Shown: positions 1 through 64,000 of the stretch, in pieces
Layout of the letters: each line of letters begins with the position of its first letter
Numbering within the stretch: the stretch's first letter is position 1
NCBI RefSeq assembly: GCF_038957035.1
Contig: NZ_CP152412.1
Coordinates: 8,056,501-8,120,500 of the forward strand
Length of the DNA stretch: 64,000 nucleotides
DNA from: Bradyrhizobium sp. B097
Lineage (GTDB): Bacteria > Pseudomonadota > Alphaproteobacteria > Rhizobiales > Xanthobacteraceae
Direction: 5' to 3'
The notes under the pieces: generated by a model
What the model was told of the DNA's origin: nothing
What the model saw: the letters and a program-made list of their open reading frames with translations, nothing else
Databases searched by the model: none
Position numbers and translations under genes: made by a program

Positions 1-23
1 ATGCCCGGCCGAGCGCCGGGCAT
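1..23. terminator. Hairpin, probable terminator of the gene to the left
   Basis: An 8-bp perfect inverted repeat (ATGCCCGG / CCGGGCAT, 7-nt loop) opens the window, about 105 bases ahead of pgk. No clear T-run follows, so it may be a weak intrinsic terminator or processing hairpin of an upstream gene outside the window. Confidence 0.4.
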
Positions 24-127
24 CTGCGTGTTTGCCCCCGCATTCGCGACCTCAACGGTCGCGACATCGGCAAGCGAAAGCGACGCCGCCCGCTGGACGG
101 CTGTGTCCGGCCGCACAGGAAACGCCA

Positions 128-1324
128 ATGACCAAATCGTTCCGCACCCTCGACGACGTCAACGTGAAGGGCAAGCGCGTGCTGCTGCGCGTCGACCTCA
201 ACGTCCCCATGGAAGGCGGCCGCGTCACCGACGCCACCCGGCTCGAGCGCGTTGCTCCCACCATCACCGAGATTTCCGACAAGGGCGGCAAGGTGATCCT
301 GCTCGCCCATTTCGGCCGGCCCAAGGGCCGCGATCCCAAGGAGTCGCTGAAGCCGGTCGCCGAAGCGTTGTCGAAGGTGATCAAGCGCCCGGTCGCCTTC
401 GCCGAGGATTGCATCGGCGAAGCGGCGGCCAACGCGGTTGCGGCCCTCAAGGACGGCGACATTCTCTGCCTGGAGAACACCCGCTTCCACAAGGAAGAGG
501 AAAAGAACGACGCCGGCTTCGTCGCTGAACTCGCCAAGCTCGGCGACATCTGGGTCAACGACGCCTTTTCCGCCGCGCATCGCGCCCACGCCTCGACTGA
601 AGGCCTCGGCCACAAGCTGCCGGCCTATGCCGGCCGCACCATGCAGGCCGAGCTCGACGCACTCGGCAAGGCGCTGGAAGCGCCGACCAAGCCCGTGATC
701 GCGATCATCGGCGGCGCCAAGGTCTCGACCAAGATCGACCTTCTGGAAAACCTCGTGAGCAAGGTCGACGCGCTGGTGATCGGCGGCGGCATGGCCAACA
801 CCTTCCTGCACGCGCAGGGCATTGCCGTCGGCAAGTCGCTCGCCGAGAAGGACCTCGCCGCGACCGCGCTGCGGATCATGGAGAAGGCCAACGCCGCGAA
901 TTGCGCGATCATCCTGCCTGTCGATGCTGTCGTCGCCAACCAGTTCGCCGCCAACGCGCCGTCGCACGCCTACGGCCTCGACGCGATCCCGGCCGACGGC
1001 ATGATCCTCGACGTCGGCCCGCAATCGATCGCGCGGATCCATGCCGCGATCGACGATGCCGCGACGCTGGTCTGGAACGGACCGCTGGGCGCCTTCGAAT
1101 TGACGCCGTTCGACCGCGGCACGGTGGTGTCGGCCAAGCATGCCGCCGAGCGCACCAGGGCCAAAAAACTGGTCTCGGTCGCCGGCGGCGGCGATACCGT
1201 CGCGGCGCTCAACCAGGCGGGCGTCGCCGGTGATTTTTCCTACGTCTCGACCGCGGGCGGCGCGTTTCTTGAATGGATGGAAGGCAAGCCGCTGCCGGGC
1301 GTCGAAGTGTTGAAAAACCGTTGA
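128..1324 (+). CDS. pgk: Phosphoglycerate kinase
   Basis: Cytosolic kinase that interconverts 1,3-bisphosphoglycerate + ADP and 3-phosphoglycerate + ATP in glycolysis, gluconeogenesis or the Calvin cycle. The 398-residue product has the usual family length. The N-terminal substrate motif VDLNVP lies at residues 22-27, the GGAKVSTK segment follows mid-protein, and the nucleotide-binding GGGDT motif is near residue 353. An in-frame ATG exists 96 bases upstream, but the extension is unlike the family, so the ATG before TKSFRTL is chosen. It is followed 41 bases later by a class II aldolase on the same strand, a common alphaproteobacterial arrangement. Confidence 0.97.
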
Positions 1325-1365
1325 TTTAGTTCAAATCCGCGAACGCGCTTACAGGGAGAAATGGA

Positions 1366-2433
1366 ATGGCTCGCATAACATTGCGGCAACTGCTCGATCA
1401 CGCGGCCGAGCATGATTACGGCGTACCTGCCTTCAACATCAACAACATGGAGCAGGCGCTGGCGATCATGGTCGCGGCCTCCGAGGTCGACGCACCCGTC
1501 ATCATCCAGGCCTCGCGCGGTGCGCGGTCCTACGCCAACGACGTCATGCTCAAGCACATGATGGACGCCGTCACCGAGATCTATCCGCAGATCCCGGTCT
1601 GCGTGCATCTCGACCATGGCAACGAGCCCGCCACCTGCATGACGGCGATCCAGGCCGGCTTCACCTCGGTCATGATGGACGGCTCGCTGAAGGCCGACGG
1701 CAAGACCCCCGGCGACTGGGACTACAATGTCGGCGTCACCAGGACCGTGACCGGCATGGCCCATCTCGGCGGCATCTCGGTGGAAGGCGAGCTCGGCGTG
1801 CTCGGCTCGCTCGAGACCGGCATGGGCGACAAGGAAGACGGCCACGGCGCCGAGGGCAAGCTGTCGCATGACCAGCTTCTGACCAATCCGGACGAGGCCG
1901 TGAAGTTCGTCACGGAAACCAAGGTCGATGCGCTGGCGATCGCGATGGGCACCTCGCACGGTGCCTACAAATTCACCCGCAAGCCCGACGGCGACATCCT
2001 CGCCATGAACGTGATCGAGGAAATCCATCGCAAGCTGCCGAACACGCATCTCGTGATGCACGGCTCCTCGTCGGTGCCGCAGGACCTGCAGGAGATCATC
2101 AACGCCAACGGCGGCAAGATGAAGCCGACCTGGGGCGTGCCGGTCGCCGAGATCCAGCGCGGCATCAAGAACGGCGTGCGCAAGATCAACATCGACACCG
2201 ACAACCGGATGGCGATGACCGGCCAGATTCGCAAGGTGCTGAAGGACAATCCGGAAGAGTTCGATCCGCGCAAGTACCTGAAGCCCGCGATGGAGGCGAT
2301 GACCAAGCTGTGCAAGCAGCGCCTGCAGGAGTTCAACACCGCGGGCCAGGCCAGCAAGATCAAGAAGGTGCTGACCACGGCGGAAATGGCCAAGCGCTAC
2401 GCTTCGGGCGCGCTCGATCCCAAGGTCGCCTGA
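1366..2433 (+). CDS. fba: Class II fructose-bisphosphate aldolase (Calvin-cycle subtype)
   Basis: Zinc-dependent aldolase that cleaves or forms fructose 1,6-bisphosphate. The 355-residue product carries the metal-binding HLDHG motif (residues 81-85), the EGELG segment, GTSHGAYK, the HGSSS loop and the NIDTD phosphate/substrate motif. Length and the [11 protein letters not shown] block fit the CbbA-type class IIB branch. It directly follows pgk. A GGGAGAA Shine-Dalgarno precedes the ATG by a few bases. No RuBisCO or phosphoribulokinase gene is in the window, so a Calvin-cycle role is not shown here. A 13-bp duplication overlaps its stop codon. Confidence 0.95.
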
Positions 2434-2446
2434 CAAGGTCGCCTGA
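2421..2446. repeat. 13-bp tandem duplication across the stop codon
   Basis: The unit CAAGGTCGCCTGA occurs twice back to back. The first copy contains the last codons and TGA of the class II aldolase gene; the second is non-coding. It looks like a recent local slippage duplication. Confidence 0.85.
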
Positions 2447-2471
2447 CAACTTCTCGCCTGAATCATTAAGG

Positions 2472-2510
2472 CGGGACACCGGCTCTGACGCAGTTGGAAA
2501 CGGTGTCCCG
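2472..2510 (+). terminator. Strong hairpin between the two aldolase genes
   Basis: A perfect 10-bp inverted repeat, CGGGACACCG and CGGTGTCCCG, is separated by a 19-nt loop. There is no T-run after it. It may terminate or attenuate the pgk-fba transcript, or stabilise its 3' end, before the class I aldolase gene. Confidence 0.5.
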
Positions 2511-2623
2511 GGGCTTGATCGCCGGCTGCGACAAACATCGGCCGCGACGAACGTTTTCTAGGCATTTGCCCGAGAACCGCCTATTTTGGTTTGCAAAGGC
2601 AATGGCTCCGGAGGACGCCCCCG

Positions 2624-3649
2624 ATGAACCTCGCTGACCTCAACAAAATTGCGCTCGCCATGGTCACCCCGGGCAAGGGCATTCTCGCCGCCGACGAATC
2701 TTCCGGCACCATCAAGAAGCGTTTCGACGCCATCAAGGTCGATTCGACCGAAGACAGTCGCCGCGACTATCGCGAGATGCTGTTCCGCTCGCAGGAGGCG
2801 ATGAGCAAGTACATCTCCGGCGTCATCCTGTACGACGAGACGATCTGGCAGAATGCCAAGGACGGCACGCCGCTGGTCAAGCTGATCGAGCAAGCCGGCG
2901 CAATCCCCGGCATCAAGGTCGATGAAGGCACCCAGGCGCTGCCGAACTGCCCGGGTGAACTCGTCACCGTCGGCCTCGACAAGCTCGCCGAGCGCCTGAA
3001 GAAATATTACGAACGCGGTGCGCGCTTTGCGAAATGGCGCGCCGTGATCGATATCGGGCCGCGAATCCCGACCCAGACCGCGGTCCGCGTCAACGCCCAT
3101 GCACTGGCGCGCTACGCCGCGCTGTGTCAGGCCGCGCAGATCGTCCCGATTGTCGAGCCCGAGGTGCTGATGGACGGCGATCACGATATCGACCGCTGCT
3201 ACGAGGTGACGCAGCGCGTGCTGAATCGCACCTTCCAGGAATTGCGGGTGCAGCGTGTTGCGCTGGAAGGCATGATCCTGAAGCCCAACATGGCGATCTC
3301 GGGCAAGAAATGCCCGAAGCAGGCGTCGGTGCAGGAAGTCGCCGAGAAGACCATTCGTTTGCTCAAGAGCTGCGTGCCGGCCGCGGTGCCGGGCATCGCG
3401 TTCCTCTCCGGCGGACAGAGCGACGAGGAAGCGACCGCGCATCTCGACGCAATGAACAAGATCGGCCACCTGCCCTGGCGGCTGACCTTCTCCTATGGCC
3501 GCGCGTTGCAGGCGGCGCCGCAGAAGGCGTGGTCCGGCAAGCCCGACAACGTCCCGGCGGGCCAGCGCGCCTTCTCGCATCGCGCCCGGATGAACGGGCT
3601 CGCGAGCACCGGCAATTGGGAAGCCGGCCTCGAGAAACAGGCGGCATAG
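2624..3649 (+). CDS. Class I fructose-bisphosphate aldolase
   Basis: Schiff-base aldolase acting on the same substrate as the unrelated class II enzyme encoded just upstream. The 341-residue protein has the class I signatures: LAADES near residue 22, and the active-site lysine in LEGMILKPNM (Lys220). The C-terminal half carries FLSGGQSDEEAT. GGAGG lies 11 bases before the ATG chosen here; an in-frame ATG 33 bases upstream would add a non-family extension. The next gene begins right at its stop codon. Having metal-dependent and metal-independent aldolases side by side suggests redundancy or condition-dependent use (inference). Confidence 0.95.
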   Translation: MNLADLNKIALAMVTPGKGILAADESSGTIKKRFDAIKVDSTEDSRRDYREMLFRSQEAMSKYISGVILYDETIWQNAKDGTPLVKLIEQAGAIPGIKVDEGTQALPNCPGELVTVGLDKLAERLKKYYERGARFAKWRAVIDIGPRIPTQTAVRVNAHALARYAALCQAAQIVPIVEPEVLMDGDHDIDRCYEVTQRVLNRTFQELRVQRVALEGMILKPNMAISGKKCPKQASVQEVAEKTIRLLKSCVPAAVPGIAFLSGGQSDEEATAHLDAMNKIGHLPWRLTFSYGRALQAAPQKAWSGKPDNVPAGQRAFSHRARMNGLASTGNWEAGLEKQAA

Positions 3650-4327
3650 TTGGCGACCAAGCCCGTTCCGCCGCGGCCGGCGCCGCGCCTCTATCTGGCA
3701 ACCCCGCCGGTCGACGAGCCCGCGCGGCTTGCGGCCGAGCTTGCCGACCTGCTTGCCGCGGCCGACGTCGCGGCCGTTCTGGTGCGGCTGCATGAGACCG
3801 ATCCGCGCAGCATGATCTCCACCATCAAGGCGCTGGCGCCTGCGATCCAGAACGCGGGTGCGGCGCTGCTGATCGACGGCCATCCCGATATCGTGGCGCG
3901 CGCCGGCGCCGATGGCGCGCATCTGACCGGCCTCGCCGCGATGGAAGAGGCGATGCCCTCGCTGAAACCCGACCGCATCGCAGGCGTCGGCGGGCTCGCG
4001 ACGCGCCACGATTCGATGGCCGCGGGCGAAGCCGGTGCCGATTATGTGCTGTTCGGCGAGCCCGACACCAACGGACAGCGGCCCTCGCTTGAGGCGATCG
4101 CCGAGCGGCTGGAATGGTGGGACGAATTGTTCGAGCCGCCTTGCGTCGGCTTTGCGACCTCGCGCGAGGAGGCCGAGGCATTCGCTGCGGCCGGCGCGGA
4201 TTTCGTGCTGGTCGGAGATTTCATCTGGTCCGATCCGCGCGGCGCCAAGACAGCACTCGCCGAGATCGGCGCAGCGATTGCAGAGGCGCATGCCGGCACG
4301 TTGGGCCAGGCCAAGGCCGAGGGATGA
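3650..4327 (+). CDS. ThiE-like thiamine-phosphate-synthase-fold protein
   Basis: A TIM-barrel protein of 225 residues resembling thiamine phosphate synthase. It shows DGAHLTGL (residues about 92-99), a glycine-rich GVGG, then GADYVLFGEP and the C-terminal GADFVLVGDFIW, matching the phosphate-binding strands of ThiE. The typical N-terminal QLR-K motif is not evident, so true ThiE activity is uncertain. The start is a TTG directly abutting the TAG of the class I aldolase gene, suggesting translational coupling. No other thiamine gene is nearby. It could be a ThiE paralogue with another role. Confidence 0.7.
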   Translation: MATKPVPPRPAPRLYLATPPVDEPARLAAELADLLAAADVAAVLVRLHETDPRSMISTIKALAPAIQNAGAALLIDGHPDIVARAGADGAHLTGLAAMEEAMPSLKPDRIAGVGGLATRHDSMAAGEAGADYVLFGEPDTNGQRPSLEAIAERLEWWDELFEPPCVGFATSREEAEAFAAAGADFVLVGDFIWSDPRGAKTALAEIGAAIAEAHAGTLGQAKAEG

Positions 4328-4334
4328 CGCCGGA

Positions 4335-5408
4335 ATGAACCGCCTGCGTCCGATAGGTGTTGCGCTCGGCTGCATGATGCTGGCGAGCGGTGCGATGGCG
4401 CAGCTCTCGATCACGCCGCCGGCACAGACGCCGCCGCCCGCGAAGAAGGAGGCGCCGAAAGAGAAGCCGAAGGTGCATGCGCCCGCCGCGAAGAAGCCCG
4501 CGCCGAAGCCCGCCGCCACACCAACGGCCACCCCGACGCCCTCGCCGACCCCGACGCCTGATGATCCCAATGTCGACCTCGTCTATGGCGCCTATCAGCG
4601 CGGCATGTACAAGACCGCATTCGATCTGGCGCTGGTGCGCGCCCAGAACAGCAACGATGCCAAGGCAATGACGATGCTGGGCGAGCTCTATGCCAACGGG
4701 CTCGGCGTCAAGCGCGACTACGTCAAGGCGGACGACTGGTACAAGCGCGCATCCGATGCCGGCGACCGCGAGGCGATGTTCGCGCTCGCGATGATGCGGA
4801 TCGCGGGCCGTGGCGGCGCGGTGGACAAGGATTCCGCGGTCAAGCTGCTGGCCTCGTCGGCCAAGCTTGGCGAGCCGAAGGCAGCCTATAACCTCGCGCT
4901 GCTCTATCTCGACGGCCAGACCCTGCCGCAGGACCTCAAGCGCTCCGCCGAGCTGTTGCGGATGGCCGCGGACGCCGGCAGCCCCGAGGCGCAATACGCG
5001 CTGGCGACCTTCTACAAGGAAGGCACCGGCGTGCCGAAGGACCTCGAAAAGGCGGCCCGGCTGCTGCAGGCCGCCTCGTTGGCCGACAATGTCGATGCCG
5101 AGGTCGAATATGCCATCGCGCTCTACAACGGCGCCGGTACGCCGCGGAACGTGCCGGCGGCGGTGGCGCTGCTGCGCAAGGCGGCCCGGCAGAACAGCGC
5201 GATCGCGCAAAACCGCCTCGCCCACGTGCTGGCGACCGGCGCCGGCGCCCCGGTGGACAAGGTCGAGGCGCTGAAATGGCACACCGTCGCCAAGACCGCC
5301 GGCAAGGGCGACCCCGATCTCGACGACATCCTCGCCGATATGAGCCGGGAAGACCGCGCCAAGGGCGAGGCAGCCGCGCGAAAATGGATCGGAAACAACG
5401 TCAAATGA
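4335..5408 (+). CDS. Secreted Sel1-repeat protein
   Basis: The 357-residue protein begins with a Sec signal peptide (cleavage likely after ASGAMA at about residue 22). A Pro/Ala/Lys/Thr-rich linker of some 55 residues follows, then about six Sel1/TPR-like repeats of roughly 36 residues (for example AMTMLGELYANGLGVKRDY). Sel1 repeats form protein-binding solenoids, so a periplasmic scaffold or envelope role is likely; no enzymatic motif is visible. The ATG lies 7 bases past the preceding stop. A much longer in-frame reading frame extends upstream but is antisense-like noise over the ThiE-like gene. Confidence 0.85.
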   Translation: MNRLRPIGVALGCMMLASGAMAQLSITPPAQTPPPAKKEAPKEKPKVHAPAAKKPAPKPAATPTATPTPSPTPTPDDPNVDLVYGAYQRGMYKTAFDLALVRAQNSNDAKAMTMLGELYANGLGVKRDYVKADDWYKRASDAGDREAMFALAMMRIAGRGGAVDKDSAVKLLASSAKLGEPKAAYNLALLYLDGQTLPQDLKRSAELLRMAADAGSPEAQYALATFYKEGTGVPKDLEKAARLLQAASLADNVDAEVEYAIALYNGAGTPRNVPAAVALLRKAARQNSAIAQNRLAHVLATGAGAPVDKVEALKWHTVAKTAGKGDPDLDDILADMSREDRAKGEAAARKWIGNNVK

Positions 5409-5472
5409 CGCCTTGACGGGGCGGCCTCCAGAGGGCACCCAGTCCGGCAATCCAAGGCCAGTTCCCTCTCAC

Positions 5473-5578
5473 CCCGTCATCCTGAGGTGCGAGCAAAGCG
5501 AGCCTCGAAGGATGCACGGCCCCGCTGGTGGCCGTCGATCCTTCGAGACGCGCGTTCCGCGCTCCTCAGGATGACGGG
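5473..5578. repeat. Dispersed palindromic repeat, copy 1
   Basis: The ends are a perfect 15-bp inverted repeat (CCCGTCATCCTGAGG and its complement). Inside are GCGAGC...GCCTCGAAGGAT and a complementary TCCTTCGAGACGCGC. Related copies are at 22364-22476, 34973-35112 and 39076-39209, always between genes. It could fold into a long cruciform-like RNA hairpin. Confidence 0.85.
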
Positions 5579-5626
5579 ACCACGTTTGGCCGGCCCTCCA
5601 GCACAATCGCAAAGAAACCGCTCATC

Positions 5627-6421
5627 ATGCTCTACTCCGCTCTCATCAATGTCATGGTCAAGGCCGCGCGGCGCGCCGGCCGCAGCCTCAAGCGCGACCT
5701 CGGCGAGATCGAACATCTCCAGGTGTCGCTGAAGGGGCCGGCGAACTTCGTCTCGCTCGCCGACAAGCGCGCCGAGGAGATGCTCTACACCGACCTCGAA
5801 AAGGCCCGGCCCGGTTACGGGTTCCTCGGCGAAGAAGGCGGCAAGCGCGAAGGCGGCGACAAGAGCCACACCTGGATCGTCGATCCCTTGGACGGCACCA
5901 CCAACTTCCTGCACGGCATCCCGCAATTCGCGATCTCGATCGGGCTTCAGCGCGAAGACACGATCATCGCGGGCGTGATCTACAATCCCGCCAATGACGA
6001 GCTCTACATCGCCGAGCGCGGCAAGGGCGCGTTCCTCAACGACCAGCGGCTGCGCGTCGCCGGCCGCCGCCAGCTCAACGAATGCGTGGTCGCCTGCGGC
6101 CTGCCGCATATCGGCCGCGGCAATCACCAGCTGGCGCTGCAGGAGATGGCCGCGCTGCAGAACAAGGTCGCGGGCTTCCGCCGCTTCGGCGCCGCCTCGC
6201 TCGACCTCGCCTTTGTCGCGGCCGGCCGTCTGGACGGCTATTGGGAGCGCAATCTGCAAGCCTGGGACGTCGCGGCGGGCCTGCTGATGGTCCGCGAAGC
6301 CGGCGGCACCGTCTCCGGCATCCAGGGCAGTGACGACCCGCTGCAGACCGGCCACGTCGTCTGCGGCAACGAGTTCGTGCACGGCGAGCTGATCAAGATC
6401 CTGAAGCCGCTCGGGCAGTAA
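5627..6421 (+). CDS. Inositol monophosphatase family protein (SuhB-like)
   Basis: Magnesium-dependent phosphatase, 264 residues, normal family length. It shows GEEGG (metal ligands), the WIVDPLDGTTNFLHG motif around residues 84-98 with its two essential Asp residues, and a C-terminal AWDVAAGLLMVREAGG block containing the third metal-binding Asp. Substrates may be inositol-1-phosphate or related sugar phosphates; SuhB homologues also act in rRNA antitermination, which cannot be judged from sequence. The ATG is preceded by unrelated sequence from the palindromic repeat, so an upstream in-frame start within the repeat is rejected. Confidence 0.93.
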   Translation: MLYSALINVMVKAARRAGRSLKRDLGEIEHLQVSLKGPANFVSLADKRAEEMLYTDLEKARPGYGFLGEEGGKREGGDKSHTWIVDPLDGTTNFLHGIPQFAISIGLQREDTIIAGVIYNPANDELYIAERGKGAFLNDQRLRVAGRRQLNECVVACGLPHIGRGNHQLALQEMAALQNKVAGFRRFGAASLDLAFVAAGRLDGYWERNLQAWDVAAGLLMVREAGGTVSGIQGSDDPLQTGHVVCGNEFVHGELIKILKPLGQ

Positions 6422-6435
6422 CGCGACGGCGCGAT

Positions 6436-7572
6436 CTAATCGTCGTCGTCATCTTCGTCGTCGTCCTCGCCGTCACGAAATTCACCGCCGAGGGTCAGGC
6501 CCTCGATGGTGGTGGCGCCCTTCGCCTTGATCACCCGTCGAAGCGGGACCGAACTCTCGCTGCGCAGCGCCTCCATCAGATGTTCCGAATGGGTGACGAT
6601 CCAGATGTCGGCGCGGCGCGACGCCCTGGCGATCAGCCTCGCCAACGGCGCCAGCAGCGATGGATGCAGGCTGGTCTCGGGCTCGTTCAGCGCGATGAAC
6701 GGCGGCAGCCGATAGCCCATGAACACGGCGAGCAGGCAGATATATTTCAGCGTCCCGTCGGATAGTTCGTGCGCCTTGAACGGACGCGGCACGTCCGCCT
6801 GCTGCAACTCGAATTCGCACCGCCCGTTGTCCGCCCATGCCCGGAGCTCGGCGCCCGGGAACGCGTCCTCGATCGCATCCTGCAGGTCGACCGCATCTTG
6901 CCTGATCGCGCTGAGCGTTGCCAAAGCCGCAGCCAGATCGCTGCCATCGGCGCTCAGCGAGGGCGTCGTGATCGCAAGGCACGGCTTACGGATCGGCGAC
7001 GCCGGATCGGTGCGAAAATCGTGATAGAAGCGCCAGCTCTGCAGCGCGTTTCGGATCAGGTCGATTTCGGGGCACGCTTTGCCGTCGAGGAAATCGGCGA
7101 GCGCGGTTTCCGACGGCAGCACCGCATTCTTGTGCTCGCTCCAGGCGCCGCTCTCGCCGCGGACACTGACGTGCGAATTGGTCCGCTCCATCATCAGGAC
7201 CTTCCGCTTGCCGTGGATCGCCTCGATGCGTTCGGACTTGATCATCGGCTCGCCGGGAAACGCCGCCTCGAGCGGGCCTGAATGTCCGAGCTCGATCGCG
7301 TAGTTGACGTGATCGAATCTGACCTCCAACCGCAGCCGCCCATCTTCACCCCGCCTGCGGATGCCGGACCAGCAGACCGAGTTCAATCCACCCTCGTCGG
7401 CGATCGTGCGCGTGATCCGGCCGGTCGCCGCGTCGCGCAGCAGCGACAGGGACTTGTAGAGATTGGATTTGCCGACACCGTTCTCGCCGACGAAGACCGA
7501 CAGCGGTTGAATGGGCATGTGGAGCCGCCGAATGGAGCGATAATTCGAGATCGCAATATCGGTCGGCCGCAT
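6436..7572 (-). CDS. AAA family ATPase, RecF/SMC-like (COG4637-like)
   Basis: A 378-residue predicted ATPase. Walker A GENGVGKSN lies at residues 29-37. A Walker B-like ALNEPETSLHP is followed by WIVTHSEHL, the order seen in ABC-type AAA15/AAA21 proteins. The Walker B has Asn where Asp is common, which as I recall is normal for this branch. The last ten residues are almost all Asp/Glu. It stands alone, converging on the phosphatase gene, with no nuclease or toxin partner, so a defence role is not supported. ATG is used; an adjacent GTG lies one codon upstream. Confidence 0.8.
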   Translation of the reverse strand: MRPTDIAISNYRSIRRLHMPIQPLSVFVGENGVGKSNLYKSLSLLRDAATGRITRTIADEGGLNSVCWSGIRRRGEDGRLRLEVRFDHVNYAIELGHSGPLEAAFPGEPMIKSERIEAIHGKRKVLMMERTNSHVSVRGESGAWSEHKNAVLPSETALADFLDGKACPEIDLIRNALQSWRFYHDFRTDPASPIRKPCLAITTPSLSADGSDLAAALATLSAIRQDAVDLQDAIEDAFPGAELRAWADNGRCEFELQQADVPRPFKAHELSDGTLKYICLLAVFMGYRLPPFIALNEPETSLHPSLLAPLARLIARASRRADIWIVTHSEHLMEALRSESSVPLRRVIKAKGATTIEGLTLGGEFRDGEDDDEDDDDD

Positions 7573-7688
7573 CACATGCCCTCAATTCCCGGGTAGCCTC
7601 CACGCTCCCCGTTCAATCCAGAGATGCAATCTGGATTGGCCAGGTCGCGAAGGCAAGCCGCCGATCCGATCGGCACCGATCTCTGACA

Positions 7689-10600
7689 TCAGTGACCGAT
7701 CCTTGCCGGCGCGGGCGGGCCGTAGACTTCGGCGTTCTCCGGCGTTTTCTCGCGATCGCCGGCGAGCACGCGCTGCACGCTGACGAAGAACACCGGCACC
7801 AGGAGCAGCGCGAGGATCACGACGGCGATCATGCCGCCCATCACTGACGTGCCGAGCGCCTGCTGGCTGGCGCCGCCGGCGCCGGTGGCGATCGCCATCG
7901 GCAGCACGCCGCAGACGAAGGCGAGACCGGTCATCAGGATCGGGCGGAATCGGAGGCTGCACGCCTCGATGGTCGCCTCGACCAGCGGCTTGCCCTGCGC
8001 GCGCAGGTCCTTGGCGAACTCGATGATCAGGATCGCGTCCTTGGCGGCAAGGCCAATGATGGTGATCAGGCCGACCGTGAAATAGACGTCGTTCGACAGC
8101 CCGCGCAGCGTCGCCGCCACCACGGCGCCGAGAATGCCGAGCGGAATCGTGAGCAGCACCGCGAGCGGAATGGTCCAGCTCTCATAGAGCGCCGCGAGCA
8201 AGAGGAACACCACCAGCACCGACAGCGCGAGCAGGAACGGCGCCTGCGAGCCCGACAGCTTCTCCTGCAGCGACTGGCCGGTCCATTCATAGCCGAAGCC
8301 GCGCGGCAGCTTGTCGGCGAGCCGCTCCATCTCCGCGATCGCATCGCCCGAGGTGAAGCCGGGCTTCGCCTCGCCGGAGATGCGCACCGCCGGATAGTAG
8401 TTGAAGCCCGCAATTTGCGTGGGCCCCTTCGACCATTCGATGGTGGCGAAGGCCGAGAACGGCACCAGCTGGCCGCGGCTGTTCTTGACATTGTAATTGA
8501 GGATGTCGTCCGCGTTCATGCGGCTGGTCTTGTCGGCCTGCACGATGACGCGCTGCATGCGCCCGCGGTTCGGGAAGTCGTTGATGTAGTTCGAGCCGAG
8601 GTTGGTCGAAATGGTATTGTTGATGTCCTCGAAGGTGAGGCCGAACGCGCCCGCCTTCTCGCGGTCGATCATCAGATTGACCTGCGGCGCCGGCGGCAGG
8701 CCCTCGACATAGACCTTCTGCAGCACGGGACTGGCATTGGCCTCCGCGATCAGGCGATCGGACGCCGCGATCAGCGCCGCATAGCCCTTCTGGCCGCGGT
8801 CCTGCAGGCGGAACGAGAAGCCCGAGGAGTTGCCGAGGTTGTCGATCGGCGGCGGCTGCAGCGCCGAGATCCTGGCATCGCGGATCGTCGACGACAGGTC
8901 GCGGTTGATGTCGGCAACGATGGCTGCGGCGGAATCCTTCGCGCCGCGCTCCGACCAGTCCTTCAACGTGATGAAGGCCTGCGCAGTGTTCATGCCCTGG
9001 CCGAGGAAGCTGAAGCCGGTGAGGAACGTGACATTCTCGATGCCGGCGCGATCCTTCAGGTACTTCTCGACCTGCTCGACCGCAGCTTCGGTCCGCGCAT
9101 AGGACGACTCCGACGGCGTCTGCACGTCGGTCGTGATGAAGCCCTGGTCGTCGACCGGCAGGAAGCCGCCGGGCAGCCGCACGAAGCCGTAGGCGACGCC
9201 AGCGAACAGCACGAGATAGATCAGCATCAGGCGGCCGGTGCGCTTCAGCCCGGCCTGCACCGTGCGGACATAACCGGCACGGCCATTGTCGAGCACGCGA
9301 TTGAAGGCGCCGAACACGCCCTTGCGGGCATGGCCGTGGCCCTTCTCGACCGGCTTGAGCAGCGTCGCGCAAAGCGCCGGCGTCAGCGACAGCGCAAGCA
9401 GCGCCGAGAACGCGATCGCCGCCACCATGGTGACCGAGAACTGGCGATAGATGATGCCGACCGAGCCGGGGAAGAACGCCATCGGCACGAACACCGCCAT
9501 CAGCACCAGCGTGATGCCGATGATGGCGCCGGTGATTTGCGACATCGCCTTCTTGGTGGCTTCCTTCGGCGGCAGGCCCTCTTCGGCCATGATGCGCTCG
9601 ACGTTCTCGACCACGACGATGGCGTCGTCGACCAGGATGCCGACCGCCAGCACCATGCCGAACATGGTCAGCATGTTGATCGAGAAGCCCGCGATCATCA
9701 GCGTGGCGCAGGCGCCCAGCAGCGCCACCGGAACCACGATGGTCGGAATGATGGTGTAGCGGATGTTCTGTAGAAATAAGAACATCACGATGAACACCAG
9801 CACCACCGCCTCGACCAGCGTCATCAGGACCTTCTCGATCGAGGCCTTCACGACGGGCGTGATGTTGTAGGGGATCTCGTAGGAGATATTGGCCGGGAAG
9901 AAGCGCGACAGCTCCTTCATCTTGGCTTCGACCGCGCTCGCGGTCGCCAGCGCATTGCCCTTCGGCGACAGCAGCACCGAGAGGCCGGCGGTCGGCTTGC
10001 CGTCGAGGCGGGTGTTGAACTGATAGCTGAGGCCGCCGATCTCGATCCGCGCGACGTCGCGCAGGCGGACCGTCGAGCCGTCGGGGTTGGCGCGCAGGAT
10101 GATCGCGCCGAACTCGTCGGGCGAGGAGAGCTGGCCCTTCACCAGCACCTGCGCGGAAATCTTCTGCGTGTCCGTGCTCGGCTCGGCGCCGATGCTGCCG
10201 GAGGCGACCTGGGCGTTCTGCGCCGTGATCGCCTTGTTGACGTCGTCGGCGGACAGGCCGTAGCCGACCAGCTTGGCCGGATCGATCCAGATGCGCAGCG
10301 AACGCTCGGTCGAATACAGCGTGGCGCGGCCGACGCCGGGGATGCGGCGCACCTCGCCCAGCACGTTGCGGATCATGAAGTCGCCGAGGCCCACTTCATC
10401 CAGCGAGCCGTCGGTCGAGTTCAGCGTGATGATCTGCAGCACGGCGGACGAGGCTTCCTCGACCAGGATGCCCTGCTGGATCACGGCGCGCGGCAGCCGC
10501 GCCTCGACGCGCTTGAGGCGGTTCTGCACCTCGACCGAGGCCTGGCTGGTGTCCGTGCCCGGCTTGAAGTTGGCGATGATCTCGACCTGGCCGAGCGAGT

Positions 10601-10847
10601 CGGAGGTCGATTCGAAGTTCAGGATGTTGGCGGCGCCGTTGAGCTCCTCCTCGATCAGCCGCGTGACGCTGTTGTAGAGGTTTTCAGGCGACGCGCCGGG
10701 ATAGCTCGTCGAGATCGAGATCGAGGGCGGCGCGATGATCGGATACTGCGCGACGGCGAGCAGTGGAATCGAGATCGCACCGACCAGACAGATGAACAGC
10801 GCGACGACCCAGGCGAAGATCGGCCTGTCGATGAAGAAGTTGGGCAT
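7689..10847 (-). CDS. RND multidrug efflux permease (AcrB/MexB-type, HAE1)
   Basis: Inner-membrane proton antiporter of 1052 residues, the typical AcrB length. It has the first transmembrane helix after FFIDRPIFAWV, the large periplasmic loops, the TM4 tandem Asp in GILVDDAIVVVE (near residue 405) and the TM10 lysine in GLAAKDAILIIEFAKD. It would assemble with the periplasmic adaptor encoded 6 bases upstream and with an outer-membrane factor that is not encoded in this window. Substrates cannot be predicted. Confidence 0.95.
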   Translation of the reverse strand: MPNFFIDRPIFAWVVALFICLVGAISIPLLAVAQYPIIAPPSISISTSYPGASPENLYNSVTRLIEEELNGAANILNFESTSDSLGQVEIIANFKPGTDTSQASVEVQNRLKRVEARLPRAVIQQGILVEEASSAVLQIITLNSTDGSLDEVGLGDFMIRNVLGEVRRIPGVGRATLYSTERSLRIWIDPAKLVGYGLSADDVNKAITAQNAQVASGSIGAEPSTDTQKISAQVLVKGQLSSPDEFGAIILRANPDGSTVRLRDVARIEIGGLSYQFNTRLDGKPTAGLSVLLSPKGNALATASAVEAKMKELSRFFPANISYEIPYNITPVVKASIEKVLMTLVEAVVLVFIVMFLFLQNIRYTIIPTIVVPVALLGACATLMIAGFSINMLTMFGMVLAVGILVDDAIVVVENVERIMAEEGLPPKEATKKAMSQITGAIIGITLVLMAVFVPMAFFPGSVGIIYRQFSVTMVAAIAFSALLALSLTPALCATLLKPVEKGHGHARKGVFGAFNRVLDNGRAGYVRTVQAGLKRTGRLMLIYLVLFAGVAYGFVRLPGGFLPVDDQGFITTDVQTPSESSYARTEAAVEQVEKYLKDRAGIENVTFLTGFSFLGQGMNTAQAFITLKDWSERGAKDSAAAIVADINRDLSSTIRDARISALQPPPIDNLGNSSGFSFRLQDRGQKGYAALIAASDRLIAEANASPVLQKVYVEGLPPAPQVNLMIDREKAGAFGLTFEDINNTISTNLGSNYINDFPNRGRMQRVIVQADKTSRMNADDILNYNVKNSRGQLVPFSAFATIEWSKGPTQIAGFNYYPAVRISGEAKPGFTSGDAIAEMERLADKLPRGFGYEWTGQSLQEKLSGSQAPFLLALSVLVVFLLLAALYESWTIPLAVLLTIPLGILGAVVAATLRGLSNDVYFTVGLITIIGLAAKDAILIIEFAKDLRAQGKPLVEATIEACSLRFRPILMTGLAFVCGVLPMAIATGAGGASQQALGTSVMGGMIAVVILALLLVPVFFVSVQRVLAGDREKTPENAEVYGPPAPARIGH

Positions 10848-10853
10848 GTCGGA

Positions 10854-12056
10854 TCACCGCACCGCGTGCGCGGTCTGCTGCGAATCCGATGCCGCAGCAG
10901 CGTCGATGTCACGCCAGGCCAGCGGCCGTACCTTGTCGCCGGCGGCGAACTTCTGGAAGCCCTCGACGACGACCTTGTCACCGGCCTTGAGGCCTTCGGT
11001 CACGAACCAGGAACCGCCCTGCAGCGAGCCGGTGCGCACCGGCTGCACCGCGACGTGATTGTCGTCCTTGACGACGAACACCTCGCTGCCGCCGCCGCCA
11101 TTGCGCTGGATCGCCTGCTGCGGCACGGCGATCGCATCGGTGTCGATGCCCTGCTCGATCTGCACGCGGACATACATGCCCGGCAGCAGGACTCGATTCG
11201 GGTTCGGGAACTCGCCGCGCAGGGTGACCTGCCCGGTATGGGCGTCGACCTTGGCGTCGGAGAACAGCAGCTTGCCCGGCAGCGGATAGATCGATCCGTC
11301 GTCGAGCACGAGACGCACCTTCATCGCGTCGGCCTCGATGCGGTCGAGATCGCCGCTCTCGAAGGCCCGGCGGAGCTGGTTCATCTCGGTGACCGATTGC
11401 TGGAAGTCGGCATAGATCGGATCGAGCTGCTGGATGGTCGCAAGGCTCGCGGCGTCGTTCTGCACGACGAGCGCGCCTTCGCTGATGACGGCAGCACCGA
11501 TGATGCCGTCGATCGGCGCGCGAATGGTGGCGTAATCCAGATTGAGCTTGGCACGCGCGACGTCGGCCTCGCGACCCTGCACGTCGGCTTCGGCCTGCTT
11601 CAGGTTGGCGATCGCCTTCTCGTTCTCGGCCTCCGAGGTCGCGCGCTGGTTGGTGAGGGTGGCGATACGGCGGGCCTGCAGCGAGGTCTGCTCCAGCACC
11701 GCCTTGGCGCGTGACAGCGCCGCCTCGGTCGACTGCACTTCGACCTCGAACGGGCGCGGATCGATCTGGTACAGCGGATCGCCGGTCTTCACCTCGCTGC
11801 CCTGATGGAACATGCGGTTGACGACGATGCCCGAGACGCGCGGGCGCACCTCGGAGACGCGGGTCGGCGCGATGCGGCCCGGCAGCTCGCGCACCATCGC
11901 GCGCGCCTGCTGCTTCACAGTGACGACGCTGACGTCCGGCTCGGGTGCTTGTACGGCGGCGGTTGCGGAATTCGGCTCGTCGCAGCCAGCAAGCAGTGGC
12001 GCCGTCACGGCCAGCATCAGAGCAATGCATGCCGATTGCGCGCGAAGTCCAGACAT
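10854..12056 (-). CDS. RND efflux periplasmic adaptor lipoprotein (AcrA-type)
   Basis: Membrane-fusion protein of 400 residues with a lipoprotein signal peptide: hydrophobic segment then LLAGC, lipidated Cys25. The order barrel-sandwich, coiled-coil hairpin (long Ala/Glu-rich helices around residues 100-170) and beta-barrel fits AcrA/MexA. It sits just upstream of the RND permease in one transcription unit. The ATG before SGLRAQ is chosen because it begins the signal peptide; 43 extra codons upstream are non-family sequence. Confidence 0.92.
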   Translation of the reverse strand: MSGLRAQSACIALMLAVTAPLLAGCDEPNSATAAVQAPEPDVSVVTVKQQARAMVRELPGRIAPTRVSEVRPRVSGIVVNRMFHQGSEVKTGDPLYQIDPRPFEVEVQSTEAALSRAKAVLEQTSLQARRIATLTNQRATSEAENEKAIANLKQAEADVQGREADVARAKLNLDYATIRAPIDGIIGAAVISEGALVVQNDAASLATIQQLDPIYADFQQSVTEMNQLRRAFESGDLDRIEADAMKVRLVLDDGSIYPLPGKLLFSDAKVDAHTGQVTLRGEFPNPNRVLLPGMYVRVQIEQGIDTDAIAVPQQAIQRNGGGGSEVFVVKDDNHVAVQPVRTGSLQGGSWFVTEGLKAGDKVVVEGFQKFAAGDKVRPLAWRDIDAAAASDSQQTAHAVR

Positions 12057-12598
12057 TGAGATGATCGCCCCTGAGAGGTTTGAACAAACGAACGGCGGTG
12101 TCACGGCGACAGCGCTCGCGTTGCTGCAGTGAAAATAAAATCTCGTTGCTGCGACGCAATGCGTTTCTTGGCGGCTCATTGTCACAGAACGCTATCGCCC
12201 TGATTTCGCGGCATGTTTTATCGGGTCACTGCATTGTGAGCGGGTTCCATCGCAGGCTGTGGGAATGCGTTAAGGACTGCGTGAGCGGGAATTCGCCTTT
12301 TATCTGTGCGGGAATGCCGCAGATTGCAAAGTCGTCATGCGCGGCGCGCGAATCGCCGATCGCGGCGCGCCTCGCCCAGCGATGCGTGCAATCCGAGTTC
12401 GTCTCGCGACCCGCGCGTGGGATTGGCACCTTCCGAACAGGCTGATGCGCCGAAGCGCCGGAATGCTGCGCAAAGCGGCAACACTCCGCCCAGTCTCAAC
12501 CCAAGGTTCTGCTGACAGCCTTTGGATTCGGCTTTCCTCACTCCGCCGCTGTGCCATATTGCTGGCAGATGCGGCCTTCGCGAACGGATGACCCGGCA
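12057..12598. other. Intergenic region between the divergent efflux and channel operons
   Basis: About 540 bases with no credible gene. It must hold the promoters of the leftward efflux operon and the rightward channel operon. The only symmetrical element noticed near the efflux start is GTTTGAACAAAC at 12078-12089, a 5+2+5 palindrome that could be an operator. No adjacent regulator gene is present. Confidence 0.5.
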
Positions 12599-13597
12599 AT
12601 GCCCCCTTCCCGCTCCGAGATGGAGATCGAACTGAGCAAGCTGTCCTCGCCCAGGATCTTCCTGGTGCGGATGCTGGTGTTCCTGGTGCTCTGCGGCCTG
12701 GTCGGGGTCGTGCTGTACAAGCAGATCGTCACCGCCTTCTTCGCCAATCCCGGGCTGAACGCCCTGATCGGCGCCGTCCTGCTGATCGGCATCATCCTGG
12801 CGTTCCGGCAGGTGATCCGGCTGTATCCCGAAGTTGCCTGGGTCAATAACTTCCGCATTGCCGATCCCGGCCTTGCGATCGAGCGCCGCCCGACCCTGCT
12901 TGCCCCAATGGCCGCGATCCTCGGCGGCGAGCGTACCGGGCGGATGTCGATCTCGCAGCAGACCATGCGGCATCTGCTCGATTCGATCGCAACCCGCCTC
13001 GATGAAGCCCGCGACATCTCGCGCTACATGACCGGCCTGCTGGTGTTCCTCGGCCTGCTCGGCACCTTCTGGGGCCTGATCGAGACGGTGGGCTCGGTCG
13101 GCAAGGTGATCGACGGGCTCAAGGTCGGCGGCGACGCCGGCGCGCTGTTCGACACGCTGAAGGAGGGCCTCGCCGCGCCGCTCGGCGGCATGGGCATTTC
13201 GTTCTCGTCTTCGCTGTTCGGCCTCGCCGGCTCGCTGATCCTCGGCTTCCTCGACCTGCAATCGAGCCAGGCCCAGAACCGCTTCTACACCGACCTCGAG
13301 GACTGGCTCGCCACCACCGTGCGCGGCATTTCCGGCGACGGTGTCGGCGCCGGCGGTGCCGACCTGCAGGGCGCGATCGACCGGCTGCGTGCGACCTTCG
13401 AAGAAGGTGGCGCCGGCGGCGGCGGCCGCAGCACCACGGCGGCGATGGCCAATCTTGCCGAGGCGATCCAGGGGCTGGTTGCGCATATGCGCACCGAGCA
13501 GCAGATGATCCGCGAATGGGCCGACGGCCAGGGCGAGCAGAACCGCGAGATCAAGCGGCTGCTCGAGCGCCTCGCCCGCCAGCCCGAGAAGAGTTGA
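12599..13597 (+). CDS. MotA/TolQ/ExbB-like proton channel protein
   Basis: Inner-membrane protein of about 332 residues. Two hydrophobic helices lie near residues 20-75. A cytoplasmic stretch follows, then a pair of helices in the MotA/TolQ/ExbB core (TGLLVFLGLLGTFWGLIETV and a Gly/Ser-rich FSSSLFGLAGSLILG). The C-terminal tail is hydrophilic. It is followed 28 bases later by an OmpA-like gene whose single N-terminal helix carries an Asp, so the two probably form a MotAB-like stator using proton flow to act on peptidoglycan (inference). Start is uncertain: in-frame ATGs lie 27 and 48 bases upstream. Confidence 0.8.
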   Translation: MPPSRSEMEIELSKLSSPRIFLVRMLVFLVLCGLVGVVLYKQIVTAFFANPGLNALIGAVLLIGIILAFRQVIRLYPEVAWVNNFRIADPGLAIERRPTLLAPMAAILGGERTGRMSISQQTMRHLLDSIATRLDEARDISRYMTGLLVFLGLLGTFWGLIETVGSVGKVIDGLKVGGDAGALFDTLKEGLAAPLGGMGISFSSSLFGLAGSLILGFLDLQSSQAQNRFYTDLEDWLATTVRGISGDGVGAGGADLQGAIDRLRATFEEGGAGGGGRSTTAAMANLAEAIQGLVAHMRTEQQMIREWADGQGEQNREIKRLLERLARQPEKS

Positions 13598-13625
13598 GCG
13601 GCGCGGCAAGCCCAAGGAGAAACGC

Positions 13626-14654
13626 ATGGCCCTCGCCCGCTCGCGCCGCAGTGAATCCGGCTTCAACTACTGGCCCGGTTTTGTCGACGCGCTGTCGACG
13701 CTGGTGCTGTCGATCGTGTTCCTGCTGTCGGTTTTCCTGGTCGTGCAGTTCTTCCTGTCGCAGGAAGTGACCGGCAAGGACAAGGCGCTGGAGCAGCTCA
13801 ACGCCAAGATCGCCCAGCTCAACGACCTGTTGTCGCTGGAGAAGCTCTCCAAGCTGACGCTCGACGACCAGGTGTCGCAGCTCCGCGCCGGGCTCGCTTC
13901 CGCCGAGGGCGAGCGCGACCGCATGAAGGGGCTCTATGAGGGGCTCGCCAATTCCGGCAATGACGCGCAGGGCCGCGCCAACGAACTCAACAAGGCGCTG
14001 GAGTCCGAGAAGAGCGTGTCGTCGCGCGCGCTGGCGCAGATCGAGGTGCTGAACCAGCAGATCAGCGCGCTGCGCCGCCAGCTCGCGGCGCTCGAGGAGG
14101 CGCTCGACGCCTCCGAGAAGCGCGACAAGGAATCGCAGAGCCGGATCGCCGATCTCGGCTCGCGCCTTAACGTCGCGCTGGCGCAGCGGGTGCAGGAATT
14201 GTCGAAATACCGCTCGGAATTCTTCGGCCGGCTGCGCGCGATCCTCGGCAACCGTCCGGATATCCGCATCGTCGGCGACCGCTTCGTGTTCCAGTCCGAA
14301 GTGTTCTTCGATACCGGCCAGGCGACGCTGCTGCCGGAGGGCAAGACCGAGCTCGACACCGTGGCGAACGCGCTGATCGATCTCGACAAGCAGATCCCGG
14401 CCGAGATCGCCTGGGTGCTGCGGGTCGACGGCCACACCGACGTGCGGCCGATCAACAGCCCGCTGTTCAAGTCGAACTGGGAGTTGTCCTCTGCGCGCGC
14501 GATCTCGGTGGTGCAATATCTGGTCTCGCTCGGCGTGCCCGCGCAGCGCCTGGTCGCCGCCGGCTTCGCCGAATTCCAGCCGCTCGACACTGCGCAGACC
14601 GAAGACGCCTACAAGCGCAACCGCCGCATCGAGCTGAAGCTGACGGAACGCTAG
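13626..14654 (+). CDS. OmpA/MotB-like peptidoglycan-binding protein with coiled coil
   Basis: The 342-residue protein has a short cytoplasmic N-terminus and one transmembrane helix (about residues 20-42). An Asp in the FVDAL segment at its start is placed like the proton-binding Asp of MotB. A long coiled coil follows (residues about 50-190). The C-terminal OmpA domain (FFDTGQATLLPEG, LRVDGHTDVRP, NWELSSARA, RNRRIELKL) would bind peptidoglycan. Paired with the preceding channel subunit. The pair resembles ExbBD/TolQR/MotAB machines but lacks TonB, TolA and flagellar genes nearby, so the work it drives is unknown. Confidence 0.85.
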   Translation: MALARSRRSESGFNYWPGFVDALSTLVLSIVFLLSVFLVVQFFLSQEVTGKDKALEQLNAKIAQLNDLLSLEKLSKLTLDDQVSQLRAGLASAEGERDRMKGLYEGLANSGNDAQGRANELNKALESEKSVSSRALAQIEVLNQQISALRRQLAALEEALDASEKRDKESQSRIADLGSRLNVALAQRVQELSKYRSEFFGRLRAILGNRPDIRIVGDRFVFQSEVFFDTGQATLLPEGKTELDTVANALIDLDKQIPAEIAWVLRVDGHTDVRPINSPLFKSNWELSSARAISVVQYLVSLGVPAQRLVAAGFAEFQPLDTAQTEDAYKRNRRIELKLTER

Positions 14655-14674
14655 CTGGCACACGCCTTCGCGCT

Positions 14675-15334
14675 CCGCTTTCGCGAGGACGACATTGAAT
14701 GTGTGGCACGGCCTACTTCCACAATCGTCGTCCCTGCGAAAGCAGGGACCCATAACCACAGGGTTGTGTTGTTGCAGAGGGCTGTGGCGCCAGCGTCGCG
14801 CAACAATTGCCGTTGGTGGTTATGGGTCCCGGGTCAAGCCCGGGACGACACCGAATGTATGGCATGGCCTGCATCCACAATCGTCGTCCCTGCGAAAGCA
14901 GGGACCCATAACCGCAGGGTTGTGTTGTTGCAGAGGGCTGTGGCCCCCGCGTCGCGCAACAATTGCCATTTGTGGTTATGGGTCCCGGGTCAAGCCCGGG
15001 ACGACACTGAATGTGTGGCACGGCCTGCATCCACAATCGTCGTCCCTGCGAAAGCAGGGACCCATAACCACAGGGTCGCGTTGTTGAAGCGAGCTGTGGC
15101 ACCAGCGTCGTGCGGCAACGCGCATTTGGGGTAATGGATCCTGGCTTTCGCCAGGACGACATCGAATGAGTGGCACGGACTACATCACAATCGTCGTCCC
15201 TGCGAAAGCAGGGACCCATAACCACAGGGTTGTGTTGTTGCAGACGGCTGTCGACCCAGCGTCGCGCAGCAATTGCCGTTCGTGGTTATGGGTCCCGGGT
15301 CAAGCTCAGGACGACACTGAGTTTGTGGCTCGAC
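14675..15334. repeat. Tandem array, four units of about 156 bp
   Basis: The segment ACAATCGTCGTCCCTGCG recurs at 14721, 14877, 15033 and 15187, giving periods of 156, 156 and 154 bases. Each unit holds GTCGTCCCTGCGAAAGCAGG then GACCCATAACC, and further on the complementary GGTTATGGGTCCCGG with CCCGGGACGAC, so each unit is itself a large inverted repeat. Units differ by scattered substitutions; the third unit's right part is the most diverged. No gene is credible here. Confidence 0.9.
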
Positions 15335-17331
<1,997 letters not shown>

Positions 17332-17499
17332 CAGAGCGAACGCGGCCCGCCGGGGTCCACCACACGGATATTTGCTTTGCGGTTTGGCCATAGCCTCTGG
17401 GAACGAGACCAGCACCGCTTACGTTATTGCAGACGAAATCGTGCGGGCCTGGCGGATCTCGCCACCGCTCGAACCTCACCGCACCATCCGGACCAGCCC

Positions 17500-17769
17500 A
17501 TGTTCAGAAACACATTCGCCATCATCGTCGCCGCCGGCCTGACGCTCGCCCCGGCTCAGCTTCTCGCGCAAAGCACGGGAGGCTCCCCACTGCCACCGAG
17601 GCCGGGCGACCGCGCTGCTTCGTCGGACGGCGTTGGCGGTACTGCGCTTCCAGCCCAGAGCGGCCAGCGCTATGCACCGTCTTCCGGCGGCAACTTCAGC
17701 GCGGCGCCGGCCGCTCCCGGCGGTTCGGTGAGCACGACCGGCAACGTCAATAGCGCGCAGGGACGCTGA
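17500..17769 (+). CDS. Small secreted hypothetical protein
   Basis: An 89-residue product with a clear signal peptide (MFRNTFAIIVAAGLTLAPAQ, cleavage near LLAQ). The mature tail is low-complexity, rich in Gly, Ser, Pro and Ala. No domain recognised; probably a periplasmic or exported small protein. It sits alone between a LysR and a PilZ gene and converges on the latter. Confidence 0.6.
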   Translation: MFRNTFAIIVAAGLTLAPAQLLAQSTGGSPLPPRPGDRAASSDGVGGTALPAQSGQRYAPSSGGNFSAAPAAPGGSVSTTGNVNSAQGR

Positions 17770-17778
17770 GGCGCGGTG

Positions 17779-18120
17779 CTAGATGGCGGCGGCGGGCTCC
17801 GCGGCCGGTTCGTCCGGCTCGGCGTCGGCGGTCACGAATTTGAGCCCGTAGGTCTTGCCGCGACGCCAGACCACTTCGCAAGGGTAGCGCTTGGCGTGAT
17901 CGGCGAGCAGCGTCAGCGCAAGGCGATCCTTCACGTCGAACTCGACCTCGGTCGTGATCTTGGCGCCGCCGGGCGAGATGTCGACCACGGCGCAGGCATT
18001 CTCGGTCACGCCGTCATCCACCGTGATCCACGCCGCACGGTTGTTGAGCTGGCGCCGCGGCTCGCGACTGACCTTGATCCGTGCTCCATTGCTCGCCATC
18101 GTCGTCGTCCTTGAAGACAT
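17779..18120 (-). CDS. PilZ domain protein
   Basis: A 113-residue protein that is almost entirely one PilZ domain, a cyclic-di-GMP receptor fold. REPRRQLN supplies the Arg-rich N-terminal part and VVDISPGGAKI the D/N-x-S-x-x-G part of the ligand motif; WRRGKTYGLKF closes the barrel. The C-terminus is Ala/Glu/Pro-rich. Alternative start at 18099 (inner ATG with GGACG upstream). Target process unknown. Confidence 0.8.
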   Translation of the reverse strand: MSSRTTTMASNGARIKVSREPRRQLNNRAAWITVDDGVTENACAVVDISPGGAKITTEVEFDVKDRLALTLLADHAKRYPCEVVWRRGKTYGLKFVTADAEPDEPAAEPAAAI

Positions 18121-18423
18121 TGGTCCTTGAAAAAACATTGGAGGCCGCGCAGGTCGATCGACGTGCCCGGCACACAACCGCACGGGCCACAATGCCGTCC
18201 GCCCGTAAAGTCCGGCTTAGCGCGATCGCTTGAACTTTACCGGAATCTTGCCCCGGCTTTTAGCAAATGAGGATTCCGCAATTCCATCAGCGGGATACCG
18301 GCCGCACGAGCAGCCGTCGGCTTGACACGGGGACCGCATAGTTGGTGAAGTGGCGGCCGTGGCGCTGGCCACATCCCTGCAACAAGAGCGCTCCAAGCTG
18401 CCTCTGTCTTCCGGAAACGCCCC

Positions 18424-19941
18424 ATGCTGATCCCCCTCGCCGACGTGCCGCGCTGGTATGCCGAACGCAAGCCCGCAGACGCGATCGCCGTCAGTCACGG
18501 CGCGGATACGCTGACCTGGCTTGAGCTCGAGCGCCGCGCCAATGCACGGGCGCGCGCGTTTGCCGCCAAGGGCGTCAAGCCCGGCGACTTCGTCGCGATC
18601 GGGCTGCCCAACAGCAACGCATTCTTCGAGACCACTTTCGCGGTGTGGAAATGCGGCGCGACGCCGACCTCGCTGTCATGGCGGCTGCCGCGCGGCGAGG
18701 CCGCCGCGGTGCTCGAGATCCTGAAACCGTCGCTGGTGGTCGGCGGCGAGGCCGACTGGAATGCGCCGAATTCGCTGCCGGTGGATTTCGTGCCGGAAGG
18801 ATTTTCCGGAGAGCCGCTCGATGCACCGGTCGCACGCTACTGGAAGGCGATGACGAGCGGCGGCTCGACCGGGCGGCCGAAGGTGATCCTCGATCACAAC
18901 CCCGCCGTGATCGAAACCACGACACCGCTGCTGCTCGGCATGCCACATGAGGCGTCGGTGCTCAACCCGGGCCCGCTCTATCACAACGCGCCGTTCATCC
19001 TGTCGCACGCCGCGCTGTTCGGCGGCGGGCGGCTGACCGGCATGGTGAAGTTCGACGCCGAGGAGACGCTGCGGCTGATCGCGCGCGAGCGCGTGCAATG
19101 GGTCAACTTCGTGCCGACCATGATGCACCGAATCTGGGCGCTGCCCGAAGAGGTGCGCAACCGCTACGACGTCTCCAGCCTGCAAATCGTGTTTCACATG
19201 GCGGCACCGATGCCGCCCTGGCTGAAGGAGAAGTGGATCGAATGGCTCGGGCCGGAGCGGATCTGGGAGCTCTATGGCGGCACCGAGCGGCAGGGCGCCT
19301 GCGTGATCTCGGGCGTCGAGTGGATGGCGCACAAGGGGTCGGTCGGCAGGATCGGCGAGACCGCGCGCTTGCGCATCATCGGCGAAGACGGCAACGACGT
19401 CGCGCCCGGCGAGACCGGTGAGATCTACTTCCTGCCCAATGACGGCGCCGGCTCCACCTATCACTATCTCGGCGCATCACCGAAGCGGCGGCCGGACGGT
19501 TGGGAATCGCTCGGCGATATCGGCCGGCTCGACGAGGAAGGCTATCTCTATCTCGGCGACCGGCTCGCCGACATGGTGCTGCGCGGCGGCGCCAACATCT
19601 ATCCGGCCGAGGTCGAGGCCGCGGTCAGCGAACATCCCGAGGTGCGCTCCTGCGTCGTGGTCGGATTGCCCGATCCGGAATTCGGCCAGCGCGTGCATGC
19701 GATCCTCGAACTCGCCGACAGCGCCGATGCGCAGAAGATCGCCGACGGCATGGGCGACTTCCTGAAGGACCGGCTCAGCCGCTACAAGCATCCGGAAAGT
19801 TTCGAGCGCGTCGGCACCGCGCCGCGCGATGATTCCGGAAAGGTTCGCCGCACCATGCTGCGCGACGAGCGCGCCGCCTGGATCAAGGAGGACCGCGCCT
19901 TCCGCATCGTGCCGGCGCGTGCGGCAGCAAAAAGCGATTAG
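18424..19941 (+). CDS. AMP-binding acyl-CoA synthetase
   Basis: ATP-dependent CoA ligase of the ANL superfamily, 505 residues. The adenylation signature MTSGGSTGRPK is near residue 142, followed by ELYGGTERQG and the hinge/GDR region YLYLGDRLADMVLRGGANIYPAEVE. The C-terminal catalytic lysine is in DDSGKVRR. It resembles the bile-acid/fatty-acyl-CoA ligase branch rather than acetyl-CoA synthetase. Monocistronic as far as seen; substrate unknown. Confidence 0.88.
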   Translation: MLIPLADVPRWYAERKPADAIAVSHGADTLTWLELERRANARARAFAAKGVKPGDFVAIGLPNSNAFFETTFAVWKCGATPTSLSWRLPRGEAAAVLEILKPSLVVGGEADWNAPNSLPVDFVPEGFSGEPLDAPVARYWKAMTSGGSTGRPKVILDHNPAVIETTTPLLLGMPHEASVLNPGPLYHNAPFILSHAALFGGGRLTGMVKFDAEETLRLIARERVQWVNFVPTMMHRIWALPEEVRNRYDVSSLQIVFHMAAPMPPWLKEKWIEWLGPERIWELYGGTERQGACVISGVEWMAHKGSVGRIGETARLRIIGEDGNDVAPGETGEIYFLPNDGAGSTYHYLGASPKRRPDGWESLGDIGRLDEEGYLYLGDRLADMVLRGGANIYPAEVEAAVSEHPEVRSCVVVGLPDPEFGQRVHAILELADSADAQKIADGMGDFLKDRLSRYKHPESFERVGTAPRDDSGKVRRTMLRDERAAWIKEDRAFRIVPARAAAKSD

Positions 19942-20085
19942 GTTCAGTTCATCTTGCGAGGGGCAGCTCTGCACGCCAGATGAGCTGTGCAGGCCGCCGC
20001 GCAAGGTATATCATTCCATCTTCCCTGCCGGCAGAACCTCGGACTACCATGAGGTTCCAGCGCCCTGCACGCCAGGAGATCCTTG

Positions 20086-21057
20086 ATGCCCTCCACCACC
20101 GAATGGAAAGTGCCGGCGGCCTTTCAGCCCCGTCCCGAAGATTACCGCTACGACCTCGATCGTGCGCTGACGAGCGTGATCGGGCTGCATTCGATCATTC
20201 CGCCTGACGCGTTCAGCGCCGAGACGCTCGGCACCGAGCGCGCCGGCAACGGCGTCTTGATCGACGACGGGCTTGTGCTGACGATCGGCTATCTGATCAC
20301 CGAAGCCGCCACGGTGTGGCTGCATCTCGGCGACGGCCGCGCGGTTGAGGGCCACGCACTCGGCTTCGATTTCGAATCCGGCTTCGGCCTGGTGCAGGCG
20401 CTGGGACGGCTCGACATCAAGCCGCTGCCGATCGGCTCGTCGGCGGCGACGCAGGTCGGCGACAATGTCGTGCTCGGCGGCGCCGGCGGCCGCACGCGCT
20501 CGGTCGCGAGCCAGATCGCGGCGAAGCAGGAGTTCGCGGGCTACTGGGAATATCTGCTCGACGAAGCGATCTTCACCTATCCGTCGCATCCGAACTGGGG
20601 CGGCACCGGACTGATCAACAATGCCGGCGAGCTGATCGGCATCGGCTCGCTGCAGCTCGAACGCGAACGCTCGGGCCGCGCCGAGCATGTCAACATGATC
20701 GTGCCGATCGATCTGCTCAATCCGGTGCTCGGCGACCTGCGCAAATTCGGCCGCGTCGACAGGCCGGCGCGGCCGTGGCTCGGCATGTACACGACCGAGA
20801 TCGACAACCGCCTCGTGGTGGTCGGCGTCGCCAGCAAGGGACCGGCGGCGCGCGCCGAGCTGAAGACCGGCGACGTGATCCTCGCGGTCGACGGCGACAA
20901 GGTGACGAGCCAGACCGGCTTCTACCGCAAGCTCTGGTCGCTCGGCGCAGCCGGCGTCGACGTGCCGCTAACCATCTACCACGAGGGCGTCACCTTCGAC
21001 GTGACGCTGACCTCGATCGACCGCATGAAGCTGTTGAAGGCGCCGCGGCTGCATTAA
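20086..21057 (+). CDS. HtrA-fold PDZ protein lacking the catalytic triad (pseudoprotease)
   Basis: A 323-residue protein with a chymotrypsin-fold N-terminal part and a C-terminal PDZ domain (about residues 220-310; PWLGMYTTE, GVASKGPAARAELKTGDVILAVDG). At the His position, where HtrA has TNNHVV, the sequence reads VLTIGYLIT. At the Asp position it reads FESGFGLVQA instead of an Asp-Leu-Ala-type motif. The serine loop GNSGGP is NWGGTGLIN. All three catalytic residues therefore appear lost. No signal peptide is evident, so it may act in the cytoplasm as a binding protein. AGGAG lies 7 bases before the ATG. Confidence 0.8.
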   Translation: MPSTTEWKVPAAFQPRPEDYRYDLDRALTSVIGLHSIIPPDAFSAETLGTERAGNGVLIDDGLVLTIGYLITEAATVWLHLGDGRAVEGHALGFDFESGFGLVQALGRLDIKPLPIGSSAATQVGDNVVLGGAGGRTRSVASQIAAKQEFAGYWEYLLDEAIFTYPSHPNWGGTGLINNAGELIGIGSLQLERERSGRAEHVNMIVPIDLLNPVLGDLRKFGRVDRPARPWLGMYTTEIDNRLVVVGVASKGPAARAELKTGDVILAVDGDKVTSQTGFYRKLWSLGAAGVDVPLTIYHEGVTFDVTLTSIDRMKLLKAPRLH

Positions 21058-21089
21058 GGTGCGATGCTCTTCCGGCGCGATCGCTTCAC

Positions 21090-21213
21090 CTCTCCCGCTT
21101 GCGGGGGAGGTCGTATCGCATCGAAGATGCGATACGGGTGGGGGCTCTCTCCAATCAGAGGCTCTCACTTGCGGCGACACCCCCACCCCAACCCTCCCCC
21201 GCAAGCGGGAGAG
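21090..21213. repeat. Inverted-repeat element with nested hairpin
   Basis: Outer arms CTCTCCCGCTTGCGGGGGAGG (21090-21110) and the complement at 21193-21213 enclose a second inverted repeat, CGTATCGCATC / GATGCGATACG (21112-21136, 3-nt loop). The C/G-rich ends resemble the element at 37722-37881. Confidence 0.8.
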
Positions 21214-21269
21214 GGGGCGCAGCTTCCGCGCGGCTACATATTCGAACCAGCAATCGAGAGGTAATAGCG

Positions 21270-22352
21270 ATGAGCGAGGCGGTGGTTGACGACATCGTGG
21301 CCGTGCTGCCACCGCTGTTGCAGACACTGGAATCGCTGTCCTTTGTCGCGCGCAATCTCAATCCGCCGGACTTCGATCGCGTGATGCAGATCGCAGGCGA
21401 ACCCGAGGAGGCCCTGCAGGCGGTGCGGCCGCGGCTTGCCGATTGGCCGGAGAAATTCGCGCATATCCAGACCGCACTGGAAGCTGCGATCGAACCGGCA
21501 CTGGCCGGCTATGCGGGCCTGCGCGCGGTGCAGAATGGCGAAGGAGATCTGGTCAGCGTATTCCGCGCGCTGCGCTATCTGCCGCGCGCACAGGAGGCGC
21601 TCTATCCGCTGACCGAGCTGCCGCCGGTCAGCGGCTTCTTCATCGCGCCCGACTTGCGCGAGGACGCCGACCTGCAAGCGAAGCTCGCGGCCACGCCGAA
21701 CGCCGACACCGGCATCTTCCACGAGCGCAACGAGCCCGGCAGCCGCGGCGGCTTCTCGATGTACGTGCCTGAGTATTACACGCCTGATCGCACCTGGCCG
21801 CTGGTGATGGCGCTGCACGGCGGCAGCGGCAACGGCCGCGGCTTCCTGTGGAGCTGGCTGCGCGATGCGCGCAGCCGCGGCGCGATCCTGGTGGCGCCGA
21901 CCGCAACCGGCCAGACCTGGGCGCTGATGGGCGACGACACCGACACGCCGAACCTCAACCGCATCCTCGACCAGGTGCGGGCGCGCTGGCGGATCGACGA
22001 GACGCGGATGCTGCTGACCGGCATGAGCGACGGCGGCACGTTCAGCTATGTGAGCGGGCTCGACGGCGCCTCGCGCTTCACGCATCTTGCTCCGGTTGCC
22101 GCAACCTTCCATCCGCTGATGGCCGAGATGGCCGATGCCGAGCGGCTGCGCGGTTTGCCGATCTTCATCACCCATGGCCAGCTCGACTGGATGTTCCCGG
22201 TGCAGACCGCGCGGCAGACCCAGGGCCTGCTGTCGGCCGCGGGAGCGAAGGTGGTCTATCGCGAGATCGACGATCTCAGCCACACCTATCCGCGCGAGAT
22301 CAATGCGGAGATTTTTCGGTGGCTGAACGGGGAGCGCGTCGACGGTGCGTGA
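21270..22352 (+). CDS. Alpha/beta hydrolase (PHB-depolymerase/phospholipase-like)
   Basis: A 360-residue protein with an alpha-helical N-terminal part (about 150 residues) unlike standard hydrolases, then an alpha/beta hydrolase domain. Visible are the oxyanion loop ALHGGSGNGRG, the nucleophile elbow GMSDGGTF, a late Asp in HGQLDWMFP and a His in DLSHTYPRE. These match the LpqC/feruloyl-esterase/PHB depolymerase relatives. No signal peptide, so cytosolic. GAGAGGTAA precedes the ATG. Ester substrate unknown. Confidence 0.82.
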   Translation: MSEAVVDDIVAVLPPLLQTLESLSFVARNLNPPDFDRVMQIAGEPEEALQAVRPRLADWPEKFAHIQTALEAAIEPALAGYAGLRAVQNGEGDLVSVFRALRYLPRAQEALYPLTELPPVSGFFIAPDLREDADLQAKLAATPNADTGIFHERNEPGSRGGFSMYVPEYYTPDRTWPLVMALHGGSGNGRGFLWSWLRDARSRGAILVAPTATGQTWALMGDDTDTPNLNRILDQVRARWRIDETRMLLTGMSDGGTFSYVSGLDGASRFTHLAPVAATFHPLMAEMADAERLRGLPIFITHGQLDWMFPVQTARQTQGLLSAAGAKVVYREIDDLSHTYPREINAEIFRWLNGERVDGA

Positions 22353-22363
22353 GGGACTTTCTC

Positions 22364-22476
22364 CCCGTCACCCTGAGGAGCGCGAAGCGCGTCTCGAAGG
22401 GTCGACGGCCCGGCTGCGGCTACATCGGGGCCGTGCACCCTTCGAGGCTCGCTTCGCTCGCACCTCAGGATGACGG
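22364..22476. repeat. Dispersed palindromic repeat, copy 2
   Basis: Same family as 5473-5578, in opposite orientation: CCCGTCACCCTGAGGAGCGC at the left and GCACCTCAGGATGACGG at the right, with TCGAAGG and CCTTCGAGGCTCGC inside. Confidence 0.8.
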
Positions 22477-22533
22477 TGATGGATAGTGCGCGTGGCACTA
22501 TCCTCGTCGTTGATGCGGGCAGAGCGCGCCGAG

Positions 22534-23433
22534 CTACTCATTCACCCGCGGCTCGAGCAGGTCGGAGAAGCCGACCCGGTGCAGCATTTCGTTGCGGACG
22601 CGGTCGATCACGCCGAAGGCAACCTCGGCACCGTCCTGGGTCGGATCGATGTGGACGCGGAACGGCCGCTTGCCGAACGGCGTGTCCACCACCTTGACGA
22701 TCGCATCGGCAACGGAGCCGGCGTCGGCATCCTCGGGCACGATCGCCGAAAACGCCTTCATGATCTCGTCGCCGAAGCCGGCATAGGGACCGGCCTCATA
22801 TTCCGCGACGCGCGCCTGGTCGGCGGGACGGCCGGAATGTGCGAAGTGGTTGGTGCCGCCGGTGAAGGCGCCGGGCACGATGATCGAGGTCTCGATGCCC
22901 CAGCGCGTGAGCTCACGGGCGTAGATCACCGCCATCGCATCCATGCCGGCCTTCGCCGCGAAGTATGGCGCGAGATAGGGCGGCGTGCCGCCGGCCGAGC
23001 TAGAGCTCGATACCCAGACCACGAGTCCTCTGCCCTGCTTGCGCAGCTGCGGCAGCGCCGCGCGATTGACGCGCTGGGTCGAGAGCACGTTGATGTCGTA
23101 GAGCTCGGCGAGCTGTTCGGGCGTGAAGGCCTCCGCCGGTCCGAACACCATGTGGCCGGCGTTGTGCATGACGACGTCGAGGCGGCCCTCTTCAGTGACG
23201 ATCCGCGCGATCGCCGCATCGACCAACGCCTGCGAGCCGACATCGAGCTCGAGCGAGCGCAGATCGACCTTGTTGTCCCGGGCGAACTCCTCGATATTGG
23301 CGACCGCGGCGGCGTTGCGGCCCGTGGTGTGGCGCATCGAGGCGTAGACAGTGTGGCCGGCGTTGGCGAGCGCGTTGGCGGTGAGGCGGCCAAAGCCGCT
23401 CGAAGCGCCGGTGATGACGATGACCTGTTTCAT
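22534..23433 (-). CDS. Short-chain dehydrogenase/reductase
   Basis: A 299-residue classical SDR. The cofactor motif TGASSGFG is at residues 8-15, NAG near residue 90, and the catalytic Ser-Tyr-Lys are represented by WVSSSSSAGG and YLAPYFAAKAGMD. NAD(P)-dependent oxidoreductase, substrate unknown. It lies downstream of a second SDR (50-base gap), both pointing away from a LysR gene. Confidence 0.88.
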   Translation of the reverse strand: MKQVIVITGASSGFGRLTANALANAGHTVYASMRHTTGRNAAAVANIEEFARDNKVDLRSLELDVGSQALVDAAIARIVTEEGRLDVVMHNAGHMVFGPAEAFTPEQLAELYDINVLSTQRVNRAALPQLRKQGRGLVVWVSSSSSAGGTPPYLAPYFAAKAGMDAMAVIYARELTRWGIETSIIVPGAFTGGTNHFAHSGRPADQARVAEYEAGPYAGFGDEIMKAFSAIVPEDADAGSVADAIVKVVDTPFGKRPFRVHIDPTQDGAEVAFGVIDRVRNEMLHRVGFSDLLEPRVNE

Positions 23434-23483
23434 GACACGTATCCTTGTGGGTTGAACGAGAGTTGGGTTGAAGTGTGGGGACG

Positions 23484-24224
23484 TCAGACCAGGCCGCCAT
23501 TGGCGCGCAGAGTCTGGCCGTTGATCCAGGAGCCGTCGGGACCGACGAGGAACGACACGGCATTCGCGATGTCGTCGGGCGTGCCTAGCCGCTCCAGCGG
23601 GACCATCCTGGCGAAGCGGTCGATCAGCTCATCCGACTTGCCGTTGAGGAACAGATCGGTCGCGGTCGGGCCGGGGGCGACCGCATTCACCGTGATGCTG
23701 CGGCCGCGCAATTCCTTGGACAGGATCGCGGTCAGTGACTCGATCGCGGCCTTGGTCGCGACATAGATGCCGTAGGTCTCGAGCTTGGTGCCGACGACGC
23801 TGGTCGAGAAGTTGACGATGCGTCCCCCATTGCGCAGCCGGCGCGCCGCCTCGCGCATGGTGTTGAAGCTGCCTTTCAGGTTGACCGCGACCTGCTGGTC
23901 GAAGGCCGCATCGTCGCTGTCGGCGATCTTGCCGAGCTTCATGATGCCGGCATTATTGACCAGCACGTCGACGCCGCCGAACGCCGCTTCCGCCGCGTCA
24001 AACATGCCGCGCACCGCATTGGCGTCGCTGACATCGGCCTTCGCCGTCAGCGCCCGGCCGCCGGCGGCCTCGATCCGGTCGGCCACCGCCTGCGCGGCCT
24101 TGGCGTCACCGGAGTAGTTGATGACGACAGTGAAGCCGTCCTTGGCGAGGCGCTCAGCCACCGCCGCGCCGATCCCGCGCGAGGCACCCGTCACCAGAGC
24201 TACCTTGTTGGCTTGGTTGGTCAT
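23484..24224 (-). CDS. SDR family oxidoreductase (FabG-like)
   Basis: A 246-residue classical SDR: TGASRGIG near residue 13, NNAG near 88, catalytic Ser in NFSTSVVG, Tyr and Lys in YGIYVATKAAIE, and the C-terminal GPDGSWINGQTLRANGG. Typical of FabG-like 3-oxoacyl reductases or secondary-metabolite ketoreductases. First gene of a two-gene - strand unit, divergent from a LysR regulator. The ATG before TNQANK is chosen; the upstream in-frame extension covers the promoter. Confidence 0.88.
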   Translation of the reverse strand: MTNQANKVALVTGASRGIGAAVAERLAKDGFTVVINYSGDAKAAQAVADRIEAAGGRALTAKADVSDANAVRGMFDAAEAAFGGVDVLVNNAGIMKLGKIADSDDAAFDQQVAVNLKGSFNTMREAARRLRNGGRIVNFSTSVVGTKLETYGIYVATKAAIESLTAILSKELRGRSITVNAVAPGPTATDLFLNGKSDELIDRFARMVPLERLGTPDDIANAVSFLVGPDGSWINGQTLRANGGLV

Positions 24225-24292
24225 TTTCAGTCTCCCATCAGGTTGGCGGCCGAGGCCGCGTTCGATGGAAGGACAATAGATCTTGGCATCAT

Positions 24293-24315
24293 CCGGATAA
24301 TCATGCATATTCCGG
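24293..24315. promoter_or_regulatory. Candidate LysR operator between SDR and lysR
   Basis: An imperfect inverted repeat, CCGGATAAT-CATGC-ATATTCCGG, lies in the 120-base divergent intergenic region. A second CGGATAAT occurs just before the lysR ATG at 24335. Both fit an LTTR binding pattern controlling both directions (inference). Confidence 0.4.
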
Positions 24316-24344
24316 CATCAATATTCGCAATTTTCGGATAATAA

Positions 24345-25232
24345 ATGGACCGCTTCGACGCGATGCGCGTGTTCACCCGCGTGGTCGAGCGGCGCAGCTT
24401 CTCGCTCGCCGCCGACGATCTCGCTTTGCCCCGGTCGACGGTGACGGACGCGGTGAAGGGGCTGGAGGCGCGGCTCGGGGTGCGGCTGCTCGAGCGCACC
24501 ACGCGCACGGTGCGCCCGACGCTCGACGGCGAGGCGCATTACCGCCGCTGCCTGTCGCTGATCTCAGACCTCGAAGACGCCGAGGGCGCGTTCGGCGGTG
24601 CCCAGCCCAAGGGGCTGCTGCGGCTCGAAGTGCAGGGCACCTTGGCGCGGCACTTCCTGCTGCCGAACCTGCCGGGCTTCCTCGTCCAATATCCCGACAT
24701 CGAGATCAACATGAGCGAGAGCGACCGCTGGGTCGACCTGATCCGCGAAGGCGTCGACTGCGTGCTGCGCTTCGGCCGATTGCCCGACAGCGACATGATC
24801 GCGCGGCAGGTCACGATGCTGGAGCGATTGACCTGCGCCACGCCGGACTACCTTGCGCACTTCGGCATGCCGACCGATCCGTTCGCGCTCGACGGTCATC
24901 GCATGATCGGCATCCGCTCGCTGACGACAGGGCGCTTGCGCCCGATGGAATTCGTGATCGACGGCACGCTGAAACAGTTTCCGCTGCCGGCGCCGATGTC
25001 GGTGACCGGCCCCGAGAGTTATCTCGCAAGTGCCAGGCTCGGCCTCGGCCTTGTGCAGGTGCCGCGCTTCCATGCCGAAACCGATCTCGCGAGCGGCATG
25101 CTGATCCCGGTGCTGCAGCAATGCCCGCCGCCGTCGGTGCCGGTATCCATGCTCTATCCGCGCAACCGCCAGCTGTCGCCGCGCGTGCGCGTGTTCATCG
25201 ATTATGTGATGCAGGTGTTCGCGCGCAGTTGA
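24345..25232 (+). CDS. LysR family transcriptional regulator
   Basis: A 295-residue LTTR with N-terminal winged HTH (DRFDAMRVFTRVVERRSFSLAAD... LERTTRTVRPTLDGE) and a DmlR/CrgA-like effector domain (LIREGVDCVLRFGRLPDS). Divergent from the two SDR genes, which it most likely controls; palindromic half-sites lie between them. Confidence 0.9.
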   Translation: MDRFDAMRVFTRVVERRSFSLAADDLALPRSTVTDAVKGLEARLGVRLLERTTRTVRPTLDGEAHYRRCLSLISDLEDAEGAFGGAQPKGLLRLEVQGTLARHFLLPNLPGFLVQYPDIEINMSESDRWVDLIREGVDCVLRFGRLPDSDMIARQVTMLERLTCATPDYLAHFGMPTDPFALDGHRMIGIRSLTTGRLRPMEFVIDGTLKQFPLPAPMSVTGPESYLASARLGLGLVQVPRFHAETDLASGMLIPVLQQCPPPSVPVSMLYPRNRQLSPRVRVFIDYVMQVFARS

Positions 25233-25250
25233 TCGCTCGCCGGATACCGG

Positions 25251-25904
25251 TCAGCAAAGCCCGTCCTTCAGATCGAGCTCGGGCAACTCGCCTACGCGAT
25301 CTCGCGCGTTCGACAAGATAGTCCGGTCAGCCGCGGTTACTGAGTTCAGATCTCCGTCGCCAAAGAATCCGATTGCCCGCAACACCTGCGCGGGCTCGCC
25401 GTGAAACATCGTCCGGAAAGCACTCAAGGCTGTCGGCAACGAAGCGCCCGCGGACAACATTGCAGCAATATCCCGATAATCCTTGGCCTCGGCGCGGTCC
25501 AGCGTCGCCTTGAGCTTGGTCGCCATCAGATCGTCGAGCGACGCGACGAGTAGCACGCCATCGGAGGTCTGAAGCGGGTCGTTGATACGGCCGAGCTTGA
25601 GGCCGCCAAAGAACGAAACCTTGACCGGGCCCGACGGCATCTCGGCCAGCACGACCAACGTGTCCGGCGCGTCCTGCAGGATCGCCGCGCCGGCGACGAA
25701 CGCGAATTCGGTGCGAAGTCGCCCTTTGTCCAAGTGCTCGGTGCAGAAGAAGTCAAAATCGAGCGATTGGCGATGACCAAGCTGGAGCGCAACCGCCGTC
25801 CCCCCGTACAGAACGAACTTCATTTGTTGCGCCGAAATGAGGCTGGGCCACATCTCGCGTTGCGCCGCAGGAAGGATATCAAGGCGCGGCTCAAACTGCG
25901 GCAT
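25251..25904 (-). CDS. AbiEii/AbiGii-type nucleotidyltransferase
   Basis: A 217-residue protein of the DUF1814/AbiEii-like nucleotidyltransferase family. The characteristic motif LYGGTAVALQLGHRQSLDFDFF is at residues about 32-53 (GG loop and catalytic D-x-D), and a conserved Lys/Asp block ATKLKATLDRAEAKDYRDIA follows. Family members act as toxins that transfer nucleotides, e.g. to tRNA in AbiE systems. Its gene begins inside the end of a small upstream gene (14-base overlap), an arrangement typical of paired toxin-antitoxin genes. No AbiEi-like antitoxin is present. Start could also be 25952 but that would deepen the overlap. Confidence 0.75.
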   Translation of the reverse strand: MPQFEPRLDILPAAQREMWPSLISAQQMKFVLYGGTAVALQLGHRQSLDFDFFCTEHLDKGRLRTEFAFVAGAAILQDAPDTLVVLAEMPSGPVKVSFFGGLKLGRINDPLQTSDGVLLVASLDDLMATKLKATLDRAEAKDYRDIAAMLSAGASLPTALSAFRTMFHGEPAQVLRAIGFFGDGDLNSVTAADRTILSNARDRVGELPELDLKDGLC

Positions 25905-26205
25905 GGAAGCCCCTGCGGGGGGCCCTGTCCGGAATTGCCAGGCCCGTGGCAAATGTCAGCCGGCCCCGCCAGAATTCCCACGAGCGATCGTTGATCCAGC
26001 CCGGCTCCGCGCTGCGCATAATCTCGACCAGGCGACCATGGCCGACCGCATCTTCGAGCAAAAGAATGTCGTCATACGTTCCGAGATTCATCGTTTGCGC
26101 GACGATACGCTCTTCGGGAAACGGCCGTCCGTCCACCGGACTCCACCACAAATATTTGCGGCGAAATTGCTCCAACAGATCGCTCGGTAAGCCTGTTGCC
26201 GTCAT
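25891..26205 (-). CDS. Small partner of the nucleotidyltransferase (DUF6922-like)
   Basis: A 104-residue protein whose N-terminal part (QFRRKYLWWSP, then ERIVAQTMNLGTYDDI) looks like the small DUF6922-type proteins that accompany AbiEii-like nucleotidyltransferases; this is from memory of the pattern, not a search. It overlaps the next gene by 14 bases, implying coupled translation and a two-gene module. The role may be antitoxin or adaptor; not established. Position in the upstream slot is where AbiEi sits in classical AbiE, but the protein is much shorter and has no visible winged HTH. Confidence 0.6.
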   Translation of the reverse strand: MTATGLPSDLLEQFRRKYLWWSPVDGRPFPEERIVAQTMNLGTYDDILLLEDAVGHGRLVEIMRSAEPGWINDRSWEFWRGRLTFATGLAIPDRAPRRGFHAAV

Positions 26206-26354
26206 GGCTCATTGTACCTGATTCAAGCGGCGTTTTCCACGCAGAACGTCCCTTGTGGCGTACCGCAACGAGATACGAGGTTGATGATCCGTCGCCGTCC
26301 GGAACCACAGCGAACCCCACGACGTTATCCCGCCGACACCGGAGGGATTGAGCG

Positions 26355-26561
26355 ATGCGGACGTTTTTCGGCATGATTTTGGGCGCGCTGCTGCTGGTTT
26401 GCGGCGTCTATGTCTACGACTAGATGCAGACGTCGAGCGTGGCAAATGGGCAGGTTGCACAGGACACCCGCACGATCGTAAATTGGGACGTCGCCGCCCG
26501 CGACTGGAATCGACTGAAGGCACGGGCGCACGAGGAATGGACAAGGGTCGCCGCGAAGTAA
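26355..26561 (+). pseudogene. Small membrane protein gene interrupted by an in-frame TAG
   Basis: GGAGGG and an ATG start a frame encoding MRTFFGMILGALLLVCGVY and VYD, a single transmembrane segment, then TAG at 26421-26423. The same frame continues without interruption for 45 codons (MQTSSVANGQVAQDTRTIVN, then WDVAARDWNRLKARAHEEW) to TAA. The soluble part has the amphipathic, Trp-rich character of a real protein. I recognise the combination as a small conserved bradyrhizobial membrane protein, so one substitution appears to have split it. Alternatives are readthrough, or reinitiation at the ATG immediately after the TAG. Confidence 0.65.
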
Positions 26562-26570
26562 CTGCCGTCG

Positions 26571-26873
26571 TCACGGCGCGATCGCGGATGTCGCGATCGC
26601 CGCACCAAACCCCGCGCTCAGCGCGGCCCACTCCCTGGCCGTGACAGCCATCGTCACGAGCGCGACCATCGTCCCGACGAGACCCGCCAGCCCGCCGGAC
26701 AGGCAGCCGCCAACAATGAATGCGATGAACAGATTGCCGGGCGCGAGCCGGAGAAGCCGGGCGGCGATGCCGTCGTCGCGCATCGACGCGGCGAGGACGT
26801 ATCCACCGGCGCGCATGGCATAGCATGTCAGCCCGAGGATGAAGATCACGCCGAGAATGTCCAGGTCACGCAT
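26571..26873 (-). CDS. azlD: AzlD family small subunit of amino-acid exporter
   Basis: A 100-residue membrane protein with three to four hydrophobic helices and the ITCYAMRAGGY-like segment (LTCYAMRAGGYVLA) typical of AzlD. AzlCD complexes export branched-chain amino acids or analogues. Its start overlaps the end of azlC by 8 bases, so the two are translated together. Confidence 0.88.
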   Translation of the reverse strand: MRDLDILGVIFILGLTCYAMRAGGYVLAASMRDDGIAARLLRLAPGNLFIAFIVGGCLSGGLAGLVGTMVALVTMAVTAREWAALSAGFGAAIATSAIAP

Positions 26874-27585
26874 CGGTCCGCTCCATCATGCTGACGAGCG
26901 TGCCGCATCCGCCCCCGATCAGCATGGACCAGCTCGGATCGACGAATCGGCTGACCAGGAGCGCGACGACCGCCGAGGTCAGCCACGGCCACGGCGACGT
27001 CGCGTTCTTCCACTGGCTGGGAAGCAGGGTCGCAATGAACATCGTCGGCAGCAGTGCGGCGGCGAGCCGCAGCGGTCCGTTCGTTGCGAGCGGGGCGGCA
27101 TAGGCAAGCGCGGTGCCGCCGACCCAGCCGATCGCCATGGGGATGCTCGATCCGAGCAGATAGCCGGCGTCGGGTCCGTTGCGGTCCGCATCCGAACTCG
27201 TCATCAGCCACGACGCATCGGCGAGCAGAAACAGGCTGAGCAAGATCTTCCGGGGGGCGAATGCGCCAAACAGCTGGCGCAGGTGGGCGCCCATCAGTAA
27301 GTATCGCGAATTGGTGGCGATGCAGGCAACGACCATGGCGGCAACCGGCAGTGGGCTTGCCCACATGCTCAGCGTGATCGCCTGGGCGGTGGCGGAGTAG
27401 ACGAGCAGGCTGAACAGAATCGCGTGCGGCGCCCCCAGCCCAAGCCCCTTGTAGGTCAGCCCCATCACGAGGCCAGCGGCGCCATTGCTGAACAGGAAGG
27501 GCAAGGCCGCGACCAGGCCCCGCCTGAATCCGGCGGCCGTCATCGTTGGGACGCGTCGAGATGGTTGGGCGCTTGTAATGGTCAT
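26866..27585 (-). CDS. azlC: AzlC family membrane protein
   Basis: A 239-residue inner-membrane protein, usual AzlC length, with several hydrophobic helices. Family features are GFRRGLVAALPFLFSNGAAGLVMG near the N-terminus, YSATAQAITLSMW, and NSRYLLMGAHLRQ. Large subunit of the AzlCD exporter. The ATG before TITSAQP is chosen; upstream in-frame sequence runs into the divergent regulator gene. It faces a CGNR-type regulator 32 bases away. Confidence 0.9.
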   Translation of the reverse strand: MTITSAQPSRRVPTMTAAGFRRGLVAALPFLFSNGAAGLVMGLTYKGLGLGAPHAILFSLLVYSATAQAITLSMWASPLPVAAMVVACIATNSRYLLMGAHLRQLFGAFAPRKILLSLFLLADASWLMTSSDADRNGPDAGYLLGSSIPMAIGWVGGTALAYAAPLATNGPLRLAAALLPTMFIATLLPSQWKNATSPWPWLTSAVVALLVSRFVDPSWSMLIGGGCGTLVSMMERTDA

Positions 27586-27617
27586 GACCGTTAGATTAAA
27601 CTTGGTGAGAGGCCGTG

Positions 27618-28220
27618 ATGTCAAGGGATCCCGCGCGAGCAGCGACACAGTTCTTCGGTGGACGGGTCTGCCTCGACTTCGCGAACACACTCGACTGGCG
27701 GACGTCGCACGATCCGCAGGAGCTGATCCCGGACTACGCTGCGCTATTGTCCTGGAGCGAACGCCGCGGGACCTTGCCGCTCGCGGCGATCAGGAAGCTG
27801 AAAGCGCATTCGGCGAGCAGCGCTGCCATGGCCGCGATGCAGAAGGCGCATGATCTGCGTCGCGACATCTGGAGCATCTCCGATGCGCTCCGCGATGGCC
27901 GAAGCGCGGACCTGCGCCTCGTCAATCAGATGCTGGCGGCGGCTCCCCGACAGCCCGACCTTGTGCGGCAGGATCGAGGCTATCGCCATGCGCTGGCCGG
28001 GACCGACGTGACGGAGCCATTGTGGCCAGTGCTGTGGTCGCTGACGGCCCTGCTGGCGTCCGATGACGCAAGCCGCATCGGATGCTGCGAGGCTGACGGC
28101 TGCGGCTGGTTCTTCGTCGACGAGAGCCCGAACCGGAGCCGCAGATGGTGCTCCAGCGAAGTGTGCGGCAATCGCGAGCGCGCGCGGCGCGCCTATGCCA
28201 AGCGGAAAGGCTCTGGGTAA
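27618..28220 (+). CDS. ABATE/CGNR zinc-finger transcriptional regulator
   Basis: A 200-residue protein. The N-terminal ABATE domain begins FFGGRVCLDFANTLDWR. The C-terminal zinc finger has paired cysteines (CEADGCGWFFVDESPNRSRR then WCSSEVCGNRERARRAY), including the CGNR motif that names the family. Such proteins are stress- or ligand-responsive DNA-binding regulators. It is divergent from azlCD with only about 30 bases between start codons, so it probably controls the exporter and itself. A GTG one codon upstream is an alternative start. Confidence 0.88.
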   Translation: MSRDPARAATQFFGGRVCLDFANTLDWRTSHDPQELIPDYAALLSWSERRGTLPLAAIRKLKAHSASSAAMAAMQKAHDLRRDIWSISDALRDGRSADLRLVNQMLAAAPRQPDLVRQDRGYRHALAGTDVTEPLWPVLWSLTALLASDDASRIGCCEADGCGWFFVDESPNRSRRWCSSEVCGNRERARRAYAKRKGSG

Positions 28221-28361
28221 ACGCGCGCTCCCCGTCCGTCGCCAGGGAAGCCACGTCAAGCTGGTGGGTCCGCTTGTCTTCCAACAGCGGCACAAAAGCG
28301 GACGTTGCCGGACTTCGCCCGTGGGCCCGACAAACCCGGCGGTCTCGGTTCGGAAATCCGT

Positions 28362-29444
28362 TTACGGCGCCGTTCTCCGGCCGAAGCCCGCGTCGCGCGC
28401 AATCGCAACAGCTTGGGCGCGGCTAACTGCCCCGAGCTTGCCCAAGATGATTGAAACGTGATTGCGGACAGTCTTCTCGGAAATCTTCAACCGCGTCGAG
28501 AGCTCGACATTGGTTAAGCCGCGGGCAACCAGCTCCAGAACCTCACGTTCGCGCGAGGTCAATTCATCGGCGATCAAAGCCGTGCTGCGGCTGGAGGAGA
28601 TGGCCAAGAAACCACTGATCGCCTCGGCCACCTGTTTCCAGGCCGATTCTGTCTCGAAGATCAGATGATTTCGACTTTCAAGCGGCACAAATCGTGCTGT
28701 CGGAATTAGGCCGGCAAGTTCGCGGCCCTGCTCGAAGGGAATTCTTCCGTCCTGGCGGGAGTGAAGAACAAGCGTCGGGCAGCGCAGGTTGCTCGCCTCT
28801 GTTCTGATATCTGCATTCCAGAAAGCCTCGATGATTCTCTTCCCGTTGGCTGGAGGGGTCGTCACGCGGATTTGTTCATTGAATAATCGGAACTGTTCGG
28901 CCGTACCGTCCGGGATAAGCATTGACGTAAAGAGCTGACGAAATGCCGGATTCTCGTTGGGCCAGCCCAGTTCAATCGCTTCGAGCTGAGTTGCCGCCGT
29001 CTGCCGAAATCTGTCACTCGCGGGCGCCGAAAGCGGACCATAGGCAGTACTGCTATGGATGATGAAACGATCGACTCGATGGGGAAAGCGCGCAGCGTAT
29101 GTGATCCCAGTCATTGCGCCGCCCGAAAAACCAAAGAGGTCGAATCGATCGAGACCGGCCGCCTCAATGACAGCCGCAAAGTCCTCGACAAACCGTTCAA
29201 AGGAGAATTCGACCCCGTCGCGATCCGACAAACCGCACCCGCGCTGGTCAAATCGGATCACCGTGCGATGCCGTTCCAGCAGCGCATTCCAGTGACTCCA
29301 GACCTGACTATCCGACTCCAGATTGATGCTGGACATCCAGTGCGGTGCTCGCACCAGCGCCGGACCAGCGCCGCTGATCGCATAGGCGATGCGCGTACCG
29401 TCACGACTGGTACAAAAGCGAACCTGCTGTGTTGAAGGCAACAT
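28362..29444 (-). CDS. Alpha/beta hydrolase fused to a LuxR-type DNA-binding domain
   Basis: A 360-residue two-domain protein. Residues about 10-275 are an alpha/beta hydrolase (FDQRGCGLSDR, nucleophile elbow GFSGGAMTG, VLHSRQDGRIPFEQG, late His in SRNHLIFE). The last 65 residues are a LuxR HTH (LTSREREVLELVARGLTNVE, ISEKTVRNHVSIILGKLG). Hydrolase-LuxR fusions are thought to sense or cleave a small molecule and regulate transcription. It is the last gene of a - strand set with an FAD monooxygenase and a Bug binding protein, which it may regulate. Confidence 0.85.
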   Translation of the reverse strand: MLPSTQQVRFCTSRDGTRIAYAISGAGPALVRAPHWMSSINLESDSQVWSHWNALLERHRTVIRFDQRGCGLSDRDGVEFSFERFVEDFAAVIEAAGLDRFDLFGFSGGAMTGITYAARFPHRVDRFIIHSSTAYGPLSAPASDRFRQTAATQLEAIELGWPNENPAFRQLFTSMLIPDGTAEQFRLFNEQIRVTTPPANGKRIIEAFWNADIRTEASNLRCPTLVLHSRQDGRIPFEQGRELAGLIPTARFVPLESRNHLIFETESAWKQVAEAISGFLAISSSRSTALIADELTSREREVLELVARGLTNVELSTRLKISEKTVRNHVSIILGKLGAVSRAQAVAIARDAGFGRRTAP

Positions 29445-29515
29445 GGACCACGGCCGCTCACCACGATAGGTGGCATCATAGCGGGTCGAGCGGTACGAAG
29501 TGAAGGTGTGAAAAG

Positions 29516-30736
29516 CTACGCCTCCGAGGGCCAATCCGCGATATTTCCTTGACCATATTCGCGCAGCAACCTCTCCGTTGGGGGGCGGGCAAGCGCGTGC
29601 CCCGCACATTCCGACCGCCTTGGCTCCAAATGCGCTCCCAACCGACGCCCGCGCGCCACCAACTGGCTACCGGCCTGCATTCGGCTGCATTCGTAACCAG
29701 CAAGCGCAGCGAAGAGATTTCCGTCGAAGCCGGCGAGCGCGTCGACAAGCCTTTGGGCATCGAGCGCCGCTTTAGTGACGCCGGTACCGACATGCGGGCG
29801 AGCCACGAAAGCCGCGTCGCCGACCAGCACGATGCGACCAAATGTCATGCGCGGCGTTTCGAAATCGAAGATGGCCGACAGGATCGGTTGATGTGCGCGC
29901 GCGACCAGCTCGGACAACTGGGGGGCGAGTAGTTGACGCGCCGCCTGCCTGATCTCGGCGATCGCCTCTTGCCGAATGAGAGGAGGCGGTATTGAGTCGC
30001 CGTGGCATGCACCGGTCGCGTCGGTACACCAGCGTCGCAAGGTGGAATTGTATTCGGCCGGACGGAACCACACAAACGCGCAGCGCCGAACGTCTCCTAT
30101 ATCGTCCTGAGCTGCCATCGGGATCGAGAATGCGAGTTCACCGTCGGGAAGGCAGAATACCATTTCGCGGAGTGCCTTGCTCCGCCAATCCGACGGGATT
30201 TGGCCTTCTGCCACCACCCCGCGCCAAGCCGCATAACCGGCATAGCGCGGCGCGATGTCAGGCATCAGTTCGCGGCGCACAGTGGAGCGCATACCATCGG
30301 CACCGATCAGTAAATCAGCTTTAGCGCATATCCCGTTCGCAAACGTCGCGAGCACCCCATTTTCATTCTGACTACAGCTCAACAGCGTCATACCCCCATG
30401 GTAGCGCTCTGTCGGAAAGGCTCGTTTCAGGGCGCGGTACACGCGGTCCCAGGCGGTGGTAGCCTCGCGAACCGGCACTTCGCAGGTCACTTTGCCGCTC
30501 TGGTCGAGGCAGATGTGCGAGTGCACCTGCGTCCAAATCGATTTGTCGGTCGGAATGCCAATTCGGCGCAGGACGGCAAAGAGATCGGCCTGAGCGCCGA
30601 GCACGGCGCCTCGCCCGGTCAGGTCGCCGCGTGTGCGTTCAAACACATCGACGTCCCACCCGATGATGCGCAGAAGGTTTGCGACGAAGAGTCCGCTTAA
30701 CGACCCACCGATCACTATGGCACGGAGTGCGCTCAT
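29516..30736 (-). CDS. FAD-dependent aromatic monooxygenase
   Basis: A 406-residue flavoprotein hydroxylase. The N-terminal FAD motif is IVIGGSLSGLFVANLL (residues about 6-21). The middle DG motif is LLIGADGMRSTVRREL, and the second FAD motif is GRIVLVGDAAFVARPHVGTG. The layout fits group A monooxygenases of the 2,6-dihydroxypyridine/hydroxynicotinate 3-monooxygenase type. Likely hydroxylates an aromatic or N-heterocyclic acid using NAD(P)H and oxygen. It sits between a Bug binding protein gene and the hydrolase-LuxR gene. Base composition here is visibly less GC-rich than neighbours, hinting at transfer. Confidence 0.82.
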   Translation of the reverse strand: MSALRAIVIGGSLSGLFVANLLRIIGWDVDVFERTRGDLTGRGAVLGAQADLFAVLRRIGIPTDKSIWTQVHSHICLDQSGKVTCEVPVREATTAWDRVYRALKRAFPTERYHGGMTLLSCSQNENGVLATFANGICAKADLLIGADGMRSTVRRELMPDIAPRYAGYAAWRGVVAEGQIPSDWRSKALREMVFCLPDGELAFSIPMAAQDDIGDVRRCAFVWFRPAEYNSTLRRWCTDATGACHGDSIPPPLIRQEAIAEIRQAARQLLAPQLSELVARAHQPILSAIFDFETPRMTFGRIVLVGDAAFVARPHVGTGVTKAALDAQRLVDALAGFDGNLFAALAGYECSRMQAGSQLVARGRRLGAHLEPRRSECAGHALARPPTERLLREYGQGNIADWPSEA

Positions 30737-30771
30737 TGGGAAAAATCCGACTGGCCGCGATGTGTCTCCCG

Positions 30772-31749
30772 TCAGTTGATCTTGAGGCCGTTTGCGTTGA
30801 TCAAGTCGCGCCAGCGAGCGCTTTCGAGCTGAATGAACGCTGCGGCGGCGTCCGGATTGGAGCCCACCGGGATGGCCGCGAAGTCGGCGAGGCGCGCGGC
30901 AACATCCGGGAGCGCCAGCGCCTCGGCAATCGCTGTTGACAGCATCAGCACGATAGGGGTGGGCGTTCTCGGGGGCGCAACGATCGCAAACCACTCCACG
31001 TGATCGAACTCCGGCAAGGCTTCGGAAATCGCTGGCACGTCCGGCTCTTGCGGCAGCCGCCCCGGTGTCGCGACACCGAGAAGCTTGAGCTTGCGCGCCT
31101 GGATGCCAGGTGAGGCGTTGCCGTAGAGATCGAGCATCAAGTCAATGTGCCCACCGAGCAGATCATTCATGGCAGGCGCCATGCCCTGATAGGGCACATG
31201 GACAAGGCGGATACCTGCCGCTTTCATCAAGCGCTCCATGCCAAGGTGCGGCGTACTGCCTACGCCCGGCGATCCAAAGGTGAGCTTGTCCGGATTCGCT
31301 TTAGCATAGGCAAGGAGTTCCTGAAGATTCGATGCAGGCACTTTCGGGTTGGCGACCAGCACCGTCGGAAGCTTGACCATCACGCTCACCGGAACGAGTG
31401 CGCGGGGAGCGAAGTTCAGGCTGCTGTGAAGATGCTCGCTCACAACGAGAGGCGCCGGCGGCGAGGCCAATAAGGTGTAACCGTCCGGGTCTGCCTTGGC
31501 CACGACCTCCGCTCCAAGGTCTCCGGCTGCGCCAGCCCGATTCTCGATGATTACGGCTACGCCCCATTTTGCCGACAGCTTTTGCGCAATCAAACGGGGT
31601 ATAACGTCCAGGAGCGGGCCAGGGGGGACCGGTACGACGATCTTTATCGTGTGTTTGGGAAACTCATCGGCCGCTAATCCTCTTGGCAGGCTTGTGCCGA
31701 CCAGGATGGACACAACAAGGCAACGCGCAATTGCAGAACGACTAATCAT
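30772..31749 (-). CDS. Bug family periplasmic solute-binding protein (TctC-like)
   Basis: A 325-residue exported binding protein: signal peptide ending near RGLAADE, then IKIVVPVPPGPLLDVIPRLI, ENRAGAAGDLGAEVVAKADPDG and VHVPYQGMAPAMNDLLGGHI, all Bug/TctC hallmarks. These proteins bind carboxylates or aromatic acids for tripartite tricarboxylate transporters. No TctA/TctB membrane genes are nearby, so it is an orphan receptor, as is common in this family. GGAGACGACCC precedes the ATG. First gene of the set with the monooxygenase and hydrolase-LuxR genes. Confidence 0.9.
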   Translation of the reverse strand: MISRSAIARCLVVSILVGTSLPRGLAADEFPKHTIKIVVPVPPGPLLDVIPRLIAQKLSAKWGVAVIIENRAGAAGDLGAEVVAKADPDGYTLLASPPAPLVVSEHLHSSLNFAPRALVPVSVMVKLPTVLVANPKVPASNLQELLAYAKANPDKLTFGSPGVGSTPHLGMERLMKAAGIRLVHVPYQGMAPAMNDLLGGHIDLMLDLYGNASPGIQARKLKLLGVATPGRLPQEPDVPAISEALPEFDHVEWFAIVAPPRTPTPIVLMLSTAIAEALALPDVAARLADFAAIPVGSNPDAAAAFIQLESARWRDLINANGLKIN

Positions 31750-31911
31750 GGGTCGTCTCCTCCGGTCAGCCCAAGACCGCGATACGCCGTTGGAGGATTG
31801 TGGCGAGCGTTCCGGTTCCTGTCATGAGGCCAATGTCCCAGGGCAGCCAGACAAAGCGGACCCTGCTGTCCCGAATTCCGGGACCGAGAAGAGCAATCAG
31901 CTTCAGGCAAA

Positions 31912-32173
31912 AGAGAACATTTTGCCCCGGGAGCCGATGCAGCCGAGCGCACGCGCGATTGGCTTGCTGGAACGCTCTTGTCTCGGCTGAAGGCGGGATC
32001 GATGCTTCTGGCCGATCGCAGCTACGATGCCGACTGAATCAGAGAACCTGCAACCACGAAAGGCGCCTGGGCGAGTATCACGCCGAACAGCAACCGCACA
32101 CTGCACGCCATTGCATTGGTCCAGCTTGCGTCGATCAGGCTGTGGGCTCCGCACTAATGAGTCCGCGTCCTAA
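31912..32173 (+). pseudogene. Decayed 3' end of an IS5-family transposase
   Basis: Reading + strand from 31912, the frame gives ...LLSRLKAGSMLLADRSYDAD, the hallmark D-containing motif of IS5/IS427-type transposases, then TGA where Trp is usual. It continues with IREPATTKGAWASITPNSNR, then jumps to LVQLASIRLW, the conserved C-terminus, so about 25-30 codons are missing. One extra G near 32146 shifts the frame; removing it restores LRTNESAS and TAA at 32171-32173. The remnant ends exactly over the stop codon of the neighbouring dsbA-like gene on the other strand. Left limit uncertain; no terminal inverted repeats seen. Confidence 0.75.
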
Positions 32174-32847
32174 TTCTGCTCGGTCTTGCGGCCCATATTG
32201 GCCTTGCGGGCGTCCGCGATCACCTGCTCGAATTGATCGATGCTGAGCACGCCCGGCACGCGATACTTGCCGACAATGAATGACGGCGTGCCGTTGAAGC
32301 CGAATGCCTGCGCCTGCTCGTTGTTGCGCGCCAAAACTGCGTCGATCGCCTTGGCGTTGGCGTCGAGATCCTTTTTGAGGCGGTCCATGTCGAGGCCGGC
32401 GCCCGACAGCAGCTCGGCAATGCGCGGCTCGGTGATGCGCGAATTGACCGAGATCATCGCCTCATGCGCGGCTTCGAACTTGTCCTGGTACTTCGCCGCC
32501 AACGCCATCCGCGCCGCGACCTTCGACACCGGCCCGAGGATCGGCCAATCCTTCAGCACCAGGCGAACCTTGCCGTCGTCCTGCACCACCTGGCGGAGCT
32601 CCGGCGCGAGCTTGCGGCAGTACGGGCAGTTGTAGTCGAACCATTCGACGATCGTGATGTCGCCCTTGGGATTGCCGATCACCGGAATATCCGGATCGCG
32701 CAGCACCTGTTCCTCGGTCAGGACATTGTCGTCCCCGGCGCGCGCGCCTCCCGCGGCCAGCAGCGCAATGCCGGCACCGATGAGGCCGAGCGCGCCGCGG
32801 CGGGTGGCGCAGGCGTTGTCGAGGGGGGATTTTGTCAGATGGTTCAT
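32170..32847 (-). CDS. DsbA family thiol-disulfide oxidoreductase
   Basis: A 225-residue periplasmic thioredoxin-fold protein. A twin-arginine-like leader (TRRGALGLIGAGIALLAAGG) ends near ARAGD. The redox motif CPYC is in WFDYNCPYCRKL at about residue 73, and the cis-Pro loop is GFNGTPSFIVG. Catalyses disulfide formation or isomerisation in exported proteins. A dsbB-like gene is 9 kb away at 41163. Its stop codon overlaps an IS remnant, so its 3' end may have been reshaped. 36 bases downstream of the TauE gene and possibly cotranscribed. Confidence 0.9.
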   Translation of the reverse strand: MNHLTKSPLDNACATRRGALGLIGAGIALLAAGGARAGDDNVLTEEQVLRDPDIPVIGNPKGDITIVEWFDYNCPYCRKLAPELRQVVQDDGKVRLVLKDWPILGPVSKVAARMALAAKYQDKFEAAHEAMISVNSRITEPRIAELLSGAGLDMDRLKKDLDANAKAIDAVLARNNEQAQAFGFNGTPSFIVGKYRVPGVLSIDQFEQVIADARKANMGRKTEQN

Positions 32848-32883
32848 AGCTCGCTTCCGGAAGGGCTCCTCGCCCTTCTACGT

Positions 32884-33693
32884 TCAGGACACATTGATGT
32901 TACGCAGCAGCATATAGATCGCCACGACGATAATCACAGTCGCAAACACGATATTGAGCGCGCCGCGCCGTTCCGACAGGTGCCGGGCGCTCCGTGTGCC
33001 CAGCAGGCCGCCGGCGATGCCACCGGCGACGAATAGCCCCGCCAGATCCCACGACACCAGCCCGGACCACGCATAGCTCAAGGCCGTGGTCACGCCGAAA
33101 GCGGTAACCGCCACCAGCGACGAACTGACCGCGTTCATGATCGGCATCCCGGTCGCCAGCATCAAGGCCGGCACGATCAGGAAGCCGCCGCCGATGCCGA
33201 AGAAGCCGGACATGGTTCCCGTCACAAGCCCGAGACCTACGATCGCGGGTGTGTTGGCCATCGAGATCTTGACGTCGGTCAGCCCGACCCGCGCGCGGGT
33301 CTTCAGCATCAGGCCCGCGATCACCAGCATCACGATCGAGAACAGCGCCAGCAGCTTCTGCCCGTCCAGCATCTTGCCGAGGATCGAGCCGCCGAAAGCG
33401 CCGAACATGCCTGACAGCGCGAACACCAGTGCGCAGGACCAGATCACGGTGCCGCCGCGGGCGTGGTTGGAGAGGTTGATCGCGGCGTTGGCGGCGACCG
33501 CGATCGCCGAGGTGCCGATCGCGACATGCGGCTGGGGCACCCCGACCACATAGACCATCAGCGGCACGGCAAGGATCGACCCGCCGCCGCCGACCAGGCC
33601 CAGCGAAAAGCCGACCAGCATGCCCGATGCCAGCCCAAGCACGCTCTGAGTTGCGGAGAAGACCAAGGGGAACAGACTCGCGTTTGAGGCCAC
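32884..33693 (-). CDS. TauE/SafE family membrane transporter
   Basis: A roughly 269-residue inner-membrane protein with about eight helices. It carries the family signature SLGLVGGGGSILAVPLMVYVVG at the N-terminus and a repeated FFGIGGGFLIVPALML in the second half. TauE/SafE proteins export sulfite, sulfoacetate or other organosulfur anions. The start is a guess: GTG with AGGA just upstream at 33693; a TTG at 33750 extends the frame. It follows lrgB closely. Confidence 0.85.
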   Translation of the reverse strand: MASNASLFPLVFSATQSVLGLASGMLVGFSLGLVGGGGSILAVPLMVYVVGVPQPHVAIGTSAIAVAANAAINLSNHARGGTVIWSCALVFALSGMFGAFGGSILGKMLDGQKLLALFSIVMLVIAGLMLKTRARVGLTDVKISMANTPAIVGLGLVTGTMSGFFGIGGGFLIVPALMLATGMPIMNAVSSSLVAVTAFGVTTALSYAWSGLVSWDLAGLFVAGGIAGGLLGTRSARHLSERRGALNIVFATVIIVVAIYMLLRNINVS

Positions 33694-33756
33694 AATCCTA
33701 GAAGGATTTGCTGCACAACGCCATAGCAATAGCACAAAACTGCCCAGCAACCAGTG

Positions 33757-34479
33757 TCAGCGCAGCAGATATGTCACGGCCAGCGGCACCAGCAGCGAGG
33801 TGACCAGCGCGTTCAGGCTCATCGCGATCCCGGCAAAGACGCCGGCGACCTCGTCGACCTGGAAGGCACGCGCGGTGCCGATGCCATGGGCGGCGATGCC
33901 GGCGGCAAAGCCGCGGCCACGGAAGTCGGTGACGCCGGTGAAGTTCATCAAGGGCGTGACGATGATCGCCCCCATGATGCCGGTGAGGATCACGGAGACC
34001 GCCGTCAGCGAGGGATCGGCATGCAGGGATTCGCTGATGCCCATGGCAACGCCGGCCGTCACCGATTTCGGCGCCAGCGACAGGATGATGTCACGCGGCA
34101 GGCCGAAAGCCTGCGCCAATAGCACCACCGAGACAATCGCGGTGAGCGAGCCGACCGCGAGTGCGACCAGCATCGGCAGGACCGCGGCCGCGACCCGCCT
34201 GCGGTTCTCGTAGAGCGGCACTGCGAGGGCGACCGTCGCCGGCCCGAGCAGGAAGTGCACGAACTGCGCGCCGGCAAAATAGGTGGTGTAGGAGGTCCCG
34301 GTCAGCAGCAGGAACGCGCCGATGATCCACAGCGAATGCAGCACGGGATTGGCGAGCGGATGCCGGCGGGTCTTCAACGACACCGCATCGGTCGCGGCAT
34401 AGGTCAGCAGCGTCACCGTCAGCCAGAGCAGCGGCGACTGCGAGAGATAGACCCAGAGCGAGAACGGATTGTCGCTCAC
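33757..34479 (-). CDS. lrgB: LrgB family membrane protein
   Basis: A 240-residue polytopic membrane protein with the LrgB/CidB core (LLGPATVALAVPLYENRR, LAPKSVTAGVAMGISE, AAHGIGTARAFQ). LrgAB-type pairs are holin-like or, in plants and some bacteria, glycolate/pyruvate carriers; which applies here is not visible. Starts with GTG overlapping the lrgA stop by four bases (GTGA). Confidence 0.9.
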   Translation of the reverse strand: MSDNPFSLWVYLSQSPLLWLTVTLLTYAATDAVSLKTRRHPLANPVLHSLWIIGAFLLLTGTSYTTYFAGAQFVHFLLGPATVALAVPLYENRRRVAAAVLPMLVALAVGSLTAIVSVVLLAQAFGLPRDIILSLAPKSVTAGVAMGISESLHADPSLTAVSVILTGIMGAIIVTPLMNFTGVTDFRGRGFAAGIAAHGIGTARAFQVDEVAGVFAGIAMSLNALVTSLLVPLAVTYLLR

Positions 34480-34862
34480 GGGTTGTCCTCCTCGCGCGAA
34501 AGCAGGCTGCTCGCCGCGACGAAGGTCGCAACCGTCGCCAGCAGCGTTACGACGACCGAAACCGCGAGGATCACCAGGATCGCGATGCCGTGCTCGGCGA
34601 GCAGATCGAGCTTCTGCACCACGCCGACGCCGGCCGGAATGAACAGCAGCGAGAGATTGGCAAGCATGCCGCGGCTCGCGCTCTCGACCCCGTCATTGCC
34701 GAGCGGCCCGCGCGCGAGCATCGGAAAACGGTCGCGCGCCAACAGCAGCAACAGCAGCAGCACCAGCCCGACGACAGGCCCCGGCACCGGCACGGCCAGC
34801 GCCCGCACGGCAACCTCGCCGACCAGCTGACAGAGCAGGATCAGGCTGAGGCTGGCGATCAT
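34476..34862 (-). CDS. lrgA: LrgA/CidA family membrane protein
   Basis: A 128-residue protein with four hydrophobic helices and the LrgA/CidA features CQLVGEVAVRALAVPVPGPVVG and LANLSLLFIPAGVGVV. Acts with LrgB, encoded next with a four-base overlap, as a holin-like or carboxylate-transport complex. First gene of a likely lrgA-lrgB-tauE-dsbA unit on the - strand. Confidence 0.9.
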   Translation of the reverse strand: MIASLSLILLCQLVGEVAVRALAVPVPGPVVGLVLLLLLLLARDRFPMLARGPLGNDGVESASRGMLANLSLLFIPAGVGVVQKLDLLAEHGIAILVILAVSVVVTLLATVATFVAASSLLSREEDNP

Positions 34863-34972
34863 GACAAGGCGCTCACGCGAAGCATTCGCGTATCAGGTCG
34901 GTGTGGGGAAAGGTTGTCAATGCGCTCGCCCCGCTCAGATGCGCAAATGCTGGGCACGCCGATCTCTCAGGT

Positions 34973-35112
34973 CCGTCATCCTGAGGTGCGCGCTCTTGCG
35001 GGCCTCGAAGGATGCACGGCCCCGATGTTTCCGCGCGCTGCTTCTCCACTGCCGAGAGAGTGGGGCCGTCGCCCCTTCGAGACGCCGCTTCGCGGCTCCT
35101 CAGGGTGACGGG
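34973..35112. repeat. Dispersed palindromic repeat, copy 3
   Basis: Same family as 5473-5578: CCGTCATCCTGAGGTGCGCG at the left, GCCTCGAAGGATGCACGGCC inside, and CTCCTCAGGGTGACGG at the right, with about 30 bases of extra sequence in the centre. Confidence 0.8.
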
Positions 35113-35130
35113 GATAGTTCGTCGCGGTTA

Positions 35131-35583
35131 CTACTCCCGCCGCTGCAACGCCATCAGCGTCCCGCTCATGGTCGCGACCAGCGTCTCGATGCCGTCCTGC
35201 ACGGCATAGGCGCGGCCGTCGCAGACCGTCAGCGTGCGGCCTGGCTTGACCACGACGCCGCGGAACACGAACCGCTCGCCGCGGGCCGGCGCCAGCAGAT
35301 TGGTCTTGAACTCCACCGTGAGGATGTCGGAGCCTTCGGGCATCAGCGTGAAGGCGGCGATCCCGCAGGCATTGTCGAGACCCGCGGTGATGATTCCGGC
35401 ATGCACGAAGCCGTTCTGCTGGCAGAATTCCGGCGCATAGGGCATCGCGAGATCGACTTCCCCCGGCTCCACGCGCGCGATCGAGACACCAAGCGTCTGC
35501 ATTGCGCGCTGGCGCGCGAATGTGGCGGTGGCAACCGCGCGGAAGTCGGGATTCTTCGGCTCAAAGCGGGGCATGGCGGTCAC
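35131..35583 (-). CDS. PaaI-like hotdog thioesterase
   Basis: A 150-residue single-domain hotdog protein. The hallmark block QQNGFVHAGIITAGLDNACG (residues about 55-74) contains the catalytic Asp and the HAG turn of PaaI/YigI-type acyl-CoA thioesterases. It probably hydrolyses aryl- or acyl-CoA. It starts with GTG overlapping the stop of the upstream FadM-like gene (GTGA); ATG 9 bases inside is an alternative. Confidence 0.88.
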   Translation of the reverse strand: MTAMPRFEPKNPDFRAVATATFARQRAMQTLGVSIARVEPGEVDLAMPYAPEFCQQNGFVHAGIITAGLDNACGIAAFTLMPEGSDILTVEFKTNLLAPARGERFVFRGVVVKPGRTLTVCDGRAYAVQDGIETLVATMSGTLMALQRRE

Positions 35584-36014
35584 GCAGTCACAGGTTCTGA
35601 CGGCACGAGGTGCGGCATCGCGGCGTAGCGGATCGCCGGCGCGAACGGCGCCGATTTGCGCGCGGCGCGATCGATGTGCACGGCCGCGATCTCGCAGGTC
35701 GCGGCGATGTCGCCGGTCTCCGCGTTGCGCATCTCATGCAGGATGCGGACCGACTTGTCGCGGAACTCGACCAGTCGGCTCTTCACCTCGACGAGGTCGC
35801 CGGCAAGCAGTTCGCGCTGGTAGGAGATGTTCTGCTGCACGGCGGCCATGCCGCGGCCGGACTCGCGCAGATAGCTCGGCGTCAGCCCGAGCCGCGCGAA
35901 CATGTTCCAGCTCGCCTCGTCGAACTTGCCGACATACCACATGACGTTCATGTGGCCGATGTGGTCGCAATGCCAGGGATAGACCGTGCCGCGATAGGTC
36001 GCCTCGCCCTCCAT
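35580..36014 (-). CDS. FadM/YbgC-like acyl-CoA thioesterase
   Basis: A 144-residue hotdog thioesterase of the 4-hydroxybenzoyl-CoA thioesterase type: VYPWHCDHIGHMNVMWYVGK near the N-terminus carries the catalytic Asp, followed by the long central helix. AAGGAGG sits 5 bases before the ATG. Cotranscribed with the PaaI-like gene and divergent from a TetR gene. Two matching palindromes lie between them, so thioester levels are probably controlled by that regulator. Confidence 0.9.
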   Translation of the reverse strand: MEGEATYRGTVYPWHCDHIGHMNVMWYVGKFDEASWNMFARLGLTPSYLRESGRGMAAVQQNISYQRELLAGDLVEVKSRLVEFRDKSVRILHEMRNAETGDIAATCEIAAVHIDRAARKSAPFAPAIRYAAMPHLVPSEPVTA

Positions 36015-36035
36015 GCTTCCCTCCTTTGCGCTCTG

Positions 36036-36049
36036 ATACGGTAGCGTAT
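36036..36049. promoter_or_regulatory. Palindromic operator, proximal to the thioesterase operon
   Basis: ATACGGTAGCGTAT, arms ATACG/CGTAT with a 4-base centre, 22 bases before the FadM-like start. Embedded in the longer dyad CTGATACGGTAGCGTATCAG. Matches the second site at 36071-36084; probable binding site of the adjacent TetR regulator. Confidence 0.7.
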
Positions 36050-36070
36050 CAGGGACCAAGCAGGCTAGCA

Positions 36071-36084
36071 ATACGGCACCGTAT
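36071..36084. promoter_or_regulatory. Palindromic operator, proximal to tetR
   Basis: ATACGGCACCGTAT, same arms and spacing as 36036-36049, centre-to-centre 35 bases, 23 bases before the tetR start codon. Suggests autoregulation plus control of the thioesterase genes. Confidence 0.7.
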
Positions 36085-36107
36085 CGGGACCGCTCCGCGG
36101 AGATCAC

Positions 36108-36665
36108 ATGACTGAAAGCAAGGGCGACGTCTGGGTCGCGGCCGGCTTTGCCGAACTCGCGCATACCGGCGTCGACGGCGTGCGGGTCGAGGTGCTGGCG
36201 AAGAATCTCGGCGTCACCAAGGGCGGCTTCTACCGCCGCTTCAGGGATCGTGCCGCGCTGCTCGAGGCCATGCTGACGCGCTGGCGCGACGGCCGCATCG
36301 CCGCGATCGAGAAGCAGACCGCGCTCGACGGCGCCAGCGCGCGCGAGCGGCTGAAGGCGATCATCACGCTCTATTCGGAGCGCATGAACACCGAGGCGAT
36401 GGCGGTCGAGCTCGCGATCCGGCAATGGGCGCGCACCGACGAGGCCGCGGCCACCGCCGCCGCGAGCGTCGATGCCGCGCGGCTGAAGAATGTCGGCCAG
36501 CTCTATCGTGCCACCGGGCTCTCAGCTGAGGAGGCCGACGCGCAGGCGTTCCTGTTCTACTGCTTCATCTTCGGCCAGAGCCTGTTGTTTCTCGAACGCG
36601 GCCCGCGCAAGCGCGCGCAATTGCTGGCGCAGTCGGCGGACAAGCTGCTGGCGGAAAGCCCGTAG
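36108..36665 (+). CDS. TetR/AcrR family transcriptional regulator
   Basis: A 185-residue regulator. The N-terminal HTH (VDGVRVEVLAKNLGVTKGGF, then YRRFRDRAALLEAML) is at residues about 22-60; the rest is an all-helical ligand-binding domain. Divergent from two acyl-CoA thioesterase genes with two identical-armed palindromes between, so it is likely a repressor responding to an acyl-CoA or fatty acid (inference). Confidence 0.9.
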   Translation: MTESKGDVWVAAGFAELAHTGVDGVRVEVLAKNLGVTKGGFYRRFRDRAALLEAMLTRWRDGRIAAIEKQTALDGASARERLKAIITLYSERMNTEAMAVELAIRQWARTDEAAATAAASVDAARLKNVGQLYRATGLSAEEADAQAFLFYCFIFGQSLLFLERGPRKRAQLLAQSADKLLAESP

Positions 36666-36683
36666 CGCTTCGACCAAAGGAAA

Positions 36684-36707
36684 AGCGGCCGGCGTGCGCC
36701 GACCGCT
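36684..36707. terminator. Bidirectional terminator hairpin
   Basis: AGCGGCCGGCG-TG-CGCCGACCGCT forms an 11-bp stem with one mismatch between two converging genes; an A-rich run precedes it on the + strand, giving a T-rich tail for leftward transcripts. Confidence 0.6.
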
Positions 36708-36726
36708 CCTCAAACCGGTGGCCGAA

Positions 36727-37221
36727 TCAGGCGCCCTTCAGCTTCTTGTTGCATTCGCTGTAGTAGCCGCCGCCCTTCTGGATCCACTTCAGGCCGCCAT
36801 TGCCGCCCGTGGTCTTGTTGGCATTGTACTGGTCAACGCAAGTATGCATACGCTGCTTGCCTTCGGACTCCTTGGCGTATTTGGGATCGACCGCGTTCGG
36901 AAACACGGCGGGCCCTGCTGGTGCGGCCGGTGCCGCGGCGGGAGCGGCTTCGCGCTTGGCTTCCTTCGGCGCGGCCGGAGCAGGCGCAGCGGCAGCGGGC
37001 GGCGGAGCAGCGGCGGGCGCGGCGGCCGGGGTCGCGTCGGCACCGCATTGCGCCTTGCGGAAATCATTCCACTTCTGGCCGCCGAGGGTGCCGGCCGACT
37101 TGGCCGCCTGGTACTTGGCACTGCATTCCTGCGCGGTCAGGGCCTGCGCCGGCGCGCTCGCCGCAAAGGCTGCAAAGCCCGACACTGCAATCACGCACAA
37201 CAATCTGGTCTGAATGGTCAT
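36727..37221 (-). CDS. Secreted protein with paired-cysteine PsiF-like repeats
   Basis: A 164-residue exported protein. Signal peptide to about ASAPAQA. Two similar cysteine-bounded modules (CSAKYQAAKSAGTLGGQKWN to RKAQC, and CVDQYNANKTTGGNGGLKWI to YYSEC) flank a long Ala/Pro-rich linker. The modules recall PsiF repeats, in which two Cys frame a helical segment. Likely periplasmic; function unknown. Head-to-head with a PsiF family gene. Confidence 0.7.
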   Translation of the reverse strand: MTIQTRLLCVIAVSGFAAFAASAPAQALTAQECSAKYQAAKSAGTLGGQKWNDFRKAQCGADATPAAAPAAAPPPAAAAPAPAAPKEAKREAAPAAAPAAPAGPAVFPNAVDPKYAKESEGKQRMHTCVDQYNANKTTGGNGGLKWIQKGGGYYSECNKKLKGA

Positions 37222-37427
37222 CCCTGGTCTCCCGTCATCCCTGGTTTCCCTTTGGTTTCCCTCGGGGGGCATTGGCGTAAGACCATTATCCTAGCGCAAC
37301 CCCGACTTGCGACAACGTGCGGGCGCCCTTGGCCGTTAAAATATTGTGGCGGCGGGACCACCGCATATTCATCCACGGTTCATCATCGCCGCGCAACGTT
37401 TCGGCTCCTTCCCTCACGAGGTGCCCC

Positions 37428-37700
37428 ATGAAGAAGATTTCCGCGCTCGCGACCGCAACCGCCCTTGCCTCCCTGCTGCTGATGGGCGGAGCTTTCGCGC
37501 AAACCGCCGCCCCCGCAGCCAAGGAGGCCGCTCCGAAGGCCGACGGCAAGATGGCCAAGGAAGCCAAGCCGCGCACCGCCGAGTCGCTGGAATGCTCGAA
37601 GGAGGCCGACGCCAAGGGCCTGCACGGCAAGGAGCGCAAGAAATTCCGCTCCGAGTGCAAGAAGGCGGGCGGAGCTGCCGCTGCGCCGGCCGCGAAGTAA
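37428..37700 (+). CDS. PsiF repeat family secreted protein
   Basis: A 90-residue protein: signal peptide (cleavage near GGAFAQ), Ala/Lys-rich spacer, then one PsiF repeat (CSKEADAKGLHGKERKKFRS ending ECKK), then an Ala-rich tail. PsiF is a phosphate-starvation-inducible protein of unknown function. The preceding divergent gene has two related modules. The ATG follows a GAGGTGCCCC stretch. Confidence 0.8.
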   Translation: MKKISALATATALASLLLMGGAFAQTAAPAAKEAAPKADGKMAKEAKPRTAESLECSKEADAKGLHGKERKKFRSECKKAGGAAAAPAAK

Positions 37701-37721
37701 AGTAGTACGTGTGATCGGCCC

Positions 37722-37881
37722 ACCCTCCCCTGGAGGGGGAGGGTCGACGCGAATGAAATGAGCGGCGGGGTGGGGTGACGGTCTCTCGCGGCGGGCGCTG
37801 CCCGTGTTGAGAGACCACCCCACCCCGCTTCGCATTGCGCTTCGCTTCATGCGAAGCGACCCTCCCCCTCCAGGGGAGGGT
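37722..37881. repeat. Inverted-repeat element with C-rich/G-rich arms
   Basis: Arms ACCCTCCCCTGGAGGGGGAG with GGTCG (37722-37745) and the complement at 37857-37881 enclose a GGCGGGGTGGGGTGAC / ACCACCCCACCCCGC pair, so it is doubly palindromic. Related in style to 21090-21213. Confidence 0.8.
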
Positions 37882-37989
37882 AAGGGAAGACGCGGCCGCT
37901 TTTTCATTCGCAATGCTGCAATCGCGAGATGCAATTGTCGCGTGATTGCGAATTTGCCATAAGGCAGCGTGACCCTGATCCGCGCTTCG

Positions 37990-39054
37990 ATGGCGACCGC
38001 CATTCCCGACCGCAGCAAAGTTCTGAACGGGCTCGAGACACTCGTCATCGGCGCCGCCGGCGGCTTGCTGTTTTTATGGGCGGGATTGCCGGGCGGGCTG
38101 ATCTCGGGTGCGATGTGCGCGGTCGCGATCGCCGCACTGGCCGGACGGCCGCTCGCGGTGCCGCCGGTGCTGACGCAATCGGTACTGCTGCTGCTCGGCA
38201 TCTCGCTGGGCTCGCTGATGTCGCAGCAATTGCTGCAGCACATGAGTTCCTATCCGCTCACCATCGCCCTGCTGGCGCTGGCGACGTTCTGCTCGACCTT
38301 CGGCTCGAGCGTCTATCTGCAACGCGTGCATGGCTGGGACCAGACCTCGGCCTTCCTCGCCGGCAGCCCCGGCGCGCTCTCGCAGATCACGATCCTCGCC
38401 GCGGAAAAGGGCGCCGACGTCGCGGCGATCGCCGTGGTGCAGACCATGCGCGTCATCATCCTGACCGCGGCCCTGCCGCTGGTGCTGGCACTGACCGGGG
38501 TGACGCACGCGGCGCCGCCGCCATTGCCGACGACGGTGGCCTCGCCGTTCGGCCTTGTCGCCCTGGTCGCCGGGTCGATCGGCGTCTCGCTGCTGCTGCG
38601 CTGGATCAAGTTTCCCGCCAGCTGGATGTTCGGCGCGATGCTCGCCTCCAGCCTGCTGCACGGCTCGGACCTGCTCGATGGCGGCCTGCCGCCCTGGCTG
38701 CGCAACATCGCGCTGGTCGGCATCGGCGCGCTGATCGGGACCCGCTTTGCGCGGATGAAGACCTCGACCCTGCTGAGCCACGTCAATGCCGGGCTCGGCT
38801 CATTCGCGATCGCGATCGCAATCTCCGCCGTGTTCGTCGCGGTGATCGGCTTCACCACCCATGTGCGGCTTGCCGACGTCGTGGTCGCCTTCGCGCCCGG
38901 CGCAATGGACGCGATGCTGGCGCTGGCGCTGACGCTGCACATCGACCCGATCTTCGTCGGCGCGCATCATCTGTCGCGCTTCCTGTTCGTCACCATCTCG
39001 ACGCCGGGCATCATCCATCTGTTCGGACGGCCGCAGGACGACGTCGACGATTAG
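37990..39054 (+). CDS. AbrB family membrane protein (COG3180-type)
   Basis: A 354-residue inner-membrane protein with about ten helices, matching the AbrB/ammonia-monooxygenase-like family. The two repeated halves contain glycine-rich PGGLISGAMCAVAIAAL and FPASWMFGAMLASSLL, plus GSPGALSQ and AFAPGAMDAMLALAL. Function in this family is not well established; some are proposed transporters or regulators. ATG at 37990 chosen; a GTG 21 bases upstream is possible. Confidence 0.8.
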   Translation: MATAIPDRSKVLNGLETLVIGAAGGLLFLWAGLPGGLISGAMCAVAIAALAGRPLAVPPVLTQSVLLLLGISLGSLMSQQLLQHMSSYPLTIALLALATFCSTFGSSVYLQRVHGWDQTSAFLAGSPGALSQITILAAEKGADVAAIAVVQTMRVIILTAALPLVLALTGVTHAAPPPLPTTVASPFGLVALVAGSIGVSLLLRWIKFPASWMFGAMLASSLLHGSDLLDGGLPPWLRNIALVGIGALIGTRFARMKTSTLLSHVNAGLGSFAIAIAISAVFVAVIGFTTHVRLADVVVAFAPGAMDAMLALALTLHIDPIFVGAHHLSRFLFVTISTPGIIHLFGRPQDDVDD

Positions 39055-39075
39055 GCCAAGGCTCACCTGTTAATT

Positions 39076-39209
39076 CCGTCATCCCCGCGCAAAGGCTTCG
39101 CCTTTGTCGCTGGAGGTGCGAGCGGAGCGAGCCTCGAAGGATGAACGGCCCGGTTGGTGGCCGTGCATGCTTCGAGACGGCCGCAAGTGCGGCCTCCTCA
39201 GCATGACGG
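39076..39209. repeat. Dispersed palindromic repeat, copy 4
   Basis: Same family as 5473-5578: CCGTCAT and ATGACGG ends, GGAGGTGCGAGCGGAGCGAG and CCTCGAAGGATGAACGGCCC inside. About 26 bases containing a small AAAGGC/GCCTTT hairpin are inserted after the left end. Confidence 0.8.
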
Positions 39210-39302
39210 ATTGAGAGGCGGACGGGCTTTAACCGTGGAAGCGTGGTGGGTTTCGCGGTGCCTGTCATCGGGCCGCGCTTTGCGCGGACCCGTTGGCTCT
39301 AC

Positions 39303-39686
39303 CTACCCTGCCTCGGCCGTCGACTGGTCCGGCTGATCGCGAAACGATCGCGCCAACGCTGTCAGTTCGCCGGGATCGAACCATAGCTCCTCGTCCCGGT
39401 CCATTTGCAGCTTCGCGACGGCGGCAGCGTGCCACAACGGCCCGGTGATCTGGGCATAGACCGAATCGGGCTGCGCTTCGCTCCATTCCTCGAGCCGCTC
39501 TCTGGCCACTGCGCGCCATAGCGCGGTCAGCCGGCTGCTCGCACCATGGATTTCGGAGATGGTATATCTCGGGCGCTGCTCGCTCATCAGCGTGGCGACG
39601 AGGTTGCGGCGGCTCTTGAGGCGCAACAACGTCTCATTGGCCAACAGCAACAATTCGACGGGGACGCGGTGCACGATGATCAGCAT
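39303..39686 (-). CDS. Hypothetical protein
   Basis: A 127-residue product with no domain that I recognise. It starts with a hydrophobic stretch (MLIIVHRVPVELLLLANETL), then is helical and charged, with TSEQRPRYT-like and DRDEELWFDPGELTAL segments. Likely cytosolic. It lies downstream of, and in the same orientation as, three other small conserved-looking genes. Confidence 0.45.
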   Translation of the reverse strand: MLIIVHRVPVELLLLANETLLRLKSRRNLVATLMSEQRPRYTISEIHGASSRLTALWRAVARERLEEWSEAQPDSVYAQITGPLWHAAAVAKLQMDRDEELWFDPGELTALARSFRDQPDQSTAEAG

Positions 39687-39784
39687 GGGCTCGTCTGTCG
39701 CGCACGATCGGAACGGTGAAGGCGGGATAGCCTCCACCTTGCAACACCTGACACGCGCGTCAGGGCCTTCGCACAGGGAATCCT

Positions 39785-40069
39785 CTACCTTGGCTTCCGG
39801 AAATCGATGCTGCGCAGGATGATCCGGGGTGGCGCTCCCTCGAACTCCTTCGCCTGATACTTGTCATCGGCGCACGCCTCGATGCGCTCGCGCAGCCGCA
39901 TGAACTGGGTCTCGCGGTGGCCGGCGCGCCCGAGCGCCCCGCCTTCCAATTCATCCATGGCGGAAGTCGAGATCGCGCAATGGATCTCCTTCTCGTCGTC
40001 ATGCATCGAAAACAGCACGACCATCCGGTCGTATTCGTAGCTGATGAAGCGACCCTGGGTAAGCGTCAT
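39785..40069 (-). CDS. DUF1488-like small protein
   Basis: A 94-residue protein beginning MTLTQGRFISYEYDRMVVLF, followed by EKEIHCAISTSAMDELEG and ending PPRIILRSIDFR. The beta-rich start and the AISTSAMDEL block resemble DUF1488 proteins. No known function. Part of a run of three to four small leftward genes; the reading frame extends upstream, but this ATG fits the family start. Confidence 0.65.
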   Translation of the reverse strand: MTLTQGRFISYEYDRMVVLFSMHDDEKEIHCAISTSAMDELEGGALGRAGHRETQFMRLRERIEACADDKYQAKEFEGAPPRIILRSIDFRKPR

Positions 40070-40106
40070 GTGACCAGCTCCTTCAAAGCCGCGAAGCGGT
40101 TCTGGT

Positions 40107-40403
40107 TCATCGCGGCTCGGTGAGCCGGACAAAGTCCTCGAGAATTGCCGTGACCAGATCGCGATGCCTTGTATCCTCCGGCGGCAGGCTCGCTGCGTAC
40201 AGATTCAAAACGTAGCGCGCCTTGGCGGCGACCTCCGGCCACGACGTCGCAGGTACCGCCAGCAGTCCGGTCTCGAGTGAGGCCTGCCGTTCGCGCAGAT
40301 CCCTCGCATGGGTCTCGATTTCCGCCAGCGCACGGCGAATATCGGTGGCTTTCTGGGCTGCCATACCGCGGCGGCGATCGAGGTCGAGCGGTTCGTCAGT
40401 CAT
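40107..40403 (-). CDS. Small hypothetical protein
   Basis: A 98-residue, largely helical, charged protein (DLDRRRGMAAQKATDIRRAL..., RYVLNLYAASLPPEDTRHRD). No family recognised. Its start overlaps the end of the upstream gene by 8 bases, supporting a real operon. Confidence 0.55.
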   Translation of the reverse strand: MTDEPLDLDRRRGMAAQKATDIRRALAEIETHARDLRERQASLETGLLAVPATSWPEVAAKARYVLNLYAASLPPEDTRHRDLVTAILEDFVRLTEPR

Positions 40404-40665
40404 TGGATGCGCTCGCGTCGATACGCTGGGCGTCCGCCAGATCGACCGAGCCGATCGACACCATCTCCGTCGTCAATCCGCGCGAGCCTTGTGCCGGGAC
40501 GATGATCATCGTGGCAACACGGCGGAACACCGCGAATGAGAGCCCTTCGATCGCCTCTTCATCGGTAATGACGTCATAGGCGCCTGCGGGCAATTCACGA
40601 TCGATGCCTCTGATCCGGAATGGATGCTGGAAGGTGACGACTTCACGTCGGGAGCGCATGGTCAT
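40396..40665 (-). CDS. Small hypothetical protein
   Basis: An 89-residue beta-rich product (VTFQHPFRIRGIDRELPAGA, then YDVITDEEAIEGLSFAVFRR). The phrase reads like a short conserved rhizobial protein, but I cannot assign a family. Overlaps the next gene by 8 bases. Starts at 40665 or 40659. First gene of the small leftward cluster. Confidence 0.55.
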   Translation of the reverse strand: MTMRSRREVVTFQHPFRIRGIDRELPAGAYDVITDEEAIEGLSFAVFRRVATMIIVPAQGSRGLTTEMVSIGSVDLADAQRIDASASND

Positions 40666-40996
40666 GGGCCAGCCTTTTGCGAAATGCCTTGCGCCGGTGC
40701 GCGGCCCCATTGGCAGCATGCGCCGCTTCGGCGGCAATAGCCAATGCTTTCTTATTGGTTTTCCTGGTGTTCCTGGCTTTCTCGCTGAACGAGGGGCAAA
40801 GACCGCTCCGCACAGCATCCTGCGCGTTGTTGCCGCAGCGCGCCGCAGACCGCTTTGGCGCTCGCTATTCGGGTGCGATCGGCCTACGGTCGATCACCAT
40901 CACTTCCGGCAAAGCAAATCCACGTCGACGTTTGGGACTGCTCCGGAGGCAGGCTCTGACCGAGTCGATGATCTCGATAAACAGAGGGAGACCGAC
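40666..40996. other. Intergenic region, divergent
   Basis: About 330 bases between two divergent small genes. It should hold both promoters. I see no repeat, RNA or convincing operator in it. Confidence 0.4.
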
Positions 40997-41125
40997 ATGT
41001 CCAAAGGCGAGCGACACGGCAACCGCGAGGTCAAGAAGCCCAAGAAGGAGAAGATCAAGGTGATCGCCGCGGCTCCCAGCCTGAAGAGCGGACAGCCGAG
41101 CTTCACGCCGGGGAAGAAGAAATAG
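40997..41125 (+). CDS. Short basic conserved-looking protein
   Basis: A 42-residue, very lysine-rich peptide (MSKGERHGNREVKKPKKEKI, then SGQPSFTPGKKK). AGAGGGAGACC precedes the ATG. I recall similar short peptides in rhizobial genomes but know no function; a nucleic-acid-binding role would be guesswork. Confidence 0.6.
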   Translation: MSKGERHGNREVKKPKKEKIKVIAAAPSLKSGQPSFTPGKKK

Positions 41126-41139
41126 ATCGATTGAGACAA

Positions 41140-41156
41140 GGCCTGTAAATCAGGCC
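41140..41156. terminator. Short bidirectional hairpin
   Basis: GGCCTG-TAAAT-CAGGCC lies between the converging short basic gene and dsbB. Probable shared terminator; the stem is short. Confidence 0.45.
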
Positions 41157-41162
41157 ACTCAG

Positions 41163-41735
41163 TCAGACCTTGGCTGCCTTCGCCACGCCCCAGCCGGCGA
41201 TCGCGGCCATCAAGAGCGAGATCAGCACGTTGTAGCCGGCAAGCGAGATGCCGAGGAAGCGCCACTGCACTTCGTCGCAGCGGACCACCTTGACCTTGTC
41301 GAGCTGATCCAGCAGCGAGCCGGCCTTGCCGAAATCCACCATCGGGCCGGTGCAGTCGGTCGGCCCCTGCCAAAACCCCCATTCGACCCCGGCGTGATAG
41401 GCGCCGAGCCCGGCATTGGCCAGCGCGGCGAGGCCGAGGATCACAAGGCCCGCGAGCAGCACCGGGCGCGCCGCGCCACGGGCGGCCGCGAGCGCCACCA
41501 CGGCGCCGAGCGGGACCGCGAGGTAATAGGCATAGCGCTGCTCGAGGCAGAGCGGACAGGGCATGATCTCCAGCACGAGCTGGAAGAACCAGGCGCCGGC
41601 CAGCGTCGCCGCCGCGATCACGGCAATCGCCAGGGCCGAGGTCAGCGCCGGATTGCCGGTGGCGGAAGCATCCGACGGATGGGCGGTGGCGAGCGTCACG
41701 GCAGTCCTCCTGCGAGCATCGTTCGGCAGGGTCAT
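41163..41735 (-). CDS. dsbB: Disulfide bond formation protein B
   Basis: A 190-residue four-helix inner-membrane protein that reoxidises DsbA with quinone. The first periplasmic loop pair is in EIMPCPLCLEQRYAYYLAV; the second loop holds TDCTGP and a further Cys in VVRCDEVQ. A DsbA-like protein is encoded at 32170-32847. The ATG before TLPNDAR is chosen; the N-terminal cytosolic stretch of about 30 residues is longer than in E. coli DsbB. Confidence 0.9.
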   Translation of the reverse strand: MTLPNDARRRTAVTLATAHPSDASATGNPALTSALAIAVIAAATLAGAWFFQLVLEIMPCPLCLEQRYAYYLAVPLGAVVALAAARGAARPVLLAGLVILGLAALANAGLGAYHAGVEWGFWQGPTDCTGPMVDFGKAGSLLDQLDKVKVVRCDEVQWRFLGISLAGYNVLISLLMAAIAGWGVAKAAKV

Positions 41736-41894
41736 GGCCCCTGCTCCATGCTCAGCCCGGGTCGTATCGCGCCAAAATACCGCTGTCGAGGCGCGGGACA
41801 ATCACATCCGCGCGGGTTGACCGTGACGGGCCGCCCGCTATAGTCCGCCGCGCTTCGCGACCCCGGGCCCGTCTCGGCCAGGATCACCGCGAAT

Positions 41895-41979
41895 GCCCCT
41901 GTGGCGGAACTGGTAGACGCGCTCGACTCAAAATCGAGTTCCGCAAGGAGTGCTGGTTCGATTCCGGCCAGGGGCACCA
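41895..41979 (+). tRNA. tRNA-Leu (anticodon CAA)
   Basis: An 85-nt class II tRNA with encoded CCA. Acceptor GCCCCTG pairs with CAGGGGC, and the anticodon stem CTCGA/TCGAG encloses loop CTCAAAA, giving anticodon CAA. A long variable arm and the T-arm GGTTCGATTCC follow. An integrase gene begins about 210 bases downstream, so the tRNA 3' end is the probable attachment site of an integrated element. Confidence 0.95.
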
Positions 41980-42189
41980 ACCAGGCTGTTCGCGCCGGTT
42001 CGCCAGCATCCGCAGCCGTCCGCGCGGCGCTTCAAACCCTTGAAAAATAGGCACTTCTGCATAGCTCGGTGTTCGCCACCGTTTGTTCTCATCCGATCCC
42101 ATCCGCTCGATTTGTTGGTATTTCTGTTGGTATCGGGAGAACAGACGTTCACGGTAACTTCCGTTATTCCTAACTAAGGAATTGTGCAG

Positions 42190-43560
42190 ATGGCCTGCAA
42201 GAACGACGGCGCGCATGCAAATCCAAAGCAGATCAGGACTGACGTCGACTGCCGCGTTGCCCGACCGAAATTCAACAATGGCGCGTGGAGCGCCGCCAAG
42301 ATTTCCGACGTGACCGGGGGCGGTCTCTATCTCTTCATCACGGCGGACAGGAGTAGGCTAGGTAACGCTGCCTCCAAGCTCTGGCGGATGAGCTACCGCT
42401 TCCACAGCCGTCAGAAGACCTACTCCATCGGCCCTTACGGGAGCGGCAAGGACGGCACGTTCTCGCTCGCCGACGCGCGGCTTGAGCGCGACAAGGCCAA
42501 AGCCCTGCTCAAGGAAGGCAAAGACCCGAGCACCGAGAAGCAACTCGACAAGCACAGGCAGGCGGCCGCCCGGCCCTTCGGGCAATGGGCCGACGAGTGG
42601 CTCGCGAAGAAGAGGGTGGAGAAAGTCAAACGCGGCAGGATTGTAGCGGTGCGCGACCCCAAGACCATCGAGGTGCTCGAGCTCCGCGTTGGCTACGTCA
42701 AAAATCGCTTCGGCAAGCTGTGCAGGCAGGACATCAAGCGTCCGGACGTGCTCGCGTTCATGCGTTCATACGAAGCCGAAGGAAAGTTGGAGACCCGCGA
42801 CCGCGTGCGCAGCATTGGTGAGCAGATCTGTAATTATGCCGATGTCGAAGGCGACGGCTACAACCCATTCCGCAACCTGAATGGGCAGATGATTGCCAAC
42901 ATTTCAACGCCGCGTCCCGGCGTCACCGAGCCCCGTGACGTGACGCGCGTCTTCAAGCTCATCAGCGCACCGTGGACAAAGGCGAGATTTGGTGACGTTG
43001 TTGGCTTTGCTCTGCGCTTCGATGCACTGACCATTCCCCGCCCCGGCATGGTCAATGAAATGGAGTGGAGCGAGGTCGATTGGGATGCTAAACGCTGGAC
43101 TGTTCCAGCCGCCAAGATGAAGACCGGCTGGGACCATGTCGTGCCGCTATCACGGCAGGCGCTCGCAATCCTGCGGAGCGTTCAGAAGCTAACCAGCCAT
43201 CGCCGATACGCATTTTCCTGCTCGAAGGATGCGCCGCTATCAAACAACACGCTCAACAAGCGCTTGCGGCTGCTCGGCATTGACACCAAGACTGATCATT
43301 GCGCCCACGGATTCCGGACCACCTTCTCGACCCTGTCTCACCACGAAGAGATCAAGGATGCTAAAGCCTGGGATGGCGATGTCGTCGAGCTGCAGCTCGC
43401 GCATCTCGATAACTCTACTGTGGAAGGTCTCTACAAGAAGCACGGACCGCTCGCGCTCATCGGCTCGCGCACGAAGTTGATGCAGCATTGGGCTGATCGG
43501 ATCGACCACTGGCTCGACCCCAAGAGGGTGATGCCGATCAAGGCCGGCGCGCAGCGCTGA
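42190..43560 (+). CDS. int: Tyrosine recombinase (island/phage integrase)
   Basis: A 456-residue integrase. The N-terminal Arm-binding part has KISDVTGGGLYLFI and FSLADARLERDKAKALLKEG, typical of P4-like integrases; a core-binding region follows. The catalytic domain shows the first Arg in RPGMVNEMEWSEVDWD, a Lys in KMKTGWDHVVPL, the HGFR box, QLAHLD, and the Tyr in VEGLYKK. It probably recombines at the tRNA-Leu gene directly upstream. ATG is used; GTG two codons earlier is possible. Local AT content is higher than in the surroundings. Confidence 0.93.
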   Translation: MACKNDGAHANPKQIRTDVDCRVARPKFNNGAWSAAKISDVTGGGLYLFITADRSRLGNAASKLWRMSYRFHSRQKTYSIGPYGSGKDGTFSLADARLERDKAKALLKEGKDPSTEKQLDKHRQAAARPFGQWADEWLAKKRVEKVKRGRIVAVRDPKTIEVLELRVGYVKNRFGKLCRQDIKRPDVLAFMRSYEAEGKLETRDRVRSIGEQICNYADVEGDGYNPFRNLNGQMIANISTPRPGVTEPRDVTRVFKLISAPWTKARFGDVVGFALRFDALTIPRPGMVNEMEWSEVDWDAKRWTVPAAKMKTGWDHVVPLSRQALAILRSVQKLTSHRRYAFSCSKDAPLSNNTLNKRLRLLGIDTKTDHCAHGFRTTFSTLSHHEEIKDAKAWDGDVVELQLAHLDNSTVEGLYKKHGPLALIGSRTKLMQHWADRIDHWLDPKRVMPIKAGAQR

Positions 43561-43587
43561 GCACCTATCAGGCTGATCAGGGTTTTG

Positions 43588-43854
43588 TCACGCCGAAATA
43601 GTTACGTCCACAAGTTCGAGAAGCGATCGCACTATCACCAGGCGCCGACGCCCGATTGTTGTCGTGATAAGCTGGCCAGATCCTATCAACTCATAAAGTT
43701 TTGTGCGTCCCAAGCCTGTTACCACGCACGCTTCGTCCACCGTGCAGCTGAGTCGCTCGCGAAACGGGACCACACTCCCGTCACGATCATTCGTAGTCAA
43801 AAACGGGCTTCTAGGCAGTCTCCGGCCATTCTCCTCCAGAGCGTCATCCGTCAT
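43588..43854 (-). CDS. Excisionase/AlpA-like HTH DNA-binding protein
   Basis: An 88-residue protein. After a polar N-terminus it has a MerR/excisionase-type helix-turn-helix: LSCTVDEACVVTGLGRTKLY, then ELIGSGQLITTTIGRRRLVI. Such proteins serve as excisionases or copy regulators of integrated elements. It converges on the integrase gene. AAAGGAGAGACC gives a good Shine-Dalgarno. Confidence 0.8.
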   Translation of the reverse strand: MTDDALEENGRRLPRSPFLTTNDRDGSVVPFRERLSCTVDEACVVTGLGRTKLYELIGSGQLITTTIGRRRLVIVRSLLELVDVTISA

Positions 43855-44163
43855 GGTCTCTCCTTTTCACGAAAGCCGTCGCCTAGTTAAAGCGCGCTGG
43901 AGACAGATCGAATGATACAAAACGCAAAATGAAGACACTTCAACAGCTCTGAAAATTCGCGAACTGAGCTGCGGCAATTTCGATCGAGTTGCGCCATAAG
44001 GATATCAAGCTCCGGCAAGCTTCAGCGCATGTGGTGAAACAGTTCAATAAGACGTGAGCAGTTCACGCGCCCCCCCAAGGCAGCCCTTTCCATTCCGAGT
44101 TCGGCAACGCAGGAAAGCGAGGCAAGACGGATGCGCGACGATACTCCCAAGTCGCGCCAGCTC
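43855..44163. other. AT-richer non-coding region in the integration site
   Basis: About 300 bases with no credible gene and visibly lower GC than the chromosome average, between the excisionase-like gene and the tRNA fragment. Probably leftover element DNA. Confidence 0.5.
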
Positions 44164-44213
44164 GATCGCTCATAACGGTCTGGTTGCAGGTTCGAGTCCT
44201 GCCGGGCCCACCA
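44164..44213 (+). other. 3' half of a tRNA with anticodon CAT (displaced att site)
   Basis: From the anticodon stem onward a tRNA is intact: stem GATCG/CGGTC with loop CTCATAA (anticodon CAT), a 5-nt variable loop, T-arm GCAGG-TTCGAGT-CCTGC, then CGGGCCC, A and CCA. No D-arm or matching 5' acceptor strand lies upstream. This is the usual debris of element insertion into a tRNA gene (Met or Ile2 type), here not the tRNA-Leu adjoining the integrase. Confidence 0.8.
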
Positions 44214-44505
44214 ATGAGATCAATATCTTACTGGGTCCTCGTTGCCCGCGGAATGACGACCGCACCAGAAACCGCACCAGATACGTCCACTTTTCGTTCG
44301 TGGGTCGCGCGCACTCCGCCCGCCATTGGCCAAACCGAGCGAGGGCGAAGGAGTTGTTGCTGGCGATCGCTCGCCGCTTCATCGCGGCGAAGAAACTCAA
44401 ACCGGGAAGATTGGGGTTTCCAACACCGCGCTGTTGGCTTGCGGCAAGTGCACGTAGACCCGGCAGTCTCGACACACGATCGCCAAGACCCCGCACCTTC
44501 CGAAC

Positions 44506-45810
44506 CTAGGATCGACTCTTTGGACGTGGCCACAGGCCTCCTTCAGACCATGATTCAGATTCTTCTGGGGACATCGGATCGGCTCCGCCGCCGGTCCGGG
44601 CAGGATCGGAATTGAGCCAGCGGTGCAACTCGAGCTTGCCTATCTGGTTGCGGTGGACCTCATCGGGTCCGTCGGCTAGCCGCAGCAAGCGGGTCGTAGC
44701 GAGCGCCGCAGAAAGGAAATGGTCGTTGTTGGTTCCACCCCCACCGAAAACCTGTATGGCCCAGTCAACAATCGTCTGCGCCATGTTTGGCGCGACGACC
44801 TTGATCATCGCGATTTCCTGCCGCGCGGCCTTGTTGCCGACCGTATCCATCATATAGGCCGCTCTGAGAGTCAGCAGGCGGGCCTGCTCGATCTTCATGC
44901 GCGCTTCGGCCAAGCGTTCAAGCGTAACCGTTTGCTCGGCGAGAGGCTTGCCGAAAGCAACACGTTTCAGCGCTCGCCGGCACATGCGCTCGAGCACGCG
45001 CTCGGAAAGGCCGACCAACCGCATGCAATGATGAATGCGTCCAGGCCCAAGCCGTCCCTGCGCGATCTCAAATCCACGCCCCTCGCCAAGCAGCATGTTG
45101 GTGGCGGGCACGCGCACATTGGTGAACATCACCTCGGATGCACGATCCGGCACGCCGTAAAATCCGAGCACCGGCAGCGAACGGACAACGTGCACGCCCG
45201 GTGTATCCTTCGGCACAAGAATCATCGATTGGCGCTTGTGACGGTCAGGGTGTGCCGGATCGGTCTGCCCCATGAAGATGATGATCTTGCACCGCGGATC
45301 GGTGGCACCGGTCGTGTACCACTTGCGGCCGTTGATCACGTAATCGTCGCCGTCACGCACGATCAGGCTGGCGACATTGGTCGCGTCCGACGAGGCAACG
45401 TCAGGCTCGGTCATCGCGAACGAAGAACGAATCTCGCCCGCGAGCAACGGCTTCAGCCAGCGCTCTTTCTGCGCCTCCGTACCATAGCGCAGGATCGTCT
45501 CCATGTTGCCGGTGTCCGGCGCACTACAATTGAAGACCTCGGGAGCAAGATGCGAGCGCCCCATGATTTCACACAGCGGCGCATATTCGAGATTCGTCAG
45601 CCCGTCCTCGTGAGCCGGCAGAAACAGGTTCCACAAGCCGGCACGTTGGGCGAGCGGCTTCAGTTCCTCGACAACCGGATGCACGGCCCAGGGCCCGAGC
45701 CGCTCCGCCTCCTGATAGTATCGGTGCTCATTCGGATAGATGTGCTCCATCATAAAGCGCTGGATGCGCTCGGCCAGTTCAAGGCTGCGTTCGCTTTGGG
45801 TGATATCCAC
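44506..45810 (-). CDS. Acyl-CoA dehydrogenase family protein
   Basis: A 434-residue flavoprotein with the ACAD layout: N-terminal helices, [15 protein letters not shown] and the WYTTGA beta-domain, then the C-terminal helical domain ([40 protein letters not shown]). It resembles the ACAD10/11- and FadE-like branch acting on longer or branched acyl-CoAs. GTG start at 45810 with AAGGAG 7 bases upstream. It is the last gene of the long transport/catabolism operon, 11 bases after the acyl-CoA synthetase, so it probably oxidises the CoA ester made by that enzyme. Confidence 0.9.
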
Positions 45811-45821
45811 GTAAATTCTCC

Positions 45822-47501
45822 TTAACCGGTGCGCAGGCCGTCCCTGAGCGTGTTTCGGGTGATCTTTCCGGATTCCGTCTTCGGCAGATCGTCCAACACG
45901 CGAATGTCGACGGGGCATTTGTAGGCTGCCAGTCGCTCGCGACAGAAGCGGGAGAGCGCGGCGACATCGATTGTCGTACCGGCTTGGGCGGACACGAACG
46001 CCACCACCGTCTCTCCCCGATAGGAATCGGCGGCGCCGACGACGGCTGCCTCGCGCACACCCGGAAAGCCGTAGATCACGTCCTCAACTTCGCGTGGCCA
46101 GACCTTGAAGCCGGAGGCGGAGATCATGTCTTTCTTGCGGTCCACCAGATAGAACCAGCCGTTCTCGTCAAAGAAGCCGACGTCGCCGCTGTGCAGCCAA
46201 CCATTGCTCAGCACCTCGTCGGTTTCCGTCGGCTTTTTCCAGTAGCCCGCCATCACGCCCGAACCGCGCACAACTACTTCGCCATGCTCGCCGGGCCCGA
46301 GCGGGCGACGCTCGTCGTCAACGACGATCGCATCGACGGCGGCCGTCGGCCTGCCGATAGAAAGCGCACCGGACCCTGGATCGACGGGAATCGGACCTTC
46401 GTTGGGTGCAAGGTGACTTGCAGAGGTCAGTTCAGTCATTCCGTAGGAACTGCGGATCGCCCTCCCAAACCGTTTCGCGAACGCGTCGATGACCGAGGGA
46501 GCAATCGGCGCGCCGCCGGAATAGAGATGTACAAAGCTCTCGAAATGGCGGCTGGTCGCGTCGGCCTGGTTCATGAGCGCGATGAACGCGGTAATGGCGC
46601 CCACGATGAATGTCGGCCGCCATTCAAGAAAGGCATCGAGCGCGACCTGCGGCTGGAAGCGATAGGTCAGCACCATCGCCGCGTGCGCGGCGAAAGCCGC
46701 GACCATCTGGATCTCGAAGCCGGTGATGTGGAACAGCGGCGCGACACCAAAGATCCGCGACATGCCGTTCAGCTCAAAATGATCGCGGCAGATCACCGCC
46801 GTCGCCACCAGATTACGATGCGCCAGCATCGCACCCTTGGGAACGCCCGTGGTCCCGGACGTGTAGAGCAGCAGCCCGATGTCGTCGGAGGTCAGAACCG
46901 GAACCGGCGGGACCGGTTGGTCTTCGGCGAGGATCATGTCCAGCGCATGAGCCTGCGGCGCTCGGCCCGGCTCCGGCAGCACGCGGACATCGTTTCTCAT
47001 CTGGAATTCGCGAGCGGCAGTCCAGAGCACCAGTTCGGGATCGACCGTAGTGGCCGCCGTGAAAACATTGTCCCATTGGTCATCGTGGCAAATCACCGCC
47101 TTGGGCTCGCAGTCCTTGAACAGCTTCCGAAGCTCCGGCGTGCGGTACATCGGGTTGAGGCTGACGACAATGGCCCCGACCTTCCAGGCCGCCACGCTGA
47201 CGATGACGAATTGCGGCACATTCTGAAGAATGACGGCGACCCGGTCCCCCCGCCCAACCCCTTTGCGTGCGAACACAGCGGCGAGCCGGTCGCTGTATCG
47301 GTCAACATCGCCATAGGTCTGCATCGCATCGAAATAGAACAGTGCCGGTGCCTCGCGCGGCGCGGAGCGAAACAGATCGAGCGCCGTCAGCGTACTGCAA
47401 TCGGGAACAACGACAGGCGAATCCACGAGACGCGCCCGCAGCCGGCCTGCGGCCTCCTCATAAGCGCGCAGCCGTGATGCGGAATCGGATTCGGCCATCA
47501 T
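45822..47501 (-). CDS. AMP-dependent acyl-CoA synthetase
   Basis: CoA ligase of about 559 residues. Core motifs: [20 protein letters not shown] near residue 195, [52 protein letters not shown], and the catalytic lysine in [12 protein letters not shown]. Long/medium-chain or aryl-acid ligase type. Placed between the GntR gene and the acyl-CoA dehydrogenase. It likely activates the carboxylic acid that enters through the ABC transporter (inference). Starts at 47498 and 47507 are also possible. Confidence 0.9.
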
Positions 47502-47615
47502 CCTCATTGCCCGTTGCCGCCGCGGTCGCAACGATTCCCGCCGCGCCCGACCCTGCCGCTCTGATGGCCGGCCGCCATCATCAACGTGTCGCGGACGACG
47601 CCGGCGCTCCGGAAA

Positions 47616-48407
47616 CTAGTCATTGGACCTTTTCCCTCGATAGACCGAGCCGAGACGGGCGTGCGGCGACGCGGCGCGGCTCGCAAGGGGCGGTCGGACC
47701 ATCCCGCTCTCCTTAGCCTGAATGACAACGCGCGTGCGCCGGATGTGGAGGCGTACCAGCACCTGCGCGGCGTCGACATCGCGCGCCCGGATCGCATCCA
47801 TGATCAGGACGTGCTGGGGATCGGAGAAAGGGAAGCCGTCCTTGGCATACGTTTCGCTGACGAATTGCCGCCGGAAATGCTGCGTGCTGTTCCAGAAGCG
47901 CTCGACCATCGCCAGCAATTGCGGCATCTGCGCGCGCGAATATGTGCGTAGATGAAACTCCCGATCAAGCTGGATGTATTCCTCGAGCGTCGTGACCTGC
48001 TCGAGTTCGCGTACGATGCGGTCAAGCGCCTCGATGTCCTCGTCGGTCAGGTTCGGTACGCTTTCGCCGATGGCAAGGGGCTCGACCGCTTCACGTATCT
48101 TGTAAATCTCGATCGATTCTTCCGAGTTGACGTCCGCAATCCAGGCACCGCGGTTCGGCGCCATCACGACCAGCCCCTCGTTCTCGAGCTGCTTCAGGGC
48201 TTCGCGCACGGGAATGCGACTCGCTCCGAAATGCGCCGCGAGAAGCTCCTGCCGGATCCGCGTACCCGGCCGCATCTCCCCGCTCAACACCGCGCTGCGG
48301 ATTTCACTTGCGATCCGCTCGCTCATCAGCCGACCGCCCTCCGGATCGTCTTCGTTAGCGTCGCGCGCCGTGTCGTTCCAATGGGGAGGCCGCTGATAGG
48401 CACTCAT
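47616..48407 (-). CDS. GntR family regulator with FCD domain
   Basis: A 263-residue regulator. The N-terminal winged HTH is at residues about 28-95 (MRPGTRIRQELLAAHFGASR, IPVREALKQLENEGLV). An FCD effector domain follows, with metal-binding residues in YIQLDREFHLRTYS and late histidines (DPQHVLIMDAI, VRLHIRRTR). Embedded in the operon, 15 bases after the ATPase gene. It probably represses the operon promoter near 55.4 kb, where TGTATCCAG half-sites are found, with the substrate or its acyl-CoA as inducer. Confidence 0.9.
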   Translation of the reverse strand: MSAYQRPPHWNDTARDANEDDPEGGRLMSERIASEIRSAVLSGEMRPGTRIRQELLAAHFGASRIPVREALKQLENEGLVVMAPNRGAWIADVNSEESIEIYKIREAVEPLAIGESVPNLTDEDIEALDRIVRELEQVTTLEEYIQLDREFHLRTYSRAQMPQLLAMVERFWNSTQHFRRQFVSETYAKDGFPFSDPQHVLIMDAIRARDVDAAQVLVRLHIRRTRVVIQAKESGMVRPPLASRAASPHARLGSVYRGKRSND

Positions 48408-48422
48408 AAAAGGCCCTCCTTG

Positions 48423-49964
48423 TCAGTGAATGGCCGCGTACATGATCTTGTCCTCGGTCGCATCGGCCCGCGTCATTTCCTCGACGATACGCCCGCCGCG
48501 CGCGACCAGTATCCGATCCGAGATCGCCAGGATCTCCGGCAAATAGGAAGAGATCACGACGACCGCCTTGTTCTCGCCCGCCAGCCCGCGAATTGCCTGG
48601 TGGATCTGCGGAATGGCGCTGACATCGACCCCTCGCGTCGGCTCGTCGAAGATGACCACTGTCGGTTCCTGCGCCAGAGACTTCCCCACCACGACCTTCT
48701 GCTGATTGCCGCCGGAATATTCTACAATCTTCAATGTTCGCTTCAGCGCCGAGATGGAGAGTGCCGAGATCCATCGATCGGCAATCCGCTTCATCTCGCG
48801 CGCGGAGTAGAAGAACCGCCTGATGCGCGGCGACGACAGATAGCCAAGATAGATATTCTGATCCACCGTCATTGTCTCGAAGAAGCCGTCGACTTTCCGA
48901 TCCTCGGTGATATATGCGATTCCATCGCGCACCGCCTGCCGCGGCACCCGGTAGCGGACGGGCTTGTCCCGGAGATAGATCATCCCGCCGCGCAGGAAGT
49001 TGCGCTTGCGCGCGCCGCTGACGATCTGCGCAATCTCGGAACGTCCTGCGCCCACCAGTCCGAAAATACCGACGACTTCCCCGTTGAAGACCGAGAAGGA
49101 CATATTCTTGACGATGCTGCCCATCGTCACATTCTCGACCGAAAGCACCTTCTCTCCGCGCGCCGACTGCGCCTTCGGTGCATCCGGATCAGCCCCGTGG
49201 GTCGCGTACTGAGCTGCCGTTTCCTCGCGGCCAACCATCATGCGGACGAGCGAGTCGCGGGTGACGTCCTTTGCGGGCACCGTGGCGACGAGCTTGCCGT
49301 CCCGGAGTACGGTGATGCGATCGGCGATATTGAGCGCTTCTTCCAGCGCATGCGAGATGAAGATGATCCCGGCGCCCTTCTCTTTCAGGGTGTTGAGAAG
49401 ATGGAACAAATGCTGCGTTTCTTCGGGCGTCAACGACGCAGTCGGTTCATCGAAGATGAAGACCTGTGCATTGTGGCGTACGGCACGCACGATCTCGACC
49501 ATCTGCCGCTTGGCAGTTCCGAGATTCTCGACCAGCACCAGCGGATCGACATTGAAGTTCATCGATTGCAACGACTGCGTCGCCGCAATATTGATCTTGC
49601 TATAGACAGTAACCCACTTCTCCATGCCGAGTTCGAGATTCTGCGCGACCGTCATCGACGGCACCAGACTGGACTCCTGGTAGACCATCGCGACGCCGCC
49701 CTCGAGCGCCTCCTTTGGCGAGGAAAACGAGACCTTGCGTCCACGGATCATATAGTCCCCGGAGGTCAGGACGATTGCGCCGGCGATCGCCTTGCACAGC
49801 GTCGACTTTCCCGCACCGTTCTCACCCAGCAGCGCGTGGATTTCGCCCGGCCGCAGATCGAAATTGACGCCGTCGATCGCATGCAGGCCGCCATAGACCT
49901 TGCTACCATTGACGACCTGCAGCAGCGGGGTGCCTGCCTGTTGTTCCGCGGGCATGGCGCTCAT
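48423..49964 (-). CDS. Sugar-type ABC transporter ATP-binding protein (RbsA/MglA-like)
   Basis: A 513-residue tandem ATPase with two nucleotide-binding domains, as in RbsA. The first has a Walker A in LLGENGAGKSTLCKAIAG, signature-like TAKRQMVEIVRAV and Walker B FIFDEPTASLT. The second has the degenerate GLVGAGRSEIAQ P-loop, SGGNQQKVVVGKSLA and VIFDEPTRGVDV. It powers import together with the two permeases of the operon. The start overlaps the upstream propeller gene stop by four bases (ATGA). In RbsA-type proteins the second site is usually the degenerate one, as here. Confidence 0.93.
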   Translation of the reverse strand: MSAMPAEQQAGTPLLQVVNGSKVYGGLHAIDGVNFDLRPGEIHALLGENGAGKSTLCKAIAGAIVLTSGDYMIRGRKVSFSSPKEALEGGVAMVYQESSLVPSMTVAQNLELGMEKWVTVYSKINIAATQSLQSMNFNVDPLVLVENLGTAKRQMVEIVRAVRHNAQVFIFDEPTASLTPEETQHLFHLLNTLKEKGAGIIFISHALEEALNIADRITVLRDGKLVATVPAKDVTRDSLVRMMVGREETAAQYATHGADPDAPKAQSARGEKVLSVENVTMGSIVKNMSFSVFNGEVVGIFGLVGAGRSEIAQIVSGARKRNFLRGGMIYLRDKPVRYRVPRQAVRDGIAYITEDRKVDGFFETMTVDQNIYLGYLSSPRIRRFFYSAREMKRIADRWISALSISALKRTLKIVEYSGGNQQKVVVGKSLAQEPTVVIFDEPTRGVDVSAIPQIHQAIRGLAGENKAVVVISSYLPEILAISDRILVARGGRIVEEMTRADATEDKIMYAAIH

Positions 49965-51079
49965 CCTTTCTGGGCGCCGCGACCACGCGGCAGTTCAACC
50001 AGGCAATCGCGTCCCTTGGACACCGCGAGCACGCGAGAGCCAATCGGGCGGACGGCGGTTACTCCATGGACCCGACCATCTACTCGGCTGTGCAACGTCT
50101 CCACCGCTATGCCCTTGGCATCCAGCCGCGCAACGAGACCATACGAACGCGGCGGCGCCCACGGCTTCTGAATGCCGAGCTTCTTGATGCGGCCGATCTG
50201 GGTCGGCTCGCGCGGATTGAGGCGACCATCCAGCACCGGCCCGATCCAAAGCTCCGATGGTACCGTCCGCATCATTTCTTCGCAGAATGCCCGTTCGCGC
50301 AGGACGAATTCGGTCAGCTGCGTGCGAAGCGCCAGGAAGGCCATCCAGACCTCTCCGTCCGCGCCGCGGCCAAGACGCGCCGGATAGCCGGTATAGTTCT
50401 TGACGATCACGCGTCTCTCACCGCCGTCGCGTGGAAAAGCGGTCAGGCGATGAGCCCAGGATTCGGCGACCCACACCTCATTGCCGTCGCTGGAAGCGAC
50501 CACGCCAAGCGGCCAAGCAAGCTTGTCCGCACGCACGCTCGCGCCACCGAGCGAGGCATCGCAAGCGATGAGCCGGCCCGATGGGGCGCGATTCTGCATC
50601 AGGTCGGTAAGCCAGAGGTCAGCCTGGTTGGTACGCGAACCGTCGGTCAGATAGATCGCCCCATCGGGGGCTACCGTCACCGACAACGCACAGGCAATCT
50701 TCTCACCACCGACGCTTTCGAGCTTTGCGACGATCTTCCCGACTGGCGAAAGCGCCACCAATCCAACGCCAGAAATGCAAGCCAGCAGCCTGCCGTCCGG
50801 CACGGAGGCAAGCCCGCCGACAGGACCGTCAAGTGTTGCGAACACCTCCCGCGCGTCGAAATCATCCCCAGTACAACGCAGGATGCTGTTGCCGGTCGAG
50901 ACATAAAGCGCACCGTCCTGCCCGAATGCGATGTCATCCGGCCGTTCGATCTCTGCGCCGAGCTGGCGGGCACCGTCGAGCCGCTGGTTCGGGGAGAACG
51001 CGCCGTCGAGCACCGGAATGCCATGAAGCTCCCGGTTCGGGAACAACACGCGATCGACGATGTCGCCAAGCAGAGACAT
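49961..51079 (-). CDS. Stand-alone beta-propeller, SMP-30/strictosidine-synthase-like, ligands altered
   Basis: A 372-residue cytosolic six-bladed propeller homologous to the C-terminal half of the permease encoded upstream (compare IERPDDIAFGQDGALYVST with its EGPEDVILDRKDNLYTV). In SMP-30-type lactonases the metal is held by Glu, Asn and Asp. Here the FPNG Asn position reads WPLG and the PDN-like position reads GYPARLG, so two of the three ligands seem lost. No signal peptide. It may be a non-catalytic subunit or bind a ligand. Four-base overlap with the ATPase gene. Confidence 0.78.
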   Translation of the reverse strand: MSLLGDIVDRVLFPNRELHGIPVLDGAFSPNQRLDGARQLGAEIERPDDIAFGQDGALYVSTGNSILRCTGDDFDAREVFATLDGPVGGLASVPDGRLLACISGVGLVALSPVGKIVAKLESVGGEKIACALSVTVAPDGAIYLTDGSRTNQADLWLTDLMQNRAPSGRLIACDASLGGASVRADKLAWPLGVVASSDGNEVWVAESWAHRLTAFPRDGGERRVIVKNYTGYPARLGRGADGEVWMAFLALRTQLTEFVLRERAFCEEMMRTVPSELWIGPVLDGRLNPREPTQIGRIKKLGIQKPWAPPRSYGLVARLDAKGIAVETLHSRVDGRVHGVTAVRPIGSRVLAVSKGRDCLVELPRGRGAQKG

Positions 51080-51082
51080 GGC

Positions 51083-53194
51083 TCAGGCCTCTCCCCAATA
51101 AGATTTGTGCGCTTCCCAGGTCGGATCAGCGTCCTGCAGGCGGATACGGCCGATGCGGTTATTCTCGAGACCCCCGATATAGAGGTAGCCCTTGTGTTCG
51201 CGGACCGAGGTGATCGTTGGATGCGAAAGCCCGCCCGGATCCCAAAGCGATTCGGTCACGACGCCATTGTCGTCGAACTTGGCCACGCAGCCGTAGTTGA
51301 TCCCCGGGCACAGCCACTCGTCCGGTGGGATCTGCTTGACCATCCGGGTGCGGAAAACGGGATTGCGCATTGCAAGGTCATAGACCGGCGTGCGCAGGCC
51401 GACGAAGGCAAGCCAATATTTGCCATCCGAGGCGCGGTTGATGTTGTCGCAATAGCCTGGAAGGTTGTCGATCAGGATCTCGCTGGTGCCTGCCTTCGGG
51501 CCGGCGATCCAGTAGCGGTTGACCTGGCACAGCCAGGTGCTCGCCCACAGCACCGACCGGCCGTCATGCGAGATGCAGATGCCGTTGGGGAATGTCAGGT
51601 TTTTGAGGACGGTCTTGGTGGTGCCGGTTTTCGGATCGTGGCAGATCAGCCGGCCGTTGCCGCGGCCCTCAAAGCCGTCGAGCGCCCAGTCGGTCAGCTC
51701 GTAGCGCGTCGAGGCTTCGCTGAAGTAGATCTTGCCGTCGGGCGCGACGTCGAGATCGTCGGCGAGATAGAGCCGCGAGTCGTCCTTGAGGCGTGTACGC
51801 GTACGTGTGGTGCGGTCGGTGACCTTGAAGACCGATCGATCGGGCTTGACGCCATACACTCCCATCCCGGCGATGCAGACAAGGAGGTTCTGGTCCCGAT
51901 CAAATGCCAACCCAAGCGGCCGGCCGCCGATGCGCGCGAACTCCTCACGCGCGGTATAGTCAGGCGCGAGAAAGCGAATGATCGAGCCATTGCGGTTGAC
52001 GGTATAGAGGTTGTCCTTGCGGTCGAGGATGACGTCCTCCGGGCCCTCGATCATGTTGAGCGCGATCGCCTCCGCATTCTTCAGGCGGTCGTTCTCCGCG
52101 AACGGCGTGCCGCTGCCGCGCTCGACCGACGGCGGGGGCTCGAAATCGACCCAGCTTGGGGTGACATAGACCTTTTGCAGCACCTTGCCCTTGTTCTTGA
52201 CCCACTTCACATTGAAGCCGACCGCGAGCAGCAGGATGACGCCGATGATGGCTGTCGTCAGGTTGCCGGAAATCCCGAGCCGCACCATGCCGCTGGTGAG
52301 CATGAAGATGATCGCTGCGCCCATGACGGCGCGCGCGATGGTGCCGCGGCCGCCGGCAAGACTGATGCCGCCAAGGACCACCGCGGCCAGCGCGTTGATC
52401 TCCCAGCCGACGCCGGTGTCGGTGCCCGAACTGCTTTGCCGAGCTGCATAAAGGATCCCCGCCAGTGCCGCGATCGACCCTGACATCACATACGCCGAGA
52501 ACAGCACGCGCTTGACGTTGACACCGGCGTGGCGGGCCGCCTTGCGGCTCGATCCAACCGCCATGATGTGGACGCCTGGCTTGATACGGGTGAGAAAGAA
52601 GTGTGTTCCGACGGCAAGCACGATCAACACCAGCATATTGACGGGAATGCCGAGAGCTCTGCCCGACCCCATGAAATCCCATGCACTGGACCCGCTATCG
52701 ATGCTTGCGAGCTCATCCGTGAACGCAACCGTCACCTTGTTGTAGGCCGCGCGGACGATGATGAGGACGACCAGGGTCGTCAGGAACGGCCGGGTTTTGC
52801 CGTAGGCAATCAGGCCACCGTTGATCGCCCCCATTGCGGCGCCGAACAGGATGACAAGAACGATCATCAACGGCAGCGGCAGCCCGACAATGAGATACAG
52901 ATAGAGTGCGAGGAAGTTCGACATCGCGAACACCGCGCCGACCGACAGATCGATGCCACCTGACAGCACCGAGAAGGCCATCGCGACCGCGACCATCCCC
53001 TGCTCCGCGAAATTCCGCATCAGTTCCTGAAGGCTGCCCGCTGTCAGGTAGCGCGGGATCATCACCGCGAATGCCAGGAACACCGCGATCGTGAGCGTGA
53101 ATGGAATGATCGGCTCCATCCACCGCTTTTCAAGCAGCTCACCCAGGAGCAGCTGGGGCGAATGGCGATGCCAGGCTCGTTGCAGGCTTTTCAT
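51083..53194 (-). CDS. ABC permease fused to a C-terminal SMP-30/strictosidine-synthase-like propeller
   Basis: A 703-residue fusion. Residues about 30-345 are an RbsC-type permease (FAEQGMVAVAMAFSVLSGGI, DLSVGA, then VVLGGISLAGGRGTI). After a short linker, residues about 365-703 form a six-bladed beta-propeller of the gluconolactonase/strictosidine synthase group. Metal-ligand positions look intact: Glu in MIEGPEDVIL, Asn in LTFPNGICIS, Asp in YCDNINRASDGKYW. RbsC-type permeases end in the cytoplasm, so the propeller should face the cytosol and could act on substrate as it enters. ATG at 53194 (a TTG lies one codon earlier). A shorter propeller paralogue follows 3 bases downstream. Confidence 0.88.
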   Translation of the reverse strand: MKSLQRAWHRHSPQLLLGELLEKRWMEPIIPFTLTIAVFLAFAVMIPRYLTAGSLQELMRNFAEQGMVAVAMAFSVLSGGIDLSVGAVFAMSNFLALYLYLIVGLPLPLMIVLVILFGAAMGAINGGLIAYGKTRPFLTTLVVLIIVRAAYNKVTVAFTDELASIDSGSSAWDFMGSGRALGIPVNMLVLIVLAVGTHFFLTRIKPGVHIMAVGSSRKAARHAGVNVKRVLFSAYVMSGSIAALAGILYAARQSSSGTDTGVGWEINALAAVVLGGISLAGGRGTIARAVMGAAIIFMLTSGMVRLGISGNLTTAIIGVILLLAVGFNVKWVKNKGKVLQKVYVTPSWVDFEPPPSVERGSGTPFAENDRLKNAEAIALNMIEGPEDVILDRKDNLYTVNRNGSIIRFLAPDYTAREEFARIGGRPLGLAFDRDQNLLVCIAGMGVYGVKPDRSVFKVTDRTTRTRTRLKDDSRLYLADDLDVAPDGKIYFSEASTRYELTDWALDGFEGRGNGRLICHDPKTGTTKTVLKNLTFPNGICISHDGRSVLWASTWLCQVNRYWIAGPKAGTSEILIDNLPGYCDNINRASDGKYWLAFVGLRTPVYDLAMRNPVFRTRMVKQIPPDEWLCPGINYGCVAKFDDNGVVTESLWDPGGLSHPTITSVREHKGYLYIGGLENNRIGRIRLQDADPTWEAHKSYWGEA

Positions 53195-53308
53195 CAACAG
53201 ACTCCGGCGGGCTCGGCACAGGCGCGGCCGAACGGCGGGACGACGCAGGGAATGGGAATCGGCAACTCCGGGATGCCCGCGCCGCAGGGGGCGCGGGCGC
53301 CGGAACGT

Positions 53309-54331
53309 TTACTTCGCGCCCTTCGGGATGCTGAAGCAGTACATCCGATCGTCCTTCGACTTCACCCAGGCGGGGGTCGTGTAATAGGCGACGTTCTTCG
53401 AGCCCGGCTTGTCGCCGCTCTGCAAGAGCGCGATCACCGCGTCGGCAATGGTCTGTCCCTGCACGTCGGCGCGATACGACAGGTTCGCGGAGAACGCGCC
53501 CTGTTCCAGCAGATCGCAATCCGCGGGCTGCCCGTCGCTGGCAACGAACACCTTCACCTTGTCGCCCATGTTGGCCGCCTTGATCGCCTGCGCTGCGCCG
53601 GCAGTTTGCGGTCCCCAGACGCTGAGGATCCCGCACAGCTTGGGATGCTGCTGCAACACGGTCGTCGTGATATCGCCGGCCTTGTTGGCGTCCCAGCTTG
53701 TCGGCTGCGACGACACGACCTTGATCGACGGGTCGGTCTTGAACACTTCCATGGCGCCGTTCTTCATGTCCAGCGAATAGGCTGCGGTCGCCTCGCCTTC
53801 GAGGATCGCGATCTCCCCCGAACCCTTGCCGCCGCCGCACTGGTTGATCACCTCGCGGGCGATTTTGGTGCCGAGATCCTTGGCATCGACGCCGACATAG
53901 GCGTCGCTCAGGGTGTTCGACGCCATGTTGACCTGCACGACATAGATGCCCGCATCCATCGCACGCTTGAGCTCCTTGGCGAGCAGCGTGACGTTCGGAT
54001 TTTGAACAACGAGCACATCAGGCTTTTCGTTGATGTAGTCGCTGACGGTCTGAAGCTGGATGTCGGACTTCATGTTGGCGTCACGCGTGACGAGCTTGAT
54101 GCCGTAATCATCGAAACGGTCTTTCATCACGCGCGTCCACTCGGATTCCAGTACACCCATCCAGACCGGCGACCAGGCCACCGTCTTACCCTTGAGCGCC
54201 TTGTCGAATTTCTCGCGCAGCTGGTCGCGAGGTCCTGCCGCCTGCGATGGCACCGTCACCAGCACGGCGGTTGCCACAATCGCCGCCAGCCCGAAGCCGG
54301 CAAGCGCCTTCCTGTGCACTGCTTTCGTCAT
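53309..54331 (-). CDS. Sugar-type ABC transporter substrate-binding protein
   Basis: A 340-residue periplasmic binding protein with a signal peptide (cleavage near VPSQAAG). It has the PBP1/ribose-binding fold (KPDVLVVQNPNVTLLAKELK, DAGIYVVQVNMAS, GILSVWGPQTAGAAQAI, KVFVASDGQPADCDLL). Cys residues are present at several places, including ADCDLL. It delivers the substrate to the two permeases of the operon. Sugar-like folds in this family also bind non-sugars. The in-frame extension upstream of the ATG covers the permease gene and is not real. Confidence 0.92.
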   Translation of the reverse strand: MTKAVHRKALAGFGLAAIVATAVLVTVPSQAAGPRDQLREKFDKALKGKTVAWSPVWMGVLESEWTRVMKDRFDDYGIKLVTRDANMKSDIQLQTVSDYINEKPDVLVVQNPNVTLLAKELKRAMDAGIYVVQVNMASNTLSDAYVGVDAKDLGTKIAREVINQCGGGKGSGEIAILEGEATAAYSLDMKNGAMEVFKTDPSIKVVSSQPTSWDANKAGDITTTVLQQHPKLCGILSVWGPQTAGAAQAIKAANMGDKVKVFVASDGQPADCDLLEQGAFSANLSYRADVQGQTIADAVIALLQSGDKPGSKNVAYYTTPAWVKSKDDRMYCFSIPKGAK

Positions 54332-54390
54332 GTTCCTTCCTCCCCTTCTATGCCGGCCGACTGTTGCGGCCCGTTGATGGAAACAGGGCT

Positions 54391-55377
54391 TCAATCGCCC
54401 TGCTTCGACGTCTCTTCGTCGCGCGGGTGCAGCCGGGAATCGAGCAGGATTGCGATCAGCAACACGATTCCCTTGACGATATTCTGGGTCTGCACGTCCA
54501 TGTCCATGATGGTCATGCCATTCAGCAGCACGCCGATCAGTAGCGTTCCGGCGATGACGCTCATCACATTGCCGCGGCCGCCGACGAGGCTGACGCCACC
54601 GAGCACCACGACCATGATGACATCGAAAATGATCGTCGATTCCGCAACCTGGAGATGCATCAGCGCCGTCTGCGCGACCATCACGACGCCGCCGACGTAG
54701 CCGATCGCCGCACACAGCGCGTATTCGATCATGGTCAGCGGACGGGTCGGCAGACCGGTCTGGCGCGCGGCATCGGGGTTGTCGCCGTGGGCATAGACGA
54801 AGCGCCCGATGACCGTGCGCGACAGGAAGAGATGCACGACGAGCGCAGTGGCCGCGAAGATCAGGATCGAGATCGGGACGCCCCCCCAGATGTTTCCGCC
54901 CAGCCGCAGGAACTCGTCGTGCCCCTTCGAAAGGTACACGACATAGTGCTGCACAGCCGTGGTGCGCACGATTCCCAACACTGCAAGGCTGGATGCAAGC
55001 GTCGTCAGCAGCGGCGGCATCTCGATCACCGAGATGAGAAACCCGTTCAGGATGCCGATGGCAATTGCCATCACGAAGCCGATCAGCAGAGCCACCGGCG
55101 TCGCGTAGCCTGAGTTCATCAGAATGATCGCGATCGCGGTGGAGGCAGCGAAGGAAGCGACTTGCGACAGATCGAGTCCACGGCCGATCACGACGACCGC
55201 CATGCCGAGCGCGAGAATGCCAAGTATCGAAATGTTGCGCGCCAGCGCGAACAGATTGCCGAGCGTCAGAAAGCCCTTCAGGAAGATCGAGAAAACGACG
55301 ATCAACACCGCGCACATCGCCAGCACGGCGGTCGTCTGCGTCAATTTCGGCCCGCGCGCGCCCGAAATGCCGGTCAC
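54391..55377 (-). CDS. ABC transporter permease (RbsC-like)
   Basis: A 328-residue inner-membrane protein of about ten helices with RbsC features (LGMAVVVIGRGLDLSQVASF, MVVVLGGVSLVGGRGNVMSV). Probably pairs with the propeller-fused permease as a heterodimer driven by the tandem ATPase. GTG start preceded by GGGAGG. First gene of an eight-gene leftward operon extending to 44506. Confidence 0.92.
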   Translation of the reverse strand: MTGISGARGPKLTQTTAVLAMCAVLIVVFSIFLKGFLTLGNLFALARNISILGILALGMAVVVIGRGLDLSQVASFAASTAIAIILMNSGYATPVALLIGFVMAIAIGILNGFLISVIEMPPLLTTLASSLAVLGIVRTTAVQHYVVYLSKGHDEFLRLGGNIWGGVPISILIFAATALVVHLFLSRTVIGRFVYAHGDNPDAARQTGLPTRPLTMIEYALCAAIGYVGGVVMVAQTALMHLQVAESTIIFDVIMVVVLGGVSLVGGRGNVMSVIAGTLLIGVLLNGMTIMDMDVQTQNIVKGIVLLIAILLDSRLHPRDEETSKQGD

Positions 55378-55415
55378 CGGGTCCTCCCAAGGTTGATTTT
55401 TATTCTAGACGGAAA

Positions 55416-55454
55416 CTGGACAAAATGTATCCAGAAGTCAACTTCTGTATCCAG
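55416..55454. promoter_or_regulatory. Candidate GntR operators ahead of the ABC operon
   Basis: CTGGACAAAATGTATCCAG (55416-55434) is a 19-base dyad with 6/7 arm matches. Overlapping it, CAGAAGT-CA-ACTTCTG is a perfect 7+2+7 palindrome, and TGTATCCAG repeats at 55446-55454. An inverted copy, TGGATACA, is at 55611-55618. The sites lie 40-80 bases upstream of the first gene. Confidence 0.5.
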
Positions 55455-55970
55455 ATCGCCAAGTGACGGGATATCTCGCGTAAGAAAACGCAGCCGCCAA
55501 AATCGACAATATAGTAATTCTTATCAGTTGGTTATACATGATAACCCGCCATATTCGGCATTAGCCAAGGCGACAGCAGATCGAAAGCACGGAGCTGAAA
55601 AATATAAATTGGATACATTCAACACTACGAGCCGCGGGGGTCTGTCCACGCGGCAAGTGAGATTGATGCCGAGCCGTATATTCGACGGGGGCTGCAAAAC
55701 TCGGCGTGGGTTTATGGTGCGCTCGGAGGGAGGTCGCATTTCCTGTAGCTTCAATGAGTTACAGGGGCGGAAAACGAGTTAAAGTGCATTTCGCGCTCTA
55801 AAGTGCCTTTCGGCCCTGTCATACTTCGGGCAGGGCGCAGCGGCAGGATTTGAACCTGCATTCTCTTCGACCGCGCCAAACCTAAGTAGAAATCGAAGGC
55901 TCTATGGGTATCTTCCGGCCGCTTTTCCTGAGCGCCTAACGGCAATAGCCCGTGATAGCGCCAGCCACTA
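55455..55970. other. Intergenic region between the two catabolic operons
   Basis: About 515 bases, AT-richer than average, with no credible gene. It carries upstream sequence of the ABC operon and the tail of the leuCD operon. One notable element is GCAGGATTTGAACCTGC at 55843-55859, a tRNA T-arm read on the - strand. Confidence 0.5.
55843..55859 (-). other. Isolated tRNA T-arm-like fragment
   Basis: On the - strand: GCAGG-TTCAAAT-CCTGC, a perfect T-arm stem-loop with canonical TTCAAAT loop, followed by CGCTGCGCC. I cannot pair a 5' acceptor strand, anticodon arm or CCA with it. Possibly the worn end of an old tRNA-integrated element. Confidence 0.4.
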
Positions 55971-56588
55971 TCAGGCGCCCGACAACACCCAGACCCAGCC
56001 GCGAGCGGCGCGGTCGTGCTGTTGCCAGGCAACGATGTCGTCCCGCTGCCGCAGCGTCAGCTCGATCTCGTCGATCCCTTCGATCAATGTCTTCCGCCGG
56101 GCGGCATCGATCTCGAAGCCGATCTGCTCGCCATCGGGCAATGCGATGGACTGACTGACTAGGTCGACAGTGAGCGCCTCGCCCTGCGCGGTCTGCGCCG
56201 AGATCGTCCTGACGGCTAATTCCGGGAGAGCGACCGGAAGCATGCCGTTCTGGAAGCAGTTGTTGTAGAAGATGTCGCCAAAGCTCTCGGCGATGACACA
56301 GCGCAGCCCTGCTGCCATCAGCGCCCATACAGCGCCTTCGCGCGATGAGCCGCAGCCGAAGTTCGCGCCCGCGATCAGGATCGGCGCAGCGCGGAACGCC
56401 GGCCGGTTCAGCACGAAATCCGGATTCTCGCTACCGTCCTTGTGATAGCGCAGCGCCTCAAGCGCATAACGTCCGAGTTGGTCGCGCGGCACCGACGTCA
56501 GCCGCTCGATCCGAATGATGAGATCGGTATCGATATTGGCGCGCGGCAGCGCGGCAGCGGGGCCGGTGACCTGAGTGAATGGTTGCAT
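55971..56588 (-). CDS. LeuD-like small subunit of an aconitase-family hydro-lyase
   Basis: A 205-residue swivel-domain protein with LeuD motifs: ANIDTDLIIRIERLTSV near residue 18, ILIAGANFGCGSSREGAVWA, and FGDIFYNNCFQNGMLPV. It pairs with the LeuC-like subunit encoded 2 bases upstream. Family members include isopropylmalate dehydratase, citraconase-type and dimethylmaleate hydratases. Its place in a catabolic operon with a lyase and a PrpF-type isomerase argues for a degradative substrate rather than leucine synthesis (inference). Confidence 0.88.
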   Translation of the reverse strand: MQPFTQVTGPAAALPRANIDTDLIIRIERLTSVPRDQLGRYALEALRYHKDGSENPDFVLNRPAFRAAPILIAGANFGCGSSREGAVWALMAAGLRCVIAESFGDIFYNNCFQNGMLPVALPELAVRTISAQTAQGEALTVDLVSQSIALPDGEQIGFEIDAARRKTLIEGIDEIELTLRQRDDIVAWQQHDRAARGWVWVLSGA

Positions 56589-56590
56589 CC

Positions 56591-57994
56591 TCAGAGTTTC
56601 CTTACATCGGTGATCATTCCGGTGACCGCGGCCGCGACCGCCATGGCGGGGCTTGCGAGATGGGTGCGCGCACCCGGCCCCTGCCGGCCGACGAAGTTGC
56701 GGTTCGATGTCGAGACGCAGCGGGCGCCCGTCGGCACCTGCTCCCCGTTCGCCGCAACACACATGCTGCAACCGGGCTCCCGCCATTGAAAGCCGGCGGC
56801 CTTGAACACGGCGTCGAGGCCTTCGGCCTCCGCCTTGCGCTTCACCTTCTCCGAGCCCGGAACTATCCAGGCATTGAGCCCGGGCGCGACCTGCCGGCCG
56901 CGCGAAAGACCGGCGGCCTCGCGCAGGTCGGACAGCCGCGAATTGGTGCAGGAGCCGATGAACACCCAATCGACCTTGGTGCCAGCGATTGGCCGCCCCG
57001 GCGTCAGCGCCATATAGTCCAGCGCCTCCTGCCACGCCTTGCGACTGACAGGATCGGGCGCAGTGGCCGGATCGGGGATGGCCTGATCGATCGCGATCGC
57101 ATGCTCCGGGCTCGTGCCCCAGGTGACGGTCGGCGCGACATCGTCGGCACGGACGATCTCGTCACGATCATAGCGTGCGTCGGCGTCGGCATGGAGCGAA
57201 CGCCAATGCGCGAGCGCATCGTCGAACGCCTTGCCCCTGGGCGCGAAGCGGCGTCCTTCGACGTAGCGGAACGTGGTCTCGTCGGGAGCGACGAAGCCGA
57301 TCTTGGCACCGAGCTCGATCGACAGATTGCACATGGTCATCCGGGCTTCGACGTCCATGGCCCTGACCGCTTCACCGCCATATTCGACGGCGTATCCCGT
57401 GCCGGCCGATGCACCGACCTTGCCGATCAGATGCAGGATGAGATCCTTTGATGTCACGCCCTTGCCGGGCTTGCCTTCGAACCGAACCCGCATCGCCTTG
57501 GGTCTGCGCTGACGCAGCGTCTGCGTGGCCAGTGCATGCGTCAGCTCGGACGAGCCTACCCCGAAGGCCAGCGCACCCAGCCCGCCATTGGTGCAGGTGT
57601 GGCTGTCGCCGCAGATCAGCGAGACGCCGGGCAGCGTGATGCCGAGCTCGGGCGCCATCACATGCACGATGCCCTGCCCCATGTCGCCGAGCTCGAAATA
57701 GCGGATACCGGCCTTGTGCGAGAGATCGCGCAATCCCGCCCAGAGTCTTGCGCCCGGCTCAAATGTCTCGCCGGTGCGCCCCGGCCGTGTCGAGACCACG
57801 TGATCGGGAGTTGCGAAGGCAAGCTCGGGATTTGCCACAGCATGGCCCTTCTGCGCCAGCGCCGCGAGGCCCGCAGTGCCCGAGAGGTCATGCAGCAGAT
57901 GGCGGTCGATGTGCAGTAGCGACCAGCCACCGCCGAGATCGGCCACGACATGCAGGTCCCACAATTTGTCGAGCAGTGTCTTCGCCATGGTCAT
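56591..57994 (-). CDS. LeuC-like large subunit of an aconitase-family hydro-lyase
   Basis: A 467-residue [4Fe-4S] hydro-lyase subunit. Cluster cysteines are visible in VFIGSCTNSRLSDLR and EPGCSMCVAANGE. LICGDSHTCTNGGLGALAFG supplies active-site His/Ser. The start ATG overlaps the stop of the upstream lyase gene (ATGA). Operon context suggests hydration of a substituted maleate or aconitate-like acid. A role as ordinary LeuC is possible, but no leuA or leuB is nearby. Confidence 0.9.
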   Translation of the reverse strand: MTMAKTLLDKLWDLHVVADLGGGWSLLHIDRHLLHDLSGTAGLAALAQKGHAVANPELAFATPDHVVSTRPGRTGETFEPGARLWAGLRDLSHKAGIRYFELGDMGQGIVHVMAPELGITLPGVSLICGDSHTCTNGGLGALAFGVGSSELTHALATQTLRQRRPKAMRVRFEGKPGKGVTSKDLILHLIGKVGASAGTGYAVEYGGEAVRAMDVEARMTMCNLSIELGAKIGFVAPDETTFRYVEGRRFAPRGKAFDDALAHWRSLHADADARYDRDEIVRADDVAPTVTWGTSPEHAIAIDQAIPDPATAPDPVSRKAWQEALDYMALTPGRPIAGTKVDWVFIGSCTNSRLSDLREAAGLSRGRQVAPGLNAWIVPGSEKVKRKAEAEGLDAVFKAAGFQWREPGCSMCVAANGEQVPTGARCVSTSNRNFVGRQGPGARTHLASPAMAVAAAVTGMITDVRKL

Positions 57995-58872
57995 TCCGCC
58001 GCCCGTGGCGCAGCCGCATCGCGGAACCTGGTCGAAAGCGCGATCCATTCGTCGGAGCCGAGCCGGCGGAACCGCTCGCTGACCGGCATGGCGCCTGCCG
58101 AGCTCGGCGGCGCATTGGTCTCCTTGACGCCGCGCAGCGCGGAAATACAGGCTTCCGTTGCCGCGAGCAGCAGCAGGCTCGGCAGGATCGCAAGCCTGTA
58201 GCCGATCGATTGCGCCGTCGCGAAATCGATATCCGGTGTCTTGCCGCCGCGCACCACATTGAGCAGGCACGGCCCTTGCACCAGCTTCGGCACTGCCTGC
58301 AGCTCCTCCATGGTCTGCACCGCCTCGACGAAGGCCATGTCGGCACCGGCCGCGACCGCCGCGTTGGCGCGCGCAATCGCCTCGTCAAAGCCCGTGACAG
58401 CGCGGGCGTCGGTCCGCGCGATGATGACGAAATCCTGATCGCGCCGCGCCGCGACGGCCGCACGGATCTTGGCGACGAATTCGTCGGCGGGGATGATCTC
58501 CTTGCCGTCGAGATGGCCGCACCGTTTCGGCGCGACCTGGTCCTCGATATGAATGCCGGCGACGCCACGGGCCTCATGTTCGCGCACCGTGCGCGTGACA
58601 TTCAGCTCGTTGCCGTATCCGGTATCGGCATCGGCGATCACGGGTATATTGACCGAGCGCGCCAGGGTCGTCGCATTCGCCACCATTTCGGTCATCGTCA
58701 CCAGACCGAAATCGGGATAACCGAGCGTCGCCGCGGTGCCGGCGCCGGTCATGTAGACCGCCGGAAACCCGGCGCCCTCGACCAGCTTCGCTGTCATGCC
58801 GTCATAAGCGCCGGGTGCAAGAATGATTTGGCCGGAACGCATCAGGTTCCGATATGCCGTGGTCTGTTTCAT
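57991..58872 (-). CDS. Isocitrate lyase/PEP mutase family lyase
   Basis: A 293-residue TIM-barrel enzyme. The catalytic segment is APKRCGHLDGK (K-R-C-G-H), with metal ligands in ADADTGYGNELN and Glu in IHIEDQV. Relatives are 2-methylisocitrate lyase (PrpB), 2,3-dimethylmalate lyase and oxaloacetate decarboxylase. It should split a substituted malate or isocitrate to pyruvate or glyoxylate plus an acid. GGAG is 7 bases before the ATG. Flanked by a PrpF-type isomerase and a LeuCD-type hydratase, the order expected for an isomerise-hydrate-cleave pathway. Confidence 0.9.
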   Translation of the reverse strand: MKQTTAYRNLMRSGQIILAPGAYDGMTAKLVEGAGFPAVYMTGAGTAATLGYPDFGLVTMTEMVANATTLARSVNIPVIADADTGYGNELNVTRTVREHEARGVAGIHIEDQVAPKRCGHLDGKEIIPADEFVAKIRAAVAARRDQDFVIIARTDARAVTGFDEAIARANAAVAAGADMAFVEAVQTMEELQAVPKLVQGPCLLNVVRGGKTPDIDFATAQSIGYRLAILPSLLLLAATEACISALRGVKETNAPPSSAGAMPVSERFRRLGSDEWIALSTRFRDAAAPRAAE

Positions 58873-58886
58873 ATGGTTCTCCCAAT

Positions 58887-60095
58887 TCAAGCTTTGCCGG
58901 CGCTGACGGCGGCGACGTCGGTGAAAGTCGAAGTCGGCACGTAGACCGTGCCTTCCATGATGTGGCGCGCAGTGCGGCCGAAGCCGAGCTCATCGAATGC
59001 GACACCGCCGACCGTATTCGCATCGCGTGCCTTGACGCGGACCCGCATGATGCCGAGAGGATGGCCGATCCGTAGCGTATCGCGACCGTCCGGCGGCGCG
59101 CCGAGCGCCTGATTGACCAGCGAACCGGGAATTCGCGACGCCGCTGCCGTGCACATCGATCCGGTCCCCGCCATGCTCTCGTGGCACTTGTTGAAGAACA
59201 CCAGCCGCGCCCGCAGATCCATGTCGGAGGCAAGCACCTGCTCGCGTCGCATATTGCCGTATTCCGCTGGCGGCGCGACCAGCACCAGCAACGGTCCTCC
59301 CGTCGCTTCAGCTGACCGATCGCTGCAGCCCCGCGAAAACCCCATCCGCTCCGCCGATTTGCGGCGGATGTCCTCCAGCCGGGTGAGCAGCGGGCGGTTG
59401 CCATTGATCGCATCGGGAAGCTCGCTGCCCGTGAGGCCGACATCGCTGGCGCGAAAGAACGCGCAGGGATTGCCGACGTCACACAGCGTCACCTCGATGC
59501 GATCGCCGCCTTCGAGCTCCAGCGTGTCGACGGCATTCTCGGTCGGCAACATCCGCCCGGTGCGGGCGCCGAGCGTGAGATGATAGTCCATGAAGATCTC
59601 GGCGCCGGTCCCGGGCACACCGTCGATGGTGAAATCGCCGGTCACCTTTGCCCGTCCGCCCCGGACCGGGACATGCGCGATCAGAACCTTGTCGGTGTTG
59701 GTGTTGTAGATGCGAACGACGGTGACGGGCGAGACGACCTCGACAAGACCTGCGTTGATCGCGAATGGCCCGACGCCGGCGGAGATGTTGCCGCAATTGC
59801 CGCTCCAATGGATCGCATCTTGCTCGACCTCGAGCTGGCCGAAGGTGAAATCGACGTCGGCATCGCCTCGCGACGAGCGCTTGATGATCGCGATCTTTGA
59901 CGTGATCAGCCGCGAGCCGCCGAGACCGTCGATCTGGACCACGTCGGGTGTCCCCATGATCCGCTTCAGCACCCGGTCGCGCAGCGCACCACGCGGCGGC
60001 AGATCGGCCTCGTGGAAATAGACGCCCTTGCTGGTCCCGCCGCGCAGGATGGTGCAGGGAATGCCGGTCTGCTCGGGCAACACGCGTTGTTTCAT
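58887..60095 (-). CDS. PrpF-family isomerase (AcnD-accessory/methylitaconate-isomerase/GalD type)
   Basis: A 402-residue protein of the DAP-epimerase-fold PrpF family: IPCTILRGGTSKGVYFHEAD at the N-terminus, then WSGNCGNISAGVGPFAI with the first catalytic-type Cys, and GTGSMCTAAASRIPGSL with the second. Known members isomerise trans-aconitate-type acids, 3-methylitaconate or 4-oxalomesaconate. Lies 14 bases before the lyase gene and 10 bases after the MFS gene, so it is part of a tight operon. The exact substrate is unresolved. Confidence 0.9.
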   Translation of the reverse strand: MKQRVLPEQTGIPCTILRGGTSKGVYFHEADLPPRGALRDRVLKRIMGTPDVVQIDGLGGSRLITSKIAIIKRSSRGDADVDFTFGQLEVEQDAIHWSGNCGNISAGVGPFAINAGLVEVVSPVTVVRIYNTNTDKVLIAHVPVRGGRAKVTGDFTIDGVPGTGAEIFMDYHLTLGARTGRMLPTENAVDTLELEGGDRIEVTLCDVGNPCAFFRASDVGLTGSELPDAINGNRPLLTRLEDIRRKSAERMGFSRGCSDRSAEATGGPLLVLVAPPAEYGNMRREQVLASDMDLRARLVFFNKCHESMAGTGSMCTAAASRIPGSLVNQALGAPPDGRDTLRIGHPLGIMRVRVKARDANTVGGVAFDELGFGRTARHIMEGTVYVPTSTFTDVAAVSAGKA

Positions 60096-60105
60096 GCGTT
60101 CCTCC

Positions 60106-61509
60106 TCAGGATTTGTTCGGCACGACCGACAGCGCTCGCTCGGGCACGAGTTCCGGAGTCTGCGAGGCTGCCTGTTCGAGCGACACCTGTTTGGTTTCCG
60201 GCCCGAACAGCTGCACCGCGATCGCCTCGATCACCAGCAGCCCCGCGAGCATCGACACGATCGCGGCAAGCCCGCCATTGGCGTAGAGGTAGACCACCAG
60301 GAACTGCACGGCTGACGTCGCCAGCCGTCCGGCGGCGCCGCAGAGCCCAGTGCCGCGCAGCCGGTAGCGCGTCTCGAACAGCTCCGGCACATAGACCGTG
60401 TACGCGATCGTGTTGGTCACTCCGAGCGCTACCGCGAGCACGAAGCTGGTTGCGATGAATGCGTCGCCCTGGGTAAAGATCAGGGCGATCCCGAGTAGGG
60501 ACGAGAGCAGCGCGAACAGCGTGATGCTCGGCTTGCGACCGACCCAATCCGTGAGCACGACGCCGGCGCCCGCTCCGACGACCTTGCCGACCGTCATCAC
60601 CATGACGATCTGCAGCGACGATCCGAGGGTCATGCCCTGCTGCACGAAGATGGTCGGCAGCCACTGCAGGAAGCCGTACAGCGTGAAGCCGACCGTGATG
60701 TTGATCAGGATGCCGATCAGCGTTCGGCGCAGCACGGGGCGCGAAAACAGGACGGCCGACGAAATCGGTTCCTGCGACCGCACCGGCGCGGGCGGTGCGG
60801 CTTCCGGCAGCGGACCGCTTGCCGCAACGCGCGCCTCGATCTCGGACAGGACCTGGTCCGCCTCTTCGATGCGGCCGACGCTTTCCAGCCAGCGCGGTGA
60901 TTCCGGCATCGACCGCCGCGCCTGCCAGATCAGCAGCGCCGCGATGCCTGGAATCGCGAACATGTAGCGCCAGCCCACGGCCGGGATCACGTAATAGGCA
61001 ATGACAAGCGACACGAAGGAGGCGAAGTTGGCGATCATCGCCATCAGGGCCACCCAGCGGCCGCGGTTCTTCGCAGGCAGGAATTCCGCCAGCGTCGCAT
61101 AGCCGACGACAACCTCGGCGCCGAGGCCGAGCCCCATCACGAAGCGCAGACCGATCAGCACGGTCATGTGGGGTGCGAAGGCCGCGGCGAGCGATGCAAC
61201 GCCGAAGATTGCGAAGTTGAGCTGGTAGCAGAAGCGACGGCCATAACGGTCGCCGAGTACGCCCGCGAACCATGAGCCAATCAACAATCCAAGGAAGGTC
61301 ACCGACAGGAAGGTCGCGTTGACCGACATCGTCGACCATCCCTCCTGCACCAGTGCCGCCAGGATGCTGCCGCCGGAATAGAGCTCGAACAGATCGACGA
61401 ACATACCGGCGGTCACCAGCGCCACCAGCCGATAATGCCAGCCACTCATCGGCAACCGATCCAGCCGATTTCCGGCATTGGCGCTCATTGCGCCCGACGC
61501 AGGCGGCAT
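60106..61509 (-). CDS. MFS transporter, organic-acid/sugar porter type
   Basis: A 467-residue transporter with twelve predicted helices. MFS signatures include GVLGDRYGRRFCYQLNF between helices 2 and 3, GYATLAEFLPAKNRGRW, MPESPRWLESVGR at the central loop, and YVPELFETRYRLRGTGLCG in the second half. This resembles AAHS/metabolite:H+ symporters that import aromatic or dicarboxylic acids. Likely supplies the substrate of the surrounding pathway. Confidence 0.9.
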   Translation of the reverse strand: MPPASGAMSANAGNRLDRLPMSGWHYRLVALVTAGMFVDLFELYSGGSILAALVQEGWSTMSVNATFLSVTFLGLLIGSWFAGVLGDRYGRRFCYQLNFAIFGVASLAAAFAPHMTVLIGLRFVMGLGLGAEVVVGYATLAEFLPAKNRGRWVALMAMIANFASFVSLVIAYYVIPAVGWRYMFAIPGIAALLIWQARRSMPESPRWLESVGRIEEADQVLSEIEARVAASGPLPEAAPPAPVRSQEPISSAVLFSRPVLRRTLIGILINITVGFTLYGFLQWLPTIFVQQGMTLGSSLQIVMVMTVGKVVGAGAGVVLTDWVGRKPSITLFALLSSLLGIALIFTQGDAFIATSFVLAVALGVTNTIAYTVYVPELFETRYRLRGTGLCGAAGRLATSAVQFLVVYLYANGGLAAIVSMLAGLLVIEAIAVQLFGPETKQVSLEQAASQTPELVPERALSVVPNKS

Positions 61510-61548
61510 GCTCCCTCCTCCAATGTGTTGTGTGGCGGTCGGCGCGAT

Positions 61549-62973
61549 CTAGCTCAGCGGCGTCGCGGCGGCCCTGCGCAGACCCTTGACGAGCCCGGAC
61601 ATCGCGGTCGCAGGGCCCATCGTCCTGACGGCCTGCTCGATGGCCGCAGCCTTCGCGCTGCCGTAGGTCGGCTCAGCCAGCGAGAGGAATTTTGCAGTGA
61701 GGCCGTTCCAGTCCAGCGGACACTCGGGTTCGCCGAGCGGAGTGTCGATGGTCCGCGACAGCGTGATCCCGTCGATCTCGACGGTGAATGACGATCCGAT
61801 CTTCTGCATCGCAGGATCGACATGGGTCGTGATGCGCTGCGCCAGCGCGACGATGTCAGGCGCACCCAGCCGTTGATAGCTCGACCATTCGAGCTTGCCG
61901 TCGAGCCAGGCGGCAGCGGCCTGGAAATAGACGCTGAACTGCGCGTCGACATTGTTGCGCGGATCGAGCTTGGCGGGTGAGCGCTCGCCGACGATCTTCA
62001 TTGCCACCGGCGACAGACCGATATGGATCGCGGCGCGCGACAGGTCCGCCGCCGAGATCTGCTGCCGTAGCGCGATCGCGGCATCGATGGCCGAATGGGT
62101 GAAGCGACAGGATGGATACGGCTTGATCGCAGTGCGCAGCAGCGTCCACTGGGTGCCCAGACCATTCGTCAGGATGCCCGGCTGCGGCGCGCCGGTGAAG
62201 CTTGTCAGCACGCCATAACGCCCCTCGATCGCCGCGGCGGCGCCGATCACACCGGCCTCCGCCATCGTGACACAGAGAAACGCATCATGTGCGGCGAAGC
62301 CTGGGTGAAGCCGCTTGTTCCACGAGCCGTTCTCGAGATACTGCATCGAACCCGAGGCCTTGCTCAGCGCCAGCCCGAACGCGTTGCCGATGGCGGGGGG
62401 ATCGAGCCCGCGCAGTTTCGACACGGCTGCGACGGATCCGAAGATTCCGGCGATCGCCGTGATGTGGAAGCCGCGGTCATAGCCGGCGATGGTAATCGCG
62501 CCGCCGACCCGGCAATAGACCTCGTAGCCGACCGCCAGGGCTTCGAGAAACGCGGTACCGCCGGCGTCAACGCGCTCGGCCTCGACCAGCGCCGCCGAGA
62601 TCACTGGCGCGCCGGGATGGCCCTGGTTGGTGTCGTCGAAATCCAGCGTATGCGCGTAGGCGCCGTTGAGCAGCGCCGCGTATTGCCAGGAATAGCCGCG
62701 CCCCTCGCCGATCACGGTGCCAGGTCCGTCGGCTGCATCGAGCCGCGCGATCGCGGCACGGATCGCCGGGCTGCTTTCGCCATGCAGGGAGGCAAACGCC
62801 GAGTTGCCGACGTAATCGAGGAAGCAGCAGCGAAGCACGCGCACCGCCGGCTCCGGGAGGTCGGCAAACGATGTCTGCGCGACGAAGCGCGCCAGCGCAT
62901 CGGTGGCGCCGATGGCATCGATCGCGGCGGCGTCGTGCGCGCATTGCGGTGCGGGTCGGATAAGGCCTTGCAT
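61549..62973 (-). CDS. MmgE/PrpD family protein
   Basis: A 474-residue protein of the 2-methylcitrate dehydratase/cis-aconitate decarboxylase fold. Family features include TLDFDDTNQGHPGAPVISAA (the conserved D-D-T-N-x-x-H-P), GYEVYCRVG, FHITAIAGIFGSVAAVSKLR and KPYPSCRFTHSAIDAAI. It could be a dehydratase, or a decarboxylase making an itaconate-type acid. First gene of the six-gene operon, 85 bases from the divergent lysR. GGGAGCGAAGC precedes the ATG. Confidence 0.9.
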   Translation of the reverse strand: MQGLIRPAPQCAHDAAAIDAIGATDALARFVAQTSFADLPEPAVRVLRCCFLDYVGNSAFASLHGESSPAIRAAIARLDAADGPGTVIGEGRGYSWQYAALLNGAYAHTLDFDDTNQGHPGAPVISAALVEAERVDAGGTAFLEALAVGYEVYCRVGGAITIAGYDRGFHITAIAGIFGSVAAVSKLRGLDPPAIGNAFGLALSKASGSMQYLENGSWNKRLHPGFAAHDAFLCVTMAEAGVIGAAAAIEGRYGVLTSFTGAPQPGILTNGLGTQWTLLRTAIKPYPSCRFTHSAIDAAIALRQQISAADLSRAAIHIGLSPVAMKIVGERSPAKLDPRNNVDAQFSVYFQAAAAWLDGKLEWSSYQRLGAPDIVALAQRITTHVDPAMQKIGSSFTVEIDGITLSRTIDTPLGEPECPLDWNGLTAKFLSLAEPTYGSAKAAAIEQAVRTMGPATAMSGLVKGLRRAAATPLS

Positions 62974-63021
62974 GCTTCGCTCCCGGAAGAAATCGTTTGA
63001 CTCACACAACACCCAGGGCTT

Positions 63022-63042
63022 TCTTTCAACAATCCGGAAAGA
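63022..63042. promoter_or_regulatory. Candidate LysR binding site
   Basis: TCTTTC and GAAAGA form a 21-base inverted repeat with a 9-base centre in the 85-base gap between the MmgE/PrpD gene and the lysR start. The position suits an LTTR site controlling both directions. Confidence 0.45.
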
Positions 63043-63058
63043 TCGGATCGATTGATAG

Positions 63059-63976
63059 ATGAAACTGATCAATATCGAAGCCGCCGATTTGCAAAGCGTG
63101 CTGGCGATCGCCGAACTCGGCAGCTTTCGCGCCGCAGCTCTGGCGCTGGGCTGTTCGCAGCCAGCGATCACGGCGCGAATCCAGCGCGTCGAGGCGATCC
63201 TCGGGCTGAAGCTGTTTTACCGCACCACAAGGCGGGTGACGATCACCGAAGCCGGACAACGGCTGAAACTGCGGGCGGAACGCACGGTCGCAGACCTCGC
63301 CTCCATCGTGCAGGAGTTCAATGACGAGGCGCAGCTCAAGCGCGGCCGGGTGGTGCTCGGTGCCACCTCGACGGTCGCTGCCGGCCTGGTTCCTACGGCG
63401 GTCAAGCAGTTCAAGGAAGAATGGCCCGGCGTCGAGGTCGTCGTGATCGACGATTTCTTCGGCCGTGAGCTCGGCCGCCTCGCCAGCGGCGAGATCGATT
63501 TCGCGGTGATTCCGTTCGATCCGGAGGAGCGGCAGTACAATTTCCAGAAACTTCTCGACGACGCCTTCATGGTGATGGTGCCGAGCGGCCATCCGCTGAG
63601 CGCGCAGCGCTCGGTCGAGCTGCGGGATGTAGCGAAATACCCGATCATCAGCTTTCCACCGAACTCGACCGCCTGGGGCAATCTCGCGCGGGTCTTTGCC
63701 GAGGCCGGATTGCCCTATGAGCCGATCCTGCTGACGCGCAACATATTGACCAAAACGGCGATGGTGCGCGCCGGACTTGGAATCTCGTTCATTGCCGGCC
63801 TGGTCACGCCGCAACTCAATCTCGACGGGCTCAAGCTGCTGCCGCTCAGGGGGCGCAAGGCGACCCGGGAGATCGGGATTGCGACGCTGCGCGGCAAGCC
63901 GCTGCAGCCCGCGGCGCAGGCGTTCGTCAAGTTGTTGCGTTCGCGCGTCGCCCAGGCAAGGCGCGCCTCACGATAG
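63059..63976 (+). CDS. LysR family transcriptional regulator
   Basis: A 305-residue LTTR: N-terminal winged HTH (LQSVLAIAELGSFRAAALAL, GCSQPAITARIQRVEAILGL, FYRTTRRVTITEAG) and a CbbR/GltC-like effector domain. It is divergent from the MmgE/PrpD-MFS-PrpF-lyase-LeuCD operon with a palindrome in between, so it is likely its activator, with a pathway acid as effector. Confidence 0.92.
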   Translation: MKLINIEAADLQSVLAIAELGSFRAAALALGCSQPAITARIQRVEAILGLKLFYRTTRRVTITEAGQRLKLRAERTVADLASIVQEFNDEAQLKRGRVVLGATSTVAAGLVPTAVKQFKEEWPGVEVVVIDDFFGRELGRLASGEIDFAVIPFDPEERQYNFQKLLDDAFMVMVPSGHPLSAQRSVELRDVAKYPIISFPPNSTAWGNLARVFAEAGLPYEPILLTRNILTKTAMVRAGLGISFIAGLVTPQLNLDGLKLLPLRGRKATREIGIATLRGKPLQPAAQAFVKLLRSRVAQARRASR

Positions 63977-64000
63977 ACGCGCGTCGCCGGCGCCGGCAGA

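Follow-up and report, generated by a model that had tools for sequence, protein, structure and literature searches.

Why would the permease of an ABC importer end in a β-propeller of an enzyme family, and what could the propeller do there? The question is raised by a single gene in a 64,000-nucleotide stretch of Bradyrhizobium sp. B097 DNA (the window). An earlier note had correctly placed the gene at positions 51083..53194, leaving out its strand (minus), and had read it as an RbsC-type permease that runs without a stop into a strictosidine-synthase-like propeller. Our analysis bears this out: a single frame, from an ATG at 53194 to a stop at 51083, is open over 703 amino acids. The permease domain (Pfam BPD_transp_2, residues 60-325, 2.5e-35; 52220..53017, minus strand) is the helical part of an AlphaFold2 model of the fusion, and the C-terminal half matches SSL_N (residues 364-408), Str_synth (479-565) and SGL (392-599) within a propeller domain that spans residues 364-690 (51125..52105, minus strand). 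The linker that joins the last helix to the first blade (residues 334-377; 52064..52195, minus strand) is 44 residues long in 294 of the 295 listed relatives. In the model, a prediction that the earlier note had called for, the propeller has the six-bladed fold of the N6P superfamily (mean pLDDT 82.1, pTM 0.61 for the fusion), and the mutual placing of the two domains is uncertain. A VIA-align structure list for the fusion covered mainly residues 362-703, that is, the propeller part. Among the matches listed, named entries go either by "ABC transporter permease" or by "SMP-30/gluconolactonase/LRE family protein," and both names hide one half of the protein.

Could a lost stop or an assembly error have made one gene of two adjacent ones? 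The order was sampled with 297 genomes, of which 38 had a match; three of these were single-domain relatives, and the remaining 35 genomes contained the fusion at 47 places. The layout was identical at 45 of the 47, each in an open frame of at least 707 amino acids, and the other two places are fragments in one broken assembly. Two paralogues from the same genome as the window, 57% and 49% identical to the window fusion, share this layout as well. A missed stop or frameshift is therefore very unlikely, and we give the error explanation a practically negligible probability: the paralogues, the order-wide recurrence and the constancy of the linker together rule out a chance fusion or frameshift.

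The same counts bear on how rare the arrangement is. A search for this domain order in other genomes had been proposed and was successful, and the accompanying claim that such a fusion is unusual does not stand, given the 35 genomes of the order and further cases in Beta- and Gammaproteobacteria. Loci outside the class come from Pseudacidovorax, Pantoea and Paraburkholderia, and Sodalis and Pseudomonas are among the listed names. In a phylum-wide sample of 299 genomes, nine carried the fusion (16 places), all of its own class; strong matches to a second, free propeller encoded beside it (PROP2) occurred in the same nine genomes, and ten other genomes had single-domain relatives only, at much weaker scores. 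On plasmids, 15 records carry the fusion over at least 80% of the query and one more carries it cut at the record end. The same 16 records top the list for the free propeller, and seven further records are weaker matches. The permease-propeller importer is a widespread transporter design.

The earlier note overlooked that the fusion belongs to a fixed cassette of five genes, which in the window all lie on the minus strand: a partner permease without a propeller (54391..55377, 328 amino acids, BPD_transp_2 by Pfam), a periplasmic binding protein (53309..54331, Peripla_BP_4), the fusion, the free propeller PROP2 (49961..51079, 372 amino acids, without a signal-like stretch), and a double-domain sugar-type ATPase (48423..49964, 513 amino acids), whose gene has 4 bases in common with the end of PROP2. 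The binding protein is given here from the first Met of the mature-looking frame; its family searches used 53309-54346, which is five residues longer. To describe the cassette, we read 40 fusion loci: the window, 21 from genome records, eight from plasmids, the two paralogous loci of the same genome and eight from further genomes, with the window and L009-L016 at least 96% alike. The free propeller and the binding protein were present in 40/40 loci and the partner permease and ATPase in 39/40 each; the two gaps are in L024 and L021, both short contigs. Contig or record ends cut the free propeller in L021, the binding protein in L024 and the ATPase in L023, L024 and L041. In one draft assembly (L013:5876-7885) the partner permease gene is broken into two frames, which may be a sequencing error. 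Pairing of the two propellers is equally regular in the order sample, where a search with the free propeller returned the same 35 genomes at 46 places. At 46 of the 47 fusion places it lies directly downstream on the same strand, with 2 to 107 bases between the matches, and the sole unpaired place is a fragment in the broken assembly. The genome of the window has three cassette copies including the one described here; the other two (L032, G000:C1:5842000-5860000; L033, 665000-683000) are complete and have the same gene order.

By its parts, the cassette encodes an importer of CUT2 type (RbsABC/AraFGH-like): two BPD_transp_2 permeases, a Peripla_BP_4 binding protein and an RbsA/AraG-type ATPase of about 500 amino acids with two nucleotide-binding domains are encoded in one cluster. 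It differs from the known importers of this type in that one permease bears a C-terminal propeller and a second propeller is encoded separately. No NCBIfam equivalog cut-off was reached among the matches listed (for the ATPase, 25 of 187 matches), and the ribose permease model scored 162.5 bits against a cut-off of 398.

The genes around the cassette are less constant. Downstream in the window, outside the fixed five, are genes for a GntR/FCD regulator (47616..48407, by Pfam), an acyl-CoA ligase-like protein (45822..47531) and an acyl-CoA dehydrogenase-like protein (44506..45918), all on the minus strand; the latter two adjoin the cassette in only part of the related loci. Neighbors suggest CoA chemistry in Bradyrhizobium, Sulfitobacter and Paraburkholderia, are sugar- or polyol-like in Pantoea, and include HMG-CoA reductase in Shinella. 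Flanking genes also differ among eight annotated plasmid loci, and no shared pathway emerged when selected flanking genes of the two paralogous cassettes and of L031, a related Methylobacillus locus, were scanned with Pfam and NCBIfam. The varied neighbors point neither to a particular solute nor to a single lactone. On the other side of the cassette, at 55971-58890 (minus strand), a 3-isopropylmalate dehydratase large-subunit gene scoring above cut-off, a stretch that looks by eye like the small subunit, and a methylisocitrate-lyase-like gene below cut-off lie side by side; this group could serve another hydratase-lyase pathway.

We next consider whether the fused propeller retains the features of an active enzyme. 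Its alignment, which comprised 40 fused, 39 free-partner and four single-domain propellers, indicates that the four divalent-metal ligand positions of N6P hydrolases (E, N or D, N, D) are kept, as the earlier note had proposed. The first, E386 (codon 52037..52039, minus strand, as for the other three), is E in 40/40 loci and 293/295 relatives; the second, D479 (51758..51760), is D in 172, N in 120 and a gap in 3 of the 295; the third, N537 (51584..51586), is N in 40/40 loci and 291/295 relatives; and the fourth, D583 (51446..51448), is D in 40/40 loci and 290/295 relatives. E386, N537 and D583 occur jointly in 289 of the 295 and also in all four single-domain propellers. Four of the six relatives with an incomplete trio (P0061, P0273, P0278, P0282, P0297 and P0315) are at most 528 amino acids long, the longer two being P0061 (755) and P0278 (667). 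Further polar residues are almost invariant (D472, D480, D482, R497, Y498, N584, N586, H658 and R680; each in at least 288/295). We take the ligand positions to correspond to E21, N120, N175 and D229 of DFPase, and PDB titles name DFPase mutants at these four residues.

The strictosidine-synthase-like subgroup is reviewed in PMC4215206, according to which the huge majority of its members seem to retain the four metal ligands, and proteins that do so are "more likely" hydrolases. Strictosidine synthase activity proper, which is metal-independent, can be rejected for the fusion: four aligned synthases have G at the places of N537 and D583, where the fusion has N and D. The fold and the kept ligands nevertheless fall short of proving catalysis.

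PROP2 presents the opposite picture. It too is predicted to be a six-bladed propeller (mean pLDDT 78.1, pTM 0.83), and its model aligns with 2fp8 at a TM-score by target of 0.80, whereas an intact four-ligand N6P metal site was found in 0/39 aligned free partners. Position one is D in 37 and E in 2; position two is T in 22, L in 14, N in 2 and S in 1; position three is L in 12, A in 7, S in 5, Y in 5, N in 3, F in 3 and other residues in four; and position four is A in 20, S in 10, G in 7 and C in 2, and D in none. Even the residue aligned with N584 of the fused propeller is changed, to R in 38 and K in 1. At the same time, PROP2 has conserved features of its own. An insert at residues 294-318 (50126..50200, minus strand), containing KPWAPPRSYG, is invariant around KPWAP, and an N-terminal motif is likewise invariant; both are of low confidence in the lone-chain model, with pLDDT below 50 at residues 288-311. 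Conserved segments that appear unordered in the chain alone are what an interface could look like. That the fused and free propellers touch each other is our guess from the conserved, low-confidence segments of both models.

On which side of the membrane would the propellers lie? Ten membrane helices can be made out in the fusion model, the shortest with just 11 residues; a hydropathy scan, which merges neighboring helices, gave nine segments. With ten helices, a basic N-terminus and a basic loop after the sixth helix, both ends of the permease are predicted to be cytosolic. Relatives in which a related permease is fused directly to a double ATPase (L031:9971-12511 and 22 further listed proteins among P0242-P0264, from Methylobacillus, Methylobacterium and Methylorubrum among others) point the same way, since the ATPase occupies the C-terminal place held here by the propeller and must be cytosolic. 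The proposal that permeases of this type end in the cytosol is thus supported by both observations, and we infer from the topology that both propellers are cytosolic. PROP2 has a highest 17-residue Kyte-Doolittle mean of 1.14, compared with 2.62-3.02 in four single-domain relatives (L042-L045, from G058, G190, G138 and G174). These four combine the three core metal positions with an N-terminal membrane anchor, and on account of the anchor they may be periplasmic, facing the other side.

If the propeller is part of the transport machine, its conservation should be compared with that of the other components. Across 21 representative cassettes (210 pairs), mean pairwise identity was 58.7% for the fused propeller, 60.9% for the ATPase, 48.2% for the permease domain and 41.1% for the binding protein. 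The fused propeller was more conserved than its own permease in 209/210 pairs, than the partner permease in 209/210, than the binding protein in 210/210, than the free propeller in 210/210 and than the ATPase in 74/210. Conservation close to that of the ATPase, together with the near-constant linker, suggests that the propeller belongs to the machine. An enzyme specific for one substrate should drift along with the binding protein; the fused propeller instead behaves like a motor part.

In the permease-ATPase fusions, as in the permease-propeller fusions, a large cytosolic domain follows a related permease at its C-terminus; the difference is that the ATPase replaces the propeller, and the one locus examined (L031, Methylobacillus arboreus) showed no propeller gene. 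In an unconstrained permease tree, the 23 ATPase fusions were nested (support 99/98) beside the clade of the window (97/99). A tree constrained to hold all 26 propeller fusions together had a likelihood 5.11 higher and was not rejected by the AU test (p 0.694), and a smaller tree recovered the propeller fusions as one group with support of 58/66; a first permease tree was set aside for its very long outgroup branch. Unrooted trees of the binding protein and the partner permease join L031 to the window-type cassettes (100/98 and 100/99), as does a further tree (96/84). This grouping would fit a loss of the propellers in L031. Upstream of the Methylobacillus importer lies a gene for a HalD-family halogenase (L031:1641-2450, by Pfam; the BesD model match is below cut-off).

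No description of a permease-propeller fusion was among the matches listed in the open-license literature, and no paper there joined "ABC transporter permease" with "strictosidine synthase." A word search of the accessible text of PMC3223731 found no cassette of this kind, and no permease fusion appears in the accessible part of PMC4215206; the domain studied here departs from that subgroup in its attachment to a permease, where it would probably face the cytosol. A comparable propeller fusion, the only one that we met, is described in PMC12362111: a Cu/Zn-SOD-propeller lactonase of Deinococcus radiodurans, one of 10 such proteins reported there from a single genus. It binds calcium through Glu200, Asn290, Asn339 and Asp381 and has weak lactonase activity on 2-coumaranone. 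It resembles the fusion in joining a propeller to another domain, but that domain is an enzyme rather than a transporter. Importer and lactonase genes also meet in ordinary ribose-type operons on plasmids of Neorhizobium sp. NCHU2750 and Rhizobium tumorigenes (L054:1871-4701 and L055:2051-4875), in which a gluconolactonase-family gene directly follows the second permease. These operons differ from the cassette in that the genes are separate and otherwise ordered, and the stretches shown contain no second gene for a propeller. Such gluconolactonase genes right behind ribose-type permeases make a functional link between importer and lactonase plausible.

In our reading, the cassette encodes a CUT2-type importer that has a metal propeller built in, probably in the cytosol, and an inactive partner. 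The fused propeller would sit on the exit side of the channel, beside the ATPase, where it would bind the solute as it comes in, or a chemical group shared by the solutes of this family, and most likely hydrolyze it, opening an ester or lactone with a divalent metal; such hydrolysis at the exit would pull uptake inward. The metal-less propeller would dock on the complex and, itself inactive, serve a structural or regulatory role. Hydrolysis at the channel exit, which the earlier note had suggested along with a substrate sensor at the pore, would be plausible, and we hold the whole of this reading, capture and probable hydrolysis next to a paired inactive twin, at slightly less than an even chance. 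It is favored by the open fusion, the fixed cassette and the co-occurrence of both propellers in the same genomes, and all four N6P positions of the fused propeller could bind metal. Against a substrate-specific hydrolase stand the higher conservation of the propeller relative to the binding protein in every pair and the differing neighbors. The near relative that does without a propeller (the permease-ATPase fusion) and the four anchored, possibly periplasmic single-domain relatives also weigh against the reading as a whole.

These same observations lend themselves to other accounts. The fused propeller might bind a cytosolic ligand or metal and switch transport by trans-inhibition, with the metal-less propeller as a mechanical partner and no catalysis at all. 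ATPase-like conservation exceeding that of the binding protein and the near-constant linker fit such a sensor, as do the varied neighbors, which make the ligand look generic rather than like the transported solute. We nonetheless consider it rather unlikely, as a complete and nearly invariant hydrolase-type ligand set exceeds the needs of a simple binding site and regulatory domains of ABC importers are usually found on the ATPase. Alternatively, both propellers could do no more than stabilize the permease heterodimer and the ATPase, with any metal playing a structural role. That a propeller devoid of a metal site is always paired with the fused one would be natural for a scaffold, and so would the segments of both propellers that are conserved but modeled with low confidence. 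Yet the numerous further polar residues that hardly vary, and that may line the pocket, would be superfluous in a scaffold, and L031 shows that a relative without an adjoining propeller gene exists; a purely structural role therefore seems improbable to us.

What would follow if the hydrolytic reading were right? A tethered propeller acting on the imported solute would mean that a single machine combines ABC import with catalysis. A more elaborate version, which we put forward tentatively and regard as somewhat unlikely, is that the solute is hydrolyzed as it leaves the channel, the inactive twin completes an asymmetric exit chamber, and the covalent change makes import irreversible. If true, this would bring to ABC importers an irreversibility by covalent change that is otherwise tied to group translocation. 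Even without chemistry on the solute, the transporter contains an active-looking and a degenerate copy of one fold, and the cassette would then still be a clean natural pair of enzyme and pseudo-enzyme built into a membrane complex.
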